Shown here: piece after piece, positions 1-64,000 of the stretch
Layout: the number at the start of each line of letters is the position of its first letter
Numbering within the stretch: position 1 is the stretch's first letter
Source of the DNA: Solitalea longa
GTDB lineage: Bacteria; Bacteroidota; Bacteroidia; Sphingobacteriales; Sphingobacteriaceae
Assembly (NCBI RefSeq): GCF_002920915.1
Contig: NZ_PQVF01000001.1
Location: 62,001-126,000, forward strand
DNA: 64,000 nt
Direction of reading: 5' to 3'
Translations under genes and position numbers: made by a program
The notes under the pieces: generated by a model
What the model was told of the DNA's origin: nothing
Seen by the model: the letters and a program-made list of their open reading frames with translations, nothing else
Databases searched by the model: none

Positions 1-740
1 TTTTATTATTCTTATCCCTTACCTTATTCGCGGAAACCACCCGGGCAGTAGTCAGAGCTCATGCAAAAGATGCCAAATTTATTGGTACCGGAATCGGCGG
101 AGCTTATGTGGTCATCCGCAATGACCTTACAGGCGAGATCCTGGCAAAAGGACTTACAACCGGGGCTTCAGGCAATACAGAGCTGATCATGAATACCGCA
201 ATAAAACGAAATGACCGCCTCACTGACGATCAGACGGCAAAGTTCATAGGTATTGTTGATATTGACGAACCGGTTTTTGTAACTATCGAGGTAACGGCTC
301 CTGTTAACAGAAAAAATGCGGCGATAAAAGTAAGCACACAGGTATGGCTTATCCCCGGGAAACATATCGAAGGTGATGGTATTGTACTGGAAGTGCCCGG
401 GTTTATCCTTGATGTTCTTGCTCCACAAACTCACCAGGTAATTCCTTCGGCCTCTTTAAAAGATAACAAGGTTCTTATTAAAGCCAACCTCGTGATGATG
501 TGCGGTTGCGCCATCAGCAAAGGCGGTACATGGAATTCGGAGGATATTGAAGTTAAAGCAATTGTAAAACTCGAAGGCAAGAAACTAGCAGAGGTGCCGC
601 TGCATATTACCGATCAGACTAACGTTTTCGAAGGAACTCTGGATGCTTCAGCTAAAGGAAATTATGAGCTTCAGTTGTACGCCTATGATCGAAAGACAGG
701 CAACACAGGAGTGGATAAAGTCAATTTTGTAATTCAATAG
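1..740 (+). CDS. Exported protein of unknown function, 5'-truncated by window edge
   Basis: The reading frame is open from base 3, so the gene begins before the window and the first internal ATG (position 108) is not its start. The first visible residues (LLFLSLTLFAETTRA) look like the end of a signal peptide, so the product is probably periplasmic or membrane-exposed. About 245 residues are visible, rich in beta-prone stretches, with a CGC motif near the middle. It ends 2 bases before the SLC13 transporter start, so the two are almost certainly co-transcribed. I do not recognise a family; a beta-sandwich accessory protein of the transporter is an inference. Confidence 0.75.
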   Translation, partial: LLFLSLTLFAETTRAVVRAHAKDAKFIGTGIGGAYVVIRNDLTGEILAKGLTTGASGNTELIMNTAIKRNDRLTDDQTAKFIGIVDIDEPVFVTIEVTAPVNRKNAAIKVSTQVWLIPGKHIEGDGIVLEVPGFILDVLAPQTHQVIPSASLKDNKVLIKANLVMMCGCAISKGGTWNSEDIEVKAIVKLEGKKLAEVPLHITDQTNVFEGTLDASAKGNYELQLYAYDRKTGNTGVDKVNFVIQ

Positions 741-742
741 AA

Positions 743-2206
743 ATGACTTCTATTCCTAGCCTCCTAAAATTGTCTCCTCGCTATATATATTTGATTATGG
801 GTCCGCTGGCATTCCTCCTAATTGGATATGCCAATATAATTCCGGTAGATCATACTATTCAGAAAGTACTTGGTATTGCGTTCTGGATAATATTATGGTG
901 GGTTACCGAGGCGATACCCATGCCGGTAACTTCATTATTTCCGTTGGTTCTTTTCCCTTTATTTGGGGTGCTCGATCTGAATACGGCATCAGCCAATTAT
1001 GCAAATCAGACCGTATTTCTGTTTATGGCCGGGTTTATATTCGCCTTAGCAATTGAAAAACATAAGCTTCATATCCGAATTGCTTTGCATATAGTAAAGT
1101 TTATAGGAACCGATTGTGATAAGCTTATTCTTGGATTTATGATCGCCACATTTTTTGTAAGCATGTGGATCAGTAATTCTGCGGCCGCCTTGCTGATGTT
1201 TCCCGTTGCAACCTCCGTATTGTTTTTGCTTGAAGAGGAATTTGTTCAGTTGAAGCTGGAGCATGAATTTAAAAACTTCGCGATCAGTCTTTTATTGGGA
1301 CTTGCATTCAGTGCTACAGTTGGAGGCATTTCCACCATCATCGGCACACCTGTTAATATTGTTTTTACGGGCTATTTGAAACAATCTTACAACATCGATA
1401 TGACGTTTATGGAGTGGTTCGTGATAGGATTCCCGCTGGCGGTATTATTATTGATCTCAGCCTATTTTGTAATCGTAAAACTATTATTCAGGGTGAAGAT
1501 CAAATCCCTGCCCGGTGCAAACCGAATAATTGAGGAGAAGATAGGAGATCTTGGCCCAACCTCTTATCAGGAATATGCCGTAGTAACGGCATTTGTGCTT
1601 ACCGCCTTGGGCTGGATAATCAGAACACCTGTCGCTACATTCTTTAAAATAGATTTCCTGAACGATACCAGTATCGGAATGATCGGGGCCCTCCTCTTGT
1701 TTATCATTCCTGATAAATCTGCCAAAAAAGGATTTCTGTTCGACTGGGAAAGTATGGATAAATTTCCCTGGGGTATATTAATGATGATCGGGGGCGGCCT
1801 CGCGCTGGCAAAAGCATTTGAGGTTTCAGGGGTGATAAAACTGATCGGTGAAACAATTTCTTCTTCAGGTGTTGGTAATTACCTGGTGTTGATCATAGTA
1901 CTTGTTGGCATTATGGTTATTCTGAAGCTTTTTGTTACCACCAATACTGCCTTGGCCACCATTGCTATTCCAATGGTTTTTGGAATCGCAAACGCAATTC
2001 ATATTCCTCCATTGCTTTTGGGTTTTCCTGTTGCTATCGCCATCAGCTATGCATTTATTTTACCAATGTCGACACCTCCAAATGCCATTGTTTTTACCAC
2101 GGGGCAAGTTAAAATTAAAGATATGGTTGTTGCAGGGCTAATCATGACAACTATAGGATTTGTACTTCTTATCGCTACTTTTAGCATTTACAGGAACTTG
2201 ATATAG
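743..2206 (+). CDS. SLC13/DASS family sodium:anion symporter
   Basis: An inner-membrane transporter of 487 residues with about 11-12 hydrophobic segments. It carries the paired signatures of the divalent anion:Na+ symporter family: SNSAAAL near residue 143 and TNTALAT near 400, each associated with a proline-asparagine loop (GTPVN near 201, TPPNA near 443). These loops bind Na+ and the anion in the VcINDY-type fold. Family substrates are dicarboxylates, sulfate or phosphate; the sequence alone does not decide which. The start is 2 bases after the stop of the exported protein upstream, and a FAD enzyme follows after 20 bases, so the three genes form an apparent operon. Confidence 0.9.
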   Translation: MTSIPSLLKLSPRYIYLIMGPLAFLLIGYANIIPVDHTIQKVLGIAFWIILWWVTEAIPMPVTSLFPLVLFPLFGVLDLNTASANYANQTVFLFMAGFIFALAIEKHKLHIRIALHIVKFIGTDCDKLILGFMIATFFVSMWISNSAAALLMFPVATSVLFLLEEEFVQLKLEHEFKNFAISLLLGLAFSATVGGISTIIGTPVNIVFTGYLKQSYNIDMTFMEWFVIGFPLAVLLLISAYFVIVKLLFRVKIKSLPGANRIIEEKIGDLGPTSYQEYAVVTAFVLTALGWIIRTPVATFFKIDFLNDTSIGMIGALLLFIIPDKSAKKGFLFDWESMDKFPWGILMMIGGGLALAKAFEVSGVIKLIGETISSSGVGNYLVLIIVLVGIMVILKLFVTTNTALATIAIPMVFGIANAIHIPPLLLGFPVAIAISYAFILPMSTPPNAIVFTTGQVKIKDMVVAGLIMTTIGFVLLIATFSIYRNLI

Positions 2207-2226
2207 GTCTCCGGAATTAAAATAGA

Positions 2227-3663
2227 ATGAATAGAACAGATTACGATGCCATTATTGTAGGATCAGGGCCAAATGGATTGGCAGCGGCTATTGCCATGCA
2301 GCAGCAGGGACTTTCTGTTCTTATTGTAGAAGGAAAAGACACTATTGGAGGCGGACTAAGGTCTGCGGAACTTACTTTGCCGGGCTTTTTGCATGATGTC
2401 TGTTCTGCTGTCCATCCTCTTGCTGTGGCTTCGCCATTTTTCACAACCCTTCCGCTTGAGCAATTCGGACTGAACTATATTTTTCCTGAAATCGATGCGG
2501 CACACCCCTTCGATGATGGAAGAGCTGCAATACTGAAAGGATCTGTCGACGATACGGCAGCATTATTAGGCGATGATCAGCATACTTATTTGAAACTGTT
2601 TAACCGGTTGGTGAAAGACTGGCCTGAACTGGCTCCTGATGTTCTTGGTCCTTTGAGTTTCCCGAAGCATCCTATCAACCTGGCAAATTTCGGCTTGAAT
2701 GCGCTAACCCCGGCTACGTATTTTGCAAAACGATTCAAAACCCAGCAAGCTAAAGGCTTATTTGCCGGCATGGCGGCGCATTCTATACAGCCTTTATCCA
2801 ACTTTGCAACTTCTGCAATTGCATTGGTATTGATGACTGCCGGACATTTAAAAGGGTGGCCTGTGCCTCAGGGTGGCTCCAGGCAGATCGCCTCCTCGCT
2901 TGCATCTTATTTTATTTCTATTGGTGGCAAGATCGAAACCGGGTATTATGTAAAATCCTTAGACCAACTTCCTTCATCAAAGGCCGTATTGCTGGACGTT
3001 ACGCCAAAGCAATTACTTCAAATCGCCGGACATCGATTCTCGTCCTTCTATAAGTGGCAACTGGAAAAATATCGGTATGGTATGGGTGTTTATAAAGTTG
3101 ATTGGGCACTCGACGGTCCAATACCTTTTACAGCATCCGAATGCCGAAGTGCTGGTACCGTTCATCTGGGAGGAACCTTCGAAGAAATTGCAGACGCTGA
3201 ACAATCGGCATCGTTGGGAAATCATCCTGAAAAACCATTTGTATTGCTGGCCCAGCAAAGTGTATTAGATCCATCAAGAGCTCCGGCAGGGAAACATGCA
3301 GCATGGGCCTATTGCCATGTTCCAAATGGCTCATATAAAGATATGACGGAAGCCATCGAGCGCCAAATTGAACGTTTTGCACCGGGATTCAGAGACCTTA
3401 TCCTGGGAAGACACACCATGAACACAGCTCAGATGCAGCAATATAATCCTAATTATATCGGGGGTGATATCAACGGTGGAGTGATTGATCTGGGGCAATT
3501 ATTTACAAGACCTGCCCTGCGCAGCTCGCCTTATCGCACTTCCGCAAAAGGAATTTACATCTGTTCTTCTTCCACTCCACCCGGAGGCGGCGTGCACGGA
3601 ATGTGTGGCTATCATGCTGCTAAGAGAGCGCTGAAAGATGTTTTTAATATTTCAGTAATTTAA
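2227..3663 (+). CDS. Phytoene-desaturase-like FAD-dependent oxidoreductase
   Basis: A 478-residue flavoprotein of the COG1233 class (carotenoid desaturase/isomerase relatives). The N-terminus has the Rossmann dinucleotide fold (IIVGSGPNGLAAA, residues about 10-22) followed by an acidic residue and IGGGLRS. The C-terminus has the second FAD-contact segment (SSSTPPGGGVHGMCGYHAAK). No carotenoid genes are adjacent, so a specific carotenoid step should not be assumed; members of this class often act on unknown lipids. It sits 20 bases after the SLC13 transporter and is probably the last gene of that operon. Confidence 0.85.
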   Translation: MNRTDYDAIIVGSGPNGLAAAIAMQQQGLSVLIVEGKDTIGGGLRSAELTLPGFLHDVCSAVHPLAVASPFFTTLPLEQFGLNYIFPEIDAAHPFDDGRAAILKGSVDDTAALLGDDQHTYLKLFNRLVKDWPELAPDVLGPLSFPKHPINLANFGLNALTPATYFAKRFKTQQAKGLFAGMAAHSIQPLSNFATSAIALVLMTAGHLKGWPVPQGGSRQIASSLASYFISIGGKIETGYYVKSLDQLPSSKAVLLDVTPKQLLQIAGHRFSSFYKWQLEKYRYGMGVYKVDWALDGPIPFTASECRSAGTVHLGGTFEEIADAEQSASLGNHPEKPFVLLAQQSVLDPSRAPAGKHAAWAYCHVPNGSYKDMTEAIERQIERFAPGFRDLILGRHTMNTAQMQQYNPNYIGGDINGGVIDLGQLFTRPALRSSPYRTSAKGIYICSSSTPPGGGVHGMCGYHAAKRALKDVFNISVI

Positions 3664-3717
3664 AAGCGCTTTTCGCACGCATTGCAAATGCGCGCGTGTT
3701 TGGGCATATCCAATCAA

Positions 3718-4311
3718 TCATTTTTGCTCATTCTTAGGCCCATTTTGTTCATAGGCTTTTTGCAACCAGGAATAAAGCTCTTTGTCCAGTTCTTTTGAAG
3801 TAATAATCGACACCTTATGTGTCATCATAGCGTTCCAATTTCCTGCATTTTCAAACCGATCGGTTTGTGCTTGATTTTTCAACTTGAACCCAATATCCAT
3901 CCGGTCTTTGGTAACTTGAACAATGGCAAACTTCCGGTCAGCTCTTAGCAGGCTGATATAACTAGCAACAGGGGCTATTGCAATATCATTCCCAAAGGCA
4001 TTTACTTTTTTAATAAGCGTATCATAAACAGTTCTCCATTTTTCTTTTTCACCGGTAAAATGTTTGGCTAAAGTCCCCTCGGTATCTTGTAATTGCTCCT
4101 TCAAACCTTTAAAAACACTGTAAATAGCCATTGCATGTCCATGCCCCAGGTTAAAATCATTTTTGAGCCAGGCAACGATTTCCCCCGCTTTTACTGTTGT
4201 TTTTACTGCGCCGTTTTCTATAAACCCCAGTTTCTCGGCAAGCTGCTTAAAATCTTCCGGTGTTTTACCTGTTTTGGCTTTGATATTTTCAATATATGCT
4301 TCAAACGACAT
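3718..4311 (-). CDS. DUF4287/DUF5655 domain protein
   Basis: A 197-residue soluble protein. Residues about 2-55 match the DUF4287 pattern (short helical repeat beginning MSFEAYIENIKAKTGK), and residues about 85-190 match DUF5655 (FTGEKEKWRTVYDTLIKKV, then YISLLRADRKFAIVQ). Both are uncharacterised domains that often occur fused and next to SRPBCC/AHSA1 proteins. It is the last gene of a compact minus-strand operon, 4 bases after the SRPBCC gene. No catalytic motif is visible, so I give no function. Confidence 0.85.
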   Translation of the reverse strand: MSFEAYIENIKAKTGKTPEDFKQLAEKLGFIENGAVKTTVKAGEIVAWLKNDFNLGHGHAMAIYSVFKGLKEQLQDTEGTLAKHFTGEKEKWRTVYDTLIKKVNAFGNDIAIAPVASYISLLRADRKFAIVQVTKDRMDIGFKLKNQAQTDRFENAGNWNAMMTHKVSIITSKELDKELYSWLQKAYEQNGPKNEQK

Positions 4312-4315
4312 AGAA

Positions 4316-4858
4316 TTAATTTTTAGGTTCCAAATTGAGTTTTAATAGCTCTAAGCTAGCCTGAATATCTTTGCCCAGTAGTTTATCCATATTCATAAAT
4401 AGTAAAATGATGTTTGATGGATACTTCATTGTGCTGCTCATTTCCCAGGTAACTCTTGTTTGATTTTGAGAAACTTCTTCGGTGCTGAACGGAGTTCGTG
4501 CAATACCTTTCATGGGCTTCTCAAAGCGCACTTCCACCTCAACGAGTTTATTTTCCTCAATTCGTTTTATCTCCTGTTCTCCTACACCCGCCTGCTTGTT
4601 TCCTTGCCATGCGTAAACAAATCCAACTTTCCCATCCTCACCCCTAAACTGTTTTCTTAAGTTGGCATCCATCATTACCCATTTGTTAAAATAATCCTGG
4701 TTTTTCAGATGCTTTAGATAATTAAAAACAACATGAACAGGCTGATCAACAATTACCTGACGTTTGAGCGAATAACTTTTTGGAGCCACCAATGCCAGCA
4801 CAAAGAGCAATAAGACCAGGGTGGCAATTACTGAAAGGATAATTACTATGGTGTTCAT
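4316..4858 (-). CDS. SRPBCC family (START-like) protein with membrane anchor
   Basis: A 180-residue protein with one N-terminal transmembrane helix (residues about 3-25, hydrophobic V/I/L run) followed by a polyketide-cyclase/START-like ligand-binding domain (VDQPVHVVFNYLKHLKNQDYFNKW and an alternating beta pattern after it). The fold binds hydrophobic ligands in a deep cavity; the ligand here is unknown. The anchor would place the domain at the membrane. Spacing to both neighbours is 4 bases, indicating translational coupling within the VOC-DoxX-SRPBCC-DUF4287 operon. Confidence 0.85.
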   Translation of the reverse strand: MNTIVIILSVIATLVLLLFVLALVAPKSYSLKRQVIVDQPVHVVFNYLKHLKNQDYFNKWVMMDANLRKQFRGEDGKVGFVYAWQGNKQAGVGEQEIKRIEENKLVEVEVRFEKPMKGIARTPFSTEEVSQNQTRVTWEMSSTMKYPSNIILLFMNMDKLLGKDIQASLELLKLNLEPKN

Positions 4859-4862
4859 CTTC

Positions 4863-5258
4863 TTATTTTTTTAGTGGTAAAACCGATTTCAATTGGTCAT
4901 CCTGTAAATATTCTGCGATCCATATCATCGTTGTAAAAACGATCGGGAATAGATACGAATGACCACTACTTTGAGCTGCATAGGTAATAGCGGCAGCTCC
5001 CCCTAAATAAGCAGTTAAAAATAAACCGCCAAGCACCCTCGTTCTCGACTGAATATAGAGCATCGTACTAAACAATAAATAAAAGCCCAATACCTGGATG
5101 CAGCTCTCGGGTAATCCCAATTCAAGGGTTCCTTCTACATATTTAGGATGCTTGATAATTTTCATTATTGCATCGAACAAAAGGAATAAGGAAGTAAATA
5201 ATTGCAGTACTCTTCCCACCCAAAGCCTGACTTTGGTTTCTACATGTTGCGTTCCCAT
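4863..5258 (-). CDS. DoxX-family membrane protein
   Basis: A 131-residue protein with four predicted transmembrane helices, in the DoxX/DoxD-like family. The pattern is an N-terminal helix (VLQLFTSLFLLFDAIMKI), a conserved ELGLPESCIQVLGFYLL segment, a helix ending in AYLGGAAAITY, and a last helix. Members are small inner-membrane proteins tied to redox or thiol-stress handling in some bacteria; the role in Bacteroidota is mostly unknown. It is the second gene of the VOC-DoxX-SRPBCC-DUF4287 operon, 10 bases after the VOC gene. Confidence 0.85.
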   Translation of the reverse strand: MGTQHVETKVRLWVGRVLQLFTSLFLLFDAIMKIIKHPKYVEGTLELGLPESCIQVLGFYLLFSTMLYIQSRTRVLGGLFLTAYLGGAAAITYAAQSSGHSYLFPIVFTTMIWIAEYLQDDQLKSVLPLKK

Positions 5259-5268
5259 TTTTTAAGTT

Positions 5269-5706
5269 TTAGTTTGTTTGAGGATAAGTAAAATTGATCA
5301 TCCATTGAATGCCAAATTTGTCTTGGCACATCCCAAAATAAGCCCCCCAAAAGGTTTTGTTCATTGGCATTTCTATCCTGCCTTCGTTGGATAAGGCATT
5401 AAATAATTTATCGGCATCCTTTTCATTTTCGGCATGCAGGCAAATGTGAAAGTTATTGCCAGCACCAAAATTGCTGTCATCCTTATTCACTATATCCGAT
5501 GCCATTAAAGTAGTGTAAGGCGTAATTTTTAATGAAATATGCATCATTTTCTCCTGGTCATCATCATTCATCTTATCACCTCCCGGTACATCTTTGTATC
5601 GTTGTGCCGCTATAAACTCTCCACCGAAAATTGATCTGTAAAATGAAAAAGCCATCTCACTGTTTCCATTAAAGTGTAAATAGATATCTGTACTACGCAT
5701 GTTCAT
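5269..5706 (-). CDS. VOC family (PhnB/glyoxalase-fold) protein
   Basis: A 145-residue vicinal-oxygen-chelate protein of the PhnB-like type (NGNSEMAFSFYRSIFGGEF at the start, a central DDQEKMMHISLKI strand, and a terminal FGIQWMINF). The family includes glyoxalase-like and methyltransferase-like proteins that bind a divalent metal; the substrate cannot be told from the sequence. It is the first gene of a four-gene minus-strand operon. Its start faces the GlxA-type regulator across 119 bases, so that regulator is the natural candidate controller. Confidence 0.85.
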   Translation of the reverse strand: MNMRSTDIYLHFNGNSEMAFSFYRSIFGGEFIAAQRYKDVPGGDKMNDDDQEKMMHISLKITPYTTLMASDIVNKDDSNFGAGNNFHICLHAENEKDADKLFNALSNEGRIEMPMNKTFWGAYFGMCQDKFGIQWMINFTYPQTN

Positions 5707-5825
5707 TTATGTTTTGCTTATATAAAGATAGATGGCTATTCCTTTTTATTTATGTGTAAATACGACATAATTATAAAGGCATTTGCGACAACTATGATTT
5801 GTATCTTTACTTTAAACGGACTTAG

Positions 5826-6797
5826 ATGCAGAAAAAACACATTTCTATTTTGTCGTTAAAGAACGCCAATTATGCTTCTATTGTAGATGCAAGGACAGTT
5901 TTCAGAAAAGTAAACGAGTTGTATAAGGCCGAGAATAAGAAAGAGCTTTTTGAAATACAGATTATTGGCGAAACAAGTGAAATGACTCTTGAAGATGGTT
6001 TACTGACCATTAAGAATGATGCAACTACCAATGAAATCACTAAAACAGATTTAATCATCATTCCGGCAATAAGGGGCGATATGCTTAGCAGTAGCCATTA
6101 CAACCGTTTTTTTGTTGATTGGATCATAAAACAATACAAACAGAATGCTGAAGTAGCATCGCTTTGCACCGGCGCTTTTATGTTGGCCTTTACCGGGCTG
6201 TTGAAGGACAAAAAATGTACTACACACTGGCAATATGCTAACGAATTCAGGTTTTACTATCCCAATGTTACGCTTATAGACGAGAAGATCATTGTTGAGC
6301 AAAACGGTTTATATTCAAGCGGTGGCAGCAATGCCTATTGGAATCTGCTGCTGTTTTTGGTCGAAAAATACGTTAGCCGTGAATATGCCATTTTAATTGC
6401 CAAGTACTTTGTTGTAAACCTCGATAAAATGGTACAAACACCCTTTATTGTGTTTAATGGTTTAAAGGAACATACTGATCAGGAAGTTTTAAATGCACAG
6501 GAGTTTATTGAAAATAACTATGCTGAAAAGATCACGGTTGATGACTTGTCGGAAAAGTTCTTTTTAACAAGGCGAACATTTGAAAGAAGGTTTAAAAAAG
6601 CCACACATTGTTCTGTTTTAGAGTACTTGCAAAAAGTGCGCATTGAAGCAAGTAAAAAAGCATTGGAAATAGGCCGAAAATCGGTGGATGAAATTATGCT
6701 GGATGTGGGCTATTTCGATAGCCAAACTTTTAGGGAATTGTTCAAAAAAATCACCGGATTAACTCCTTTGGAATACCGGGATAAATATAAAAAGTGA
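5826..6797 (+). CDS. GlxA-type AraC family transcriptional regulator with DJ-1/PfpI domain
   Basis: A 323-residue regulator with two domains. Residues about 5-175 form a DJ-1/PfpI glutamine-amidotransferase-like sensor that keeps the elbow cysteine (ASLCTGAFML, near residue 113). Residues about 225-320 form a double helix-turn-helix AraC DNA-binding domain (DDLSEKFFLTRRTFERRFKK and DVGYFDSQTFRELFKK). It is transcribed divergently from the VOC-DoxX-SRPBCC-DUF4287 operon, the usual arrangement for a regulator of the neighbouring operon. The inducing signal is unknown. Confidence 0.9.
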   Translation: MQKKHISILSLKNANYASIVDARTVFRKVNELYKAENKKELFEIQIIGETSEMTLEDGLLTIKNDATTNEITKTDLIIIPAIRGDMLSSSHYNRFFVDWIIKQYKQNAEVASLCTGAFMLAFTGLLKDKKCTTHWQYANEFRFYYPNVTLIDEKIIVEQNGLYSSGGSNAYWNLLLFLVEKYVSREYAILIAKYFVVNLDKMVQTPFIVFNGLKEHTDQEVLNAQEFIENNYAEKITVDDLSEKFFLTRRTFERRFKKATHCSVLEYLQKVRIEASKKALEIGRKSVDEIMLDVGYFDSQTFRELFKKITGLTPLEYRDKYKK

Positions 6798-6966
6798 TTT
6801 TCTGTGCATTTAAGATCCTTCCAGTTGATCATCGGAAACCTTGGAATTGAGTTTTGGAAGCAACCTTTGCCCTATCAATCAGGTAAAGATTATTGAATAA
6901 AATAACTACTTTGGAGGAATGAGAGCCGTTGAATGTTGTGAGCGAAAAACGTTTACCCTGCAAAAA

Positions 6967-7419
6967 ATGACTATGGAAACTCAATCCTTCGAAAAATTAA
7001 AACTCATCTATGAAAATGCTTCAATGCAAATGAAATTTTATATGAGTTGGCGTCAAAACCTTTTGGCTGGTTACTTTGCAGTTGACGCAGGGTTATTTTA
7101 TGCGCTTTATAAAATTCAAGAGGATGTAAATTTTAGAGTGTATAGTGACAAAATTGGCTACGCTATTGCTGTTATTTCTTGTATATTCTTTCTACTCGAT
7201 TATAGAAATAAATTACTCTTTCAAAAATGCTTAGAAGTTGGGGCTGCAATCGAAAATAAAATCAATGAAACTATTATTATAAACAAAGATGAATATTATG
7301 GAGTTTATGATTGTCTAAATCGATTGCCAGAAGGAGAAAATATCACACACACCTTTATTGTTACAATATTGTATGGATTAGGTGGGTTTACAGGACTTTA
7401 TATAGCTTGCAAATTTTAA
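6967..7419 (+). CDS. Small membrane protein of unknown function, three TM helices
   Basis: About 150 residues. An amphipathic N-terminal helix is followed by three hydrophobic segments (LLAGYFAVDAGLFYALYKI, IGYAIAVISCIFFLLDYR, TFIVTILYGLGGFTGLYIAC). The layout loosely resembles SLATT-type or other small sensor-membrane proteins, but I do not recognise a family. I chose ATG 6967 because the extra residues from the upstream ATG at 6919 (MRAVECCERKTF...) do not look like a membrane protein start; 6919 remains possible, since ggagga lies right before it. Codon use is AT-rich and the gene stands alone in a loosely packed stretch, suggesting an accessory gene. Confidence 0.6.
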   Translation: MTMETQSFEKLKLIYENASMQMKFYMSWRQNLLAGYFAVDAGLFYALYKIQEDVNFRVYSDKIGYAIAVISCIFFLLDYRNKLLFQKCLEVGAAIENKINETIIINKDEYYGVYDCLNRLPEGENITHTFIVTILYGLGGFTGLYIACKF

Positions 7420-7706
7420 TTAGACCCCACCTCCCCGCTCGTGCGCGTTTGCCAGGGCGACTCAATAATATTCCCTCAGTTGTCGAAAGTCTTAACGAAG
7501 CGAGACTTTTGACTGCAAATAATACATAGGTCTTCAGACCGGGACACCCTGGAACCCAAACAACAGAAAGTGCGTTCTTTTAAGTGTTCTATGCTGATGT
7601 ACAAATTCCTTCTAATAAACATTAGAATTAAACTGAAACTTTATGCTCCGATTTAAAACTATTGATATCTTTTTATATTAGGTAAACTCAATCTGTCGAT
7701 TTTAAC
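7420..7706. other. Intergenic stretch with hairpins and a short shared repeat
   Basis: No supportable gene. It holds a hairpin with arms at 7482-7492 and 7503-7513 (gtcgaaagtct / agacttttgac), a short palindrome ggtcttcagacc at 7529-7540, and at 7434-7452 a copy of a CCCGCTCG...CGCGTTTGC element also seen at 9550-9566. The last part before the cupin start is AT-rich and probably holds its promoter, but I see no clear TAnnTTTG box. Confidence 0.4.
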
Positions 7707-8258
7707 ATGGCTTTTAAGGATAAAATAATTCGCAATCCAAAGACAAGACAAGACATAAAATTTTTGCAATTAGGTAGTGAAACTAACGGAAAACTATTGG
7801 AGATGGAAACAACATACAATGCAAAATCCAAAGAACCACCGGCTCACTATCATCCTTATCAAGTTGAGGATTTTACTGTTCTTTCCGGCGAATTGACCGT
7901 TCGCATTGATGGTCAACTATTAGTTTTGAAAGAAGGTAACTCACTTCATATCCCCGTAAACAAGGTTCATTCGATGTGGAATAACTCTAATGGCAAAACG
8001 ATTGTGAATTGGAAAGTTCAGCCGGCTATGAATACCGACAATTTGCTTGAAACGGGAATAGGACTTGCTAACAATGGAAAGACAAACGAAAACGGAATGC
8101 CGAATATTTTACAAATAGCGTTGATGGCAAATAAATACTCTGATGTTTTCCGGCTTTCAAAACCACCATTCGTAGTTCAGAAAATAGTGTTTATCCTGCT
8201 GACTCCATTTGCTTATTTGCTAGGCTATAAACCCACATACAAAGAATATCTTGATTAA
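7707..8258 (+). CDS. Cupin domain protein with hydrophobic C-terminus
   Basis: A 183-residue protein. Residues about 35-115 form a cupin beta-barrel with the two expected motifs: HYHPYQVEDFTVLSGEL (the metal-binding histidines and glutamate) and HIPVNKVHSMWN. The C-terminal 25 residues are strongly hydrophobic (VFILLTPFAYLLGY), so it may attach to the membrane. The substrate is unknown; the cupin fold covers many enzymes and sensors. The gene stands alone between long non-coding gaps. Confidence 0.8.
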   Translation: MAFKDKIIRNPKTRQDIKFLQLGSETNGKLLEMETTYNAKSKEPPAHYHPYQVEDFTVLSGELTVRIDGQLLVLKEGNSLHIPVNKVHSMWNNSNGKTIVNWKVQPAMNTDNLLETGIGLANNGKTNENGMPNILQIALMANKYSDVFRLSKPPFVVQKIVFILLTPFAYLLGYKPTYKEYLD

Positions 8259-8339
8259 ATTAAGCGATAATTATGCGGCCGAATCATGCATTACTTACTT
8301 ATGAAAATTGTCAATACCTGTCAAATAGCTATGTTTTCA

Positions 8340-9401
8340 ATGAATAAACTTATCCTTTTACTTTCATTAACTCTCTCATCGCTTGCAAATACACAAGCAG
8401 GCAATACCCAAAATGATTCAACCCTAAAAACTCAAATTGCTGAAGAAAAGTACGTCCTGCTAAACGGTATTGAGCAGTGGGTAACCATAAAAGGGAATAG
8501 TTCTAAACCTATCATATTGTTTATTCATGGAGGGCCCGGAAGTCCAATAAGTCCTTACATTGATGTTTTATACAAAGACCTGGAAAAGGATTTCATTATC
8601 GTTCAATGGGATCAGCGAGGTTCCGGAAGAACTTATGGACACAACTCTCCACCGGAAGAACTAACTCCTGAATATTTAAAAGCCAATCCATTAACATTAG
8701 AACAAATGACCACTGATGGAATTGCGCTCTCCGAATACCTTTTGAAACATTTAGGAAAACAAAAAATTATACTTTTTGGCACTTCTTGGGGTTCAGCACT
8801 TGGCGTAAAAATAGTTACCAAACGCCCGGACCTTTTTTATGCTTATGTAGGGCATTCCCAAATTGTAAATCCTACCATTGCCGATGACAAGTATGCTAAA
8901 CTCTATAAAATGGCAGAAGACAAAAATGATTCTGACGCCATAAAAATATTAAATACTATAGGCAAGCCTCCTTACAGCAGTGCTAAAAACGTAGGCCAAT
9001 TATATCAGGTTATCAAAAAATATGAAAGAGCAAATTCAACTCCCGCTCCCACTAATTGGTTTGAACTTGATCCGGCTTATGACAATGAAATTGATAACAA
9101 AAACCGATATGATGGAGATGACTATTCGTTTGTGAATTTTACCGGTGACAGTAAATTGGGCGTGCAATCAATGAGTGCATCCATTAATTTGATGAAAGAC
9201 AATTTGGATTTTAAAATTCCTGTATACTTCATACAAGGCAATGAAGATATTTTAACTCCGAAGGAAATGTCAAAGAAATATTTCGATGAACTAAACGCTC
9301 CTAAAAAGGAATATTTCTTAATACCGAAGGCAGCTCACGGATTTAATTTGTCGATTTTAGAAACACAGTATAAAATATTTAAGAGTATAAAAACCTCTTA
9401 A
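8340..9401 (+). CDS. Exported alpha/beta hydrolase, proline-iminopeptidase-like
   Basis: A 353-residue hydrolase. The start at 8340 is chosen because it places a good signal peptide (MNKLILLLSLTLSSLANTQAG) at the N-terminus; an upstream ATG at 8286 adds 18 residues that spoil it. The catalytic elements are visible: oxyanion-hole HGGPGSP, DQRGSGRT, nucleophile elbow GTSWGSA, acid in GNEDILTP and histidine in KAAHGFN. This set is typical of S33 peptidases and related esterases. The product is likely periplasmic; the substrate is unknown. Confidence 0.85.
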   Translation: MNKLILLLSLTLSSLANTQAGNTQNDSTLKTQIAEEKYVLLNGIEQWVTIKGNSSKPIILFIHGGPGSPISPYIDVLYKDLEKDFIIVQWDQRGSGRTYGHNSPPEELTPEYLKANPLTLEQMTTDGIALSEYLLKHLGKQKIILFGTSWGSALGVKIVTKRPDLFYAYVGHSQIVNPTIADDKYAKLYKMAEDKNDSDAIKILNTIGKPPYSSAKNVGQLYQVIKKYERANSTPAPTNWFELDPAYDNEIDNKNRYDGDDYSFVNFTGDSKLGVQSMSASINLMKDNLDFKIPVYFIQGNEDILTPKEMSKKYFDELNAPKKEYFLIPKAAHGFNLSILETQYKIFKSIKTS

Positions 9402-9942
9402 CAAGAGGTATCCAAAGAAAAACAATGAATAGCTATTATTTGTTTAGCAAAAGATTGTTACGCTTTAAACACCGCATTTGATTTAATTTTATAAGATGTG
9501 CTGCCGATCCAGGTGGATAATACAGACTTTATACAATCACGATCTATAACCCGCTCGCGCGTTTGCAACTACTGTTTTGAGTTTGCAATTCAACAATATT
9601 CAATTGTTATCAGAATGGTTATGCCTAACATCTCTTCTGACGGAATGAGACCCGGTATAAAAAATTAAAGGCCCTTGAGAATTGATTGAATAATTTTCAA
9701 GGGCTTTTTACTGGGCAAAGGTTTCGTTGGTAACAAAGGTCTTATAAGGGTACCCGGAGGTTAAATTGGACTCTAAGGAAGATAAACTATTCAAGCCTTA
9801 TAAGGTTTGCGAAGGAGGTTTTTTACTCATCTCTTGTATCATAAATCTGAAGAAGAATAAAGAAAAAACCGTACCTTATATACAAGAACTTATGCTCAGG
9901 TGTATGTTGCTGCAAAGGCAATTCACTTAAAAAGAAAGCACT
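9402..9942. other. 541-base gap with terminator, repeat and palindromes
   Basis: No gene is supportable here. From left to right it holds the short repeat CCCGCTCGCGCGTTTGC (9550-9566), a clear intrinsic terminator (9671-9709), and two copies of a CTTATAAGG palindrome (9741-9749 and within CCTTATAAGG 9796-9805) 55 bases apart upstream of the CYTH-like gene. The terminator lies about 270 bases beyond the hydrolase stop, further than usual, so a short transcript or a lost gene between them is possible. Confidence 0.45.
9671..9709 (+). terminator. Intrinsic terminator
   Basis: Arms gcccttgagaatt (9671-9683) and aattttcaagggc (9692-9704) pair over 13 bases with one G-U pair, then ttttt follows. 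It would end transcription coming from the hydrolase side. Confidence 0.75.
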
Positions 9943-10944
9943 ATGAAAAAGAATGAAATTGAAACTATGCATATCAAGAATGGAAAAGCTCAACCGGAGA
10001 AAAAAACTGTTCTAGTTGATCCGGGACAGCTAAACTCAACTATTTGGGCAGGGAATGTGCCTCAAATTAAACAAGGAACCTATTCGGATGGCCTCCCCTA
10101 CAACGAGCTAAATTATCTCGCCTTTAAGCTTATTTTGAAGCCAAATCGATTTGTTTCACGCAGTTCCCTCTTTGATCTTGTAAAAGTAATGAAGAAGCCG
10201 GCGATAGAACTCGGCTGCGATTTTCAAACGGAAGGCTTTATTAATATGCCAATCAAGATCCGTGAAGTGCTTTTCGTGGATACACCAGATTTCAGGCTTT
10301 ACAATAATGGGTTTATCCTGCGTAGACGAATTGCTTATGAAGATGGTTTTCCGGCATCAAACCCTGAGATTGTCTTCAAATTTCGTCATCCTGATCTACA
10401 GCAAGCCGCTGAAACAGATGTGCGGCCGTTGATAAATGGTGATTACCGGGTAAAGTTTAAATGCCAGGCATTGCCACTCCGAGATCAATTAGGAGGGATC
10501 CGGATGCTGTACTCGCATAATGTTCAATTCCCAAGGTCAAGCGTGGTAAACAATGACGTTTTCTCATTCGATACTATTTCACAAATATTCCCGGTTCTTG
10601 CACATCTCAAAAAAGGGGAAGGTGATAGAATCCAACTTGTTAATGACATGATCGTTGAAGAAGTGTTACAAGATATCGGCATTCTCGACCTTGGTGATGG
10701 TATCAAAGCAAAGGTGAATATGGCTATTTGGCGAACAAGAGGGGAACACCGCCCGCTCATTGCTGAACTTGCCTACCAGATCAGGTTCAAGGACCGGAAA
10801 GAGTTAAAACTCGAGGCCATGCAAAGAGCAGAACGGTATTTTATAATGCTTCAATATGCCGCGAAGGACTGGATCTCCCTGAATGCGACTAAGACGGGCG
10901 TGGTGTACAGGTTTCTTGGTAATCCTCCAAAAAGCCATGAATAG
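9943..10944 (+). CDS. CYTH/VTC-like domain protein, probably non-catalytic
   Basis: A 333-residue soluble protein. The segment LFVDTPDFRLYNNGFILRRR, followed after a short loop by EIVFKFRHPD, matches the strand pattern of the CYTH/VTC tunnel fold (polyphosphate polymerase, adenylate cyclase and triphosphatase relatives). A late LIAELAYQIRFKD strand and a C-terminal helix fit the same fold. The N-terminal ExExK metal/triphosphate motif expected for activity is not visible: the corresponding strand reads NYLAFKLILK. The assignment is by pattern only. The next gene (FUSC-type membrane protein) starts 2 bases after the stop, so they form a pair. Confidence 0.6.
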   Translation: MKKNEIETMHIKNGKAQPEKKTVLVDPGQLNSTIWAGNVPQIKQGTYSDGLPYNELNYLAFKLILKPNRFVSRSSLFDLVKVMKKPAIELGCDFQTEGFINMPIKIREVLFVDTPDFRLYNNGFILRRRIAYEDGFPASNPEIVFKFRHPDLQQAAETDVRPLINGDYRVKFKCQALPLRDQLGGIRMLYSHNVQFPRSSVVNNDVFSFDTISQIFPVLAHLKKGEGDRIQLVNDMIVEEVLQDIGILDLGDGIKAKVNMAIWRTRGEHRPLIAELAYQIRFKDRKELKLEAMQRAERYFIMLQYAAKDWISLNATKTGVVYRFLGNPPKSHE

Positions 10945-10946
10945 TT

Positions 10947-11522
10947 ATGGCACGCAGATCATCCCAAAAGGCCGAAGCGCTAATGAAACAACTAGGCCTT
11001 TCATTAGATCATATTCTTGCCTTGCGATTTGCAATCAATGTGGCTATAGCAACCTGCATCGTTTGGACCACATTGCGGGCGATTGAGGATACCAATCCTA
11101 TCTGGGCGATTGCTTCCATGGTGGCCGCATCGGATCCCCAACCTGCAGAAGCACGCAAAATGTTCAGATCCCGACTCATTAATGTAATGGTAGGTTGTGC
11201 CACCGGCTTGTTTTTCCTTTTAATAGGAGGTGCAAGAGAATGGCTTTTACCTGTCGCTTTGGGAACTACTGTACTTGTTTCATCTTATGTTGTTCGTATT
11301 AAAACCATGTGGCGGCAAGCGCCTATTACAGCCGCCGTTGTAATTGCTGCGAGTATCACTCATGGAGAGGCCAGGGCAGGTTTGGAATATGGGCTTCATA
11401 AAGTAGGCGAAGTGATCTTTGGATGTCTGGTAGGTCTTTTGGTAAGTCTGGCCATGTCAAAAATTTGGTTGATTCAGCCTTCGGAGGAGCTATTGGAACC
11501 TTCATCGGAAGGTACTAAATGA
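10947..11522 (+). CDS. FUSC-family (aromatic acid exporter-like) membrane protein, short form
   Basis: A 191-residue protein with about six transmembrane helices matching the membrane half of FUSC/ArAE proteins (LRFAINVAIATCIVWTTL, then ...PIWAIASMVAASDPQPAEA, and a final LLVSLAMSKIWL). Full-length family members have a cytoplasmic domain after the membrane half; here it is absent. It starts 2 bases after the CYTH-like gene stop and is surely co-translated with it, so the CYTH-like protein may supply the cytoplasmic part. Exported substrate, if any, is unknown. Confidence 0.75.
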   Translation: MARRSSQKAEALMKQLGLSLDHILALRFAINVAIATCIVWTTLRAIEDTNPIWAIASMVAASDPQPAEARKMFRSRLINVMVGCATGLFFLLIGGAREWLLPVALGTTVLVSSYVVRIKTMWRQAPITAAVVIAASITHGEARAGLEYGLHKVGEVIFGCLVGLLVSLAMSKIWLIQPSEELLEPSSEGTK

Positions 11523-11675
11523 AGTCGATACCTTTTGAAGCTTGATATCCATTTATCGCCAAGCTTATTACATAATAAATTGTACTTAGCTGAGGGTGAA
11601 TTCATTATGAAACAGACCACTGCCATTTAAATATATTTTAATTGCGCAGATACCTTGAAGTTGGTGCTTATTATT

Positions 11676-11683
11676 TAACTTTG
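11676..11683 (+). promoter_or_regulatory. Bacteroidota -7 box (TAACTTTG)
   Basis: Exact match to TAnnTTTG, with a TTG at 11654-11656 placed 19 bases upstream as the -33 element. The ATG of the FeoB-associated gene is only 5 bases downstream, implying a leaderless or nearly leaderless transcript. Confidence 0.5.
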
Positions 11684-11688
11684 CCAGC

Positions 11689-11862
11689 ATGATTCAGCAA
11701 CTGTTAGTTGGAGTTATTTTTTTAGCGGCGTTATGGTACATAGGTCGAATGGTTTATCGCCAGATAAAACCAAAAAACAATAGTTGTGGATCCAACTGTA
11801 AATGCGGTGTTGATTTTAGTGAAATAGAAAAGAATATGCCGAACGAAAAAATGTTAAATTGA
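11689..11862 (+). CDS. FeoB-associated Cys-rich membrane protein
   Basis: A 57-residue protein too short for usual ORF filters. It begins MIQQLLVGVIFLAALWYIGR, a single transmembrane helix, followed by a basic stretch and a cysteine cluster SCGSNCKCGVDF. This one-helix plus CxxxCxC layout is that of the FeoB-associated Cys-rich family (Pfam FeoB_associated), thought to assist ferrous iron uptake. No feoA or feoB lies in the window, so it is either a stand-alone copy or separated from feo. A TAACTTTG box sits just before the ATG. Confidence 0.7.
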   Translation: MIQQLLVGVIFLAALWYIGRMVYRQIKPKNNSCGSNCKCGVDFSEIEKNMPNEKMLN

Positions 11863-11952
11863 TGTATTGCCAGATGGCAAAGTCAAATTCAGTTTAGCAA
11901 TTTTACCATTTAACTTTTATCAATTACCTGCAATTTTACTCCATAATTTAAA

Positions 11953-12738
11953 ATGCACGAAATCCTTTCTTCCACTCAAAATCCTAAAATTAAAAACGTA
12001 TTAAAACTCCAGGAAAAATCTTCGGAACGAAGAAAACAGAACCTGATTGTTTTTGAGGGAAACAGGGAATTGGGTTTAGCCTTGGATGCAGGATTTAAGA
12101 TTAAAACACTTTTTGTTTGCCAAGAGGTTTGGGGGGATGAACGAATTGAAGGAGTAAGTCAGCGTGATATCTTTTACATCAGCAAAGAAGTTTTCGATAA
12201 GATAGCCTACCGGGAAGGTTCTGATGGTTTGATCATTATTGCCGAGCCCCAATACCATAGCCTTGAAACATTAAAGCTGCCAAAAAATCCATTTCTGATC
12301 ATTCTTGAAGCAGTAGAAAAACCCGGGAACCTTGGAGCAATTCTTCGTACGGCTGATGCCGCCCAGGTTGATGCTGTAATTGTTTGCGATCCGCGAACGG
12401 ATATTTACAATCCAAATGCAATTCGCTCAAGCGTGGGTTGTGTTTTTACCACCCAAATTGTTGCTTCAACAAGTGATGAGGTATTAGAATGGTTAAAAGC
12501 GAGAGGAATTGTGAGCTATGCGGCAGCCTTAACAGCAACCGAGTTTTATCATGAAACAGATATGGCAAAACCTTGCGCGATAGTGATGGGAACTGAAGCA
12601 ACAGGCTTAACGGATAAATGGCTAAACGGAGCTGATAAACAAATTAAAATACCTATGCGTGGCAAGATAGATTCTTTAAATGTGTCAACCAGCACCGCAA
12701 TTTTAGCTTTTGAAGCTATGCGTCAAAGAGGGTTTTAA
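11953..12738 (+). CDS. SpoU/TrmH-family RNA 2'-O-methyltransferase
   Basis: A 261-residue SAM-dependent methyltransferase that adds a 2'-O-methyl group to rRNA or tRNA ribose. The N-terminal substrate-binding domain (SSTQNPKIKNVLKLQEKSS..., about residues 5-85) precedes the knotted SPOUT domain with its three motifs: EKPGNLGAILRTADA, IVMGTEATGL and IPMRGKIDSLNVSTSTAI. The specific target nucleotide cannot be read from the sequence. It converges with ispF, whose stop is 36 bases away. Confidence 0.88.
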   Translation: MHEILSSTQNPKIKNVLKLQEKSSERRKQNLIVFEGNRELGLALDAGFKIKTLFVCQEVWGDERIEGVSQRDIFYISKEVFDKIAYREGSDGLIIIAEPQYHSLETLKLPKNPFLIILEAVEKPGNLGAILRTADAAQVDAVIVCDPRTDIYNPNAIRSSVGCVFTTQIVASTSDEVLEWLKARGIVSYAAALTATEFYHETDMAKPCAIVMGTEATGLTDKWLNGADKQIKIPMRGKIDSLNVSTSTAILAFEAMRQRGF

Positions 12739-12774
12739 GCCCCCCTTGGCTCAAGAGATCATATTGAAAAATTC

Positions 12775-13251
12775 TTATTTATAGATCAACGCTACTGCGG
12801 ATGCGGTAACACCCTCTTCCCTTCCAATAAAGCCCAGTTTTTCATTGGTGGTGGCTTTTATTGAAACAGCATCTTCATCAATTCCAAGTTTAGCAGCAAT
12901 GGCCTTTTGCATGGCGGGAATATGCGGATTTACCTTTGGAGCTTCCAGGCAAACTGTGCAATCAACATTTCCAACTTTATAACCTTTTTCGGTTAAAAGC
13001 TTCATGGTTTCTTCGAGTAAAATTAAGCTGCTGATACCTTTCCAGCGGTCATCGGTATTTTTAAAATGAACACCGATATCACGTAAATTAGCTGCGCCCA
13101 ATAAAGCATCACATAATGCATGCAGTAAAACATCTGCATCCGAATGGCCAAAAGCGCCTTTATCTGCTTCTAGTTTAACTCCGCCTAAAAAGAATGGATG
13201 TCCATCGACAAGCTGATGCACATCAAATCCAAATCCAACTCTGAAATTCAT
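12775..13251 (-). CDS. ispF: 2-C-methyl-D-erythritol 2,4-cyclodiphosphate synthase
   Basis: A 158-residue enzyme of the MEP isoprenoid pathway that cyclises CDP-ME 2-phosphate with release of CMP. Zinc ligands are intact: Asp10 and His12 (GFDVHQ) and His44 (VLLHALCDALLG). The GHSDADV loop and the C-terminal TTNEKLGFIGREEG segment are also present. Length is normal for the family, which forms trimers in the cytosol. No other MEP genes are nearby. Confidence 0.95.
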   Translation of the reverse strand: MNFRVGFGFDVHQLVDGHPFFLGGVKLEADKGAFGHSDADVLLHALCDALLGAANLRDIGVHFKNTDDRWKGISSLILLEETMKLLTEKGYKVGNVDCTVCLEAPKVNPHIPAMQKAIAAKLGIDEDAVSIKATTNEKLGFIGREEGVTASAVALIYK

Positions 13252-13355
13252 TTATCTTAAGTTTGGGGCAAAGATGCAAAACAATGGCTCACATTTTAAT
13301 GAGCAATGCGTTAAAATTTGAAAAGGTGTTGAAGTAATATTAAGTTAGCAGTTAT

Positions 13356-13967
13356 ATGAAAACACATCTATCTTCATTTTTCCTTGCAATTTTATTTTCT
13401 GCTTGTACTGGCAATTGGGCCTATAGGACTGATGTTAAGGTACGTGATTCGATAAGTCAAAAAACAGCACAACAAGACTTTTTTTCCAATGACACGGTAA
13501 ATGTTCAAAAAGCTCATCCACTTGGAGATATCAGGGCTTTTGGACAAAGTATACTTGACGGTAAAGTTAAACCTGCGGACAATAATGAAACTTTTGCATG
13601 CCTTGATAGCTTGAAATCGGAAAATGAAAACACCCGAGAATTCTTTTTTGAGGTTTATCGAGTAATTGCACAAAAATCGGATGGAGCTTTAGGTGAAGTT
13701 GTTGGAGGGTACACAAAAGCTTACCTGCAATCATACCCTAAAGAATGCATAGATAACTTTCATCAAATGTCCGAACAAGAACAAAGTCTTTTTATAGACA
13801 ATTTAGCTTATGAATTCTATGCATCAGTTGAAGATTATCATAATGATATTGATTACTATTTTAATGGGCTAATTCATACATGTAATCAATGTTCGGCTAA
13901 TGACAAAAAGACCTTAGAAAACATCATGGTTAGCGTAAAAAAGGCTGTAAGGGTATTGAATAACTAA
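13356..13967 (+). CDS. Lipoprotein of unknown function
   Basis: A 203-residue protein with a lipoprotein signal: a short basic start, hydrophobic core and lipobox LFSAC, with Cys17 the likely acylated residue. The mature part is mostly helical and acidic with no motif I recognise; it contains CNQCSAND near the C-terminus. It stands between ispF and the ClC gene with no partner in the same direction. Confidence 0.7.
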   Translation: MKTHLSSFFLAILFSACTGNWAYRTDVKVRDSISQKTAQQDFFSNDTVNVQKAHPLGDIRAFGQSILDGKVKPADNNETFACLDSLKSENENTREFFFEVYRVIAQKSDGALGEVVGGYTKAYLQSYPKECIDNFHQMSEQEQSLFIDNLAYEFYASVEDYHNDIDYYFNGLIHTCNQCSANDKKTLENIMVSVKKAVRVLNN

Positions 13968-14152
13968 GTTTTATATGTTACTAAATGAAGTATTGCAATA
14001 AGGACTTCAGTGATTCTTGTGGTTCGCATCTGCTTATCATAAAACTCGACAAGAAATTCCCTACTTTCCGTTAGTTCGATTTCTCTGCTAAAGCCATTTC
14101 TTTGGTTTTAATGACTTTACCCTGCTTATAGGTCTTAGTTTTTAACAGGCAA

Positions 14153-15442
14153 CTATTTTCTATAATACCGTTTAAGCAAAATGTGTTTTTCAGTTCCAAT
14201 GGGTTGAGCACTGTAAATGCCAGAGTTTCCCGAAAATAGAAAAGCCACAATACAGGCTATTGCAATATAAACAGATGACTCAGCCCCAAACAATTCTATG
14301 CCCATTACAATACAGGCCAGTGGGGTATTTGCCGCGCCCGAAAACACCGAAACGAAACCCATTCCGGCCAACAAGCCAATTGGCAATGGGATGATCAGTG
14401 ATAAAGCGCTGCCTAAGGTTGCACCAATAAAAAACAATGGAGTTACCTCTCCTCCTTTAAAACCTACACCAACTGTAAATGCCGTAAATAAAACCTTTGT
14501 GGCAAAGTCAATAAATGCTTGCTGCTGTTTAAATGATTCGAGAATTACAGGAATACCAAGCCCCAGATAGCGGGTGCTGTATGCAGGAACCAGCCAATGC
14601 ATGAATCCTATTACCATTAACAAGATTATACCTCCATAAAATGGGCGTAATGGCGCATAAGCAACTTTCGCTTTAAAAAAAGCGGCAATTTTATGCATTA
14701 GTTTTGAAAACAACATGGCGGTTATGCCAAAGAATATGCCTGCCAAAACACACCATAAAATAGCAGGGGCACTTAAACCAGGAATTAAGTCGATATGATA
14801 ATGTGTGTGTCCAACGTTCCAGGCTTTACAGGTTTGATCGGCAATTACCGCCGAAAGCAAGGCAGGCAAAATGGCCGCGTAGCTTAGTTGTCCAACCAAT
14901 AAAACCTCCAACCCAAAGATAGTCCCGGCCAGCGGGGTACCAAAAACGGATGCAAAACCGGCAGCAATACCTGCAATTAAAATAACCTTTCGATCACGTG
15001 GTTTAAATTTGAACAAATGGGTAAGCTGGTCAGCTAGTGAACCTCCCATTTGTACTGCTGTTCCCTCACGACCGGCTGAGCCTCCTACCAAATGGGTTAG
15101 AATGGTTGAAAGCCATATCATCGGAGCCATTTTAAATGGTATGATATTCTTTGGATTATGGAATTCTTCTAAAAGTTGATTATTGCCTTTGGTTACATCT
15201 TGTCCATAGTAATGATATAAAAGGCCGATGAGTAGCCCAATAACAGGTAAAAACAGGATAAGCCAAAAATGTTGTTCCCGCCAATCGGTTACCCAGTTCA
15301 GTGATAACAGAAAACCTGCCGAAGCCGTTCCGGCCATTGTCCCAATGATCAGGCAAAGAAAGATCCATTTAAATAAATAACCTGATAAAATAATTTGAGG
15401 GGAAAACAACAGCTGAGATCTTCGTGGTAAGGGCAGTTTCAT
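14153..15442 (-). CDS. ClC-family chloride channel/transporter
   Basis: A 429-residue inner-membrane protein with about ten membrane segments. It keeps the ion-path signatures: GSAGREGTAVQMGG (GxxGxEG, with the gating glutamate) and GVGFKGGEVTPLFFIGATLG. Members move chloride or fluoride, either as channels or in exchange for protons. There is no C-terminal CBS region, as in the short ClcB-like subfamily. The subtype (Cl- versus F-) is not settled. Confidence 0.88.
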   Translation of the reverse strand: MKLPLPRRSQLLFSPQIILSGYLFKWIFLCLIIGTMAGTASAGFLLSLNWVTDWREQHFWLILFLPVIGLLIGLLYHYYGQDVTKGNNQLLEEFHNPKNIIPFKMAPMIWLSTILTHLVGGSAGREGTAVQMGGSLADQLTHLFKFKPRDRKVILIAGIAAGFASVFGTPLAGTIFGLEVLLVGQLSYAAILPALLSAVIADQTCKAWNVGHTHYHIDLIPGLSAPAILWCVLAGIFFGITAMLFSKLMHKIAAFFKAKVAYAPLRPFYGGIILLMVIGFMHWLVPAYSTRYLGLGIPVILESFKQQQAFIDFATKVLFTAFTVGVGFKGGEVTPLFFIGATLGSALSLIIPLPIGLLAGMGFVSVFSGAANTPLACIVMGIELFGAESSVYIAIACIVAFLFSGNSGIYSAQPIGTEKHILLKRYYRK

Positions 15443-15520
15443 TTGTTAAATTTCATTCAGCCACGAAGATAGTTAAAAAGCTTTTTGCATTTAACGACTT
15501 AACTTCGGGCTTTTTTACCC

Positions 15521-15528
15521 TACATTTG
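15521..15528 (+). promoter_or_regulatory. Bacteroidota -7 box (TACATTTG)
   Basis: Exact TAnnTTTG match 29 bases upstream of the tryptophan dioxygenase start. No strong -33 element is visible at the expected distance. Confidence 0.45.
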
Positions 15529-15556
15529 CCCGACCTAATCCTATCAATAAATTATT

Positions 15557-16513
15557 ATGCAATTAACTGACGAACTTTTAAAGAGGCTCGAACTGCTGTA
15601 TCAAAAGTATGATGCAATGGGTCAGGATATGAATTCATACCTTGATGGTTTGCTTTATGCCGATTTTCTTACCTATTGGGATTACATTCATCTCGATACA
15701 CTATTAACCCTTCAGCATCCCAAAACTCCGTTCCCAGATGAGAAGATCTTTATCATGTATCATCAAATTACAGAGCTGTACCTGAATTTGATCTTGCATG
15801 AATGTGAGCAAATTGCTAATAAAGCTGATTTGTCTGTAAGCTTCTTCAGTGCGCGTTTAAAACGTATTAACCGATATTTCGAGGCGCTTATTGATTCATT
15901 CGATGTAATGGTTGACGGCATGGAAAAAGACCAGTTCCTGGCTTTCCGTATGTCATTATTGCCCGCCAGTGGTTTCCAATCAGGGCAATACCGCATGATC
16001 GAAATCTATGCTTCTGATTTTTTAACCTTGGTTCCGGCCGAGAAAAGAGAAGGCTTGAGAAATGCTACGGTTGCTGATCAGTATGAACACTTATACTGGA
16101 AAACGGGTGCAACTGAGCTTTCGACCGGTAAAAAAACGCTTACCCTTAAGCAGTTTGAGCAGAAATACAGCCAAAAGTTCATCGACCTGGCGACAAGTGT
16201 TCAAACTAAAAACTTCTGGCAATCTTATAAAGCATTAGAAGCTAAAGGTGAAGATGTTAGCACTTTAAGGGAATTGCTACGCAGTTTTGATACGCATGTA
16301 AACGTAAATTGGAAATTGATGCATTACCGATCGGCCGTACGATATATGCAGCGCGATCCCGAAGATATCAAAGCAACCGGTGGCACAAACTGGCAAAAGT
16401 ACTTGCCTCCGCGTTTCCAAAAATTAGTTTTTTATCCAGAGTTATGGTCGGTGCAGGAGATTGAGGACTGGGGTAAAAAATGGGTTGAAGAGTTTGTTCC
16501 CGGCAATAAATAA
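15557..16513 (+). CDS. Tryptophan 2,3-dioxygenase
   Basis: A 318-residue heme enzyme of the tryptophan 2,3-dioxygenase family, which opens the indole ring of tryptophan to give N-formylkynurenine. The family pattern is clear: YADFLTYWDYIHLDTLL, IMYHQITELYLNLILHECEQ and the signature FQSGQYRMIEI. It is all-helical and cytosolic. No other kynurenine-pathway gene is adjacent. A TACATTTG promoter box precedes it. Confidence 0.9.
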   Translation: MQLTDELLKRLELLYQKYDAMGQDMNSYLDGLLYADFLTYWDYIHLDTLLTLQHPKTPFPDEKIFIMYHQITELYLNLILHECEQIANKADLSVSFFSARLKRINRYFEALIDSFDVMVDGMEKDQFLAFRMSLLPASGFQSGQYRMIEIYASDFLTLVPAEKREGLRNATVADQYEHLYWKTGATELSTGKKTLTLKQFEQKYSQKFIDLATSVQTKNFWQSYKALEAKGEDVSTLRELLRSFDTHVNVNWKLMHYRSAVRYMQRDPEDIKATGGTNWQKYLPPRFQKLVFYPELWSVQEIEDWGKKWVEEFVPGNK

Positions 16514-16626
16514 GGGCTTAAAATAATTCATAAAAATTGCGAGAGAGGCTGCATATGAGGCAGATAAATTAGAAAAGCTGCCGAAAATTGAGTATTCTTG
16601 CATGAAATTTATCAATACTATTAGCG

Positions 16627-17691
16627 ATGATAGAAACATTAAACATTGAAGTTCAAAAGGTAGAAAAATCAAAAATCAGTTCAGTTGATTTTAATGATCT
16701 TCCTTTTGGAAAAGTTTTCTCAGACCACATGTTGGTTGCTGAATATAGCGATGGTGAGTGGAAAAACATTAATATTAAACCTTACGCTCCAATTGAGTTT
16801 ACCCCTGCTGTTGCAGCTTTGCATTACGGACAATCAATTTTTGAAGGCTTAAAGGCTTTTAAAAACGAACAGGGAGAAGCGGTCATTTTCCGCCCAGAAG
16901 CTAATTTCGAGCGTTTCAATATTTCTGCCGAGCGTATGTGCATGCCTACTGTTCCTGAGGAAATCTTCATGAAAGGCATGGCTCAGTTAATTGAATTGGA
17001 TAATAACTGGATTCCGAATAAACCTGATTGCGCTCTTTATATCCGTCCGTTTATGTTTTCAACTGACGAATATATTGGAGTACGTCCTTCAGCAAAATAT
17101 ACATTCATTGTGTTCACCTGCCCGGTAGGCGCTTATTACAGCAAGTCGGTTAAAGTGAAATTTGAAACCACCTATTCTCGTTCATGCCCTGGAGGTATTG
17201 GCTATGCTAAAGCGGCTGCCAACTATGGAGCATCGATGTATCCGGCAATGCTGGCTCAACAACAAGGATTTGATCAGGTTATCTGGACCGATTCAAGTTC
17301 ACACGAGTTTATTGAAGAGTCGGGTGTAATGAATGTAATGTTTGTAATTGATGGCAAACTGGTTACTCCTCCGGCTAAAGACACCATTTTAAAAGGAATA
17401 ACCCGTGACAGCGTGTTAACAATTGCCCGCGAATGGGGATTGACAGTTGAAGAACGCCCGGTAGCAGTTAGTGAGGTAGTTCAGGCTATTGAAGAAGGTC
17501 GTCTTACTGAAGCTTTTGGCGTTGGTACAGCAGCAACCATCAGCCAGATCGCACAGATCACCAATGGCGATAAGGATTATATTTTACCTGATCCGGCTGG
17601 ACGTGATTTTTCAAATAAAGTTCATAAGCACCTTGATGCGATTAAATCAGGTACAGTTGCTGATACTCACGGTTGGATCTATAAAGTTTAA
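16627..17691 (+). CDS. ilvE: Branched-chain amino acid aminotransferase
   Basis: A 354-residue PLP-dependent class IV aminotransferase that interconverts leucine, isoleucine and valine with their 2-oxo acids. The PLP-binding lysine is Lys195 in GGIGYAKAAANYGAS. The substrate-side signatures ALHYGQSIFEGLKAF and EESGVMNVMFV and the C-terminal FGVGTAATI are intact. Length fits the longer BCAT group. A strong terminator follows directly. Confidence 0.93.
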   Translation: MIETLNIEVQKVEKSKISSVDFNDLPFGKVFSDHMLVAEYSDGEWKNINIKPYAPIEFTPAVAALHYGQSIFEGLKAFKNEQGEAVIFRPEANFERFNISAERMCMPTVPEEIFMKGMAQLIELDNNWIPNKPDCALYIRPFMFSTDEYIGVRPSAKYTFIVFTCPVGAYYSKSVKVKFETTYSRSCPGGIGYAKAAANYGASMYPAMLAQQQGFDQVIWTDSSSHEFIEESGVMNVMFVIDGKLVTPPAKDTILKGITRDSVLTIAREWGLTVEERPVAVSEVVQAIEEGRLTEAFGVGTAATISQIAQITNGDKDYILPDPAGRDFSNKVHKHLDAIKSGTVADTHGWIYKV

Positions 17692-17714
17692 GTTCAAATC
17701 GAATAAATAAGATA

Positions 17715-17750
17715 AAAGCTGCTTCTGTTAATACGGAAGTAGCTTTTTTT
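17715..17750. terminator. Terminator between ilvE and the AsmA-like gene
   Basis: Arms aaagctgcttc (17715-17725) and gaagtagcttt (17736-17746) pair with one G-U, followed by a T run. The A-rich left flank lets it work in both directions, for ilvE and for the convergent gene. Confidence 0.8.
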
Positions 17751-17766
17751 ATTATTTGTCGGTTGG

Positions 17767-19545
17767 TTAATCTTTCTGAACCTGTTTCTCAATCTGTTCT
17801 TTCCTGCTCTTATCCTCTTTCTTCTTTTTCTTACGCAGTTTATGGGATACCTGCTTTTCTTTTAGCGATTTAATTTTTTCTTCTTTGTTATCCGTTATGC
17901 CCACCGAAGGTTTTAAGGCAGTGAACAAGCTTTTCCATAAGAAATTAAACACCGATCGGGTTTTATCACGGTGGTACGTGGTATTGGCAATTCGTATCGG
18001 AACCTCCGGAATTGGATTACTCTTTGAAATTATGATCGCATTTACAAGTGTTGAAACAAAGCCTTGATTTTCGGTGGTTCCGGTCTCTTTGTTTAATAGC
18101 TGAATTTCCAGATCATCATATAAAAATTCCATGCGGGTTTTGGAGGTACTCGAATTGGCCTTTATAGTAAAATCCATACTATTGAGCTTACCTGTTTTAA
18201 TGCGAACGAAAGCAAGACTCTGCAGTGCCGGATTCATCCGCTTCAGTTCCATCGGTTTGATCTTTCCCTTTACTATAAATGTTTTCTCTTTTGGGTTAAC
18301 CGGAAAATTAAAGTCAACGATAAGTTCTCCGGAGCCCATCAAAAACGCACTGCTTTTTATGGAAATCATTGGCTTAGCCGGGTTGAGTAAATTTGAAACG
18401 TTTGTTAGTGTTGCGTTTAAATTGGTAAAATATATTGTTCCACTTTTGGCTCGTCCCAAAGGTAGTTCTTCATATTCTACCCGTCCATCAGTTACCTGAA
18501 TCTTTTTAATTAATACTTCGTGTTTAACCTGTTGAAGCATTTCATGAAATAGAAGTTTTTCCTTGAGGTTTTTATTGGGAAGGTTTTTGTCACGAAAAGC
18601 CTCAATAAACGGCCGAACAATAGAAATCTTATTTGCCATTATTCGTTCATCAAAAAGAAATGATTTCAGATGCAGTCCTTCAATTGAAATGGAATCTACA
18701 CTTATTGAAAAACGATCGGTTTGTTCACCCACCATCTTTGCAAAGTCTTGCTTTTTGTATTGCGGTTTTAAGGTCACGTTCTGCATCGTAACCGATGAAT
18801 CGTTAGTAGCCAAGTTCAGCTGACCAACCACTATTTTATATCGTTTGTTAGGGCTTAAGTATTCATGGTCCTCTATCCGAACACGGATATTCTTGCTGTA
18901 AAAAAAACGGGTGCTATCTATTTCTGCCAGTGAGTCAATTAAAACGTCATCTAATAGAACCGTTAACCTACCCACATTTAGAATAGTGTTCCTTTTTCCG
19001 AAGATGCGCTTGTAGACAACCTCTCCATCAACAAATTTTATCTCGGTCAGTGCTATCGAATTAAAAACCGGTTTAAGTAGTTCAAAAAGCGTTTTTGGGG
19101 GCTCCTTTTTTTTGATACCTGGAATCGTCAGGTCTTTGATCCACAATAGCCGGGGTTCTTTCACCAATAATAAACCGGTTGTTAGCTTTTTGCTTTTATA
19201 GAAGTTCCAGAAATTAATATCTGTTAAGGCTATTGATTGGCAGTAAACATCAAAAACAGATTGTGGAGCCAGATTAGCTGATTTTAATTGTTTATAACGA
19301 GCAGTATCTGCAATCAGATGCGGTTCGGTTAAGTAAATTCTGCCCAAAAACAGTTTAATCGTCAGGCCTTTCAGCTCCAATCGGTATAGGCCATTCGATG
19401 ATTCTCTAACCTTAGATTGCAATTGCTCTTTTAATATTGGTTCCAGCCTCGCATCTAAATACCAGGCAGTTCCACCCAAAACGAGTATGGCTGCAATAAG
19501 AATTATCGCGATCCAGGTTAATATTTTCCGCTTTCTTGTACGCAT
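17767..19545 (-). CDS. AsmA-like membrane-anchored protein, Bacteroidota-type
   Basis: A 592-residue protein with one N-terminal transmembrane helix (about residues 9-28), followed by a long beta-rich periplasmic region reminiscent of AsmA/DUF748 proteins (YRLELKGLTIKLFLGRIYL, then ...IKIQVTDGRVEYEELP). These proteins line the envelope and help lipid traffic or outer-membrane homeostasis in other bacteria. The last 40 residues are extremely basic (KKKKKEDKSRKEQ). The AsmA assignment is by overall pattern, not by a diagnostic motif. Confidence 0.6.
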   Translation of the reverse strand: MRTRKRKILTWIAIILIAAILVLGGTAWYLDARLEPILKEQLQSKVRESSNGLYRLELKGLTIKLFLGRIYLTEPHLIADTARYKQLKSANLAPQSVFDVYCQSIALTDINFWNFYKSKKLTTGLLLVKEPRLLWIKDLTIPGIKKKEPPKTLFELLKPVFNSIALTEIKFVDGEVVYKRIFGKRNTILNVGRLTVLLDDVLIDSLAEIDSTRFFYSKNIRVRIEDHEYLSPNKRYKIVVGQLNLATNDSSVTMQNVTLKPQYKKQDFAKMVGEQTDRFSISVDSISIEGLHLKSFLFDERIMANKISIVRPFIEAFRDKNLPNKNLKEKLLFHEMLQQVKHEVLIKKIQVTDGRVEYEELPLGRAKSGTIYFTNLNATLTNVSNLLNPAKPMISIKSSAFLMGSGELIVDFNFPVNPKEKTFIVKGKIKPMELKRMNPALQSLAFVRIKTGKLNSMDFTIKANSSTSKTRMEFLYDDLEIQLLNKETGTTENQGFVSTLVNAIIISKSNPIPEVPIRIANTTYHRDKTRSVFNFLWKSLFTALKPSVGITDNKEEKIKSLKEKQVSHKLRKKKKKEDKSRKEQIEKQVQKD

Positions 19546-19623
19546 TAGAGTAGGGGCTATCGTAATTTAACAATATGAATAGACAATCTTACTGCCAAAG
19601 TGTCATTTATCGGGTTATTTGTT

Positions 19624-19631
19624 TATTTTTG
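19624..19631 (+). promoter_or_regulatory. Bacteroidota -7 box (TATTTTTG)
   Basis: TAnnTTTG match about 100 bases upstream of miaB, in the divergent gap with the AsmA-like gene; it would leave a leader of roughly 95 bases. The -33 region is not convincing. Confidence 0.35.
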
Positions 19632-19731
19632 CGGTCCTAATTTTTAATACATTAGGTGTAATCATCAAATATGCGATGGCTACCTGGTGTAAATGATTAA
19701 TCAGTTGATTAGTTTAAATAAGTGAAGAGAT

Positions 19732-21150
19732 ATGTTTAACACGGGGATTACGGTAAAAGAACACGATGAAGCTCGCCAGGGAGAGGCGTTAGTTTTAGAA
19801 AACCAAACGGGCAAAAATAATGGGCGCAAGCTTTATATTGAAAGCTATGGATGTCAGATGAACTTTTCTGACTCCGAAATCGTGGCTTCTATTATGCTCG
19901 ATACCGGCTTTACTACAACGAATGCTTATCAGGAAGCAGATGTGATCTTTATCAACACCTGTTCTATCCGAGAAAATGCAGAACAACGCGTTCGCAATCG
20001 CTTAAAAGAGTTTGCTGTTGCTAAAGTGCGCAAACCCGATATGGTGGTGGGCGTATTAGGCTGTATGGCTGAGCGTTTAAAAGCTAAGTTTTTGGAAGAA
20101 GAAAAACTGGTTGATATTGTTGTGGGACCTGATGCTTACCGTGACCTTCCTAACCTGATCGAAAGGGTTGACGATGGTAGCAAAGCAGTTAATGTACTCC
20201 TGTCGAGAGAAGAAACCTACGCCGACATTAATCCGGTACGATTAACCAGTAACGGTATTTCGGCATTTGTTTCCATAATGCGTGGTTGCGACAATATGTG
20301 TTCTTTTTGTGTGGTGCCTTTTACCCGCGGACGTGAACGCAGTCGTGATGCACATTCAATAGTAAAAGAAGTAAGCGATCTATATAATAATGGCTACAAG
20401 GAGGTAACTCTTTTGGGCCAAAACGTCGACTCCTATAAATGGAGCAATGAAGAAGGCACTGAATCGGTGAATTTCGCTCAACTTCTGGAGCGGGTTGCAT
20501 TGGTAAGTCCTGAGGTTCGTGTTCGTTTTTCAACTTCACATCCTAAAGATATTACGGATGAAGTATTGCACACTATGGGCAAATACGAAAACATCTGTAA
20601 GTATATTCACTTGCCGGTGCAATCGGGCAATAGCAGGATACTCGATTTAATGAATCGTACTTATGACCGTGAATGGTACATGGGTCGTATTGAGGCCATT
20701 CGCCGAATTATTCCAGGTTGTGCTATTTCAACCGACGTTATAACTGGTTTTTGTTCAGAGACCGAAGAAGAACATCAGGAGACTTTGAGCATGATGGATT
20801 TTGTGCAATATGATTATGCCTACATGTTCATGTACTCGGAGCGTCCCGGCACACCGGCGGCTAAAAAGCTGACCGATGATATTCCTACTGAGGTTAAAAA
20901 TCGACGATTAACAGAGATCATCAATAAGCAGCAAGCTCATTCAAAAATTCGCCTGGAGCAACAATTAGGTAAAGTTCAAAAAGTATTGGTTGAAGGTCTG
21001 TCAAAAAAATCAGATCTGGATTTCTGCGGAAGAAATGACCAGAATGCCATGGTAATTTTCCCGGTAATTGAAGGCGTTAAACCTGGCGATTATGTGAGTG
21101 TACGGGTTGAGCGTTGCACTTCAGCTACATTGATTGGGAAGATGGAGTAA
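19732..21150 (+). CDS. miaB: tRNA-2-methylthio-N6-dimethylallyladenosine synthase
   Basis: A 472-residue radical-SAM methylthiotransferase that converts i6A37 to ms2i6A37 in tRNAs reading UNN codons. Three parts are visible: the UPF0004 domain ([17 protein letters not shown], cysteines ligating the auxiliary cluster), the radical-SAM CxxxCxxC motif in [17 protein letters not shown], and a C-terminal TRAM domain. The first 30 residues are an extension not found in all members. It heads a series leading to lptE and secG. Confidence 0.95.
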
Positions 21151-21155
21151 GCGTT

Positions 21156-21656
21156 AAGTGATTGAATGAGAGAATGATTGAATGACAAATTAATTTTCGA
21201 TATTCATCAATCATCTACTTATTCATCATACAATGGAAAAAACAAACAAAGAAGAGTTCGTTAAAGAATTCAAAGCTAGAACAAAGACTTTTGTAGTCAG
21301 AAATATTAACTTATTCAGGCATTTGCCTAAGACTACAGAGGCTGATATTATCGGAAAACAGCTTCTTCGATCTTCATCTTCTGTTGGAGCCAATTATCGA
21401 GCAGCTTGCAGAGCCCGATCAAAAGCTGAATTCTTTGCGAAATTAAGTATAGTAGTTGAAGAAGCTGATGAGTCTCTTTTTTGGCTGGAAGTGATTTTAG
21501 AGACAGGCATTTTGCCTGCAACGAAGCTTGAATCATTGATTAAAGAAACTGAAGAGATACTTTCAATAGTCGCAAAAGCAAGAAAAAATACATATTGATA
21601 GTGTGCATTTATTCTTTCATTCAATTATTCAATCCTTCTTTCATTATTGATGCACA
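21156..21656. repeat. Imperfect inverted repeat enclosing the four-helix-bundle gene
   Basis: The left flank (about 21161-21186, gattgaatgag... repeated ATTGAATGA units) is largely complementary to the right flank (about 21615-21645, tcattcaattattcaatcc...). One 18-base comparison gives 15 matches. An inner palindrome tgtgcat / atgcaca (21602-21608 and 21650-21656) adds a second hairpin on the right. The coding sequence lies between the arms. Confidence 0.5.
21233..21598 (+). CDS. Four-helix-bundle protein (23S rRNA intervening-sequence/bAvd type)
   Basis: A 121-residue all-helical protein of the family first seen as the ORF of 23S rRNA intervening sequences, related to the Avd accessory protein of diversity-generating retroelements. 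Recognisable segments are FRHLPKTTEADIIGKQLLRSSSSVGANYRAACRARSKAEF and SIVVEEADESLFWLEVI. Family members form pentameric, positively charged barrels that bind nucleic acid; the function of stand-alone copies is unknown. It is inserted between miaB and the sigma-54 activator, flanked by inverted repeats. Confidence 0.85.
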   Translation: MEKTNKEEFVKEFKARTKTFVVRNINLFRHLPKTTEADIIGKQLLRSSSSVGANYRAACRARSKAEFFAKLSIVVEEADESLFWLEVILETGILPATKLESLIKETEEILSIVAKARKNTY

Positions 21657-21659
21657 TTA

Positions 21660-22904
21660 ATGAACGTACAAGAAATTAAACAACGATTCGGAATAATTGG
21701 TAACTCACCGTTGCTGAATAGGGCTATTGATATCGCCCGGCAGGTGGCACCTACTGATATTTCGGTACTTATAACAGGTGAAAGTGGATCGGGCAAAGAG
21801 GCCTTTTCTCATATTATCCATAATATCAGTCACCGTAAGCATGGTCCGTTTATAGCGGTTAACTGTGGAGCAATCCCTGAGGGAACGGTAGATTCAGAGT
21901 TATTCGGTCACGTAAAAGGATCATTTACCAATGCTGTTGATGATCGAAAAGGATATTTCGAAGTAGTAAACGGAGGCACCATTTTTTTAGATGAGGTTGC
22001 CGAATTACCACTCGGAACCCAGGCCCGTTTACTTCGCATTTTAGAAACAGGCGAGTATCTAAGGGTAGGTTCATCAAAAGTACAGAAAACGGATGTTCGC
22101 ATTGTGGCGGCTACCAATGTGGAGGTATATGATGCCGTTCAAAAAGGGAAATTCCGCGAAGACCTCTATTACCGTCTTAACACCGTACCGCTGCGTATTC
22201 CATCGTTACGTGAGCGCAAGGAAGATGTTTATTTATTATTCAGAAAATTTGTAGCTGACTTTAGCGAGAAATACCGTAGCCCTTCGATACAATTAACTGA
22301 AGATGCACGACAAGTGCTCGAAAATTACTCATGGCCGGGGAACGTGAGGCAGCTTAGAAATCTGGCAGAGCAAATTGCTGTTTTGGAAAAAAACCGGGAG
22401 GTGGATGCTATAACATTGCGTCATTATCTACCCACCGAGCAGTCGAGTACTTTGCCAATGATTCGAAAAGATGGTGGCCAATCAATGGATTTTTCGGAAA
22501 GAGACATCTTATATAAGGTGCTATTCGATATGCGAAAGGATATTACCGATTTAAAGAAATTGGTAGTGGAGATCATTCAGCATCCCGATGGAATCAATCA
22601 TATTGTTCAATCAAATCCGCAAATCATTACCAAGCTTTACAGCGACGTACAGCCGTTTGAAAGCGAAGAGATCCGACAGCCGATCAATATTGAACCGGCT
22701 CCGGTAGCCCATACACCACAGCCGCATTATCACCCAATTAACCTGGCTGAGGAAGTGGAAGAAAGTCTTTCGTTGAATGACCAGGAAGCTGATCTGATAA
22801 AGAAGGCACTTAAAAAACATAAAGGAAAACGAAAATACGCAGCAACAGAATTGGGAATATCTGAACGTACCCTTTATCGTAAAATTAAAGAGTTAAATTT
22901 ATAG
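21660..22904 (+). CDS. Sigma-54 interacting AAA+ transcriptional activator, no receiver domain
   Basis: A 414-residue enhancer-binding protein. The AAA+ domain starts almost at the N-terminus: Walker A GESGSGKEAF, Walker B FLDEVAELP, and the arginine-containing FREDLYYRLNTVPLRIPSLR. The C-terminus is a Fis-type helix-turn-helix (KYAATELGISERTLYRKIKEL). There is no receiver or sensor domain. The sigma-54 contact loop reads GSFTNA in place of the usual GAFTGA. It precedes lptE by 22 bases; this neighbourhood is common in Bacteroidota. Confidence 0.92.
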   Translation: MNVQEIKQRFGIIGNSPLLNRAIDIARQVAPTDISVLITGESGSGKEAFSHIIHNISHRKHGPFIAVNCGAIPEGTVDSELFGHVKGSFTNAVDDRKGYFEVVNGGTIFLDEVAELPLGTQARLLRILETGEYLRVGSSKVQKTDVRIVAATNVEVYDAVQKGKFREDLYYRLNTVPLRIPSLRERKEDVYLLFRKFVADFSEKYRSPSIQLTEDARQVLENYSWPGNVRQLRNLAEQIAVLEKNREVDAITLRHYLPTEQSSTLPMIRKDGGQSMDFSERDILYKVLFDMRKDITDLKKLVVEIIQHPDGINHIVQSNPQIITKLYSDVQPFESEEIRQPINIEPAPVAHTPQPHYHPINLAEEVEESLSLNDQEADLIKKALKKHKGKRKYAATELGISERTLYRKIKELNL

Positions 22905-22926
22905 AGAAATCCGGCTTGAATTTATA

Positions 22927-23439
22927 ATGAAGAAAATAGTTTATTTAATAGCTTTTACACTTTTTGCACATTCCCTTTCGGGGTGTTATTCTTTTACCGG
23001 AACTTCCATTCCGCTTAGTGTAAAAACCTATTCGGTTCAGTTTTTTGAGAACAGGGCTCCATTGGTTGACCCAACCCTGAGTCAGAAGTTTACCGAATCA
23101 TTAAAAGATCGGATTTCGCGTCAGTCGCCATTAGCATTAACCAAAGGGTTTGGTGATGTTAATTTTGAAGGTACTATTACCGGATATCGGGTTGAACCGG
23201 TGGCATTTAGCTCAACTGGCGAAACCGGTAGCGCTGAACAGAACCGGCTTACTATTACCGTTCAGGTAAAATGCACCAATACCAAAGATGAAAAGCAAAG
23301 CTTTGAACAATCGTTCTCCCAATTTGAGAACTTTTCAAAAACTCAAAACTTATCAGGTGTATTTCAAATTGAGCTAAATCAGCTTATAATTGATAAGTTA
23401 ACAACAGATATTTATAACAGGGCATTTTCAAACTGGTAA
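22927..23439 (+). CDS. lptE: LPS-assembly lipoprotein LptE-like
   Basis: A 170-residue outer-membrane lipoprotein. The signal ends in a lipobox with acylated Cys20 (HSLSGC). The rest follows the LptE-like pattern seen in Bacteroidota (CYSFTGTSIPLSVKTYSVQF..., then ...FTESLKDRI and a beta strand set). In the Lpt machine, LptE plugs the LptD barrel and helps place lipopolysaccharide at the cell surface. Placement between the sigma-54 activator and secG is conserved in the phylum. Confidence 0.85.
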   Translation: MKKIVYLIAFTLFAHSLSGCYSFTGTSIPLSVKTYSVQFFENRAPLVDPTLSQKFTESLKDRISRQSPLALTKGFGDVNFEGTITGYRVEPVAFSSTGETGSAEQNRLTITVQVKCTNTKDEKQSFEQSFSQFENFSKTQNLSGVFQIELNQLIIDKLTTDIYNRAFSNW

Positions 23440-23442
23440 AAT

Positions 23443-24693
23443 TTGAACGTAGAAGAATTCAATAATTCAATTACTAATCCGACGGGGTCGGCAAGTGTTT
23501 CAGCGTCGGCAATTAAGCAGGGGGTGGCAAAATATCCTTATTGTGCTTCGCTGCATTTTATGCATGCTAAAATTGCCAAGCGAAACGGCGATAAAGCTTA
23601 TGAAACACTTAGAGATACTGCCTCGGCTCATGCAACCAGCAGAGAGGCCTTGTATGCCTATTTAAACCCTCCAGTTGCAATCAAGCTGTTCGAGGAGCCG
23701 AATGACAACTTTTTCACTTCTGCGATTCGAACTCCTGCCGAACCGGTTATTGAAGAGCCTACGGCTGTTTCATGGGAGACTGTAACTGCTGAACCTGTTC
23801 AGGAGGAACCAATTTTGGATGAAGAAGTGGCAATACCTTTTGAATCTTCAGCAGCGGAGACCATCGTTCCTAAGGATTATTTTGATGTTAGCGATGACCT
23901 GCCTGAAGAGTTCATAGGCGTATCATTAACTCCTGAAGAGACCACACCAACTACTGAAGATGGAAAGATTGATGAAGACAGTTTTGAAACACCTCCAGAG
24001 TTTCACCGCTGGAAAGACAGTTTAGAAATTCCTATCAATTTAAAACTACAACAGGATGTTAAGCCAAAGGAAACTGATAAGGAGCCTGAAATAATTATTG
24101 AGGCAGTAGAACCCATAACCGTTGCTCAACCCAAAATTGAAGCAGGACAGGTTTTTGAGCCGATGCCTTTAATAGTAAGAGGTGATACTGCAGTGGCAGC
24201 CAACCTTGATGATAAATTACCGCATACTTTTACTTTTTGGTTGCGTCGCATAAGAAGGATGCAGCAGGAAGTAAATAAAGCTGCCGACAATATTAAGCTT
24301 GACCAATCTCAACCTATTAAAAAAGTGGTTTCTCCTGATATTGGGAAAGAGTTTCTGGAAAACGCTTTGCACATTTCAAACCTGAATGACCTTGAACAAA
24401 CAGTGGTTATTGAGTTTGATATGCGCAAAAAGGAAGATCAGATCATCGAAAAGTTCATTCGCGAGGAGCCAATGATCAGGGCTGTTCAATTAAATGAGAT
24501 TTCCTTTGAAGATAAAGCAGAAAAAAGCCAAAATGAAGGTAGCGTAATAGTGACCGAAACGATGGCCAAGGTCTATGCCGATCAGCATTTATTTGAGAAA
24601 GCCATTTCGGTTTACGAAAAATTGTGTTTGAAATATCCGGAAAAAAATACTTACTTTGCGGCTCAAATTGAGAAACTTAGAGCTAAGAACTAA
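23443..24693 (+). CDS. Acidic linker protein with C-terminal TPR-like repeat
   Basis: A 416-residue protein starting at TTG (23443), 3 bases after the lptE stop; no ATG is better placed. Residues 1-75 are a short helical domain (AIKQGVAKYPYCASLHFMHAKIAK). Residues about 80-260 are acidic, proline-rich and probably disordered. The last 40 residues read as one TPR-like hairpin (AKVYADQHLFEKAISVYEKL). Co-translation with lptE and closeness to secG suggest an envelope role, but the function is unknown. Confidence 0.75.
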   Translation: MNVEEFNNSITNPTGSASVSASAIKQGVAKYPYCASLHFMHAKIAKRNGDKAYETLRDTASAHATSREALYAYLNPPVAIKLFEEPNDNFFTSAIRTPAEPVIEEPTAVSWETVTAEPVQEEPILDEEVAIPFESSAAETIVPKDYFDVSDDLPEEFIGVSLTPEETTPTTEDGKIDEDSFETPPEFHRWKDSLEIPINLKLQQDVKPKETDKEPEIIIEAVEPITVAQPKIEAGQVFEPMPLIVRGDTAVAANLDDKLPHTFTFWLRRIRRMQQEVNKAADNIKLDQSQPIKKVVSPDIGKEFLENALHISNLNDLEQTVVIEFDMRKKEDQIIEKFIREEPMIRAVQLNEISFEDKAEKSQNEGSVIVTETMAKVYADQHLFEKAISVYEKLCLKYPEKNTYFAAQIEKLRAKN

Positions 24694-24742
24694 GCTATCA
24701 GGCAATTAAACAAGGAAACAGAATTATAATTATAGCAGAAAG

Positions 24743-25102
24743 ATGTATACGGCATTAGTGATCTTAACAATTTTAATAGCGATTTTACTGGTATTAATCG
24801 TTTTAGTGCAAAATCCTAAAGGCGGAGGTTTAAGCTCGGCTTTCGGTGGCGGGAACCAAATGATGGGTGTTCAAAAAACCTCTGATTTTCTTGAAAAAGC
24901 AACCTGGACCTTAGTTATTGGTTTATTAGTTGTAAGCCTTTCTACCAATATGTTCATTAACAGAAGTGCAGAACAAGGTGAATCAGCTATTCAGAAACAA
25001 ATTGATAACACCAGCATGCCAGCTCAAGCGCCAGCAAAATTACCAGCAGCTAACAATGCTGCACCAGCTGCTCAACCGGCAACTGATACTGTAAAAAAAT
25101 AA
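24743..25102 (+). CDS. secG: Preprotein translocase subunit SecG
   Basis: A 119-residue membrane protein with two transmembrane helices (residues about 2-22 and 52-72) separated by the conserved loop LVQNPKGGGLSSAFGGGNQ. SecG sits beside SecYE and improves SecA-driven export. The C-terminal 40 residues are an Ala/Pro/Gln tail typical of the phylum. It closes the miaB-lptE-secG series and is followed by a strong terminator. Confidence 0.95.
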   Translation: MYTALVILTILIAILLVLIVLVQNPKGGGLSSAFGGGNQMMGVQKTSDFLEKATWTLVIGLLVVSLSTNMFINRSAEQGESAIQKQIDNTSMPAQAPAKLPAANNAAPAAQPATDTVKK

Positions 25103-25121
25103 TCGTTAACAAACACATAGC

Positions 25122-25158
25122 AAAAAGCAGCTTATTCAAAATAAGCTGCTTTTTTTTT
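25122..25158 (+). terminator. Intrinsic terminator after secG
   Basis: Arms agcagcttat (25126-25135) and ataagctgct (25141-25150) with loop tcaaa, followed by a run of nine T including the last arm base. Confidence 0.9.
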
Positions 25159-25296
25159 GTCCTAATTCGCAACAGATAAATAAAACTTGTTTTTCTTTAA
25201 AAGTTGGTTTATTTTTTAAGTTTATGAAGTTATTATGAAACATAGGCGCCCGATTTATACGATGAGCTTATGTTTTAGTATTGATTTTTACGAGGC

Positions 25297-28200
25297 ATGA
25301 TAAGAACCAACGCAAAGTTTATTTTCTATACGCTCACATTAATAGGAACGCTGTTTATAGTTAATTATACGGTTAGTTATTTTTCGAAGCCTGATACAGA
25401 GTTAAGAATGGTTGCCAACCGGGCCAGCCGCATTATTACCGAAAAATCAAACTTCATTGACAACTTTTATGCTGGTTCTATTAAGGACAAAAACCTTAAT
25501 TCGTTAACGGTTAACACTACCGAAATTTTAGAAAGGCTAAAAAATCAAAATATAAATCTGTTACAGTTTAAGGATAATAAACTGATTTTTTGGAGTAGCA
25601 ATCAGCTCATTGTTAACAACCCCGATGAAATAAAAAACGGAAATTCCTTTATTAAGCTCTCCAATGGTTGGTATTATGCAAGCAAACAAACCTATAATGG
25701 CACTACCAGTTTGTTTTTAATGCTCATAAAAACAGAGTATTCTTTCCAAAACAGTTACCTCAAAAATTCGTTTGTGGATGAGCTGAAGATCCCCTCCTAT
25801 TTTAAATTGTCAAATGCTGGAGAAAAAGGTGTTGTTTATGTACCCATTGGAACTGATATGGTGCTATTTGCCCTGAAAATTGACACTATTTTAAAGGATC
25901 AGGACATTTCCGTAGCCAAAATTGTTATTGAGAGCCTCATAATTGCCATCTCATTTGTATTGCTAATGTTGCTTGGCGATTTCTTTTATGAAAAAGGGAA
26001 AAAGCATATCACCTTTATTTTTGCAGTAATTATTCCGCTGCTTTTCCGGGTCGTTATGCTGGAGTTTAGCGTTCCCGGTGAGTTTTATCGTACTAAATTA
26101 TTTGACCCCACCATTTATGCTTCCACTTATCCCAATAATTCGTTAGGCGATCTTATGCTAAATGTATTATTGGTATTTGGCATTGTTTGGTATGGCACTA
26201 AAAAGATCAAACCTTTCGATCTTTCCTATGGCAAAAAAACAACGAAATATATTATAACCGCTCTGTTACTGCTGTTCATTTTTAAGATCTGCCAACTCCA
26301 GTACTCAATTTTTGAAGGCGTCATTTTAAACTCCCGCATAGAATTCGACCTTTCGAAGGTGCTTGATATTGGAGGTTACTGCCTTATTGGGCTGCTAATT
26401 ACCGGGCTCATATTATACGCGTTCTTTTTGCTCTCCTATTTGCTGGTTTCCTTCTTTAATGAGTTCAATTTTTCAGAATATGAAAAACTGGGTATTTTCC
26501 TGGTTTCCATCATTTTATTTACGGTGTATTTCCTTTTAAAAGGAAATTATAACGTTTACTATTTATTAATAGCGTTGTTTTTCTTGATTTTAGAGCGCAG
26601 TGCACGATTAGGAAAAAACGTTTTGGCTTTTCCTGAGCGAACCTTAGTGCTGCTTATTTTTTCTACGATCGTAGCATCAAGCCTCAACAGCTTATTAAAT
26701 GAGAAAGAGGGCGAAAACCGGAAACTACTGGCTTTAAAACTTGAGGATTCAACCGATCCGATTGCCGAGATTATATTCACCGACATTAAGAAGAAGATCA
26801 AGACCGATCCGGTGGTCATTAACTATTTCCTTTCTGATGAAAAAAACCGTTTAATGCTAAATGAACGTTTGCAAAAGGTTTATTTCGGAGGTTATTTTTC
26901 GCGGTATGAAGTTAATACCTATCCTGTTTCCTTCTCCTCTGAAGAAGCCGTTGCCAGCAAAGAAGTTACAGAGTTAAAATCGATGCTTGCGGAAAACAAA
27001 GTTGATTTCAATAAAAATCGGTCAAAGCTCGATACGCTTTTTCAACCTAAAGGACTGCCTGGTATTCAACATTATATAGGAGTGGTGAGTATTCAGAATA
27101 CGGTGAAGCCGGCTCTGTTGATCTTCGACATAAGTTCAAAGCTTGCCGAGCACGGTAATAGGTATCCGCAGTTGCTGCTCGAAAATAATTTGAATGTAAA
27201 TAAGGAGCTCGAAAATTATTCGTACGCATTATATAATAATGGGAAATTGTTGATCAACCGCGGTGATTATGCCTACCGGGTTAACAACCTGGAGTTTAAA
27301 AGCAAGTTCCGATCTGAGGATAGCTACTTTTTAAGTTTAAATGGTTATAATCACTTGGTGTATCGTGCCGGTAACCATACCGACATTGTTGTTAGCCGTA
27401 AGAATCATGATTTCTTTAACGAATTGGCCGTATTTTCTTATGTTTTAGGTTTTGCTATCCTATACGCAACCATCATTTTCCTGATCCGAAACACCATTTC
27501 TTTTGTCCGGCAAAATCATTCACTGTTACTGAACTTTAAGCTTAAGCAGGTTTTCAATTCCATAAACATGTTATTTAAAACCCGCATTCAGTTATCAATG
27601 ATCATGGCGGTAATGGTTTCTATTCTTGTTATTGGCTGGGTAACCTTGTTAAATGTTCGCAAACAGTATAAAGATCAGCAGAATGCATTGATCATCGAAC
27701 GGATTAACCTGGCAAGTGTCAACTTTAACGCGCAGTTGATCCAAAATGACTCGTTGTTTATCAATGACGAGTTTCCGGTAAAATTCGCCTCATTTGCCGA
27801 GATCAGCTCCTCAGATATAAATCTTTATGGTCCCGATGGGCGTTTGATCCGTTCAACTCAACCTAAGTTGTTCGACAGAGGGTTGATTTCAGATTATATT
27901 AATCCGAAACCGTTTTATGACATTTCCAAAAACGGGTTTACCGAATACATTACCGAGAATGAACAGCTAGGCAAGCTAAATTATATCTCAGCCTATGCCC
28001 CCATACTTAACTCTAGAAATAAAATATTAGGCTATATAAATATTCCTTATTTCGAAAACGAGGAAGATTATCGTTCAAAGATCTCTATATTTTTAAGTTC
28101 GATCATTAATGTTTATTCATTCGTGTTCCTTGCCATTGGTATTATTGCTTTTGTGTTTTCAAATTCCATTACGGCACCACTTGAAATGTTGCTTCAAAAC

Positions 28201-29034
28201 TTTAAGACCACAAGAATGGGCCGAAATAAACCGATTGAATGGCAAAACAATGATGAGATCGGTGCAATGGTGAATGAATACAATAATATGATCTCGGAGC
28301 TGGAGGTAAGCGCTCATAAGCTGGCCATGTCGGAACGGGAAAATGCCTGGAAGGAAATGGCCAAACAGATCGCACATGAAATTAAAAACCCATTAACGCC
28401 ATTGCGTTTGGGTATTCAACATCTTGAGCGCTCGTGGCGCGACAAGGATCCGAATTTCGATCACAAGTTCGAAAAATTCAGCAAAAGCTTTGTTCAGCAA
28501 ATTGATAGTCTTTCCTTCATTGCTTCAGAGTTTTCGAGCTTTGCCAAAATGCCCGAAACCCGCAATGAGATCTTTGATGTAAAAGAGATCCTTGAGCAAA
28601 CTGTTAATATTTTTAAAGAGACTGAAAGCGCAGAAGTAATTTTTCGCTCATGGAATTATTATAACACACAAATATATGCCGACAAGGACCAGCTGCTTCG
28701 TTCGTTTAACAACCTGGTGAAAAATGCGTTGCAGGCCATGCCGACTGATGAAAAAGGGATAGTAATGATAGATTTAACAGGTTCGGAGAATGAGGTATCA
28801 ATCACAATTTCCGATACGGGTAGTGGTATTCCTGACGAAATGCGGGAAAAAGTTTTCGCACCAAATTTTACTACCAAGAGCTCAGGAATGGGTATTGGGC
28901 TTGCGTTCGTTAAAAATTCAATTGAAAACGCAGGCGGTTTAATTCGTTTTAACTCGGTTGCCGGCGTTGGAACCACTTTTTATATCAATCTCCCTGTGGT
29001 GAAAAGTAAGGTGATAAATACAAAATACGATTAG
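25297..29034 (+). CDS. Large multi-TM sensor histidine kinase, NtrY-like
   Basis: A 1245-residue membrane kinase, far longer than ordinary histidine kinases. Segments: an N-terminal transmembrane helix and extracytoplasmic domain (1-200), a cluster of six or more transmembrane helices (about 205-475), a second extracytoplasmic part with further transmembrane helices near 705 and 765, a sensor loop, a transmembrane helix near 945, HAMP, HisKA with phosphorylated His1027 (HEIKNPLTPLRLG), and an ATPase domain (N box NNLVKNALQAMP, G1 DTGSGIPDE, G2 GMGIGLAF). The H-box resembles NtrY. No response regulator is adjacent, so its partner is unknown. Confidence 0.9.
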   Translation: MIRTNAKFIFYTLTLIGTLFIVNYTVSYFSKPDTELRMVANRASRIITEKSNFIDNFYAGSIKDKNLNSLTVNTTEILERLKNQNINLLQFKDNKLIFWSSNQLIVNNPDEIKNGNSFIKLSNGWYYASKQTYNGTTSLFLMLIKTEYSFQNSYLKNSFVDELKIPSYFKLSNAGEKGVVYVPIGTDMVLFALKIDTILKDQDISVAKIVIESLIIAISFVLLMLLGDFFYEKGKKHITFIFAVIIPLLFRVVMLEFSVPGEFYRTKLFDPTIYASTYPNNSLGDLMLNVLLVFGIVWYGTKKIKPFDLSYGKKTTKYIITALLLLFIFKICQLQYSIFEGVILNSRIEFDLSKVLDIGGYCLIGLLITGLILYAFFLLSYLLVSFFNEFNFSEYEKLGIFLVSIILFTVYFLLKGNYNVYYLLIALFFLILERSARLGKNVLAFPERTLVLLIFSTIVASSLNSLLNEKEGENRKLLALKLEDSTDPIAEIIFTDIKKKIKTDPVVINYFLSDEKNRLMLNERLQKVYFGGYFSRYEVNTYPVSFSSEEAVASKEVTELKSMLAENKVDFNKNRSKLDTLFQPKGLPGIQHYIGVVSIQNTVKPALLIFDISSKLAEHGNRYPQLLLENNLNVNKELENYSYALYNNGKLLINRGDYAYRVNNLEFKSKFRSEDSYFLSLNGYNHLVYRAGNHTDIVVSRKNHDFFNELAVFSYVLGFAILYATIIFLIRNTISFVRQNHSLLLNFKLKQVFNSINMLFKTRIQLSMIMAVMVSILVIGWVTLLNVRKQYKDQQNALIIERINLASVNFNAQLIQNDSLFINDEFPVKFASFAEISSSDINLYGPDGRLIRSTQPKLFDRGLISDYINPKPFYDISKNGFTEYITENEQLGKLNYISAYAPILNSRNKILGYINIPYFENEEDYRSKISIFLSSIINVYSFVFLAIGIIAFVFSNSITAPLEMLLQNFKTTRMGRNKPIEWQNNDEIGAMVNEYNNMISELEVSAHKLAMSERENAWKEMAKQIAHEIKNPLTPLRLGIQHLERSWRDKDPNFDHKFEKFSKSFVQQIDSLSFIASEFSSFAKMPETRNEIFDVKEILEQTVNIFKETESAEVIFRSWNYYNTQIYADKDQLLRSFNNLVKNALQAMPTDEKGIVMIDLTGSENEVSITISDTGSGIPDEMREKVFAPNFTTKSSGMGIGLAFVKNSIENAGGLIRFNSVAGVGTTFYINLPVVKSKVINTKYD

Positions 29035-29164
29035 CCATTAACTTGATCAGAGCTGAAATGTTTAGGAAAAGGTATGATTTGTGCTTTCAATTCGTTTTTT
29101 AAGTCAAAGCTCTTTTGCATTTTATCACAGAATCCCGATTTTCGGAATTACAAACCAAACACCC

Positions 29165-32100
29165 ATGAATCAGCGTTTAGTCAAGATTTGGCTATCAATT
29201 TTACTTTGTACCTCAATTTTTGGAGTTAACGCCCAAAAACTAACTTCTTATGTAAATCCTTTTGTCGGAACTGCCGGCCACGGCCATACATTTCCAGGGG
29301 CAACTTTGCCTTTTGGCATGGTGCAGGTAAGTCCCGATACCGGAACCGAAGGCTGGGACTGGTGCTCAGGTTACCACAGTTCCGATAGTTCCATTATTGG
29401 TTTTTCACACACACATTTAAGCGGGACAGGCGGTGCTGATTACGGCGATATTTTATTAATGCCTACCATTGGTGCCTGGAAATTGGAGCCGGGAACAAAG
29501 GCAAATCCTTCAGAAGGTTACCGCTCTCGTTTTAAACACGAAAATGAAACGGCAGCACCAGGCTATTACAGTGTTTTTTTAGATGATTATAAAGTGAAGG
29601 CTGAACTTACCGCCACCCAACGGGTGGGGTTTCATCGATATGTCTATCCTAAATCATCAGTAAGCAATATTGTAATTGATCTAAAGCACGGCATTTCAGA
29701 TGAGGTGGTTGAAAGCTTTATTCAAATCAATGGAAATGATGAAGTGGTGGGGCTTCGCCGATCAAAAGGCTGGGCAAATGACCAATATGTTTATTTCGTT
29801 ATTAAATTCTCAAAGCCATTTAAAAAATTTGCGGTTGCCGATGGCCAGGATCTGATAGTTGATGGCAGAAAAATGGAAGGTAAGGCTGTTAAAGGAATTT
29901 TTCGTTTCTCCACCAAAGACCAGGAGGCCATACTTACCAAGGTATCCATCTCTTCAGTAAGTATTGATGGCGCCCGGAGAAATCTTGAAGCTGAGCTCCC
30001 CGGATGGGACTTTGATCAAACTAAAACCACTGCCGAAAGTATATGGGAAAAACAACTGGGAACTATTAAAATAAATGCCCCGGTTGACTCCATCGATTCA
30101 TCCAGGGTAAACCAGAAAAAAATATTTTATACGGCACTTTATCATTGCTTTATTCATCCTAACATTTATAATGATGTTGACGGGCAATACAGAGGAATGG
30201 ATAAGAAGATCCATGAAGCTGACGGTAACCATTACACCGTGTTTTCGCTATGGGATACCTTCAGGGCCTTGCATCCATTATTTTCCATTATCGCTCCTGA
30301 AAAAAATAATGAATTTGTTCAGTCCATGCTCGAAGATTACCAACAATCGGGCAGTTTACCCATTTGGGAATTGGCTTCTAATGAAACAGGAACCATGATC
30401 GGTTATCATGCCATTCCGGTTATTTCGGATATGATTTTAAAGGAGCAGGCTTCCTTCGATATAAATATGGCTTATGAAGCTATGAAAAAAAGTGCCATGG
30501 ATGATGATCGGGGGCTAAAGTATTATAAACTGAATGGATTTATTCCACGGGAACTGGAGAATAATGCCGTTTCAAAACAACTCGAGTATGCCTACGACGA
30601 TTGGTGCATTGCCCAGGTAGCCAAAAAGCTAGGAAAGGAAAATGACTATGAATACTTTTTGGGCAGAGCTTTGAACTATCAAAATACCTTTGACCCAACT
30701 GTCGGTTTTATGAGAGGCAGAAATGTGTACGGACAATGGAACCCTGAGTTTGATCCATCGCAGGTTTCAATTTTAGGCAGTGGTGATTTTACCGAAGGTA
30801 ACTCATGGCAGTATAGTTTCTTTGCTCCGCAGGATGTAAACGGACTAATCAGTCTTTATGGCGGAGATGATCGTTTCAGCGCTAAACTGGATAGCTTATT
30901 TAGTCAAAAGCCGCATGTTAGCAATGAACAGGCTGTGGATGTAAGCGGTTTAGTAGGTCAGTATGCGCAAGGAAATGAACCAAGCCATCATGTGGCCTAC
31001 CTATACAACTTTGTGGGCAAGCCCTGGAAAACGCAACAGATGGCAAGCAAAATTGCGGAAGAGCTTTACACTCCGGAGCGAGATGGCCTTTGTGGAAACG
31101 AGGACTGCGGACAAATGTCGGCTTGGTTCGTTTTTACCAGCCTTGGCTTTTACCCGGTTAATCCTGCATCGGGCCAATATATTATAGGAAGTCCTTTGTT
31201 TGAATCGGTAACCCTTAACCCTGAAACAGATCATGCATTTACAATTACCGCGCATAATAATTCTGAAGACAATAAGTACATTCAATCAGCTTCATTAAAC
31301 GGCAACTCTTATGTTAAAGGGTTTATCAATCATTCGGCTATTATCAAATCAGGTTCGTTGGAATTTAATTTAGGAGGTACCCCAAATAAGGACTGGGCAG
31401 TAGCAAAAGAAAACAGACCGAACCACAGTATTACAATGCCTGCCGACGCGAAAAAGGAAAGTTTGTTATTTATGCCTTATGAAGCTTCGGGCAAAACGCT
31501 TTTCGTTGGAAAAAAATCGGTTCAATTAAAAACGGAAACACCAGCCGCTAAGATCTATTACACGTTTGATGACTCCCCTCCTTCTAACAATTCTAAACTA
31601 TACGATCGTCCTTTCGAAATAAACAAAAGCCAAACAGTTAATGCTGTTGCAATAGATAACAACGGGGTTCAAAGTGAAGTTTCTACTTTAAACTTTACCC
31701 GTGCACAAATCAAACGAGCTAAAGCCCGGTTCCCTAAAATTTCATCAACGGCAACAGCAGGAACAACTTACCCGAATACGGCTGATGTTTTACTGGATGC
31801 TACGTTTGGAACCTACAACTTTAGAGACGGGTATTGGTTTGCCTCAAATGACGAACGCTACAGCTTAATTATTGAGCTTGAAAAACCTATGTGGGTTAAA
31901 ACCTTAAAAATGCGATTCATGCAAAACACAGGTTCCTGGATCTTCTTGCCTAAAACCATTTCTTTTCAGGTGTCGGTTGATGGAAAGACCTTCACAGAGG
32001 TGGGAACAGTTGAAAATGAAATCCCCTTGGGCCAGCAGGAGATCGACATAAAAGAATTTACCAAACCTTGTGATTCCAAAGAAAAGATCAAATTTATTAA

Positions 32101-32197
32101 GGTTAACGTAGAAAATATTGGAAATTTACCCGGATGGCATCCTGGTGCCGGTAATCGTCCATGGATGTTTTCTGATGAATTGATTCTGGAATATTAA
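29165..32197 (+). CDS. GH92 family exo-alpha-mannosidase
   Basis: A 1010-residue exported glycosidase. The start at ATG 29165 gives a signal peptide (MNQRLVKIWLSILLCTSIFGVNAQ); the longer frame starts with GTG at 29081 and reads 28 unlikely residues first. GH92 signatures: YVNPFVGTAGHGHTFPGA, the DGNHYTVFSLWDTFRA segment and the Ca-dependent catalytic motif GNEDCGQMSAWF. GH92 enzymes trim alpha-mannose from N-glycans. The C-terminus adds a chitobiase-C-like domain (AAKIYYTFDDSPPSNNSK) and a discoidin-like beta-sandwich. It leads the GH92-cutC-GH2 operon. Confidence 0.93.
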   Translation: MNQRLVKIWLSILLCTSIFGVNAQKLTSYVNPFVGTAGHGHTFPGATLPFGMVQVSPDTGTEGWDWCSGYHSSDSSIIGFSHTHLSGTGGADYGDILLMPTIGAWKLEPGTKANPSEGYRSRFKHENETAAPGYYSVFLDDYKVKAELTATQRVGFHRYVYPKSSVSNIVIDLKHGISDEVVESFIQINGNDEVVGLRRSKGWANDQYVYFVIKFSKPFKKFAVADGQDLIVDGRKMEGKAVKGIFRFSTKDQEAILTKVSISSVSIDGARRNLEAELPGWDFDQTKTTAESIWEKQLGTIKINAPVDSIDSSRVNQKKIFYTALYHCFIHPNIYNDVDGQYRGMDKKIHEADGNHYTVFSLWDTFRALHPLFSIIAPEKNNEFVQSMLEDYQQSGSLPIWELASNETGTMIGYHAIPVISDMILKEQASFDINMAYEAMKKSAMDDDRGLKYYKLNGFIPRELENNAVSKQLEYAYDDWCIAQVAKKLGKENDYEYFLGRALNYQNTFDPTVGFMRGRNVYGQWNPEFDPSQVSILGSGDFTEGNSWQYSFFAPQDVNGLISLYGGDDRFSAKLDSLFSQKPHVSNEQAVDVSGLVGQYAQGNEPSHHVAYLYNFVGKPWKTQQMASKIAEELYTPERDGLCGNEDCGQMSAWFVFTSLGFYPVNPASGQYIIGSPLFESVTLNPETDHAFTITAHNNSEDNKYIQSASLNGNSYVKGFINHSAIIKSGSLEFNLGGTPNKDWAVAKENRPNHSITMPADAKKESLLFMPYEASGKTLFVGKKSVQLKTETPAAKIYYTFDDSPPSNNSKLYDRPFEINKSQTVNAVAIDNNGVQSEVSTLNFTRAQIKRAKARFPKISSTATAGTTYPNTADVLLDATFGTYNFRDGYWFASNDERYSLIIELEKPMWVKTLKMRFMQNTGSWIFLPKTISFQVSVDGKTFTEVGTVENEIPLGQQEIDIKEFTKPCDSKEKIKFIKVNVENIGNLPGWHPGAGNRPWMFSDELILEY

Positions 32198-32206
32198 TTT
32201 TTAATA

Positions 32207-32983
32207 ATGAATACGATCATTGAGCCTACACTGGAAATATGCTGCTACTCGGCTGAATCGGTAGCTGAGGCAGCGAAAGGTGGGGCGCACCGCGTAGAAC
32301 TTTGCGATAGCATGCAAGATGGCGGCACCACGCCCAGCATGGGAACCATTGCTATGGCCCGCAAGGTTAAGGACATAAAACTGTATGTGATCATTCGTCC
32401 GCGTGGAGGCGATTTTTGCTATAACCCTACCGAGTTTGAAGTAATGAAATACGACATTACAGAGGCAAAAAGACTTGGTGCTGATGGAGTGGTGATCGGT
32501 ATTTTAAATGCTGACGGCTCTATAGACGTCGATCGAACCAAACAATTAGTTGATCTCGCCCAGCCATTGGATGTCACTTTCCATCGTGCTTTTGATATGA
32601 GCAACAATCCAGTTGAGTCGCTTGAGGCTATTTATTCATGCGGGATCAAACGAATCCTAACTTCTGGAGCCTATAATACCGCCCCCGAAGGAGTTTCTGT
32701 ACTTCAGTCATTATCGGAACAGGCGGGCAACCGCATAGCTATTATGGCTGGTAGCGGTGTAAACGCCGGCAATATGGAGCAGCTATTTAAAGCGGGTATT
32801 CGTCATTTTCACTCTTCGGCCACCAAATTTGTAAATACCGAGATGCAATACCGCAACCCAAATATTAAAATGGGAAAAGAAGGTCAATTATCAGAATTTG
32901 AGAAGCCGATAGTTGATGTAGAAAAAGTAAAAGCAATGAAAGATAAACTGGACGATCTTTCTAACATTAAAATTAGCCGATAA
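32207..32983 (+). CDS. cutC: CutC family protein
   Basis: A 258-residue TIM-barrel protein matching CutC (LEICCYSAESVAEAAKGGAHRVELC at the start, IRPRGGDFCYN, VTFHRAFDM, RILTSGA and the end IRHFHSSATK). CutC was named for copper tolerance in E. coli, but the role is disputed. Here it lies 9 bases after a GH92 mannosidase and 14 before a GH2 mannosidase, so a role in carbohydrate metabolism is a reasonable inference. Confidence 0.9.
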   Translation: MNTIIEPTLEICCYSAESVAEAAKGGAHRVELCDSMQDGGTTPSMGTIAMARKVKDIKLYVIIRPRGGDFCYNPTEFEVMKYDITEAKRLGADGVVIGILNADGSIDVDRTKQLVDLAQPLDVTFHRAFDMSNNPVESLEAIYSCGIKRILTSGAYNTAPEGVSVLQSLSEQAGNRIAIMAGSGVNAGNMEQLFKAGIRHFHSSATKFVNTEMQYRNPNIKMGKEGQLSEFEKPIVDVEKVKAMKDKLDDLSNIKISR

Positions 32984-32997
32984 CAACCTTACCAACC

Positions 32998-35646
32998 ATG
33001 AAAATCTTTAAACAACTATACCTTACTCTTATCGTTATGGCAGCAGCTCAAACCGCCTGGTCACAATCGGTAAAAGTCATTGAACTCAACCAGGGATGGA
33101 AATTTAAACAAGCCGATGGCAACCAATGGCTGCCTGCAACTGTTCCGGGTACTGTTCATACCGACCTGCTGGCGAATAAAGTAATTAACGCCCCTTTTTA
33201 CCGAAACAACGAAAAAGAGGTTCAATGGATAGAAACTAAAGATTGGGTGTATGAAACTACCGTTAACATTGATGATGAGCTTAACACCTACAATAATATT
33301 GACCTGCAGTTCGATGGCTTAGATACCTATGCGGACATTTTCATAAACGACTCTCTGGCTTTGAAAACCAATAATATGTTTATTGGTTACCAGCTGCATG
33401 TGAAAGATTTTCTAAAGCCGGGCGAAAATAAATTAAAGATCTATTTTCATTCGCCGGTAAACACGGCTTTGCCACAGGCAAATGCCTCTGCTATAAAATA
33501 TCCCGCCGACAATGAGCAATCGCAAATAAAAACCAGTGTATTTACCCGTAAAGCTCCTTATCACTACGGCTGGGATTGGGGGCCGCGATTTGTTACCTCA
33601 GGTATTTGGAAACCAATAAAGCTTATTGCCTGGAACAAAGTGCGAATTATTGACACTTACGTTCAGCAGTTATACTTAAGCAATTCTCAAGCATCTTTGG
33701 AAGCCGATCTCGAGCTTGAATCAGCAATTGATAAAACTGTTCAGTTGAAAGTCTCGAGCCCTGATAATGAATTCGTACCGGTTTACATGGATCAATACCT
33801 TACGCCGGGCCGACAAAATGTGCATGTTACCTTTAAAATTGAAAACCCAAAACGCTGGTGGCCTAATGGTTTAGGCGAGCAAAAATTATATAAGGTAAAC
33901 CTGGAAGTGCTCACGGAGGATGGAGGCGACAGCAAATTACAGAAGATCGGCCTAAGAAGTTTACAAGTAGTGAATGAGCCGGATTCAATGGGCGAAAGTT
34001 TCTACGTAAAAGTAAATGGGGCCCCGGTTTTCATGAAAGGTGCAAATTATATTCCTTCTGATAGTTTTCTGCCCAGGGTTACCACCGACCGCTTGCAAAA
34101 AGTATTCGCGGATGTAAAGCAGTCGAATATGAATATGCTGCGCATTTGGGGTGGAGGCGTTTATGAAAGCGATGAGTTTTACAATTTAGCCGATGAAAAT
34201 GGCATTCTGATTTGGCAGGATTTTATGTTTGCCTGCACCATGTATCCTTCTGATTCAGCTTTTCTTGCCAGTGTTAAAGCCGAAGCTGAATATAATGTTA
34301 AGCGCTTGCGTAAGCATCCTAGCCTTGCGTTGTGGTGCGGCAATAATGAAATTGGTGTGGCCTGGAAAAACTGGGGTTGGCAAAGCACCTACAAATACAG
34401 TGAGAAAGAACAACAGGAATTAGTTGAAGGCTATAAAAAAGTGTTTGATGAAGTGTTGCCGCATGCAGTAGAGCGCTTCGATATCAACCGTTTTTATTTT
34501 CCTACATCGCCAATAAGTAATTGGGGCAAAGCCGAGGATTTTAAGAAAGGCGACAACCATTTTTGGGGGGTATGGCATGCCGAGCTTCCCTTTGAAGAAT
34601 ATAACACCCATATTCCCCGCTTTATGAGCGAGTATGGCTTCCAGTCGTTTCCAGATATGATTACCGTTAAGCGTTTTGCCAAAACCGAAGATTTCGACAT
34701 TAACTCTCCGGTAATGAAAACGCACCAGAAAAGTTATAAGGGAAACGGCTTGATTAAGGTTTATATGGATCGTTATTACCGCCAACCAAAAGACTTTGAA
34801 TCGTTTCTGTACGTGGGTCAACTGTTGCAAGCCGAAGGAATTAAATTGGCTATTGAGGCCCATCGTCGCAATATGCCTTACTGCATGGGCACTTTATATT
34901 GGCAATTAAATGATTGCTGGCCGGTAGCTTCCTGGAGTAGTATTGATTACTACGGACGATGGAAAGCGTTACAGTATTATGCAAAAGAAGCGTTCTCGCC
35001 CATTTTGGTGGACCCGGAAATTGAAAAAGAGAAGTTGAATATTTATGCCATTTCTGATTTAAGAGAAAATAAACCGGCTGAATTAAAGTTGAAGCTCATA
35101 GATTTTAAAGGAAACCAGGTTTGGGCCAAATCCGAGAATGTGCATCTTGCGGCTAATGCCAGCAAGGTAATTTATACAGAGCCACTAAATGCGCATATTG
35201 GTACATTAAACAAGACGGAACATTTGCTATCGATTGAGTTATTGGTTGACGGAAAAATTGCCTCAAAAAATATCCTTTACCTTGATACCATTAAAGCAAT
35301 CAATCTTGCTAAGCCAACTATTACAACCGAAATTACGGCTTATGATAAAGGCTTCAGAATTAAACTGGGAACTGATATTTTAGCTAAAAACATTTACCTG
35401 CAATTGCCCAATGATCAGTCATCAGCCTTCGCGCAAAACTATTTCGATCTATTGCCGGGAGAAACCGTTACCATTGATTTTTCATCAGGGCTCACTTTGG
35501 AACAAGTTAAGAATAACTTAAAGATCATGACTTTAGCCGATAGCTATAAAACGGTCGAAAACAACTCCACTAAAGCTGCCGAAACTAAAGAGCCAGAAAA
35601 ACCTGGTTTTTTAGAACGAATGAAGAACAAGTTGAAAAAGAATTAG
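32998..35646 (+). CDS. Exported GH2 family beta-mannosidase
   Basis: An 882-residue enzyme with signal peptide (MKIFKQLYLTLIVMAAAQTAWSQ). The domain order follows GH2: N-terminal sugar-binding jelly roll (AVNIDDEL-type strands, then HYGWDWGPRFVTSG), an immunoglobulin-like domain, and the TIM barrel. The acid/base is Glu451 (WCGNNEIG) and the nucleophile Glu545 (MSEYGFQSF). Such beta-mannosidases release mannose from the beta-1,4-linked core of N-glycans. With the GH92 enzyme upstream, the operon could remove all mannose from an N-glycan. The last 30 residues are Lys/Glu-rich. Confidence 0.93.
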   Translation: MKIFKQLYLTLIVMAAAQTAWSQSVKVIELNQGWKFKQADGNQWLPATVPGTVHTDLLANKVINAPFYRNNEKEVQWIETKDWVYETTVNIDDELNTYNNIDLQFDGLDTYADIFINDSLALKTNNMFIGYQLHVKDFLKPGENKLKIYFHSPVNTALPQANASAIKYPADNEQSQIKTSVFTRKAPYHYGWDWGPRFVTSGIWKPIKLIAWNKVRIIDTYVQQLYLSNSQASLEADLELESAIDKTVQLKVSSPDNEFVPVYMDQYLTPGRQNVHVTFKIENPKRWWPNGLGEQKLYKVNLEVLTEDGGDSKLQKIGLRSLQVVNEPDSMGESFYVKVNGAPVFMKGANYIPSDSFLPRVTTDRLQKVFADVKQSNMNMLRIWGGGVYESDEFYNLADENGILIWQDFMFACTMYPSDSAFLASVKAEAEYNVKRLRKHPSLALWCGNNEIGVAWKNWGWQSTYKYSEKEQQELVEGYKKVFDEVLPHAVERFDINRFYFPTSPISNWGKAEDFKKGDNHFWGVWHAELPFEEYNTHIPRFMSEYGFQSFPDMITVKRFAKTEDFDINSPVMKTHQKSYKGNGLIKVYMDRYYRQPKDFESFLYVGQLLQAEGIKLAIEAHRRNMPYCMGTLYWQLNDCWPVASWSSIDYYGRWKALQYYAKEAFSPILVDPEIEKEKLNIYAISDLRENKPAELKLKLIDFKGNQVWAKSENVHLAANASKVIYTEPLNAHIGTLNKTEHLLSIELLVDGKIASKNILYLDTIKAINLAKPTITTEITAYDKGFRIKLGTDILAKNIYLQLPNDQSSAFAQNYFDLLPGETVTIDFSSGLTLEQVKNNLKIMTLADSYKTVENNSTKAAETKEPEKPGFLERMKNKLKKN

Positions 35647-35649
35647 AGC

Positions 35650-35733
35650 GATTATGGGGCTAAGTTCTATGATCCGGTGATTGCAAGGTGGTTTGTCGTG
35701 GATCCCAAGCGGAATCAAGAGTCGAACACTTAA
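35650..35733 (+). pseudogene. Rhs/YD-repeat core fragment
   Basis: Starting 4 bases after the beta-mannosidase stop, an open stretch without start codon reads DYGAKFYDPVIARWFVVDP, matching the Rhs core signature (YDYGARFYDP..GRW..DP) that precedes toxin tips in polymorphic toxins. It stops at TAA 35731-35733. Nothing of the large Rhs shell is left, so this is a relic. Confidence 0.65.
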
Positions 35734-36196
35734 TACAATCAGGGAGGTCGAGCCCGCCAATGGGAGGCAATTTTCTTTATGGCTTGCAGGCTGGGTATTC
35801 TTTTAAGCAATTCGATTTCAATTCTTAAATAAGAAAATTGTAACGGAGGCACTTATAACTACCTCATTAGTCCGTTTAATGCTCAATTGGGCAGTAATTT
35901 TAAAATTGATGGGCGAAGGAAGTAGCGCTTTGAAAGTTATAGCTGTATATTTAAATACCTTGTAAGGGAGGCTTTTGCCTCCCTTTTTTATTAAGAACAA
36001 GTAGGCTTAAGAGTGAAATTACTGCCTTTTTTTGAGAGTGAAACAGAAAAGTTATTTTTGAATGAACAGCCCTGCGGGCTACTACTTTTTTGAAGGAATG
36101 AGAATATTCAATTAAAGAAATATACATGCATGCAATTAACATACATACAAGTGTTGCGTATAGCGAAACCGTTGTTCCTCATTTAAGAAAAACAGA
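35734..36196. other. Degenerate coding remnants after the Rhs fragment
   Basis: Short frames that look protein-like but lack starts: one reading NFLYGLQAGYSFKQFDFNS before a TAA, another reading NYLISPFNAQLGSNFKIDG before a TAG (both before 35930). A terminator follows at 35964-35990. The rest, up to GrpB at 36197, is AT-rich with no gene that I can support. Confidence 0.35.
35964..35990 (+). terminator. Intrinsic terminator
   Basis: Arms aagggaggc (35964-35972) and gcctccctt (35977-35985) with a tttt loop and a T tail. It probably ended the lost Rhs-type gene and now serves the mannoside operon. Confidence 0.85.
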
Positions 36197-36754
36197 ATGT
36201 TAATCGAAAAATATACATCAAATTGGATTAAAGATTTTACGGACATAAAACGTGAAATTGATAATGGGTTAAACGGACTTGAATATAGTATTGAACACGT
36301 TGGAAGTACTTCGGTGCCAAATTTAGCTTCCAAACCAATAATCGATATTGATATTATCTATTTTAATCAAGTGGATTGGGGCAAAATTAAATCAGGCTTA
36401 GAAGAAATCGGATATTACCACAATGGAAATCAGGGAATCGAGGACCGTGATGTTTTTAAAAGGAGTGGGAAATGGACAAGTGAAATTTTAGATACCGTAA
36501 AGCATCATCTTTATGTTTGTCCGAGTAACAGTAAAGCATTGGAAAGACATATTTTATCTCGGGACTTTTTAAGAAAAAACGATTGGGCCAGATTAGTGTA
36601 CCAACAAATGAAATACGAATTGGCAGGAAAGGCCAATCAGGATAGGAAAAAATATGCTGAACTGAAGGAAATAAACGTTAATGGTTTTATTGATTCAATT
36701 ATAGAAAAGGAAAAAAACGAAGGCACAACATCGGTTTGGCAATATGGCGGTTAA
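36197..36754 (+). CDS. GrpB family (UPF0157) protein
   Basis: A 185-residue protein of the GrpB/UPF0157 family, with a nucleotidyltransferase-like fold. The conserved segments are WIKDFTDIKREI, IEHVGSTSVPNLASKPIIDIDI (a GSTSVPG.KP.IDI-like signature) and KHHLYVCPSNSKALERHI. Family members are often annotated as CoA-related or of unknown role; I assign none. It stands alone in an accessory region. Confidence 0.88.
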   Translation: MLIEKYTSNWIKDFTDIKREIDNGLNGLEYSIEHVGSTSVPNLASKPIIDIDIIYFNQVDWGKIKSGLEEIGYYHNGNQGIEDRDVFKRSGKWTSEILDTVKHHLYVCPSNSKALERHILSRDFLRKNDWARLVYQQMKYELAGKANQDRKKYAELKEINVNGFIDSIIEKEKNEGTTSVWQYGG

Positions 36755-37065
36755 TTTCTTCCAAGAGCATTGACAACACAGAATAATCGGGAGATATCTT
36801 TGAAATTATAGAAGACGTTAAACAAGAAGCTGATCTAATAAAACATAGTAAAATGCACCTGGTTATATCTATCAGATTGTTTCAACTGCATGCTAATGAT
36901 TAATTTCTGCGTACACAGCGTTTAAATCCTGCACATTTTTATCTATTTTCAAAGACGAAGAACATCTACCAGAATAATACGTTTACTTAAATCTGACCCG
37001 ATTACAATCTACTCGTTTGTCGGAATCATCCTAATTCAATCCTTCAAATACATATATCATTAACT
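36755..37065. other. 311-base gap; possible gene remnant
   Basis: No gene starts here. A 38-codon open stretch without a start codon (36787-36903) reads SGDIFEIIEDVKQEADLIK, with the acidic amphipathic look of real protein; it could be the tail of a lost gene. The rest is AT-rich and featureless. Confidence 0.3.
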
Positions 37066-37539
37066 ATGAACAATAAAAAATATCACCTTTCTCAATTCAA
37101 TATCATAAAACTTAAAGATCATATCGATTCTCCGGTTGTTAAAGAATTTAAAGATTTTTTGGCTCCTGTGAATCAACTGGCTGAAGAAAGTCCGGGTTTT
37201 GTATGGCGACTTAAAGACGACAATGGAGCAAGTGCGGCCAACGTAGAAACGCCATACAAAGACGAGTTGATATTTGTTAATATGTCGGTGTGGCAAAATT
37301 ATGACTATTTGAAATCGTATACCTATCAAACGGTTCATAGCTATTTTTTGAAAAGCAGAAAAAAATGGTCCAATGAAATTGAGGGCCATAGAGCCGTAAT
37401 GTGGTATACCGAAGAAGGAGTAATTCCATCTTTAACTGAAGCTAAAGGAAAACTGGATCTGCTGAACCAAAATGGCTCTTCCTTAACTGCATTTAGTATG
37501 ACTGATATCTATAATTTTGATGGAACAAAACTCAAATAG
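37066..37539 (+). CDS. DUF3291 domain protein
   Basis: A 157-residue protein of the DUF3291 family (YHLSQFNIIKLKDHIDSP at the start, ESPGFVWRLKD, LIFVNMSVWQNYDYLKSYTY and a late AVMWYTEEG). The fold is related to the antibiotic-biosynthesis-monooxygenase type dimeric ferredoxin-like barrel. No function is known. It lies 33 bases before nudK and is probably co-transcribed with it. Confidence 0.85.
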   Translation: MNNKKYHLSQFNIIKLKDHIDSPVVKEFKDFLAPVNQLAEESPGFVWRLKDDNGASAANVETPYKDELIFVNMSVWQNYDYLKSYTYQTVHSYFLKSRKKWSNEIEGHRAVMWYTEEGVIPSLTEAKGKLDLLNQNGSSLTAFSMTDIYNFDGTKLK

Positions 37540-37572
37540 TAAAAGCTGCTAACGCTCAAACCTTACCTATAA

Positions 37573-38151
37573 ATGATCGACAATATTCAAATCTTAGACA
37601 CCCAAGTGCTTTCTGATAATTGGTATGTACTTAGAAAAATAACCTATGAGTACACCAAAAAGAATGGTTCAAAACTGACCCAAAGCAGAGAAGTTTACGA
37701 TCGCGGAAATGGTGCGACCATTTTACTTTATAATAAAGCGCAGCGAACCATTATTCTTACAAGACAGTTTCGCCTGCCAACCTTTGTAAACGGAAATGAG
37801 AGCGGAATGTTAATTGAAGCCTGCGCAGGTTTGTTGGATAAAGACAATCCGGAAGATTGTATCAGACGGGAAACTGAAGAAGAAACAGGGTATAAAGTTA
37901 CCGATGTACGTAAAGTATTTGAAGCGTATATGTCGCCGGGTTCGGTAACAGAAATCCTTTATTTCTTTATCGCCGAATACACCAAAGAGATGAAAGTGTC
38001 TGAAGGAGGAGGTGTTGAGCATGAGGAAGAAAATATTGAAGTATTAGAAATTGATATTAACGAAGGGATGAAGATGATAGAACGTGGGGATATTAAAGAT
38101 GCAAAAACAATTATGTTACTTCAATATGTTAAACTCAATAATGTTTTATAA
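37573..38151 (+). CDS. nudK: Nudix hydrolase, GDP-mannose pyrophosphatase type
   Basis: A 192-residue Nudix enzyme. The Nudix box is GLLDKDNPEDCIRRETEEET, with the REXXEE metal-binding core and the following GY. The flanking pattern (REVYDRGNGATILLYNK upstream; YMSPGSVTEILYFFIAEY downstream) is that of the NudK subfamily, which splits GDP-mannose into GMP and mannose 1-phosphate. The substrate is inferred from subfamily likeness. Confidence 0.85.
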   Translation: MIDNIQILDTQVLSDNWYVLRKITYEYTKKNGSKLTQSREVYDRGNGATILLYNKAQRTIILTRQFRLPTFVNGNESGMLIEACAGLLDKDNPEDCIRRETEEETGYKVTDVRKVFEAYMSPGSVTEILYFFIAEYTKEMKVSEGGGVEHEEENIEVLEIDINEGMKMIERGDIKDAKTIMLLQYVKLNNVL

Positions 38152-38253
38152 CATAATTTGATGTAGCTGAATCTCCAGAGCGTTAGAAAGGCCCGTGTAA
38201 TAGCACAGAAAAATTGAAATTGTTGCAGTATTATTAAAACCAATATAATGCTA

Positions 38254-38285
38254 AAAAGAAAGCCAACCTGTTGTGGGCCGGCCTT
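38254..38285 (-). terminator. Intrinsic terminator for the EEP-fold gene
   Basis: On the minus strand the arms aaggccggcc and ggttggctt pair with G-U pairs and lead into ttctttttag. Located 41 bases beyond the stop of the minus-strand gene. Confidence 0.55.
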
Positions 38286-38325
38286 CTCTCAATTACAATA
38301 GTTATGGATTTTGTTGAACAGCACA

Positions 38326-39093
38326 CTAAAACACTTCCAGCTTTGCTTCTACGGGGTAATGATCAGAATATTCATTGGTATAAATTTTATATTGCAAGAC
38401 ACTCCAGGTGTTTTTTTTTGATAGCAAGATGTAATCAATGCGCTTTTGAACTCCGTTAGTCTCATAGGTAAAAGCAGACCCTCCTGAATCCTGCCATTTT
38501 TTCTGAATCTGGTCAAACTCCAGATCTTCCGGTGCAATATTCAGGTTTCCAGCCAAAATTACCGGGTTTTCAATATCAGCAACAGCCCTGTAAATGGTAT
38601 TCAACTGATCTTTACGAACCAGAGATGATTCCTCATTTAAAAATGCACAAATAAAAGTAAGATGTTTTTTGTTGGCATCCAGTACGTTAACTAATATCGC
38701 TGCCTGCGGAGCCGCCTTTTTACCAGCTGATAATTCAATTTTTTGGGTAGAGGTGATCGTCCATTTAGAAAGTAAGGCAATTCCATTGGTTCCATTATCC
38801 ACTTTCTTTAAAGGCACATACACTATGTTCATACCGGTAACTTGTTCCAAAATCTGTGGTTGGTTTAAATTGCCTGAGCGGGCCACCACGCTGTCGATAT
38901 CTTGCAAGGCAATAAAATCAGCTTGCATGCCGTACAAAAAAGAGCCGATGCCCTCAATGTCGAACTTCTTTCCAGCAGGATTTTCACCATGTCTTAAACT
39001 AAATGTAACAGCTTTTAACTTGGTAGATTGTGCATTGGCAAAGGGTATCGCCAATAATACCAATAGGGTAATAGGTACAAAAACTTTCTTCAT
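38326..39093 (-). CDS. Exported endonuclease/exonuclease/phosphatase-fold protein, catalytic residues degenerate
   Basis: A 255-residue protein with signal peptide (MKKVFVPITLLVLLAIPFANAQ). The EEP fold is recognisable from start to end, but motif after motif is altered: TYNIRHG-type Asn is Ser (TFSLRHG), the QE glutamate is Asp (ALQDID), the THLDH histidine is replaced (ICAFLNE), and GDLN is GNLN. The last motifs, RIDYIL and SDHYPV, are intact. Active EEP enzymes need the metal-binding Asn and Glu and the His/Asp pair, so this protein is probably a non-catalytic binder in the periplasm. Confidence 0.8.
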   Translation of the reverse strand: MKKVFVPITLLVLLAIPFANAQSTKLKAVTFSLRHGENPAGKKFDIEGIGSFLYGMQADFIALQDIDSVVARSGNLNQPQILEQVTGMNIVYVPLKKVDNGTNGIALLSKWTITSTQKIELSAGKKAAPQAAILVNVLDANKKHLTFICAFLNEESSLVRKDQLNTIYRAVADIENPVILAGNLNIAPEDLEFDQIQKKWQDSGGSAFTYETNGVQKRIDYILLSKKNTWSVLQYKIYTNEYSDHYPVEAKLEVF

Positions 39094-39183
39094 AAATTTT
39101 TGAAATTTAAAGGGTTAAAAAGGTTTTTTAATCCTCAAGAGAAAGGTTTTTCGATGTGTTGGTCGACGCAAACGTAACTAAAA

Positions 39184-39193
39184 TTGTATACAA
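39184..39193. promoter_or_regulatory. Palindrome TTGTATACAA
   Basis: A perfect 10-base palindrome inside a longer near-palindromic AT-rich stretch (39180-39203), in the divergent gap between the EEP-fold gene and secA. The sequence resembles GntR-type operators but no regulator is linked to it. Confidence 0.25.
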
Positions 39194-39324
39194 TACAAAT
39201 TTTAAGTAAAAAACTAATTCTAAATGATTATTTCGGTATTAATACTTAAGTGTAAAACTTTGCATCGGTTTGAATGGCAATAGTTAAAAAACATTAACTT
39301 TACCCCCTTGTGTGGTGTCATTTT

Positions 39325-39362
39325 GGCGGTATAGCTCAATTGGCTCGATACTTGAGTTTTCA
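39325..39362 (+). other. tRNA-like 5' half upstream of secA
   Basis: The string ggcggtatagctcaattgg (39325-39343) looks like the acceptor strand and D-arm of a tRNA, followed by a short TTGA/TCAA hairpin in the place of the anticodon arm. No T-arm (GTTCRANYC) or acceptor 3' strand follows, so it is not a functional tRNA. In one frame it reads GGIAQLA, the well-known false peptide produced when tRNA genes are translated. Confidence 0.4.
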
Positions 39363-39384
39363 ATGCAGTAAAATTTTTAGAAGA

Positions 39385-42300
39385 ATGTTAGGTTTTTTAA
39401 CAAAACTATTCGGCAGCAAGTCGGAAAGAGATATCAAAGCCTTGCTCCCTATAGTTGAGCAGATCAAGGCTGAATACTCCCAATTACAGAACCTTAGCCA
39501 TGATGAACTTCGTGCTAAGACCAATGAGTTTAAGAAAAGAATAGCAGATTTCCTTAGTGAGATTGACGCTGAAATCGAAAACCTTCAGAAAAAAGCAGAA
39601 GACCATGACATGGGCATTACCGAAAAGGTAACTATCTATGATCAGGTTGACAAGCTTAAAAAAGAAAGAGATCAACAGCTTGAGAAAGTATTGTTGGAAC
39701 TTTTGCCTGCCGCATTTGCTGTAGTTAAAGAAACTGCTCGTCGCTTTACTGAAAATAGCGAAATTGAGGTTACTGCTACACAAGCCGACCGTGAGTTAGC
39801 TGCCCGTAAAAGCAATGTTATCATTAATGGCGATAAAGCCATTCATAAAAATACCTGGATGGCTGCCGGCAATGAAGTTACCTGGAACATGGTTCATTAC
39901 GATGTACAGCTGTTAGGTGGTACCGTTTTGCACCAGGGTAAAATTTCAGAAATGGCTACCGGTGAAGGTAAAACACTTGTGGCTACCTTACCAGCTTATT
40001 TAAATGCCATCTCTGGCCAAGGTGTTCACATTGTAACGGTGAATGATTACCTGGCTCGTCGTGATAGCGAGTGGATGGGTCCTTTATATGAATTCCATGG
40101 TTTAAGAGTTGATTGTATTGATAAGCACCAGCCTAACTCTGAAGAACGTCGCCAGGCGTATTTGGCCGATATTACTTTCGGTACCAATAACGAATTTGGT
40201 TTCGACTATTTACGAGACAATATGGCCCGTAACCCGGATGAGCTTGTGCAACGCAAATTACACTTTGCAATGGTTGATGAGGTTGACTCAGTTTTAATTG
40301 ACGATGCCCGTACACCATTGATTATCTCCGGTCCTATTCCTCGTGGCGATCAGCATGAATTTTATGAATTAAAACCACGCATTGAACGCCTGGTAAATGC
40401 TCAAAAAAATGCGGTGAACGGCTTTTTAACGGAAGCTAAAAAATCACTTACCGAAAATAAATCCGATGAAGGTGGTTTAGCTTTATTACGTGCATTCCGT
40501 GGTTTGCCTAAAAGTAAAGCCTTAATCAAGTTTTTGAGTGAGCAAGGCATGCGCCAGGTTCTACAAAAAACGGAGAACTACTATCTGCAAGATCAACAAA
40601 AAGAAATGCCTAAAGCCGATGCCGAATTATTCTTCGTGATCGACGAAAAGCATAACTCTATAGAACTTACCGAAAAAGGTATTGAAATGATCACCGCCAA
40701 TGGTGAAGATCCTCATTTCTTTATCATGCCTGATGTTGGAAATGAAATTGCTGAAATTGAAAAATCACATTTGAGTGATGAAGACAAAATCAGTAATAAA
40801 GATGAATTAATGCGCGATTTCGCCATTAAATCAGAACGTATCCACTCGGTTAACCAGTTGTTAAAAGCATATACTTTGTTTGAAAAAGATGTTGAATACA
40901 TCATTGACGAAGGCAAAGTGAAAATTGTAGACGAGCAAACCGGCCGTATTATGGAAGGACGCCGCTACTCTGATGGTTTGCACCAGGCTATTGAGGCGAA
41001 AGAAAACGTGAAAGTTGAAGACGCTACTCAAACATTCGCAACCATTACCCTGCAAAACTATTTCCGTATGTATCATAAACTTTGTGGTATGACGGGTACT
41101 GCTACCACTGAAGCGGGCGAGTTTTGGCAAATCTATAAACTGGATGTTGTTGAAGTGCCAACCAACAAAGGCATTTCGCGTAAAGATCAGGAAGACTTAG
41201 TTTATAAAACTGCGCGTGAAAAATATAACGCAGCAGTAGACGAGATCGTAAAATTAACGCAGGCTGGTCGTCCGGTACTGGTAGGTACCACATCGGTTGA
41301 GATCTCTGAGTTGCTAAGCCGTATGCTGAAGTTACGTGGCATTAAACATAACGTGCTGAATGCTAAGCTGCACCAACGTGAGGCAGAAATTGTTGCTGAG
41401 GCGGGACAAGCTGGAACGGTTACCATTGCAACCAACATGGCTGGTCGTGGTACCGACATTAAGTTAGGCCCAGGCGTAAAAGAAGCAGGAGGTTTGGCCA
41501 TTATTGGAACCGAGCGTCATGAATCTCGCCGTGTAGACCGCCAGTTACGTGGTCGTGCAGGACGTCAGGGTGACCCGGGGTCTTCACAGTTCTTCGTTTC
41601 ATTGCAAGATGAATTAATGCGTTTGTTCGGATCGGAGCGTATCGCATCGTTAATGGATAAAATGGGCTTGGAAGAAGGTGAAGTGATTCAACATTCAATG
41701 ATTACCAAATCTATTGAGCGTGCTCAGAAAAAAGTGGAAGAAAATCACTTCGGAACTCGTAAGCGCCTGCTTGAGTACGACGATGTGATGAACTCGCAAC
41801 GTACCGTTATTTATGGAAAACGTCACAACGCCTTGTTCGGTGAGCGTTTAGAAGTAGATATTGATAATATGGTTTTTGACACGGTTGAAGAACTTGTTCA
41901 ACAGTACCGTGAAGAGAAGAACTTTGAAGGATTTAAGCTGGATGTATTACGTGTATTTGCGTATCATACCGAAATGACTGATAAAGACTTTTTGGATGAA
42001 AGCGCTGCAAACGTAGTTTCATCTGTATATCAGCAAATTTCCAACTTCTATCGTCGTAAATCAGATACAATAGCCAAAAATGCTTATCCGGTAATTAAGG
42101 ATGTTTACGAAACTCGCGGACAGGCAATTGAGAATATCATTGTACCGTTTAACGATGGCGTAAGAGGATTCCAGGTTTCGGTTAATCTTAAAAAAGCTTA
42201 CGAAACTAAAGGCGAAGAAGTTGTTCATGCATTTGAGCGTTCGGTATTGTTATACACTATTGACGATGCTTGGAGAGAACACTTGCGCGAAATGGATGAA

Positions 42301-42687
42301 TTAAAGCAATCGGTTCAAAATGCCGTTTACGAGCAAAAAGACCCGTTATTGGTTTACAAGTTCGAATCATTCAATTTGTTCAAACAACGCTTGTCGAGTG
42401 TTAATAAAGAATCCTTAGACTTCTTGTTTAAAGGTAATATTCCGATGAATGAGCCGGAAGAAGTTCGCGAAGCAGCGCCAATTGAACGTACTGACTTGAG
42501 CAATTTAAAAGTTAGCCATCCGGAGTATCAGGACAATGGTAATCACGGGTTGCCTCCAGAGCTGGCTCACGACATTGCTGTAAAACAACAACCGGTACGC
42601 GTAGAGCAAAAAATAGGTCGTAACGATCCTTGTCCTTGCGGAAGCGGAAAAAAATATAAAAACTGTCACGGAGCTGGTCAGCTCTAG
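39385..42687 (+). CDS. secA: Preprotein translocase ATPase SecA
   Basis: A 1100-residue motor that drives proteins through SecYEG. The start at ATG 39385 gives [18 protein letters not shown], the usual SecA N-terminus; the longer GTG frame from 39310 runs through the tRNA-like sequence and is rejected. Visible elements: Walker [18 protein letters not shown]-box [17 protein letters not shown], the [13 protein letters not shown] motif VI, and a C-terminal SEC-C zinc motif [17 protein letters not shown]. Bacteroidota SecA proteins carry insertions that explain the length above about 900 residues. Confidence 0.97.
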
Positions 42688-42713
42688 TTTTAACAGTTTT
42701 GCAATAAAATTTT

Positions 42714-42763
42714 TAAAGTACGGTTTCTGATCGCATTGCGATCAGAAATCGTACTTTATTTTT
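42714..42763 (+). terminator. Long-stem terminator after secA
   Basis: Arms of 22 bases (42714-42735 and 42737-42758) pair with one G-U, centred on tcgcattgcga, followed by ttattttttag. One of the strongest hairpins in the window. Confidence 0.9.
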
Positions 42764-42785
42764 TAGTAGTCTGTTGTGTAAAGTT

Positions 42786-42793
42786 TAACTTTG
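42786..42793 (+). promoter_or_regulatory. Bacteroidota -7 box (TAACTTTG)
   Basis: Exact TAnnTTTG match 31 bases upstream of the SPOR-domain gene and right after the secA terminator, so that gene has its own promoter. Confidence 0.5.
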
Positions 42794-42823
42794 CTAAATT
42801 GAACGCATTATAACAGGAAGCAG

Positions 42824-43462
42824 ATGATAAAGGGAAAAACCATAATTGCCGTGCTCGCATTGTTTTTAGCAATGCCAGTTATTGTTTACGGACAGCAAAA
42901 GCCTTCAAAACCGGCTGCTAAACCAACCACCACTAAACCAGCACCAAAACCGGCAGCCCCTGCTAAACAAAACACTCCGGCTGATGGTAAAAGCATTGTT
43001 CCGGCCACCAAGCCTGAAAAATCTCCTGTTGATGCACCAAAAAAAAATGAAATAGATGATAATTCGGGATTTGAAAACACAGCTCCTTTAAAAGATTCTA
43101 TCCTTCTTTCAAACGTTGAGGTTATTGCTCAGCCAGGTATTAACGAGTTATTGGCCAAACGAATAGAAATTAACCGTAAACCGCCGGCTTTTGGTTACCG
43201 ACTGCAAATATATTCGGGCCCAAACAGAAATGAAGCTTACAGTTTACAAATCAAATTTGCGCTTAAATACCCTGAATTGGGCAGCTATTTAAGCTATCAA
43301 ATGCCCAATTATAAATTAAGGGTTGGTGACTTTGCCAACCGCCCTGATGCTGAAAAGCTGAGAAAAATGCTGGAAAAAGACTTTGATGTAGCTTTCATTG
43401 TTTCTGATAAACTGAATCCTCAAAAGATCTATCTGGAAGGAGAAACAGAACTGCCTCAATAA
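42824..43462 (+). CDS. SPOR-domain protein with Pro/Lys/Ala linker
   Basis: A 212-residue exported protein. After a signal peptide (residues 1-24, ending VYGQQ) comes a linker of alternating Lys-Pro-Ala (about 25-70), suited to cross the cell wall, and then a SPOR domain (about 120-200: FGYRLQIYSGPNRNEAYSLQ, YKLRVGDFANRPDAEKL). SPOR domains bind denuded peptidoglycan glycans at the division site. Independent of its neighbours by a terminator and its own promoter. Confidence 0.88.
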   Translation: MIKGKTIIAVLALFLAMPVIVYGQQKPSKPAAKPTTTKPAPKPAAPAKQNTPADGKSIVPATKPEKSPVDAPKKNEIDDNSGFENTAPLKDSILLSNVEVIAQPGINELLAKRIEINRKPPAFGYRLQIYSGPNRNEAYSLQIKFALKYPELGSYLSYQMPNYKLRVGDFANRPDAEKLRKMLEKDFDVAFIVSDKLNPQKIYLEGETELPQ

Positions 43463-43516
43463 AGGCTCTGTTATTGAGCACTAAACAAAAACTATTCTTA
43501 ATGTTCTTTACAACTT

Positions 43517-44701
43517 ATGCTTAAAGATAAAATAAAGGCATTGGCAACAGACATTCACCAAGAATCAATTGCCAATCGCCGTCATATACATGCCAACCCT
43601 GAACTTTCTTTCAAAGAATTTAAAACCTCTGCATTTATTGCTTCAAAACTAACCGAATGGGGTATACCTTTTGAGCATAAAGCCGAAACGGGTATTGTTG
43701 GCCTGATAAAGGGAGAAAAGCCTTCTGATAAAGTGTTGGCATTAAGAGCCGATATGGATGCTTTGCCGATTTTGGAAGCCAATGAAGTAGTGTATAAGTC
43801 AACAAATGAAGGCGTAATGCACGCCTGTGGGCATGATGTGCATAGTGCTTCTTTATTAGGAACGGCTAAAATATTATCAAGCTTGAAAAGTGAGTTTGCA
43901 GGAACTGTAAAATTAATTTTCCAGCCTGGCGAAGAATTACTGCCCGGAGGTGCCAGTATAATGATAAAGGAAGGGGTACTAGAAAATCCAAAGCCTGCAG
44001 GAATTATTGGCCAACACGTAATGCCTTTAATTGATGCAGGTAAAGTAGGCTTCCGGTCGGGACAATACATGGCTTCTACAGATGAGCTTTACATTACGGT
44101 AAAGGGCAAAGGTGGCCATGGCGCGCAACCGCATATGAATATTGATCCGGTGCTTATCTCGGCCCATATTATTGTGGCTCTTCAGCAAGTGGTGAGCCGT
44201 ATAGCCGATCCTCGTTTACCTTCGGTATTATCTATCGGAAAAATTATAGCCAATGGCGCTACCAACGTTATTCCTAATGAGGTGAAGATGGAAGGAACTT
44301 TCAGAACGCTTGATGAAGAATGGCGTAAGGAAGCCCATGTCCGTATGAAAAAAATTGCCGAAGGCATTGCTGAAAGTATGGGTGGAAGCTGCGAGTTTAC
44401 TATTGCTCATGGTTATCCTTTTTTAGTAAACGAAGAGAAGATAACCGCTGCCGCTAGAGCTTCTGCTGAAGAGTATTTAGGTAAAGAGAATGTACTGGAC
44501 CTGGACATATGGATGGCTGCCGAAGATTTTGCTTATTATTCACAAGTAACTGATGCTTGTTTCTATCGTTTGGGTACACGGAATGAAGAGCGGGGCATTA
44601 CCTCATCTGTTCATACTCCAACTTTTGATATTGATGAAAGTGCGTTGGCAATAAGTACCGGATTAATGGCATATATTGCATTAAAAGAATTGGGTAATTA
44701 A
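43517..44701 (+). CDS. M20-family metallo-amidohydrolase
   Basis: A 394-residue zinc-dependent amidohydrolase of the M20D type (N-acyl amino acid or indole-acetyl-amino acid hydrolase relatives). Metal-binding motifs are intact: MHACGHDVHSA and the FQPGEELLPGGA glutamates, then IGQHVMP and the dimerisation-domain GKGGHGAQPH. It works in the cytosol, as no signal peptide is visible. The exact substrate is not determined. Confidence 0.9.
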   Translation: MLKDKIKALATDIHQESIANRRHIHANPELSFKEFKTSAFIASKLTEWGIPFEHKAETGIVGLIKGEKPSDKVLALRADMDALPILEANEVVYKSTNEGVMHACGHDVHSASLLGTAKILSSLKSEFAGTVKLIFQPGEELLPGGASIMIKEGVLENPKPAGIIGQHVMPLIDAGKVGFRSGQYMASTDELYITVKGKGGHGAQPHMNIDPVLISAHIIVALQQVVSRIADPRLPSVLSIGKIIANGATNVIPNEVKMEGTFRTLDEEWRKEAHVRMKKIAEGIAESMGGSCEFTIAHGYPFLVNEEKITAAARASAEEYLGKENVLDLDIWMAAEDFAYYSQVTDACFYRLGTRNEERGITSSVHTPTFDIDESALAISTGLMAYIALKELGN

Positions 44702-44718
44702 CCCGTCTCTAATTATTA

Positions 44719-44788
44719 ATTGCTCTATGACGAATGAATAATGGCGAAAAAGCTGTTTTATTTATTCATTATAGAGCAATTGTTTTTA
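44719..44788. terminator. Shared terminator between convergent genes
   Basis: Arms attgctctat plus aatgaataa (44719-44728 and 44733-44741) pair with ttattcattatagagcaat (44762-44780) with a 4-base bulge, then tgttttta. It closes the M20 gene and, in the other direction, the lipoprotein gene. Confidence 0.7.
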
Positions 44789-44798
44789 TAATCCTTTA

Positions 44799-45464
44799 TT
44801 AATTTTTTGGTAAAGGAGCACCCACGGCTATATCACAACGATGCCCAGGCTGCCCATGAGGAGGGTTCATCCCTTCAGGTGTTATTGCAGAAACCGGTGC
44901 GGGAACAGTTTGCGGTTGAGAGGATACGGAAACCGGAGCTGCAGAATTACTCTGGTTTACAGCAGCTGTTTTTGGTTTTGAATTTAGCGGAGCTCCCACT
45001 GCAATATCGCATCTGTGCCCTCGCTGACCGTGTGGAGGGTTCATGCCTGGCTTGGTGGCCGTTGTTATAGGAGCCTGTACATTTGCCTGTTTTACAGAGG
45101 GTGCCGTGCCATTACTTGGTTGTGTTCCCTGACTTTTATTGGAAGTAAGCATTTGAGCTGGTGTGGATAAAGAAGCTCCAACTGGAATATCGCACCGATG
45201 GCCGGGTTGACCATGAGCAGGGTTTACAGGATTCACTCCTGGTGATTGTCCGAAGTTTTGAGAGGAAGGAACACTAACTGAGCTTGCTTTGCTTGTATTG
45301 GAAACAACCTTTTGGGCATTTTGTGCAGCTCTTAAGTTATTTACAATCATGGCATTTTTAGCTTGATCTGCAGGTGCCACAGCAACTGTTGCGGGCTTCT
45401 CCTGATTACAGGAAACTAAAAATAAAGCTGATAAAAATGAAATGGTAACGTAAGCTTGTTTCAT
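44799..45464 (-). CDS. Lipoprotein with three HGQxGHRCD repeats
   Basis: A 221-residue lipoprotein, acylated at Cys19 (FLVSC). Three near-identical motifs, NPxHGQxGHRCDIxVGAxL, occur at residues about 81-99, 142-160 and 200-218, separated by about 40 residues of Ala/Ser/Thr/Pro/Gln linker. Each repeat keeps two histidines, one cysteine and one aspartate, a plausible metal- or heme-binding set. I know the motif only as a recurrent feature of exported Bacteroidota proteins, not as a named domain. Function unknown. Confidence 0.8.
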   Translation of the reverse strand: MKQAYVTISFLSALFLVSCNQEKPATVAVAPADQAKNAMIVNNLRAAQNAQKVVSNTSKASSVSVPSSQNFGQSPGVNPVNPAHGQPGHRCDIPVGASLSTPAQMLTSNKSQGTQPSNGTAPSVKQANVQAPITTATKPGMNPPHGQRGHRCDIAVGAPLNSKPKTAAVNQSNSAAPVSVSSQPQTVPAPVSAITPEGMNPPHGQPGHRCDIAVGAPLPKN

Positions 45465-45544
45465 ACAGTTAGGTCAATAATAGAAAGTACATAAATCTAA
45501 ACTTTCTTTTATAATCTAACCTTAGTTTTTCATTAAAGCTACAG

Positions 45545-46231
45545 TCATTTAATATGATCAATCATTGCCTCTGCTACCAGATCAGATGAAGCAGGGTTTT
45601 GACCGGTAAACAACAAACCATCATGTTGAGCAAATGGTTTAAAATCGTCCCCTTTCCGGTAATCGGCTCCAAGGTTTAGTAACTCAGTTTCCAGTAAAAA
45701 AGGAACTACATGGGTTAAACCAACCAATTCTTCTTCACTATTAGTAAAACTGGTTAGCTTTTTACCTTTAACAATTGGTTCCCCTTTTTCGTTTCGCAAA
45801 GCAACCAAGCCCACCACACCATGGCAAACCGCACCTATCGATTTGTTTTGTTTATGAAAAGTTTCCAATAATTCTTTTAGGTCATAATTGTCTGCTAAGT
45901 CCCACATGGGCCCATGACCGCCCGGCAGAAACACCATATCAAAGTCGTCAGCCTTAACTTCTTCAATCTTTTTGGAATTAGTCAATTTATTTAGCGCTTC
46001 CTGATCGTTCTTAAAGCGTTCGGAGCTCGGAGTGCTAGACTCAGGCTCTTCACTCTTTGGATCAAGAGGAACCGCTCCTCCTTTAGGTGAAACAATGGTA
46101 ATATTGGCTCCGGCATCTTTAAAAACATAATACGGAGTTGCCAATTCCTCGAGCCAAACCCCAGTTTTATGGCCTGTTTTACCTAAGTCGTTATGAGAGG
46201 TGGTTACAAGAAGCACATTTAGATTTTTCAT
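45545..46231 (-). CDS. DJ-1/PfpI family (class I glutamine amidotransferase-like) protein
   Basis: A 228-residue protein of the Hsp31-like group in the DJ-1 superfamily. The nucleophile elbow is GAVCHGVVGLVAL and the upstream VFLPGGHGPMWDL loop is present, together with an acidic residue early on. Members are glyoxalase-III or deglycase-type enzymes or chaperones that meet reactive aldehydes. The alcohol dehydrogenase that follows in the same direction also fits aldehyde detoxification, although a hairpin separates them. Confidence 0.88.
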   Translation of the reverse strand: MKNLNVLLVTTSHNDLGKTGHKTGVWLEELATPYYVFKDAGANITIVSPKGGAVPLDPKSEEPESSTPSSERFKNDQEALNKLTNSKKIEEVKADDFDMVFLPGGHGPMWDLADNYDLKELLETFHKQNKSIGAVCHGVVGLVALRNEKGEPIVKGKKLTSFTNSEEELVGLTHVVPFLLETELLNLGADYRKGDDFKPFAQHDGLLFTGQNPASSDLVAEAMIDHIK

Positions 46232-46254
46232 TTGCTTGTATTTTTAAGTGGTAA

Positions 46255-46291
46255 ACAAAGCGGCCCATTCATTAGAAATAAGCCGCTTTGT
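46255..46291 (-). terminator. Hairpin after the alcohol dehydrogenase
   Basis: Arms acaaagcggc (46255-46264) and gccgctttgt (46282-46291) are perfectly complementary. The tail on the minus strand is weak (ttta), so it may end or only attenuate transcription into the DJ-1 gene. Confidence 0.6.
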
Positions 46292-46307
46292 CAATATTTA
46301 TCACCTG

Positions 46308-47351
46308 TTAGAGCGTAGCCATATCAATTACAAAACGATAATGAACGTCACCTTTAAGCATGCGCTCATAAGCTTCATTAATTTGATTCATGGAAACTAT
46401 CTCAACATCCGACATAATGTTATGTTCGGCGCAATAGTCGAGCATTTCCTGGGTTTCTTTAATGCCTCCAATTAATGAACCGGCTAAGCGACGGCGTTTA
46501 GCAATAAGGTTAAATGTTTGAATCTTTGGCGATTCAGGAGGAACACCTAATAAAACCATGGTTCCATTAAGTCGCAATAAATTCAAATAAACATTTAAGT
46601 CATGTTCCGCCGAAACCGTATCAATAATAAAATCGAAGTAATTGGTTACTCCTTTCAGCTGTTCTTCTTCTTTGGTTACCACAAATTTATGTGCTCCCAA
46701 ATCCTTTGCATCTTTCTCTTTTGATGGAGAAGTACTAAGTACAGTAACTTCGGCGCCCATGGATGCTGCAAGTTTAACGGCCATGTGACCCAATCCTCCT
46801 AAGCCAAGAACACCAACTTTATGCCCTTTACCAATTTTCCACTCTTTTAATGGAGAATAGGTTGTAATGCCCGCGCAAAGTAAAGGCGCTACTCGTTTAA
46901 GGTCGAGTTTATCTGAAATGCTAAGCACAAAGCTTTCGTCAACAACAATTTGGTTTGAATAACCGCCGTATGTTGGTGTTTTCATGTCCATTTCAACGCT
47001 ATTGTATGTTCCCACCCAATGCACCTCACAGTATTGTTCATAACCCTGCACACAGCTGGAGCAGGTACGGCACGAATCAACTAAACAACCCACGCCTGCC
47101 AGATCGCCCGCTTTAAAGCCAGTCACTTTTTCACCAACCTTAATCACTTTACCCACGATTTCGTGACCGGGCACCATCGGGAAGATAGAGCCTCCCCACT
47201 CATCGCGAACTTGGTGAATGTCGGAGTGACAAACACCGCAATATTGAATTTCAATCTGAACGTCAAACGGACCTACTTCCCGACGTTCGAAATTAAATGG
47301 CGCCAAGGGCGCTTTTGCCTGAGGGGCGGCATAACCTTTTACTTGAATCAT
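46308..47351 (-). CDS. Zinc-dependent NAD(P) alcohol dehydrogenase
   Basis: A 347-residue medium-chain dehydrogenase/reductase of the cinnamyl-alcohol-dehydrogenase type. Catalytic zinc ligands occur in CGVCHSDIHQ and GHEIVGKV, structural zinc ligands in CLVDSCRTCSSCVQGYEQYC, and the cofactor fold in GVLGLGGLGHMAVKLA. The likely reaction is NADPH-linked reduction of aldehydes to alcohols. It lies upstream of the DJ-1 family gene in the same direction. Confidence 0.92.
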   Translation of the reverse strand: MIQVKGYAAPQAKAPLAPFNFERREVGPFDVQIEIQYCGVCHSDIHQVRDEWGGSIFPMVPGHEIVGKVIKVGEKVTGFKAGDLAGVGCLVDSCRTCSSCVQGYEQYCEVHWVGTYNSVEMDMKTPTYGGYSNQIVVDESFVLSISDKLDLKRVAPLLCAGITTYSPLKEWKIGKGHKVGVLGLGGLGHMAVKLAASMGAEVTVLSTSPSKEKDAKDLGAHKFVVTKEEEQLKGVTNYFDFIIDTVSAEHDLNVYLNLLRLNGTMVLLGVPPESPKIQTFNLIAKRRRLAGSLIGGIKETQEMLDYCAEHNIMSDVEIVSMNQINEAYERMLKGDVHYRFVIDMATL

Positions 47352-47445
47352 TTTAAAAATTGATTAAATAATATTGTTCGATAGATAAACCAAGGTCGTT
47401 TTACGACACGAAGCAAGAACTAAAATGGAATGTGAAAAAGAGAAA

Positions 47446-47480
47446 ACACAAATGCCCTTATCTTGTTTGGGCATTTGTGT
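47446..47480 (-). terminator. Terminator of the small RDD gene
   Basis: Perfect 12-base arms acacaaatgccc (47446-47457) and gggcatttgtgt (47469-47480). On the minus strand it runs into ttttctctttttc. Confidence 0.8.
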
Positions 47481-47550
47481 AATTGCATGCTTTATAAAAT
47501 TAATAAAGCAAAAGCGGGAATGCAAAGAAGAATAAGTATTTAAAACAAGC

Positions 47551-48003
47551 TTAATATTGATCTTCCGGAGTCACGTACTGCTCTTGATCAAATATGTCGA
47601 CAACAATGGTTTTGGCAATCAAATCACCAAAGCGCTGATGTTTTTCAGTAAACTTCAAGGCGAGAATGCCCGGAATTCCACAGCAAAATATATCAATAGG
47701 ATCGAGAAGTCTTCGCAGGAATGCCTGGGTCATTCCAATGGTATTGCGTGTGTCGGTTATTACTTTTAATCCCATTGATTGAAATCCTAAGGTTCCTCCC
47801 CAGATTCCTTCAATAATTACAAAATAGAATATCCAAAACACAACAACAGGGAAAACGATATCCCATTCATAAAAGGTGAATTTACCATCTGTTTGTTTCC
47901 CAAGAACAGCGAGATAGTAATAAAAAACAATTGAAAAAATCAGGTAATCCAGAATTGCGGCACTAATTCGTTTCCGAAAGTTCGATTTAATTTTTAATTC
48001 CAT
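47551..48003 (-). CDS. RDD family membrane protein (small)
   Basis: A 150-residue membrane protein of the RDD family: first helix with FRKRISAAILDYLIFSIVFYYY (the conserved R and D), a second helix, and the GTLGFQSMGLKVI segment. Family members are poorly understood; some are Na+/H+ antiporters. It follows DUF58 in the same direction by 46 bases, so it may be the last gene of the envelope operon. Confidence 0.85.
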   Translation of the reverse strand: MELKIKSNFRKRISAAILDYLIFSIVFYYYLAVLGKQTDGKFTFYEWDIVFPVVVFWIFYFVIIEGIWGGTLGFQSMGLKVITDTRNTIGMTQAFLRRLLDPIDIFCCGIPGILALKFTEKHQRFGDLIAKTIVVDIFDQEQYVTPEDQY

Positions 48004-48049
48004 AAAGCAATTGATGGTTATGTGGTTAAATTTTTTTGGTACTATTTCT

Positions 48050-49381
48050 TTATATCAACCCCCTTGCTTTAAACTCCAGGTATCGGTTTAGGGTATTAAC
48101 GGTAAGCTTAGCCGGAGGGGTTAATAGTGTGTGGACTCCATGCTGATTCAGTTCTTTTACAATCAGTTTTTTGTCGTAAACAAACTTCTCAGCAATGGTT
48201 TTCAGATAAATTTCTTCCGTATTGGCCGGTCTTGAGTTTAGCAACTCATCCATCTCCGTATTTTCAAAAAATACGGTAAGCACCAGGTGATGCTTGGCTA
48301 ACTGCAATAGGAAGGGCAATTGTCGACGCATAGCTGCCAAACTTTCAAAATTGGTAAACAGTACCAATAAGCTGCGTTGATTAATATTTACACGGATATT
48401 GGCAAACAGCTTATCGTAATCCGATTCCTTAAACTGAGTGCGCTGATTGTAGAGCAACTCTAAAATATGTTGCAAATGAACCGGCTTTTTATCGGCCTTA
48501 AGAATACTGCTGATCTTATTGGAAAACGTAATTATACCCGCCTTATCACCTTTGATCATGGCCGAATTGGCTAATACAAGTGAAGCGTTGATTGAATAAT
48601 CAAGTAGGCTCATTCCCTCAAAAGGCATTTGCATAACCCTGCCCTTATCGATAATGCAATAAACTTGCTGCGATTTCTCATCCTGGTAGTTATTCACCAT
48701 CAATGATCCTTTACGTGCCGTTGCCTTCCAGTTGATTGTACGGGTATCATCGCCTGCAACGTAGGTTTTAATCTGCTCGAATTCTGAACTATGCCCAATC
48801 CTTCGGATCCGTTTTATCCCCAGCTCAGGCAAACGGTTGGAAATGGCCATTAACTCATATTTGCGCATCTGGATAAATGAAGGATACACCGGAACGGTTT
48901 TTCCCTGATCAAATCGAAAACGGCGACGAGTCAGCCCAATTACAGTAGAGATAAAAATGTTAATTGCTCCAAATTCGTATTCCCCTCGCTTAACCGGTCG
49001 AAGCCAGTAACGTAATGTTTTTGATTCCCCGCTTTTCAGGGTTTCCTTAAACAGCACATCTCTTTTTTGAAACTGGTGCGGAATTTCATCAATAACCTTA
49101 ACGTATGTCCCAAATGTATAGCGGTTTTCGAGATATAGATAGATCTCATTCTCACTACCGTTTGATAGCTTTTCGGCCATTTCTCTACGCGCAAAGAAAC
49201 CTTCTTTCAGCAAGAAAACAGAAAGGTAATCAATAAGAGTAAGTACTATAAAAACGGCAAAGATCGCCTTTGCCGAACCGTATAAAAGTGGCAGAAAAAA
49301 GGAAACAACGAACAGCACCCCACAACTAACCAGCAGGGTGAAGAATCGATTGCTTAGGTATAAGTCCTTAATGAAACGCAC
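48050..49381 (-). CDS. DUF58 domain protein
   Basis: A 443-residue protein with two N-terminal transmembrane helices (about 13-55), a cytoplasmic beta-rich part, and the DUF58 domain with the signature YVAGDDTRTINWKATARKG. After it comes a von Willebrand A-like fold (VYCIIDKGRVM..., in place of a full DxSxS). DUF58 proteins travel with MoxR ATPases, which are believed to act on them. Its start overlaps the moxR stop by one base. Confidence 0.9.
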   Translation of the reverse strand: MRFIKDLYLSNRFFTLLVSCGVLFVVSFFLPLLYGSAKAIFAVFIVLTLIDYLSVFLLKEGFFARREMAEKLSNGSENEIYLYLENRYTFGTYVKVIDEIPHQFQKRDVLFKETLKSGESKTLRYWLRPVKRGEYEFGAINIFISTVIGLTRRRFRFDQGKTVPVYPSFIQMRKYELMAISNRLPELGIKRIRRIGHSSEFEQIKTYVAGDDTRTINWKATARKGSLMVNNYQDEKSQQVYCIIDKGRVMQMPFEGMSLLDYSINASLVLANSAMIKGDKAGIITFSNKISSILKADKKPVHLQHILELLYNQRTQFKESDYDKLFANIRVNINQRSLLVLFTNFESLAAMRRQLPFLLQLAKHHLVLTVFFENTEMDELLNSRPANTEEIYLKTIAEKFVYDKKLIVKELNQHGVHTLLTPPAKLTVNTLNRYLEFKARGLI

Positions 49382-50400
49382 TATCTTGGAACTTCAATTT
49401 TTTGGACAATCAGTTTGATGATTTCATCGGCGGAAGCACCTTCCATTTCTTTCTCCGGTGTAAGAATGATACGATGACGCAATACCGGATAAGTAAGTTC
49501 CTGTATATCTTCTGGAGTTACAAAGTCACGACCTCTGATAGCGGCTAATGCTTTAGCGGAATTTAACAATGCCACTGAGGCGCGTGTAGAAGCCCCCAAG
49601 TACAGGAATTTGTTATCGCGTGTACTGTTCACAATTTGAGCGATGTACTCGAGCAATTTCGGTTCAACATGCACCTGGCGGATCTTATCACGTAAAGACG
49701 TAATAGTTGCTGAATCTAAAACTGCCTTCACTTCATCCAGTTTATTGGCAAAGCCGGTGTGGTGACCGTTTAATATTTGCACTTCTTCCTCTAATGAAGG
49801 ATATTTTACCTCAATTTTAAACAGGAAACGGTCGAGTTGCGCTTCCGGCAAACGATAAGTTCCTTCCTGATCAATTGGATTTTGGGTGGCCATAACCAAG
49901 AACGGGAACGCCATCGGGTAGGTTACTCCATCGTTTGTTACCTGACGCTCTTCCATTACCTCGAATAAAGCAGATTGTGTTTTTGCCGGCGATCGGTTGA
50001 TCTCATCAATAAGAATGATGTTTGAAAAAATCGGGCCTTGTTTAAACTCGAAAGTGGAGGTTGAAGGCATATACACCGAAGTTCCCAATACATCCGAAGG
50101 CATTAGATCAGGTGTAAACTGAATGCGGCTAAAGTTTGAATGGATAGTTTTGGCCATGAGCTTTGCCGTTAATGTTTTGGCAACCCCCGGAACGCCTTCG
50201 ATAAGTACGTGACCATCGGCAAAAATAGCTGTTATCAGCAATTCAATAAAGCTTTGCTGTCCCACAATTACCTTAGCCAATTCCTCTTTGATCTGGCTTA
50301 TACTTTTATTTAATTGTTCAAAATCAATACGCGACTGAAATACCGGGGTTTCTTCTGAACCTGTCGATACTGTTTCCATGTTATTTTCCAAGGTTTCCAA
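49381..50400 (-). CDS. MoxR family AAA+ ATPase
   Basis: A 339-residue AAA+ ATPase: Walker A GVPGVAKT, Walker B IILIDEINR, sensor I MATQNPIDQEGTYRLPEAQLDRF and a C-terminal lid. MoxR proteins act as chaperone-like ATPases in complex maturation. The gene lies between DUF4350 (38 bases) and DUF58 (1-base overlap), an order found widely in bacteria. Confidence 0.93.
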   Translation of the reverse strand: METLENNMETVSTGSEETPVFQSRIDFEQLNKSISQIKEELAKVIVGQQSFIELLITAIFADGHVLIEGVPGVAKTLTAKLMAKTIHSNFSRIQFTPDLMPSDVLGTSVYMPSTSTFEFKQGPIFSNIILIDEINRSPAKTQSALFEVMEERQVTNDGVTYPMAFPFLVMATQNPIDQEGTYRLPEAQLDRFLFKIEVKYPSLEEEVQILNGHHTGFANKLDEVKAVLDSATITSLRDKIRQVHVEPKLLEYIAQIVNSTRDNKFLYLGASTRASVALLNSAKALAAIRGRDFVTPEDIQELTYPVLRHRIILTPEKEMEGASADEIIKLIVQKIEVPR

Positions 50401-50438
50401 ACTATTTAAATTACTTTATACTTATCTCGTTTGATCTT

Positions 50439-51635
50439 TTACTTGCGCGACGAAGTTTTAGTGATCGAAACGAATTCATAAAAATCTTCAATTAATATAT
50501 TAAGCTGCATTAGCTCTGTTTCCGAAAGTTCATAATTATCAGGAAGCACCCTTACCCACCGCGCCATTTCAAAAAGTTGTTGCATTTTATCTTTATCCCA
50601 ACCGGTTTTTACGGTAAAATGAGTAATAAAATCATTGTCGAGTTCATTTGTACGCTCAAAAAAATGGGTTCGTATGTATTCAAGTAAGAAGTTAACTTTC
50701 TTCTTGGCTGCATCGGTATGGTTGGCATTATTAAAATACAAAGCACCGATCACTTTGGTAAAATCCAGCGTATTATTAGCCAATGGCGGTACGATTGGAA
50801 TGATTCGCTGCCGGCGTTTTGCTTCGAAAATGATGAAAACCAAAGTGCCCAGGATCATAATGTAATAAGCCCATTGCAATGCGGGATAATCAAACAATAC
50901 CCGGAAAATGTCGTCAGCTCCAGAGCGGCCTTGTTTTAAATATTCGTCCCAAATAACAGGCTTCACCGGCAAATAGGAAAAACTTTTAAAAGCATAATCG
51001 CTGGTAGCTTTGTCAAGTACGAAAAAGTTGGCGAAAGCGGTTGAATTGGTATTCAAATAGAAGTTACCCTTACCGTGCCTAACTTTTATAAAATCGGGTT
51101 TTCCCGAAAGTTTTCTGCCTAAAACTAACGTACGTTTAGCATCAACCGAATCAAAAAAACTGTTGTCACGGGGCTGTTTAAATTTATACAGCGTTTCCTC
51201 GCTACTCCAAACTAATTTTGTGGAATATTCCTTTTCATCCACCTCATATTCTGTTTCCACTCCCAGTGTATCGGCCAGCTTACCACTAATAGAAGAGGCG
51301 GCAATAAAAACTGAGTTACCGCGGTAAACGAAATCAAGTAGTTTGGTTACGTCGTTGGTGTCAGCAAAAAAAGTTGGCGCTACAAAAATGTAATTACCTG
51401 AACTATCAATCGTTTCACTTAGCTGGTTAAAAACAGGCAGGCGAGATGAAACAATTTTCTGCTTTGGAAAAACCTCTTTTAAAAGTTTAAACGTTGCATA
51501 TGACCCAAAGGGTATTTTATCCTTGTTTGATAAGGTAATCGTCCAATTAATTGGCTTCGGCCGATAATAATCAACAAAGGCATAAGCAAGGATCATTACA
51601 ACCAGTATTGCTATGTATTTCCTATTCCCTTTCAT
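50439..51635 (-). CDS. DUF4350 domain membrane protein
   Basis: A 398-residue protein. A transmembrane helix (about 7-24) is followed by a periplasmic domain resembling a class I glutamine-amidotransferase/flavodoxin-like fold (DUF4350: NKDKIPFGSYATFKLLKEVFP..., NYIFVAPTF), then a second transmembrane helix near 265 (YYIMILGTLVFIIFEA) and a cytoplasmic helical tail. Its first 4 bases overlap the DUF4129 gene. Unknown role within the MoxR operon. Confidence 0.85.
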   Translation of the reverse strand: MKGNRKYIAILVVMILAYAFVDYYRPKPINWTITLSNKDKIPFGSYATFKLLKEVFPKQKIVSSRLPVFNQLSETIDSSGNYIFVAPTFFADTNDVTKLLDFVYRGNSVFIAASSISGKLADTLGVETEYEVDEKEYSTKLVWSSEETLYKFKQPRDNSFFDSVDAKRTLVLGRKLSGKPDFIKVRHGKGNFYLNTNSTAFANFFVLDKATSDYAFKSFSYLPVKPVIWDEYLKQGRSGADDIFRVLFDYPALQWAYYIMILGTLVFIIFEAKRRQRIIPIVPPLANNTLDFTKVIGALYFNNANHTDAAKKKVNFLLEYIRTHFFERTNELDNDFITHFTVKTGWDKDKMQQLFEMARWVRVLPDNYELSETELMQLNILIEDFYEFVSITKTSSRK

Positions 51636-52354
51636 TTGCCGTTGATTTGTTTTTGAAATGCGAGAAATGTGCCTCTAATTGAATTAAAATCGTGTTCGCC
51701 TAAACTAAACTCCCCATACCAAACGTATTCAAAACTCATAGTCATTTGCTGAAAGTCGGTTTTAAGATGAGAGGAACTAAGCTCATTCATATAACAACTG
51801 TTCGTTTTTTCAGGTTTCCAAGCAATCAATCCACTTTCGTCTAATTGTTTCAACGCTTTCAGGTAATACAACCTAACGGCTAACCGGTAATTTTTGCGAT
51901 CGAGCGCCTCCCCAATCAGTTGATCAAAGTCCATTTTTCGAACATCTTCATTAACCGTTTCATATGGTAAATCAACATTCACCTTTTTGCGTTGGAACAG
52001 ATCAGTGAATCTAACACCAGCCAACTTCAAAATAACCCAAACGGCAACAAGGATAATAATGGTAATAAACACATATTGCCAAAAGTTATCATACCCTAAT
52101 CCACCAAATAGTTTATCCAGCCATTTGCCGATCCAGCGTAAAAACTTACCCCACCAATTTGGCGGAGGAGCAACGTCGCGCTGATATTGAAAGTCAGGAT
52201 CTCCGGCAAATTTCTCAATACTTGCCCTAGCTGGTAAACGAGGGACAAGCCTGGTTGTGTCATTTACATAAGCATTTGCTGTCGCAAAAAGCCTGTTGGA
52301 TAAAAGCAAAACGTTTAATAAGATAAAAGAACAGATCTTAGAAATCTTCTTCAT
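51632..52354 (-). CDS. DUF4129 domain membrane protein
   Basis: A 240-residue protein with a signal peptide, a periplasmic stretch, a transmembrane helix (about 92-112: YVFITIIILVAVWVILKL) and a cytoplasmic DUF4129 domain (LIGEALDRKNYRLAVRLYYLKALKQLDESGLI, then YVWYGEFSLGEHDF). DUF4129 is regularly linked with MoxR/DUF58. It overlaps both neighbouring genes (17 bases and 4 bases), so the operon is translated as one unit. Confidence 0.88.
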   Translation of the reverse strand: MKKISKICSFILLNVLLLSNRLFATANAYVNDTTRLVPRLPARASIEKFAGDPDFQYQRDVAPPPNWWGKFLRWIGKWLDKLFGGLGYDNFWQYVFITIIILVAVWVILKLAGVRFTDLFQRKKVNVDLPYETVNEDVRKMDFDQLIGEALDRKNYRLAVRLYYLKALKQLDESGLIAWKPEKTNSCYMNELSSSHLKTDFQQMTMSFEYVWYGEFSLGEHDFNSIRGTFLAFQKQINGK

Positions 52355-53249
52355 TATCGGTCATTGGTTGTGATTCTCCAATTTGTTCGATCTCTTCAAG
52401 TAAGCCTATTCCTTCCTTGCGTTCTACAAGATTAAAATATTGAAACCCGATGGCCACGGCCGGAAGTGAGAATAACATGGATACACCGATGATTGCAACT
52501 GCCGAATAAACGACCACAAGCCCAGAGCTTAGCGAATCAACTATGCCTACATGCAAAGCATTCGCAAGCGTAACAAAGTATACGGGCAGGAAAAACATGT
52601 AATTCGTTACTCCTTGAATAATTCCGATCACCGCTAAAATACCAAAGGTCGACCACCATTTTCCAGAGGTTAAATAAAGCATTCGGTTGAACACATGAAC
52701 AGGAGTCGCCTCTTCCATCAACATAATTATAACACCTAAACTTAAAGGCACTGATATGTAAATAAATCCGCAAAAGAATATGAATGGCCCAATAAAAGGG
52801 ATCATGGATAAAAAGAACATGGCTAAAAATAAAACAATGCTCAGCCCTATCATTGAAAGGATTATATAAACGATCTTTTTCGCAATAACTCTAATGATCT
52901 GTCCGGTTTCAATGGGTTTATATTTATCTGTTAGATACTCTTTCATATACGTGTATACTACCAGGTGTACCAAAAGAAAAGCTAACATCAGCAATAAAAA
53001 ACCCACAACATACCCAACAAAACCAAGTGAGGTAAAGTTGTCGGTGCGCATGGGTCCAGCTCCATTTATGTTGCTAAATATTTGCGTAACAAAAAAAGAC
53101 ATACAAGCAATTGCCACTAATGCCACCGGGCCTACTATAAATAACAAGCTTTTAAATAAAGGCTTAAAGTTTTGCTGTAAGAAGGTGAAAACGGCATTTA
53201 TCTTTTGCCCGAAATCTCGTTCTTCTCTTAAATTAATCTTTTGTTGCAT
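52338..53249 (-). CDS. Multi-pass membrane protein of the MoxR/SpoIIM operon
   Basis: A 303-residue protein with about six transmembrane helices (hydrophobic blocks near 35-55, 75-105, 130-180, 200-235 and 245-265) and no domain I can name with certainty. The membrane pattern recalls the glycerophosphodiester-phosphodiesterase membrane-domain group. It overlaps the SpoIIM gene before it by 17 bases and the DUF4129 gene after it by 17, so it is a regular component of the operon. Confidence 0.8.
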   Translation of the reverse strand: MQQKINLREERDFGQKINAVFTFLQQNFKPLFKSLLFIVGPVALVAIACMSFFVTQIFSNINGAGPMRTDNFTSLGFVGYVVGFLLLMLAFLLVHLVVYTYMKEYLTDKYKPIETGQIIRVIAKKIVYIILSMIGLSIVLFLAMFFLSMIPFIGPFIFFCGFIYISVPLSLGVIIMLMEEATPVHVFNRMLYLTSGKWWSTFGILAVIGIIQGVTNYMFFLPVYFVTLANALHVGIVDSLSSGLVVVYSAVAIIGVSMLFSLPAVAIGFQYFNLVERKEGIGLLEEIEQIGESQPMTDNEEDF

Positions 53250-54243
53250 GTAATTGGTTTTGGTTAGTTAAACGATGGGGGTAAATCACAAAGTAGTAGA
53301 TCACGAAACTGAGCGAACCCAAAATAATAAATAAACTTAAAGCTAACGGCATTTCAGCATAGCGGGTAACAAAGCTTTCTAAAAAACCGGCGGTAATAAA
53401 TACAGGCACCAGGCCAATAACTATTTTCAGACCATTGCGGGCTCCTTGTTTAAATGATTCGAGGCGTGAATAAGTATGCGGAAACAAAATACTGTTACCC
53501 ATAACCAAACCTGCACAACCAGCAATAACAATGGCTGAAATCTCAAGTGTGCCATGAATCCAGATGGAAAGTGCTGAAGCAATCAGCACCCCTTTGGTAT
53601 AAAAGAAATATTGAAAGGCTCCCAGCATTACACCATTGGTAAAAAGAAGCCAGGCAGTGCCCAATGAGAAAATGACCCCGGCAATAAAGGTCATAAACGA
53701 AACCTTAATATTATTTACGGTAATAGACATAAACATGTCTGTTTGCTCCCCGCTTTTATAAATAGCTGTAGGCTCGCCTTTCTCAATATTCTGAATCGTT
53801 TGATTTACATAATGGTCGCCTAGGATTAGTCGCACAAAAGTGTCGTCCATAGCCGAGGATAAGGCCCCTATGGAGACCCCTATAAAAAAGATCAGAAACG
53901 AATAGAACAATTGCTTGCGGTGCTGGGCCATTAACATTGGCAATTCGTACTTCCAAAAACTGATAAAGCGATTATTCTTTTCCTTTTTATTCCTGTAAAT
54001 ACTTAAGTGATATTTTGAGGCCAGCTTATTCAGATAGTTTGTTGTAGCCGAATTTGGGTAAAAGGTTCGGGCGTACGATAAATCATCAGTAAGCTCAATA
54101 AATTGTTCAGCAATTTCATCAGGACTTCCCTCCAGGTTACTTTCGAAGCTTCTCCATTTCGCTTCATTTCTCTGAACAAAAACTATTTCTCGCATTTTTT
54201 TGAACCTAACGTTTTTTTTCGGCGTAAATGTTATACTTGCCAA
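53233..54243 (-). CDS. Stage II sporulation protein M-like membrane protein
   Basis: A 336-residue protein of the SpoIIM family: a cytoplasmic helical N-terminus (REIVFVQRNEAKWRSFE..., LSYARTFYPNS), then about six transmembrane helices with the family's LIFFIGVSIGALSSAMD, GVMLGAFQYFFYTKG and SIWIHGTLEISAIVIAGCAG segments. Bacteroidota do not sporulate; in this group the protein belongs to the MoxR-linked envelope operon. First gene of the minus-strand operon, divergent from the larger RDD gene. Confidence 0.9.
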   Translation of the reverse strand: MASITFTPKKNVRFKKMREIVFVQRNEAKWRSFESNLEGSPDEIAEQFIELTDDLSYARTFYPNSATTNYLNKLASKYHLSIYRNKKEKNNRFISFWKYELPMLMAQHRKQLFYSFLIFFIGVSIGALSSAMDDTFVRLILGDHYVNQTIQNIEKGEPTAIYKSGEQTDMFMSITVNNIKVSFMTFIAGVIFSLGTAWLLFTNGVMLGAFQYFFYTKGVLIASALSIWIHGTLEISAIVIAGCAGLVMGNSILFPHTYSRLESFKQGARNGLKIVIGLVPVFITAGFLESFVTRYAEMPLALSLFIILGSLSFVIYYFVIYPHRLTNQNQLHATKD

Positions 54244-54304
54244 AAAGTATCAGCCAAATATATTTAATTTCGATACATATTAAAGTTGTAACATCAAAAT
54301 CTTT

Positions 54305-55018
54305 ATGAGCAGCACTATAACCATCCAAACTGCACAAAATGTACGCCTCAACTATGAACTTGCCAGTGTAGGTGATCGGATTTTGGCCACCTTAATTGAT
54401 GGCCTGGTATTATTAGCCTATGGTTTAATTTGGGTAGTAGTGTTTACCTCAATTGGTTCTCAGCCCGAAACGGCTGTTTTAATTCTGTTGGCACTGCCTT
54501 ATATGTTGTACCATTTGCTGATGGAGATCTTTTTCAACGGACAAAGCATTGGTAAGCGTTCAATGAGTATTCAGGTGGTAAAACTTGATGGCTCAACCCC
54601 ATCGGTGAGTGATTATTTATTACGTTGGATGTTCAGGCTTTTAGAGATAAACTTAGCCTCGGGCGTTATAGCCCTGATCACCATCCTGGTAAATGGGAAA
54701 GGCCAGCGCATTGGTGATATTGCTGCCGGCACCACAGTAGTAAAATTGGTTAACCGTGATGAGTTTAACGATATTCCTTTAACCCAAATTAATCCTAACT
54801 ATAAAGTTAACTTCCCTGAAGTGGTGATGTTAACCGACCACGATATTACGCTAGTACAGCGAATAATTAACCGTAGCCTAAAAGCCAACAATGAAACGAT
54901 GCTAGGTCCGGTTGCTGATAAGATTAAAGCTATTACCGGCATAGAATCACCCTTATCTGATTATGTATTTCTTCAAATTGTAATCAGTGATTATAATCAT
55001 TTAGCAAGCATTAGTTAG
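54305..55018 (+). CDS. RDD family membrane protein (large)
   Basis: A 237-residue membrane protein. The RDD motif occurs in VGDRILATLIDGLVLLAYGL, with two further helices, then GQSIGKRSMSIQVVKLDG and the GQRIGDIAAGTTVV end of the domain. A soluble C-terminal extension of about 70 residues follows (DHDITLVQRIINRSLKANN). It is transcribed away from the SpoIIM gene with 61 bases between the starts; this RDD/SpoIIM head-to-head arrangement is common in the phylum. Confidence 0.9.
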   Translation: MSSTITIQTAQNVRLNYELASVGDRILATLIDGLVLLAYGLIWVVVFTSIGSQPETAVLILLALPYMLYHLLMEIFFNGQSIGKRSMSIQVVKLDGSTPSVSDYLLRWMFRLLEINLASGVIALITILVNGKGQRIGDIAAGTTVVKLVNRDEFNDIPLTQINPNYKVNFPEVVMLTDHDITLVQRIINRSLKANNETMLGPVADKIKAITGIESPLSDYVFLQIVISDYNHLASIS

Positions 55019-55091
55019 TCTTAAGTCCCTGGTTTTGAGTAAATGAGCCAGAATAGTTATTTTAGAATATTAACATCTACATTTATTCGAA

Positions 55092-55454
55092 ATGGGGAAT
55101 TTCAGAAGTCTTTTAGCCTATCAAAAAGGATTTGAGCTTGCACAGGATATTTACGTTATTACTAAATCATTCCCAAAGGAAGAAACATATAGTCTTACTG
55201 ATCAAATAAGAAGAAGTTCCCGGTCAGTTTGTGCAAATATTGGAGAAGGATATCGTAAACGAAAGTATATAAATCATTTTACTTGTAAACTTTCTGATTC
55301 TGATATGGAGAATGCTGAAACCCAAGTGTGGCTTGATTTCGCCCTCGCCAATTGATACATTACAAAAAATCAGTTTGTAGAGTTAGATGCCAAAGCCGAT
55401 GAAGTTGCTCGTTTATTAAATTTTATGATTTTACATCCTGAAAAATTTATCTAA
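55092..55454 (+). pseudogene. Four-helix-bundle gene interrupted by one in-frame TGA
   Basis: The frame reads MGNFRSLLAYQKGFELAQ and continues through SLTDQIRRSSRSVCANIGEG and ETQVWLDFALAN, then a TGA (55353-55355), and then, in the same frame without any shift, YITKNQFVELDAKADEVARLLNFM to a TAA at 55452-55454. Before and after the TGA it follows the four-helix-bundle family end to end, about 120 codons in total. The single nonsense codon would remove helix four. It ends 1 base before the tag start. Confidence 0.8.
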
Positions 55455-55455
55455 A

Positions 55456-56052
55456 ATGTCTGAAGACTTAAACCTTAACACTCAAGACTCAAAACCAATT
55501 ATTCGTTGCCCCTGGTGTGGGAACGATCCATTATATCAAAAATACCACGATGAAGAATGGGGCCGGGAGGTTCGCGACGACAAGACCATGTTTGAGTTTT
55601 TGTTATTGGAAAGCGCTCAGGCGGGGTTAAGCTGGATCACTATTTTGCGTAAACGAGAAAACTACCGTAAAGCATTTGCAGGCTTCGATGTAGAAAAAGT
55701 GGCGGCCTTTACCGAAAAAGATGTGGAACGCTTGTTACAGGACGAAGGTATTATTCGTAACAAGCTTAAAATTACATCAGCAATTAACAATGCTAAACTG
55801 TTCATCGGCCTGCAGAAGGAATTCGGCAGCTTTTGCAATTACATCTGGGGTTTTTTGCCTGAAGGCAAGCCTGTTGTAAACCAATTCAAGAGCACCAAAG
55901 AAGTTCCTGCTCGAACAGAACTGTCTGATGCTATAAGCAAAGACATGAAAAAAAGAGGCTTCAAGTTTTTTGGAACCACTATTTGTTATGCGCATATGCA
56001 AGCCACAGGCATGGTGAATGACCATATCTTGGACTGTCATGTAAGGAGCTAA
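55456..56052 (+). CDS. tag: DNA-3-methyladenine glycosylase I
   Basis: A 198-residue base-excision repair glycosylase that removes 3-methyladenine from alkylated DNA. The zinc site (first Cys and His in CPWCGNDPLYQKYHDEEWG; His and Cys in NDHILDCH) and the catalytic-pocket segment LLLESAQAGLSWITIL are intact. The first 17 residues before the zinc site are a short extension. It follows the interrupted four-helix-bundle gene with no room for its own leader. Confidence 0.94.
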   Translation: MSEDLNLNTQDSKPIIRCPWCGNDPLYQKYHDEEWGREVRDDKTMFEFLLLESAQAGLSWITILRKRENYRKAFAGFDVEKVAAFTEKDVERLLQDEGIIRNKLKITSAINNAKLFIGLQKEFGSFCNYIWGFLPEGKPVVNQFKSTKEVPARTELSDAISKDMKKRGFKFFGTTICYAHMQATGMVNDHILDCHVRS

Positions 56053-56162
56053 ACGATTTATATAACTAATACATGCCATTGGGCAATAATTCAATTTAAC
56101 AATTGAAAATGTGGCTTTATTACAACCTGTAATTATTTAAGCCTAGCCATTAATTTATCCTT

Positions 56163-56170
56163 TACATTTG
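56163..56170 (+). promoter_or_regulatory. Bacteroidota -7 box (TACATTTG)
   Basis: Exact TAnnTTTG match 23 bases upstream of the GTG start of polA. Confidence 0.5.
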
Positions 56171-56193
56171 CAGTTATCATTAACCCTATCGTT

Positions 56194-59022
56194 GTGACAA
56201 AAAAACTATTTCTGCTCGATGGAATGGCGCTAATCTATCGCGCTCATTTTGCGCTTAGCAAAGCACCTCGCTTTACTTCTTCCGGCCTTAATACTTCGGC
56301 CATGCTTGGCTTTACCAATACCTTACTGGAGGTGTTGAAAAAAGAACAACCTACCCATATGGCCGTGGTGTTTGATACCGAGGCTCCCACTGAGAGGCAT
56401 ACAGAGTTTGAACAATACAAGGCACATCGTGAAGCTATGCCTGAAGATCTTTCAGCTGCATTGCCATATGTAAAACGGATTATTGAAGGCTTTAATATTC
56501 CGGTTTTAACTGTTGACGGGTATGAGGCAGATGATATTATTGGTACACTTGCCAAAAAAGCAGAAAAAGAAGGGTTCATTACCTATATGATGACTCCTGA
56601 TAAAGACTTCGCCCAGTTGGTGAGCGACAGGATCTTCATTTATAAACCTGCTCGCTCAGGTAATGAAATGGAGATTATGGGGGTGAAAGAAGTGCTGGCC
56701 AAATGGGAGATTGAACGAGTTGACCAGGTTATAGATATTTTGGGTTTATGGGGTGATGCCGTTGATAATATTCCGGGGATACCCGGAATTGGTGAAAAAA
56801 CAGCAAAGCTGTTAATTCAGAAATATGGCTCAATGGAAAACATTTTCGCCAATTCACATGAGCTGAAAGGAAAACAAAAAGAGAATGTAGAGAATTTTAA
56901 AGATCAGGGCTTACTTTCAAAACGACTTGCTACCATCTTACTTAATACCCCAATTGAACTAGATGTAGATGCATTGTGTATTAAAGAACCTTCGAAAGAA
57001 ATTCTTGAGCCTCTTTTTGCCGAACTCGAATTCAGGACTTTAGGCAGAAGGGTGTTTGGCGAACAGTTCGTAGTAACTGGTGGTCAGGCGCTAAGTAATT
57101 CCAATATCCAAACCGATCTCTTTGGTAATCCTATTGGAGGAGTATCGGTAACTATCAAAAGGGAAACTGCGATTGAACCTGATGAAGAGGAACCATCAAC
57201 CACAGGATTCAAAACGATAGCGAACACTCCGCATAATTATGAAATAACAGATACTCCGGATAAAAGGAAGAAGCTTATTGAAGCTCTTGCGGCCCAAAAA
57301 TCATTTTGCTTTGATACCGAAACAACCGGAACCGATGCAAATGACGCTGAACTTGTTGGTTTATCGTTCTCATGGAAAAAAGGAGAAGGCTTTTACGTTC
57401 CCATTCCGGAAAATCAAGCTGAAGCACAAGCAATTGTAAATGAGTTTAAATCGATTTTAGAGAATCCGGAGACAGAAAAAATAGGTCAGAATATTAAATA
57501 TGATATTTTGATCATGAAGTGGTACAACGTTGAGATGCAGGGGCCATTATTTGATACCATGCTGGCGCATTACCTGATTGATGCAGATACCCGGCATAAC
57601 ATGGATTTTCTTTCGGAATCATATCTAAATTATTCGCCAATTTCTATTACTGAGTTAATTGGAAAGAAAGGTAAGGATCAAGGCAATATGCGCAGTGTTC
57701 CGATTGACAAAGCCGGAGAATACGCTGCCGAAGATGCCGATATTACACTTCAACTGAAAGAAACGTTTGCTCCATTGTTGCCTTCGCTCAATGCCGATAA
57801 GCTGGCCCGTGAAGTGGAAAATCCATTAGTGTATGTATTGGCCGATATGGAAAAAGAAGGAATCCGAATTGATCAAAAAGGGTTGGCCGATTACTCTAAA
57901 GAGCTTGAAAGTGATATTCAGCGTTTGGAAAAACAGATTTACGAAAAAGCTGGTGTTCGCTTTAACATCGCTTCCCCAAAACAATTAGGCGAAGTACTGT
58001 TTGAAAAACTCCAGCTCGATCCCAAGGCTAAGAAAACCAAAACAGGCCAGTATCAAACCGGCGAAGATGTTTTAACAGCACTGGCACCTAAACATGAAAT
58101 GGTGCAGGATGTATTGGATTTCCGTCAGTTACAAAAGTTAAAATCGACTTATGTTGATGCTTTGCCATTGATGATCAACCGCAAGACCGGTCGTGTACAC
58201 AGTTCATTTAATCAGGCTGTAGCCGCTACAGGGCGCTTGAGTTCCAACAATCCGAATCTTCAGAATATTCCTATCCGCACAGAGAAAGGACGTGAGGTTC
58301 GCCGAGCATTTATCCCTCGAAATGATGATTTCACGTTGCTTTCGGCCGATTATTCGCAGATAGAGCTGCGTATTATTGCCGAGATCAGCAAAGATGCGGG
58401 TATGCTGGACGCCTTTAAGCAGGGGCATGATATTCACAAAGCAACAGCCGCTAAAGTTTACGGGATTGGATTCGGTGAAGTTACCTCCGACCAGCGCCGA
58501 AATGCCAAAGCTGTAAACTTTGGTATCATTTACGGACAGTCGGCATTTGGTTTATCGCAAAGTTTGGGTATTCCTCGTAAGGAAGCCGCTGATATTATTG
58601 AACAATACTTTATTCAATATCCTAATATTAAGAAATACATGGCCGATATGGCCAACTTCGCCCGCGAAAATGGATATGTGGAAACCATTTTAGGTCGCCG
58701 TCGTTATTTACGTGACATTAATTCGGCGAATGCCGTGGTGCGTGGATTTGCAGAGCGAAATGCTATCAATGCTCCAATACAAGGCTCCGCCGCCGATATG
58801 ATCAAAGTGGCGATGATCAACATCAATCGAGAATTAAAATCGATGAAGGTTGACACCCGAATGATCTTACAGGTACATGATGAGTTGGTATTTGATGTTC
58901 CTAAAACTGAGGTAGAAAAAGTTAGGCCTGTTATAGAAGAATTGATGAAGAGTGCCATTAAAATGGAAGTTCCTATTTTGGTAGAAAGCGGAACAGGCAG
59001 CAATTGGCTCGAAGCTCATTAG
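56194..59022 (+). CDS. polA: DNA polymerase I
   Basis: A 942-residue repair and Okazaki-fragment polymerase. It starts at GTG 56194 (MTKKLFLLDGMALIYRAHFA, the usual beginning); no ATG fits. All three parts look active: the 5' nuclease (residues 1-290, TPDKDFAQLV, IPGIPGIGEKTA), the 3'-5' proofreading domain with its acidic residues (FDTETTGTD, YAAEDADI), and the polymerase with motif A (SADYSQIELRI), motif B (RRNAKAVNFGIIYGQS) and motif C (QVHDELVFD). Confidence 0.97.
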   Translation: MTKKLFLLDGMALIYRAHFALSKAPRFTSSGLNTSAMLGFTNTLLEVLKKEQPTHMAVVFDTEAPTERHTEFEQYKAHREAMPEDLSAALPYVKRIIEGFNIPVLTVDGYEADDIIGTLAKKAEKEGFITYMMTPDKDFAQLVSDRIFIYKPARSGNEMEIMGVKEVLAKWEIERVDQVIDILGLWGDAVDNIPGIPGIGEKTAKLLIQKYGSMENIFANSHELKGKQKENVENFKDQGLLSKRLATILLNTPIELDVDALCIKEPSKEILEPLFAELEFRTLGRRVFGEQFVVTGGQALSNSNIQTDLFGNPIGGVSVTIKRETAIEPDEEEPSTTGFKTIANTPHNYEITDTPDKRKKLIEALAAQKSFCFDTETTGTDANDAELVGLSFSWKKGEGFYVPIPENQAEAQAIVNEFKSILENPETEKIGQNIKYDILIMKWYNVEMQGPLFDTMLAHYLIDADTRHNMDFLSESYLNYSPISITELIGKKGKDQGNMRSVPIDKAGEYAAEDADITLQLKETFAPLLPSLNADKLAREVENPLVYVLADMEKEGIRIDQKGLADYSKELESDIQRLEKQIYEKAGVRFNIASPKQLGEVLFEKLQLDPKAKKTKTGQYQTGEDVLTALAPKHEMVQDVLDFRQLQKLKSTYVDALPLMINRKTGRVHSSFNQAVAATGRLSSNNPNLQNIPIRTEKGREVRRAFIPRNDDFTLLSADYSQIELRIIAEISKDAGMLDAFKQGHDIHKATAAKVYGIGFGEVTSDQRRNAKAVNFGIIYGQSAFGLSQSLGIPRKEAADIIEQYFIQYPNIKKYMADMANFARENGYVETILGRRRYLRDINSANAVVRGFAERNAINAPIQGSAADMIKVAMININRELKSMKVDTRMILQVHDELVFDVPKTEVEKVRPVIEELMKSAIKMEVPILVESGTGSNWLEAH

Positions 59023-59095
59023 CAGTCGGCAGTAAACAGTCGGCAGTCTTCAATTTCATATCCGATACTGGAGACTGCCTACTGTTTTATTTTAC
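59023..59095. terminator. Terminator between polA and dnaG with tandem CAGTCGGCAGT units
   Basis: Two copies of CAGTCGGCAGT (59023-59033 and 59037-59047). The second forms the left arm cagtcggcagtct (59037-59049) of a hairpin with agactgcctactg (59072-59084), one mismatch, followed by ttttatttta. Confidence 0.65.
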
Positions 59096-61029
59096 TTTAA
59101 TATCACTGCACCTAATTCAGTCGAAATATCTTTCTTAACCTGCGTTAGCTGTATGTGAAAAGTTTGTAAGGCAATTATCTCATCATCAGTGGTTGCCGTT
59201 TTCATCTTCTCTTGATTCTCTTTGATCAATCGCATCACCTTACGCATTTTAATGTGGTAAACTGCGCTTAATACAGCCTGTTTCAACTTCGATTTTTCAT
59301 CTGGCACAGGTATATCATGCATTTTCTCCCAGTTTTCGCTTAAACTATATGGAGAGGTTAGCAAGGTTGCCGTTAAATCGCGAATGTCATTATTAGGGTG
59401 GTGAATGAAAAAACGATCGTTAACCGTTTCTCCTTCATTCAATTTAAACCGCACTTCTTCAAAGAAAGTACCTAACAAACGGTTCCCAAACTCAATATCA
59501 TCAAGTGCATGGATCAAGAACTGAGCTACTGAAAGTTCCTCCTCCCAAACTTCACTGCTGTAATTGACCAATAAACGGATGATTTCTTCTTCCTGCGGAT
59601 CTTCATTATCAACCGGCACCTCTGCTTGGGGTTCCGCGTAGTCTAAAGCCCTTGGGTCGAAGTTTGGATCATCGTAGTCGGGTGTAAAATCAGGCTTTGA
59701 CTCCCTCTCTTTATCTTTACTTTTTGCATTTTTTAGTTTGAGCTTATTCAACTCCGACAATAAAATGCGTTCCTCCATTTGCAACAGCCTGCTGGTTTCG
59801 GAAATAAAAACCGAAGCCTTAATGCTGTCAGGTATTTTAGCAATGCTTTCAACAATATCACGAATTACTTCCGCCTTTTTTAATGGGTCGTTTTTAGTAT
59901 CTTGAAGTAATATGGATGTTTTGAAAAGGATAAAGTCCTTTTGATTTTCTTTAACATACTCTTTAAACGCCGTACCTCCAACGGTTCTAACGTATGAATC
60001 AGGGTCGTGTCCATCTGGGAAAAGAACGATTTTTACATTCAGTCCTTCTTCCAGGATCATATCAATACCACGTAAGGAAGCTTTTATACCTGCTGCGTCT
60101 CCATCGTATAAAATAGTAACGTTTTGAGTAAAGCGATTGATCAGCCGAATTTGCTCAACGGTTAACGAGGTTCCGGAAGAGGCCACCACATTCTCAATAC
60201 CTGATTGATGAAGGGAAATAACATCGGTATAGCCTTCAGCCAGAAAACAATTATCCTCGTCGCGGATCTTGTTCTTAGCAAAATAAACTCCGTAAAGGGT
60301 CTGACTTTTATGGTAAATGATCGACTCTGGTGAGTTTACATATTTGGCAGTTTTTTCACCGGTCTTCAACACACGGCCACCAAAACCAATTACCCTTCCG
60401 GTTAAGCTATGAATAGGAAAAATTACCCGGCCTTTGTAACGGTCAAATGTTTTGCCATCATCTTTTTTTATAGTAAGCCCGGTAGTTACCAGGTATTCTT
60501 CTTTATAGCCCGATTTTAGCGCTGCTTGCGTAAAGTCATCCCAGCGATCGGCACAATAACCCAACTGGAATTTTTTCAAGGTTTCTTCTCTGAAACCGCG
60601 CTCCTTAAAATAGCTCTGCCCAATGTTTACACCTTCTTCACGTTCAAACAGCGTTTCAGCGAAATAATTACGGGCAAACTCATTTACAATGAATAAGCTT
60701 TCGCGTTCATCATTTTCAGGGCTATCATCCTTCTTCCGAATTTCGTCAACTTCAATCTGGTATTTGTTGGCCAGCCATTTTAGGGCTTCCGGATAGCTGA
60801 ATTTCTCCAGCTCCATTAAAAAAGTAACCGCACTGCCACCTTTTCCCGTACTAAAATCTTTGAAGATTTGCTTTACCGGTGAAACCGTAAATGATGGGGT
60901 TTTCTCATTGGCAAATGGACTTAAGCCAACATAGTTTACCCCACGTTTTTTAAGATGCACAAATTCGCCGATAACTTCAACGATATCAACGGCATCCATT
61001 ATTCTATCTATGGTCTCTTTGGTAATCAC
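59092..61029 (-). CDS. dnaG: DNA primase without zinc ligands
   Basis: A 645-residue primase that makes RNA primers at the replication fork. The domain order is normal: an N-terminal zinc-binding-like domain (residues 1-100), the RNA polymerase core with TOPRIM (FLAEGYTDVISLHQSG, ILYDGDAAGIKA, FPDGHDPDSYVR), and a C-terminal helicase-interacting part. The zinc site is lost: the usual LCPFH is LSPFA and the usual CFGCG is DFSTG, while the surrounding pattern NEKTPSFTVSP and GKGGSA is kept. The domain may hold its fold without metal. Its function as the cell's primase is otherwise not in doubt. Confidence 0.93.
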   Translation of the reverse strand: MITKETIDRIMDAVDIVEVIGEFVHLKKRGVNYVGLSPFANEKTPSFTVSPVKQIFKDFSTGKGGSAVTFLMELEKFSYPEALKWLANKYQIEVDEIRKKDDSPENDERESLFIVNEFARNYFAETLFEREEGVNIGQSYFKERGFREETLKKFQLGYCADRWDDFTQAALKSGYKEEYLVTTGLTIKKDDGKTFDRYKGRVIFPIHSLTGRVIGFGGRVLKTGEKTAKYVNSPESIIYHKSQTLYGVYFAKNKIRDEDNCFLAEGYTDVISLHQSGIENVVASSGTSLTVEQIRLINRFTQNVTILYDGDAAGIKASLRGIDMILEEGLNVKIVLFPDGHDPDSYVRTVGGTAFKEYVKENQKDFILFKTSILLQDTKNDPLKKAEVIRDIVESIAKIPDSIKASVFISETSRLLQMEERILLSELNKLKLKNAKSKDKERESKPDFTPDYDDPNFDPRALDYAEPQAEVPVDNEDPQEEEIIRLLVNYSSEVWEEELSVAQFLIHALDDIEFGNRLLGTFFEEVRFKLNEGETVNDRFFIHHPNNDIRDLTATLLTSPYSLSENWEKMHDIPVPDEKSKLKQAVLSAVYHIKMRKVMRLIKENQEKMKTATTDDEIIALQTFHIQLTQVKKDISTELGAVILK

Positions 61030-61086
61030 GCTTGAATATAACTTGCCAGCAAAGTTGCTAAGATTTAAATGATTTATTACTACGGA

Positions 61087-62070
61087 TCAATGAATAATAT
61101 CGGGCTCACTATCGTTCCCATTTCCACTGGTAAGAGGTTTAAGCTGACTTCCATCTGCATGGATGGTAAACAATTGGGCTCCACTCTTTAAATAGCCTAT
61201 ACGTTGAAACAATAAATAGTTGGAATTGATCCAACGGGGAAAAATATTTATTCCCTCATCAAACAATACCTTACGCACATCTCCGCCTCCGGCGCTTATA
61301 GTACGTATTCCCCATTTACTTGCTGTAATATTGCCCGGCTTGGTTGCTGTTTCAAAAACCAGTTCACGGCCATCCGGTGACCATGAGGGGTCGTGGTCCC
61401 TGAATTCATCATAAGTAAGCCGATTTTCCTCCTGCCCATCAATACTCATCACAAATACTTCGAGATAGGCTAAACTAGTGCCGTTATAATCCTCGGGTAA
61501 AGCAACATATGCAATTTGCTTTCCGTCAGGCGAAAAGGCCGGATCAGAAAAATAACCTTGTCGTTTTGTAAGCTGCTTTGGATTTTTACCGTTTTCATCA
61601 GTTAAGAATAACTGGCTGCTTCCATTTTTTACCGTAGTTGCTGCCATTATAATTTGTTTCCCATCCGGCGACCAGCTGGCTCCGAATTGGTCGATCCAGC
61701 CATTTTGCCCCTGCGTGATCAACTCCTTTTGTTCGGTGCCATCCATATTCATTACCCAAAGAGAAGCTTTAGCGGTTGTATTGCTTTTGCTTCCTTTTGA
61801 GGAGCGATAAAATAAAATTCTCTTGCCTCCAGGCGACACCTTACCCCGCCAACTCTCCATTTTTTTCTCATTGGTCAATTGGAGCATTTGCCCATTTTGG
61901 CTTTTCCAAATCTCCAATTTGCCACTGCGAGCTGAGGTAAAAATAAAACTTAATGAATCTAAAGGTTGGGCAAATGAACGGTTAACGGGCAGCACTGTCC
62001 CGATAGGTTCATTCAAAAAAAATAAGGCTAGAAAAGCAACTGAGAATAGTTTCATATACTTTATCCCCAA
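61087..62070 (-). CDS. TolB-like PD40 beta-propeller protein
   Basis: A 327-residue exported protein. The signal peptide is MKLFSVAFLALFFLNEPIG; ATG at 62055 would start exactly there, 62070 adds five residues. The mature part is made of WD40-like PD40 repeats (WSPDGKQIIMAA, FSPDGKQIAYVA, WSPDGRELVFE), as in TolB propellers. No peptidase or kinase domain is attached. It probably mediates protein contact in the periplasm; the partner is not known. Confidence 0.85.
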   Translation of the reverse strand: MGIKYMKLFSVAFLALFFLNEPIGTVLPVNRSFAQPLDSLSFIFTSARSGKLEIWKSQNGQMLQLTNEKKMESWRGKVSPGGKRILFYRSSKGSKSNTTAKASLWVMNMDGTEQKELITQGQNGWIDQFGASWSPDGKQIIMAATTVKNGSSQLFLTDENGKNPKQLTKRQGYFSDPAFSPDGKQIAYVALPEDYNGTSLAYLEVFVMSIDGQEENRLTYDEFRDHDPSWSPDGRELVFETATKPGNITASKWGIRTISAGGGDVRKVLFDEGINIFPRWINSNYLLFQRIGYLKSGAQLFTIHADGSQLKPLTSGNGNDSEPDIIH

Positions 62071-62129
62071 ACGGAATTCAAAATACTGAATTGTTGCCTT
62101 TTAGCAAAATAGCTTTGCCGGGAGTATAA

Positions 62130-63077
62130 TTATTTAGAGTAACCGTAGTGCTTAACGTTAAAGGCTGCAATTTCTTTCTTCTTAAAAGGAACGTCCCAAT
62201 TACCATTATAGTTAATGCGAACCGGCAGAAGATCATCGCCAAAGTAGTTCATCTCAATATTCATTTTTACATCAAAACTAAAGGCCATGTTATCATAACT
62301 CATATCGATAAAACGTCCCAAGATCTGAAAATTTCGCTTGTCAAAAATAGTGGTCAATTCATTTATCATCACCTTGCTGGTGTTTCGGTATTCGGGTTTA
62401 GCAACGCATTTGAAACGATATACCGGAATGTTTCCCATATAAGTACCGCTGAAAAATTGATAATCATAATACTGACGCATATCGGGCTCAAAGATTGCAG
62501 CCTTCTCACTTATAAATGGTACCCCCTTAATTGGCTTTCCAGGACTAAAAATGAGTACTTTCAGTTTGTCTTTATAGCCTTCTTCACCTTTTTCCCCTTT
62601 TGACGGCTTATTGCCTGTAAACTCAGAATTGTTCATGTTCTCAAAAATGTAACTGAACATTTGAACAGTATAAAGTTCATACCTGCCATTACTTTTAAAT
62701 ACCTCACCACTATCTATTTTGCTAAGCACTTTCTGTGTGTATTTACCGTTTAAATGTTCGTGATATATTTTTTTGAAGATGTGCGCGTTTCGTCTATATT
62801 TTTTATTGAACGTAAGAACATCGTTTTCTGCATAGAAATTATAGTCCTTCGTTTTTTTGAAACCCTGGTAAAAGACAGTATCTGTTAAAATTTGATCAAT
62901 GAAATCTTGAACAAATAAGCCATGCTTACCGGTAACTAAAATTGCCGAATCAAGCTGGAAATTAAGTATGGTATCCTGAGGTAATTCCCTTCCTGGTTTT
63001 GCCTTTTTTTTCTCCTGGGCAAACATTGGACTGCTAAACAAAAAGAAGAGTATAAAAACAATGGAAAAACGCTTCAT
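62130..63077 (-). CDS. Exported protein of unknown function
   Basis: A 315-residue protein when started at 63077, which places a signal peptide first (MKRFSIVFILFFLFSSPMFAQ); an earlier ATG at 63167 adds 30 residues without that logic. After a KKKAKPGRELPQDT stretch comes a helical part and then a beta-rich half (VYRFKCVAKPEYRN..., MSYDNMAFSFDVKMNIEMNYFG, LLPVRINYNGNWDVPFKKK) recalling the LolA-like or outer-membrane-lipoprotein-sorting fold. I do not recognise a family. Confidence 0.75.
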   Translation of the reverse strand: MKRFSIVFILFFLFSSPMFAQEKKKAKPGRELPQDTILNFQLDSAILVTGKHGLFVQDFIDQILTDTVFYQGFKKTKDYNFYAENDVLTFNKKYRRNAHIFKKIYHEHLNGKYTQKVLSKIDSGEVFKSNGRYELYTVQMFSYIFENMNNSEFTGNKPSKGEKGEEGYKDKLKVLIFSPGKPIKGVPFISEKAAIFEPDMRQYYDYQFFSGTYMGNIPVYRFKCVAKPEYRNTSKVMINELTTIFDKRNFQILGRFIDMSYDNMAFSFDVKMNIEMNYFGDDLLPVRINYNGNWDVPFKKKEIAAFNVKHYGYSK

Positions 63078-63551
63078 TGAAAATTTTAAAAATAGTTGCC
63101 AAATACGCCCCGAAGTTAAGTTTAATTTATGATTAACACTATAACTATACTTATGGTTAGTAATCAAAGCTCATTATTTGCCTGGTAGTACGCAGTTTTC
63201 CTCTACTACTCATATTTAATAGGTAATTAGTTGAAAATCTGTAATTTGATTTTACGAGGCAATTCTCTTTTTAGTTCGTTATTTACTATAAAGAATCAAA
63301 ATACCCTAAAAAGTCATATGCTTAAACTTAAAGTTAAGTGTTTTTTTGTGTTTTAAAGATTGGAAATTATGATCATAAATCATTGGATAAATCAGCATAC
63401 GTAATGCAAAAAATGAGGTTGTTTGCTTGTCTAAATTATAGTATCTTAATAGTTGACTGAGAATAAAGGTTTGCTAATTATCAGTATGGATAATTATTAA
63501 ATAATAAACTTTATTACGCTATAGTTTCAATCTAAAACAACTGCTGATCCA
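63078..63551. other. 474-base divergent gap
   Basis: AT-rich and without a supportable gene, RNA or strong hairpin. It must carry the promoters of the divergent exported-protein genes on either side, but I see no convincing TAnnTTTG box. Confidence 0.4.
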
Positions 63552-64000
63552 ATGAAAAGAGCGCTCTCTCTACTTATTTTATTATGCTTTTGTTATACAG
63601 TAAAAGCGCAGTACACCAATGTACAACCCAAGAAAAAACGGGATCAATATATTGATAGCTTAAAAAAAACCAAATACCCTTATGTTTTCCCTGCACTTGG
63701 ACAAAAAGCCAGGAAACAAGGTATCGATGTAATTTTGCCTCATGGAATTATGGCCAATGGCGTATATACCAAGCAAAACCTTAAACTTAACGACCTGCAA
63801 GTTGCTTTTAACGACGGGGCGCCTATTAGCCTGGATTCAATAGCAAAATTTGATTATATAACAGGAGAAGGATACATCACTAATTTCAGGTTCGATACCT
63901 ATGTTTTCCCCTTTTTAAATCTTTATGCACTGGCGGGAACCTTAACCGGCCATACCACTGTTTCTTTGGCTGAACCAATAAAGTTTACAACTACTACCAG
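63552..64000 (+). CDS. Exported protein, 3'-truncated by window edge
   Basis: An open frame from ATG 63552 to the end of the window, 149 codons visible. It begins with a good signal peptide (MKRALSLLILLCFCYTVKAQ), then KKKRDQYIDSLKKTKYPYVF, a basic region, and an alternating beta-strand segment (FDTYVFPFLNLYALAGTL) suggestive of an outer-membrane barrel or transport-linked protein. The rest lies outside, so I assign no family. Confidence 0.75.
   Translation, partial: MKRALSLLILLCFCYTVKAQYTNVQPKKKRDQYIDSLKKTKYPYVFPALGQKARKQGIDVILPHGIMANGVYTKQNLKLNDLQVAFNDGAPISLDSIAKFDYITGEGYITNFRFDTYVFPFLNLYALAGTLTGHTTVSLAEPIKFTTTT

Follow-up and report, generated by a model that had tools for sequence, protein, structure and literature searches.

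The zinc of DnaG is treated as essential for template reading and primer start. The dnaG gene of Solitalea longa, located in the window analysed here (a stretch of 64,000 nucleotides of contig NZ_PQVF01000001.1), raises the question of how a replicative primase can work when all four ligands of this metal have been replaced.

The dnaG gene of Solitalea longa

The features of the gene, with their positions in the window, are the following:

59092..61029, minus strand: dnaG, DNA primase of 645 aa with a GTG start; the only DnaG found in the genome
60745..61029, minus strand: N-terminal zinc-ribbon (CHC2) domain, residues 1-95, without zinc ligands (PF01807, 102.5 bits; fold predicted normal)
60919..60921, minus strand: Ser37, ligand position 1, Cys in zinc-type DnaG (sequence, alignment)
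60910..60912, minus strand: Ala40, ligand position 2, His in zinc-type DnaG (sequence, alignment)
60859..60861, minus strand: Lys57, kept, seemingly matching K70 of the C. difficile primase (alignment position; PMC5204125)
60856..60858, minus strand: Asp58, ligand position 3, Cys in zinc-type DnaG (sequence, alignment)
60847..60849, minus strand: Thr61, ligand position 4, Cys in zinc-type DnaG (sequence, alignment)
60277..60663, minus strand: DNAG_N, N-terminal part of the catalytic core, residues 123-251, ordinary (Pfam profile)
59992..60246, minus strand: Toprim catalytic domain, residues 262-346, ordinary (Pfam profile; EGYTD and DGDAAG motifs read)
59770..59892, minus strand: DnaB-binding segment, residues 380-420 (PF10410)

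The initial annotation had claimed that the zinc ligands of this protein are all lost and that the residues around them are kept. Both points were confirmed. The translation contains LSPFA and KDFSTG, the ORF has S37, A40, D58 and T61 at the ligand positions, and the DNA-side residues of the domain are unchanged. Residues 1-95 include no Cys and a single His (H25) and, therefore, there is no alternative Cys-rich site in the domain. Despite the replacement of the whole Cys-His-Cys-Cys set, the PF01807 match reached 102.5 bits against a cut-off of 24.9. The matches to TIGR01391, the NCBIfam dnaG equivalog domain (442.5 bits, cut-off 283.6, residues 1-414), PF08275 (DNAG_N, 129 bits), Toprim_2 (82 bits) and PF10410, the DnaB-helicase-binding C-terminal region (24.3 bits, cut-off 20.6), were likewise above their cut-offs, and the acidic motifs EGYTD and DGDAAG were present. 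Judged by its sequence, the S. longa protein is an ordinary full DnaG apart from the zinc ligands, and the automatic label of CHC2 zinc finger is still assigned to it although these ligands are gone. The gene is convergent with polA (56194-59022) and the genes upstream of it are unrelated.

The genome of S. longa (4.5 Mb, 99.99% complete) gave one match to PF01807 and one to PF08275, and both correspond to dnaG. These searches, suggested by the initial annotation, found no second CHC2 primase in the genome, and a backup of this kind was ruled out. Neither was any match to PF09250 (Prim-Pol) detected by profile search of the same genome. As there is a single gene with these domains and no Prim-Pol in a near-complete genome, this dnaG most likely carries the priming in S. 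longa.

A sequencing or assembly error, or a misread frame, is so improbable as an explanation that it can practically be dismissed. It would have to account for four separate changes that leave the frame intact, and it is already refuted by the relatives, since three further genomes of the genus, as well as many related genera, show the same state. The replacement pattern is fixed across all the zinc-less DnaGs described below, which is more than chance would give. The four ligand positions read SADT in four species of the genus, S. longa and three others (L142-L144), which excludes the reappearance of the ligands in a corrected sequence, the outcome that the initial annotation had named as contrary to its claim.

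Distribution and pattern of the ligand replacement

The alignment of Bacteroidota DnaGs at the ligand columns and the tree called for by the initial annotation revealed a loss that is widespread, recurrent and stereotyped in its replacement residues. The final alignment comprised 286 DnaG proteins, nearly all from Bacteroidota, distributed in 79 coded families. The ligand state was CHCC in 203 of them and CHWC in one, while the remaining 82 were without ligands, and at least one zinc-less DnaG occurred in 18 of the 79 families. Zinc-less proteins were found in Mucilaginibacter, Flavobacteriaceae (Polaribacter, Tenacibaculum, Lutibacter), Crocinitomicaceae and some Bacteroidales MAGs, as well as in families of another class; zinc-bearing ones were found in Pedobacter, Sphingobacterium, Pontibacter, Dyadobacter, Larkinella, Marivirga and Parabacteroides. 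The ligands were absent in all the Flavobacteriaceae DnaGs sampled, and families f1, f8, f50, f66 and f31 each mix zinc-bearing and zinc-less members. When 198 genomes were drawn evenly from the phylum, DNA patterns of the Ser version matched at dnaG in about 73 of them, a manual count from which chance and mobile-element matches were set aside and of which about 20 were checked by reading the protein. Nearly all of family f16, of another class, was among these genomes.

The CHWC protein comes from a MAG labelled Chryseobacterium gleum (L262), and its single ligand substitution may be an isolated case or an assembly artefact. In genome G334 (one contig; L159) the dnaG frame seems broken between residues 439 and 473 (S. 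longa numbering).

In all 82 zinc-less proteins ligand 1 was Ser and ligand 4 was Ser or Thr. Ligand 3 was either Asp or a retained Cys, the latter in about a third of them, and ligand 2 varied among Thr, Ser, Val, Ala and, rarely, His. These replacements were accompanied by correlated changes at positions 29, 34, 48 and 60, the last one being the Gly before ligand 4, which becomes Ser, and K63 and G64 were nearly fixed. The DNA-side framework was kept (E42, K43, PSF 45-47, K53, K57, F59, G65 and F70). Since single-ligand losses are almost absent, with one CHWC MAG, the ligand positions of DnaG change, on this alignment, as a unit.

It could be considered that the domain is decaying or unused, the reading of start sites having been abandoned or taken over elsewhere in the replisome. 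In well-studied primases it is the zinc motif that mediates template recognition (PMC6163395), and its loss might end that role. However, conservation of the domain within the genus is strong, placing it among the best-conserved protein parts between its species; the DNA-side residues other than the ligands show no variation from one independent loss to the next; and the same Ser, Asp, Ser/Thr pattern appears every time, which would not be expected from decay. Such a decay is thus very improbable. The proposal of the initial annotation that the loss is a stable lineage trait is supported by this genus-wide conservation, the well-conserved domain, the intact catalytic core and the finding of no second PF01807/PF08275 protein in the S. 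longa genome.

With DnaGs that have a CHC2 domain, such as 1D0Q (B. stearothermophilus) and 2AU3 (A. aeolicus), the S. longa protein shares the order of its domains, the catalytic motifs, the residues on the DNA side and the KTPSF / KGG framework, and the ribbon fold predicted for it lies 1.0 A from 1D0Q. It differs in the four replaced ligands and in the correlated substitutions at 29, 34, 48 and 60. Cysteines of the same domain are also missing in small CHC2 + Toprim proteins of Bacteroidota (L311, L312 and L313), for instance in the form SPFR..TPSFK....W[FY]DHG. Unlike replicative DnaG, these proteins have about 300 aa, a shorter architecture and no DNAG_N, and they are probably genes of mobile elements.

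Evolutionary history of the zinc-less domain

The catalytic-domain tree requires 15 to 18 changes of zinc state, and supported branches force at least 11 of these. As sister lineages keep zinc, the change recurred, and zinc loss in DnaG is, according to this tree, a recurrent event across Bacteroidota.

The catalytic part of DnaG rejects Solitalea and Mucilaginibacter as one clade (AU p 1.1e-5), and the RpoC tree likewise separates them. In contrast, once the ligands are masked, their domains share 85% identity and group as one clade (support 96/89), in a tree of only 82 columns in which zinc-less domains might cluster too strongly owing to convergent co-adaptation. For the zinc-less domain, the arrangement of the species tree is rejected (AU p 0.0097), some of the groups for the topology tests having been picked after the trees had been inspected. 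At columns not linked elsewhere to zinc state, identity is 94% to the Mucilaginibacter domain vs. 76-84% to zinc-bearing relatives, and the DnaG identity between Solitalea and Mucilaginibacter falls sharply near residue 90. Third-position identity of the DNA, also considered as a breakpoint test, was near saturation and gave no usable signal. Because the domain tree joins both genera, the catalytic and RpoC trees separate them and identity drops near residue 90, we conclude that the exchange took place within the gene, the zinc-less domain having passed from one Sphingobacteriaceae lineage to another separately from the catalytic core. In this family it would have evolved once, being later exchanged between lineages as a module.

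Regarding the direction of this exchange, the Mucilaginibacter domain lacks derived residues of its surrounding clade (S32, L33 and V51, among others), and the sister of the Solitalea and Mucilaginibacter domain is that of g192, the catalytic sister of Solitalea. Both observations point to Mucilaginibacter as the recipient, and a transfer from the Solitalea lineage to Mucilaginibacter is the most likely one. The domain tree nests Solitalea inside Mucilaginibacter, but a Mucilaginibacter group without Solitalea is still tolerated (p 0.0985).

A wholesale transfer of dnaG from Mucilaginibacter to S. longa was also considered and rejected, since the catalytic part groups with the zinc-bearing g192 and an upstream gene matches the Pedobacter neighbourhood. 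This is the second gene upstream of dnaG (62130-63167), with relatives upstream of dnaG in Pedobacter (L196, L198) and none in the Mucilaginibacter dnaG flanks examined. The dnaG neighbourhood is therefore not derived from Mucilaginibacter.

Zinc-less domains were found outside bacterial chromosomes of the phylum as well. Primases of Flavobacterium and Cellulophaga phages (Duneviridae; L371, L372 and L373) have a zinc-less domain with the same signature and are possible carriers of it. A DnaG of a Mycoplasmatota plasmid (CP074574.1; L376:301-561) has SxxN...DxxS at the ligand positions, that is, the same chemistry outside Bacteroidota.

A similar replacement affects an unrelated protein. The flavobacterial DUF164 / FlgZ zinc ribbon (PF02591) is reported in PMC3372290 to have SxxS...DxxS instead of CxxC...CxxC, and dnaG is mentioned in the portion consulted as a neighbouring gene only. 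The chemistry is the same as in zinc-less DnaG, with Cys to Ser, Cys to Asp and Cys to Ser changes at matching knuckle positions; however, DUF164 is unrelated to DnaG and that of S. longa itself keeps all four cysteines. In several genomes with zinc-less DnaG (L363-L367, L369) the FlgZ-like DUF164 has SxxS or AxxS...DxxS for CxxC...CxxC. A low-scoring DUF164 ribbon was present in 11 of 30 zinc-less-DnaG genomes and in none of 80 others (Fisher p 1e-7), some of these ribbons (e.g., G269 and G173) having been called by score, with their ligands not read. When phylogenetically independent pairs were considered, the association was only about 4 to 0 (p ~0.125). A link between the ligand losses of DnaG and DUF164 is, on these figures, no more than suggestive.

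All the zinc-less primase domains could also have one origin and have been spread by domain-level recombination, with phages and mobile elements as carriers. The signature shared by these domains (K34 in most lineages, S60, K63 and G64), its presence in the Flavobacterium and Cellulophaga phage primases and the one clear case of domain exchange, that of Solitalea and Mucilaginibacter, are consistent with such an origin. However, zinc-less domains as a single clade were borderline rejected (AU p 0.044), the catalytic-domain tree requires the at least 11 changes mentioned above, and the similar S-D-S pattern on the Mycoplasmatota plasmid and in the unrelated DUF164 ribbon makes convergence possible. 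A single origin is, on balance, doubtful.

Predicted metal-free fold and its implications

AlphaFold2 modelled the zinc-binding domain plus catalytic core with a mean pLDDT of 89.1, and the domain alone, from an alignment of zinc-less relatives only, with a pLDDT of 93.1. In Foldseek, both models lay at 1.0 A from the zinc domain of B. stearothermophilus (1D0Q), with 92 columns aligned. The ribbon fold is thus predicted to be kept without zinc. These figures belong to a prediction and not to a structure; AlphaFold2 frequently yields the holo fold irrespective of the residues, and the stability of a metal-free form cannot be read from its models.

With all these data, we think it likely that the S. 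longa DnaG is a replicative primase with a metal-free, working template-recognition domain in which Ser/Thr-Asp contacts replace zinc. The metal normally pins the two knuckles of the ribbon together; in its place, putative hydrogen bonds of Asp58 with the hydroxyls of Ser37, Ser60 and Thr61 and with the backbone would hold them. The domain would still read a template trinucleotide and prime in the usual way, and priming would no longer depend on zinc or on reduced, redox-sensitive cysteines. In the C. difficile primase, K70, located beside the zinc motif, makes the enzyme prefer CCC to CTA (PMC5204125). As K57 of S. longa apparently matches this residue, the analogy predicts, if anything, a CCC-like and hence unchanged start-site preference.

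Alternatively, a metal (Zn, Mg, Ca or Mn) might still be coordinated in the domain by Asp58 and Ser/Thr hydroxyls, perhaps together with His25 or the backbone, as most zinc-less sequences have Asp and two hydroxyl residues at three of the four ligand positions. A lone carboxylate plus hydroxyls makes a poor zinc site. Moreover, residues 1-95 offer no Cys and one His, and the Cys in place of Asp at ligand 3 in about a third of the zinc-less sequences is ill-suited to a common hard-metal site. A metal-bound domain is for these reasons unlikely, and a metal-free one is preferred. A general sparing of zinc by the S. longa genome was unsupported, both RpoC zinc sites and the DUF164 ribbon being intact.

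A literature search restricted to open-licence papers found no earlier report of a zinc-less DnaG. On the sequence evidence gathered here, the S. longa case belongs to a conversion that is widespread, recurrent and stereotyped, and in part transferable. Tentatively, a reusable substitution scheme, in which the knuckle Cys residues become Ser, Asp and Ser/Thr, may turn Bacteroidota zinc ribbons into metal-free domains. DnaG would have undergone it several times, the unrelated DUF164 would have followed the same route in parallel in some of the lineages concerned, and a plasmid primase from outside the phylum would be a further case; once formed, the metal-free primase domain may be passed among bacteria and phages as a unit of its own, separately from the catalytic core. 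The substitution pattern suggests a recipe for metal-free zinc ribbons, and zinc-less DnaGs provide a natural experiment on whether the role of zinc is structural only or extends to recognition. The finding is also of relevance to primase inhibitors targeting the zinc site, and the automatic CHC2 zinc finger label needs correcting on many genes. Many bacteria, including all the sampled Flavobacteriaceae, apparently replicate with a primase unable to hold zinc in the usual way.
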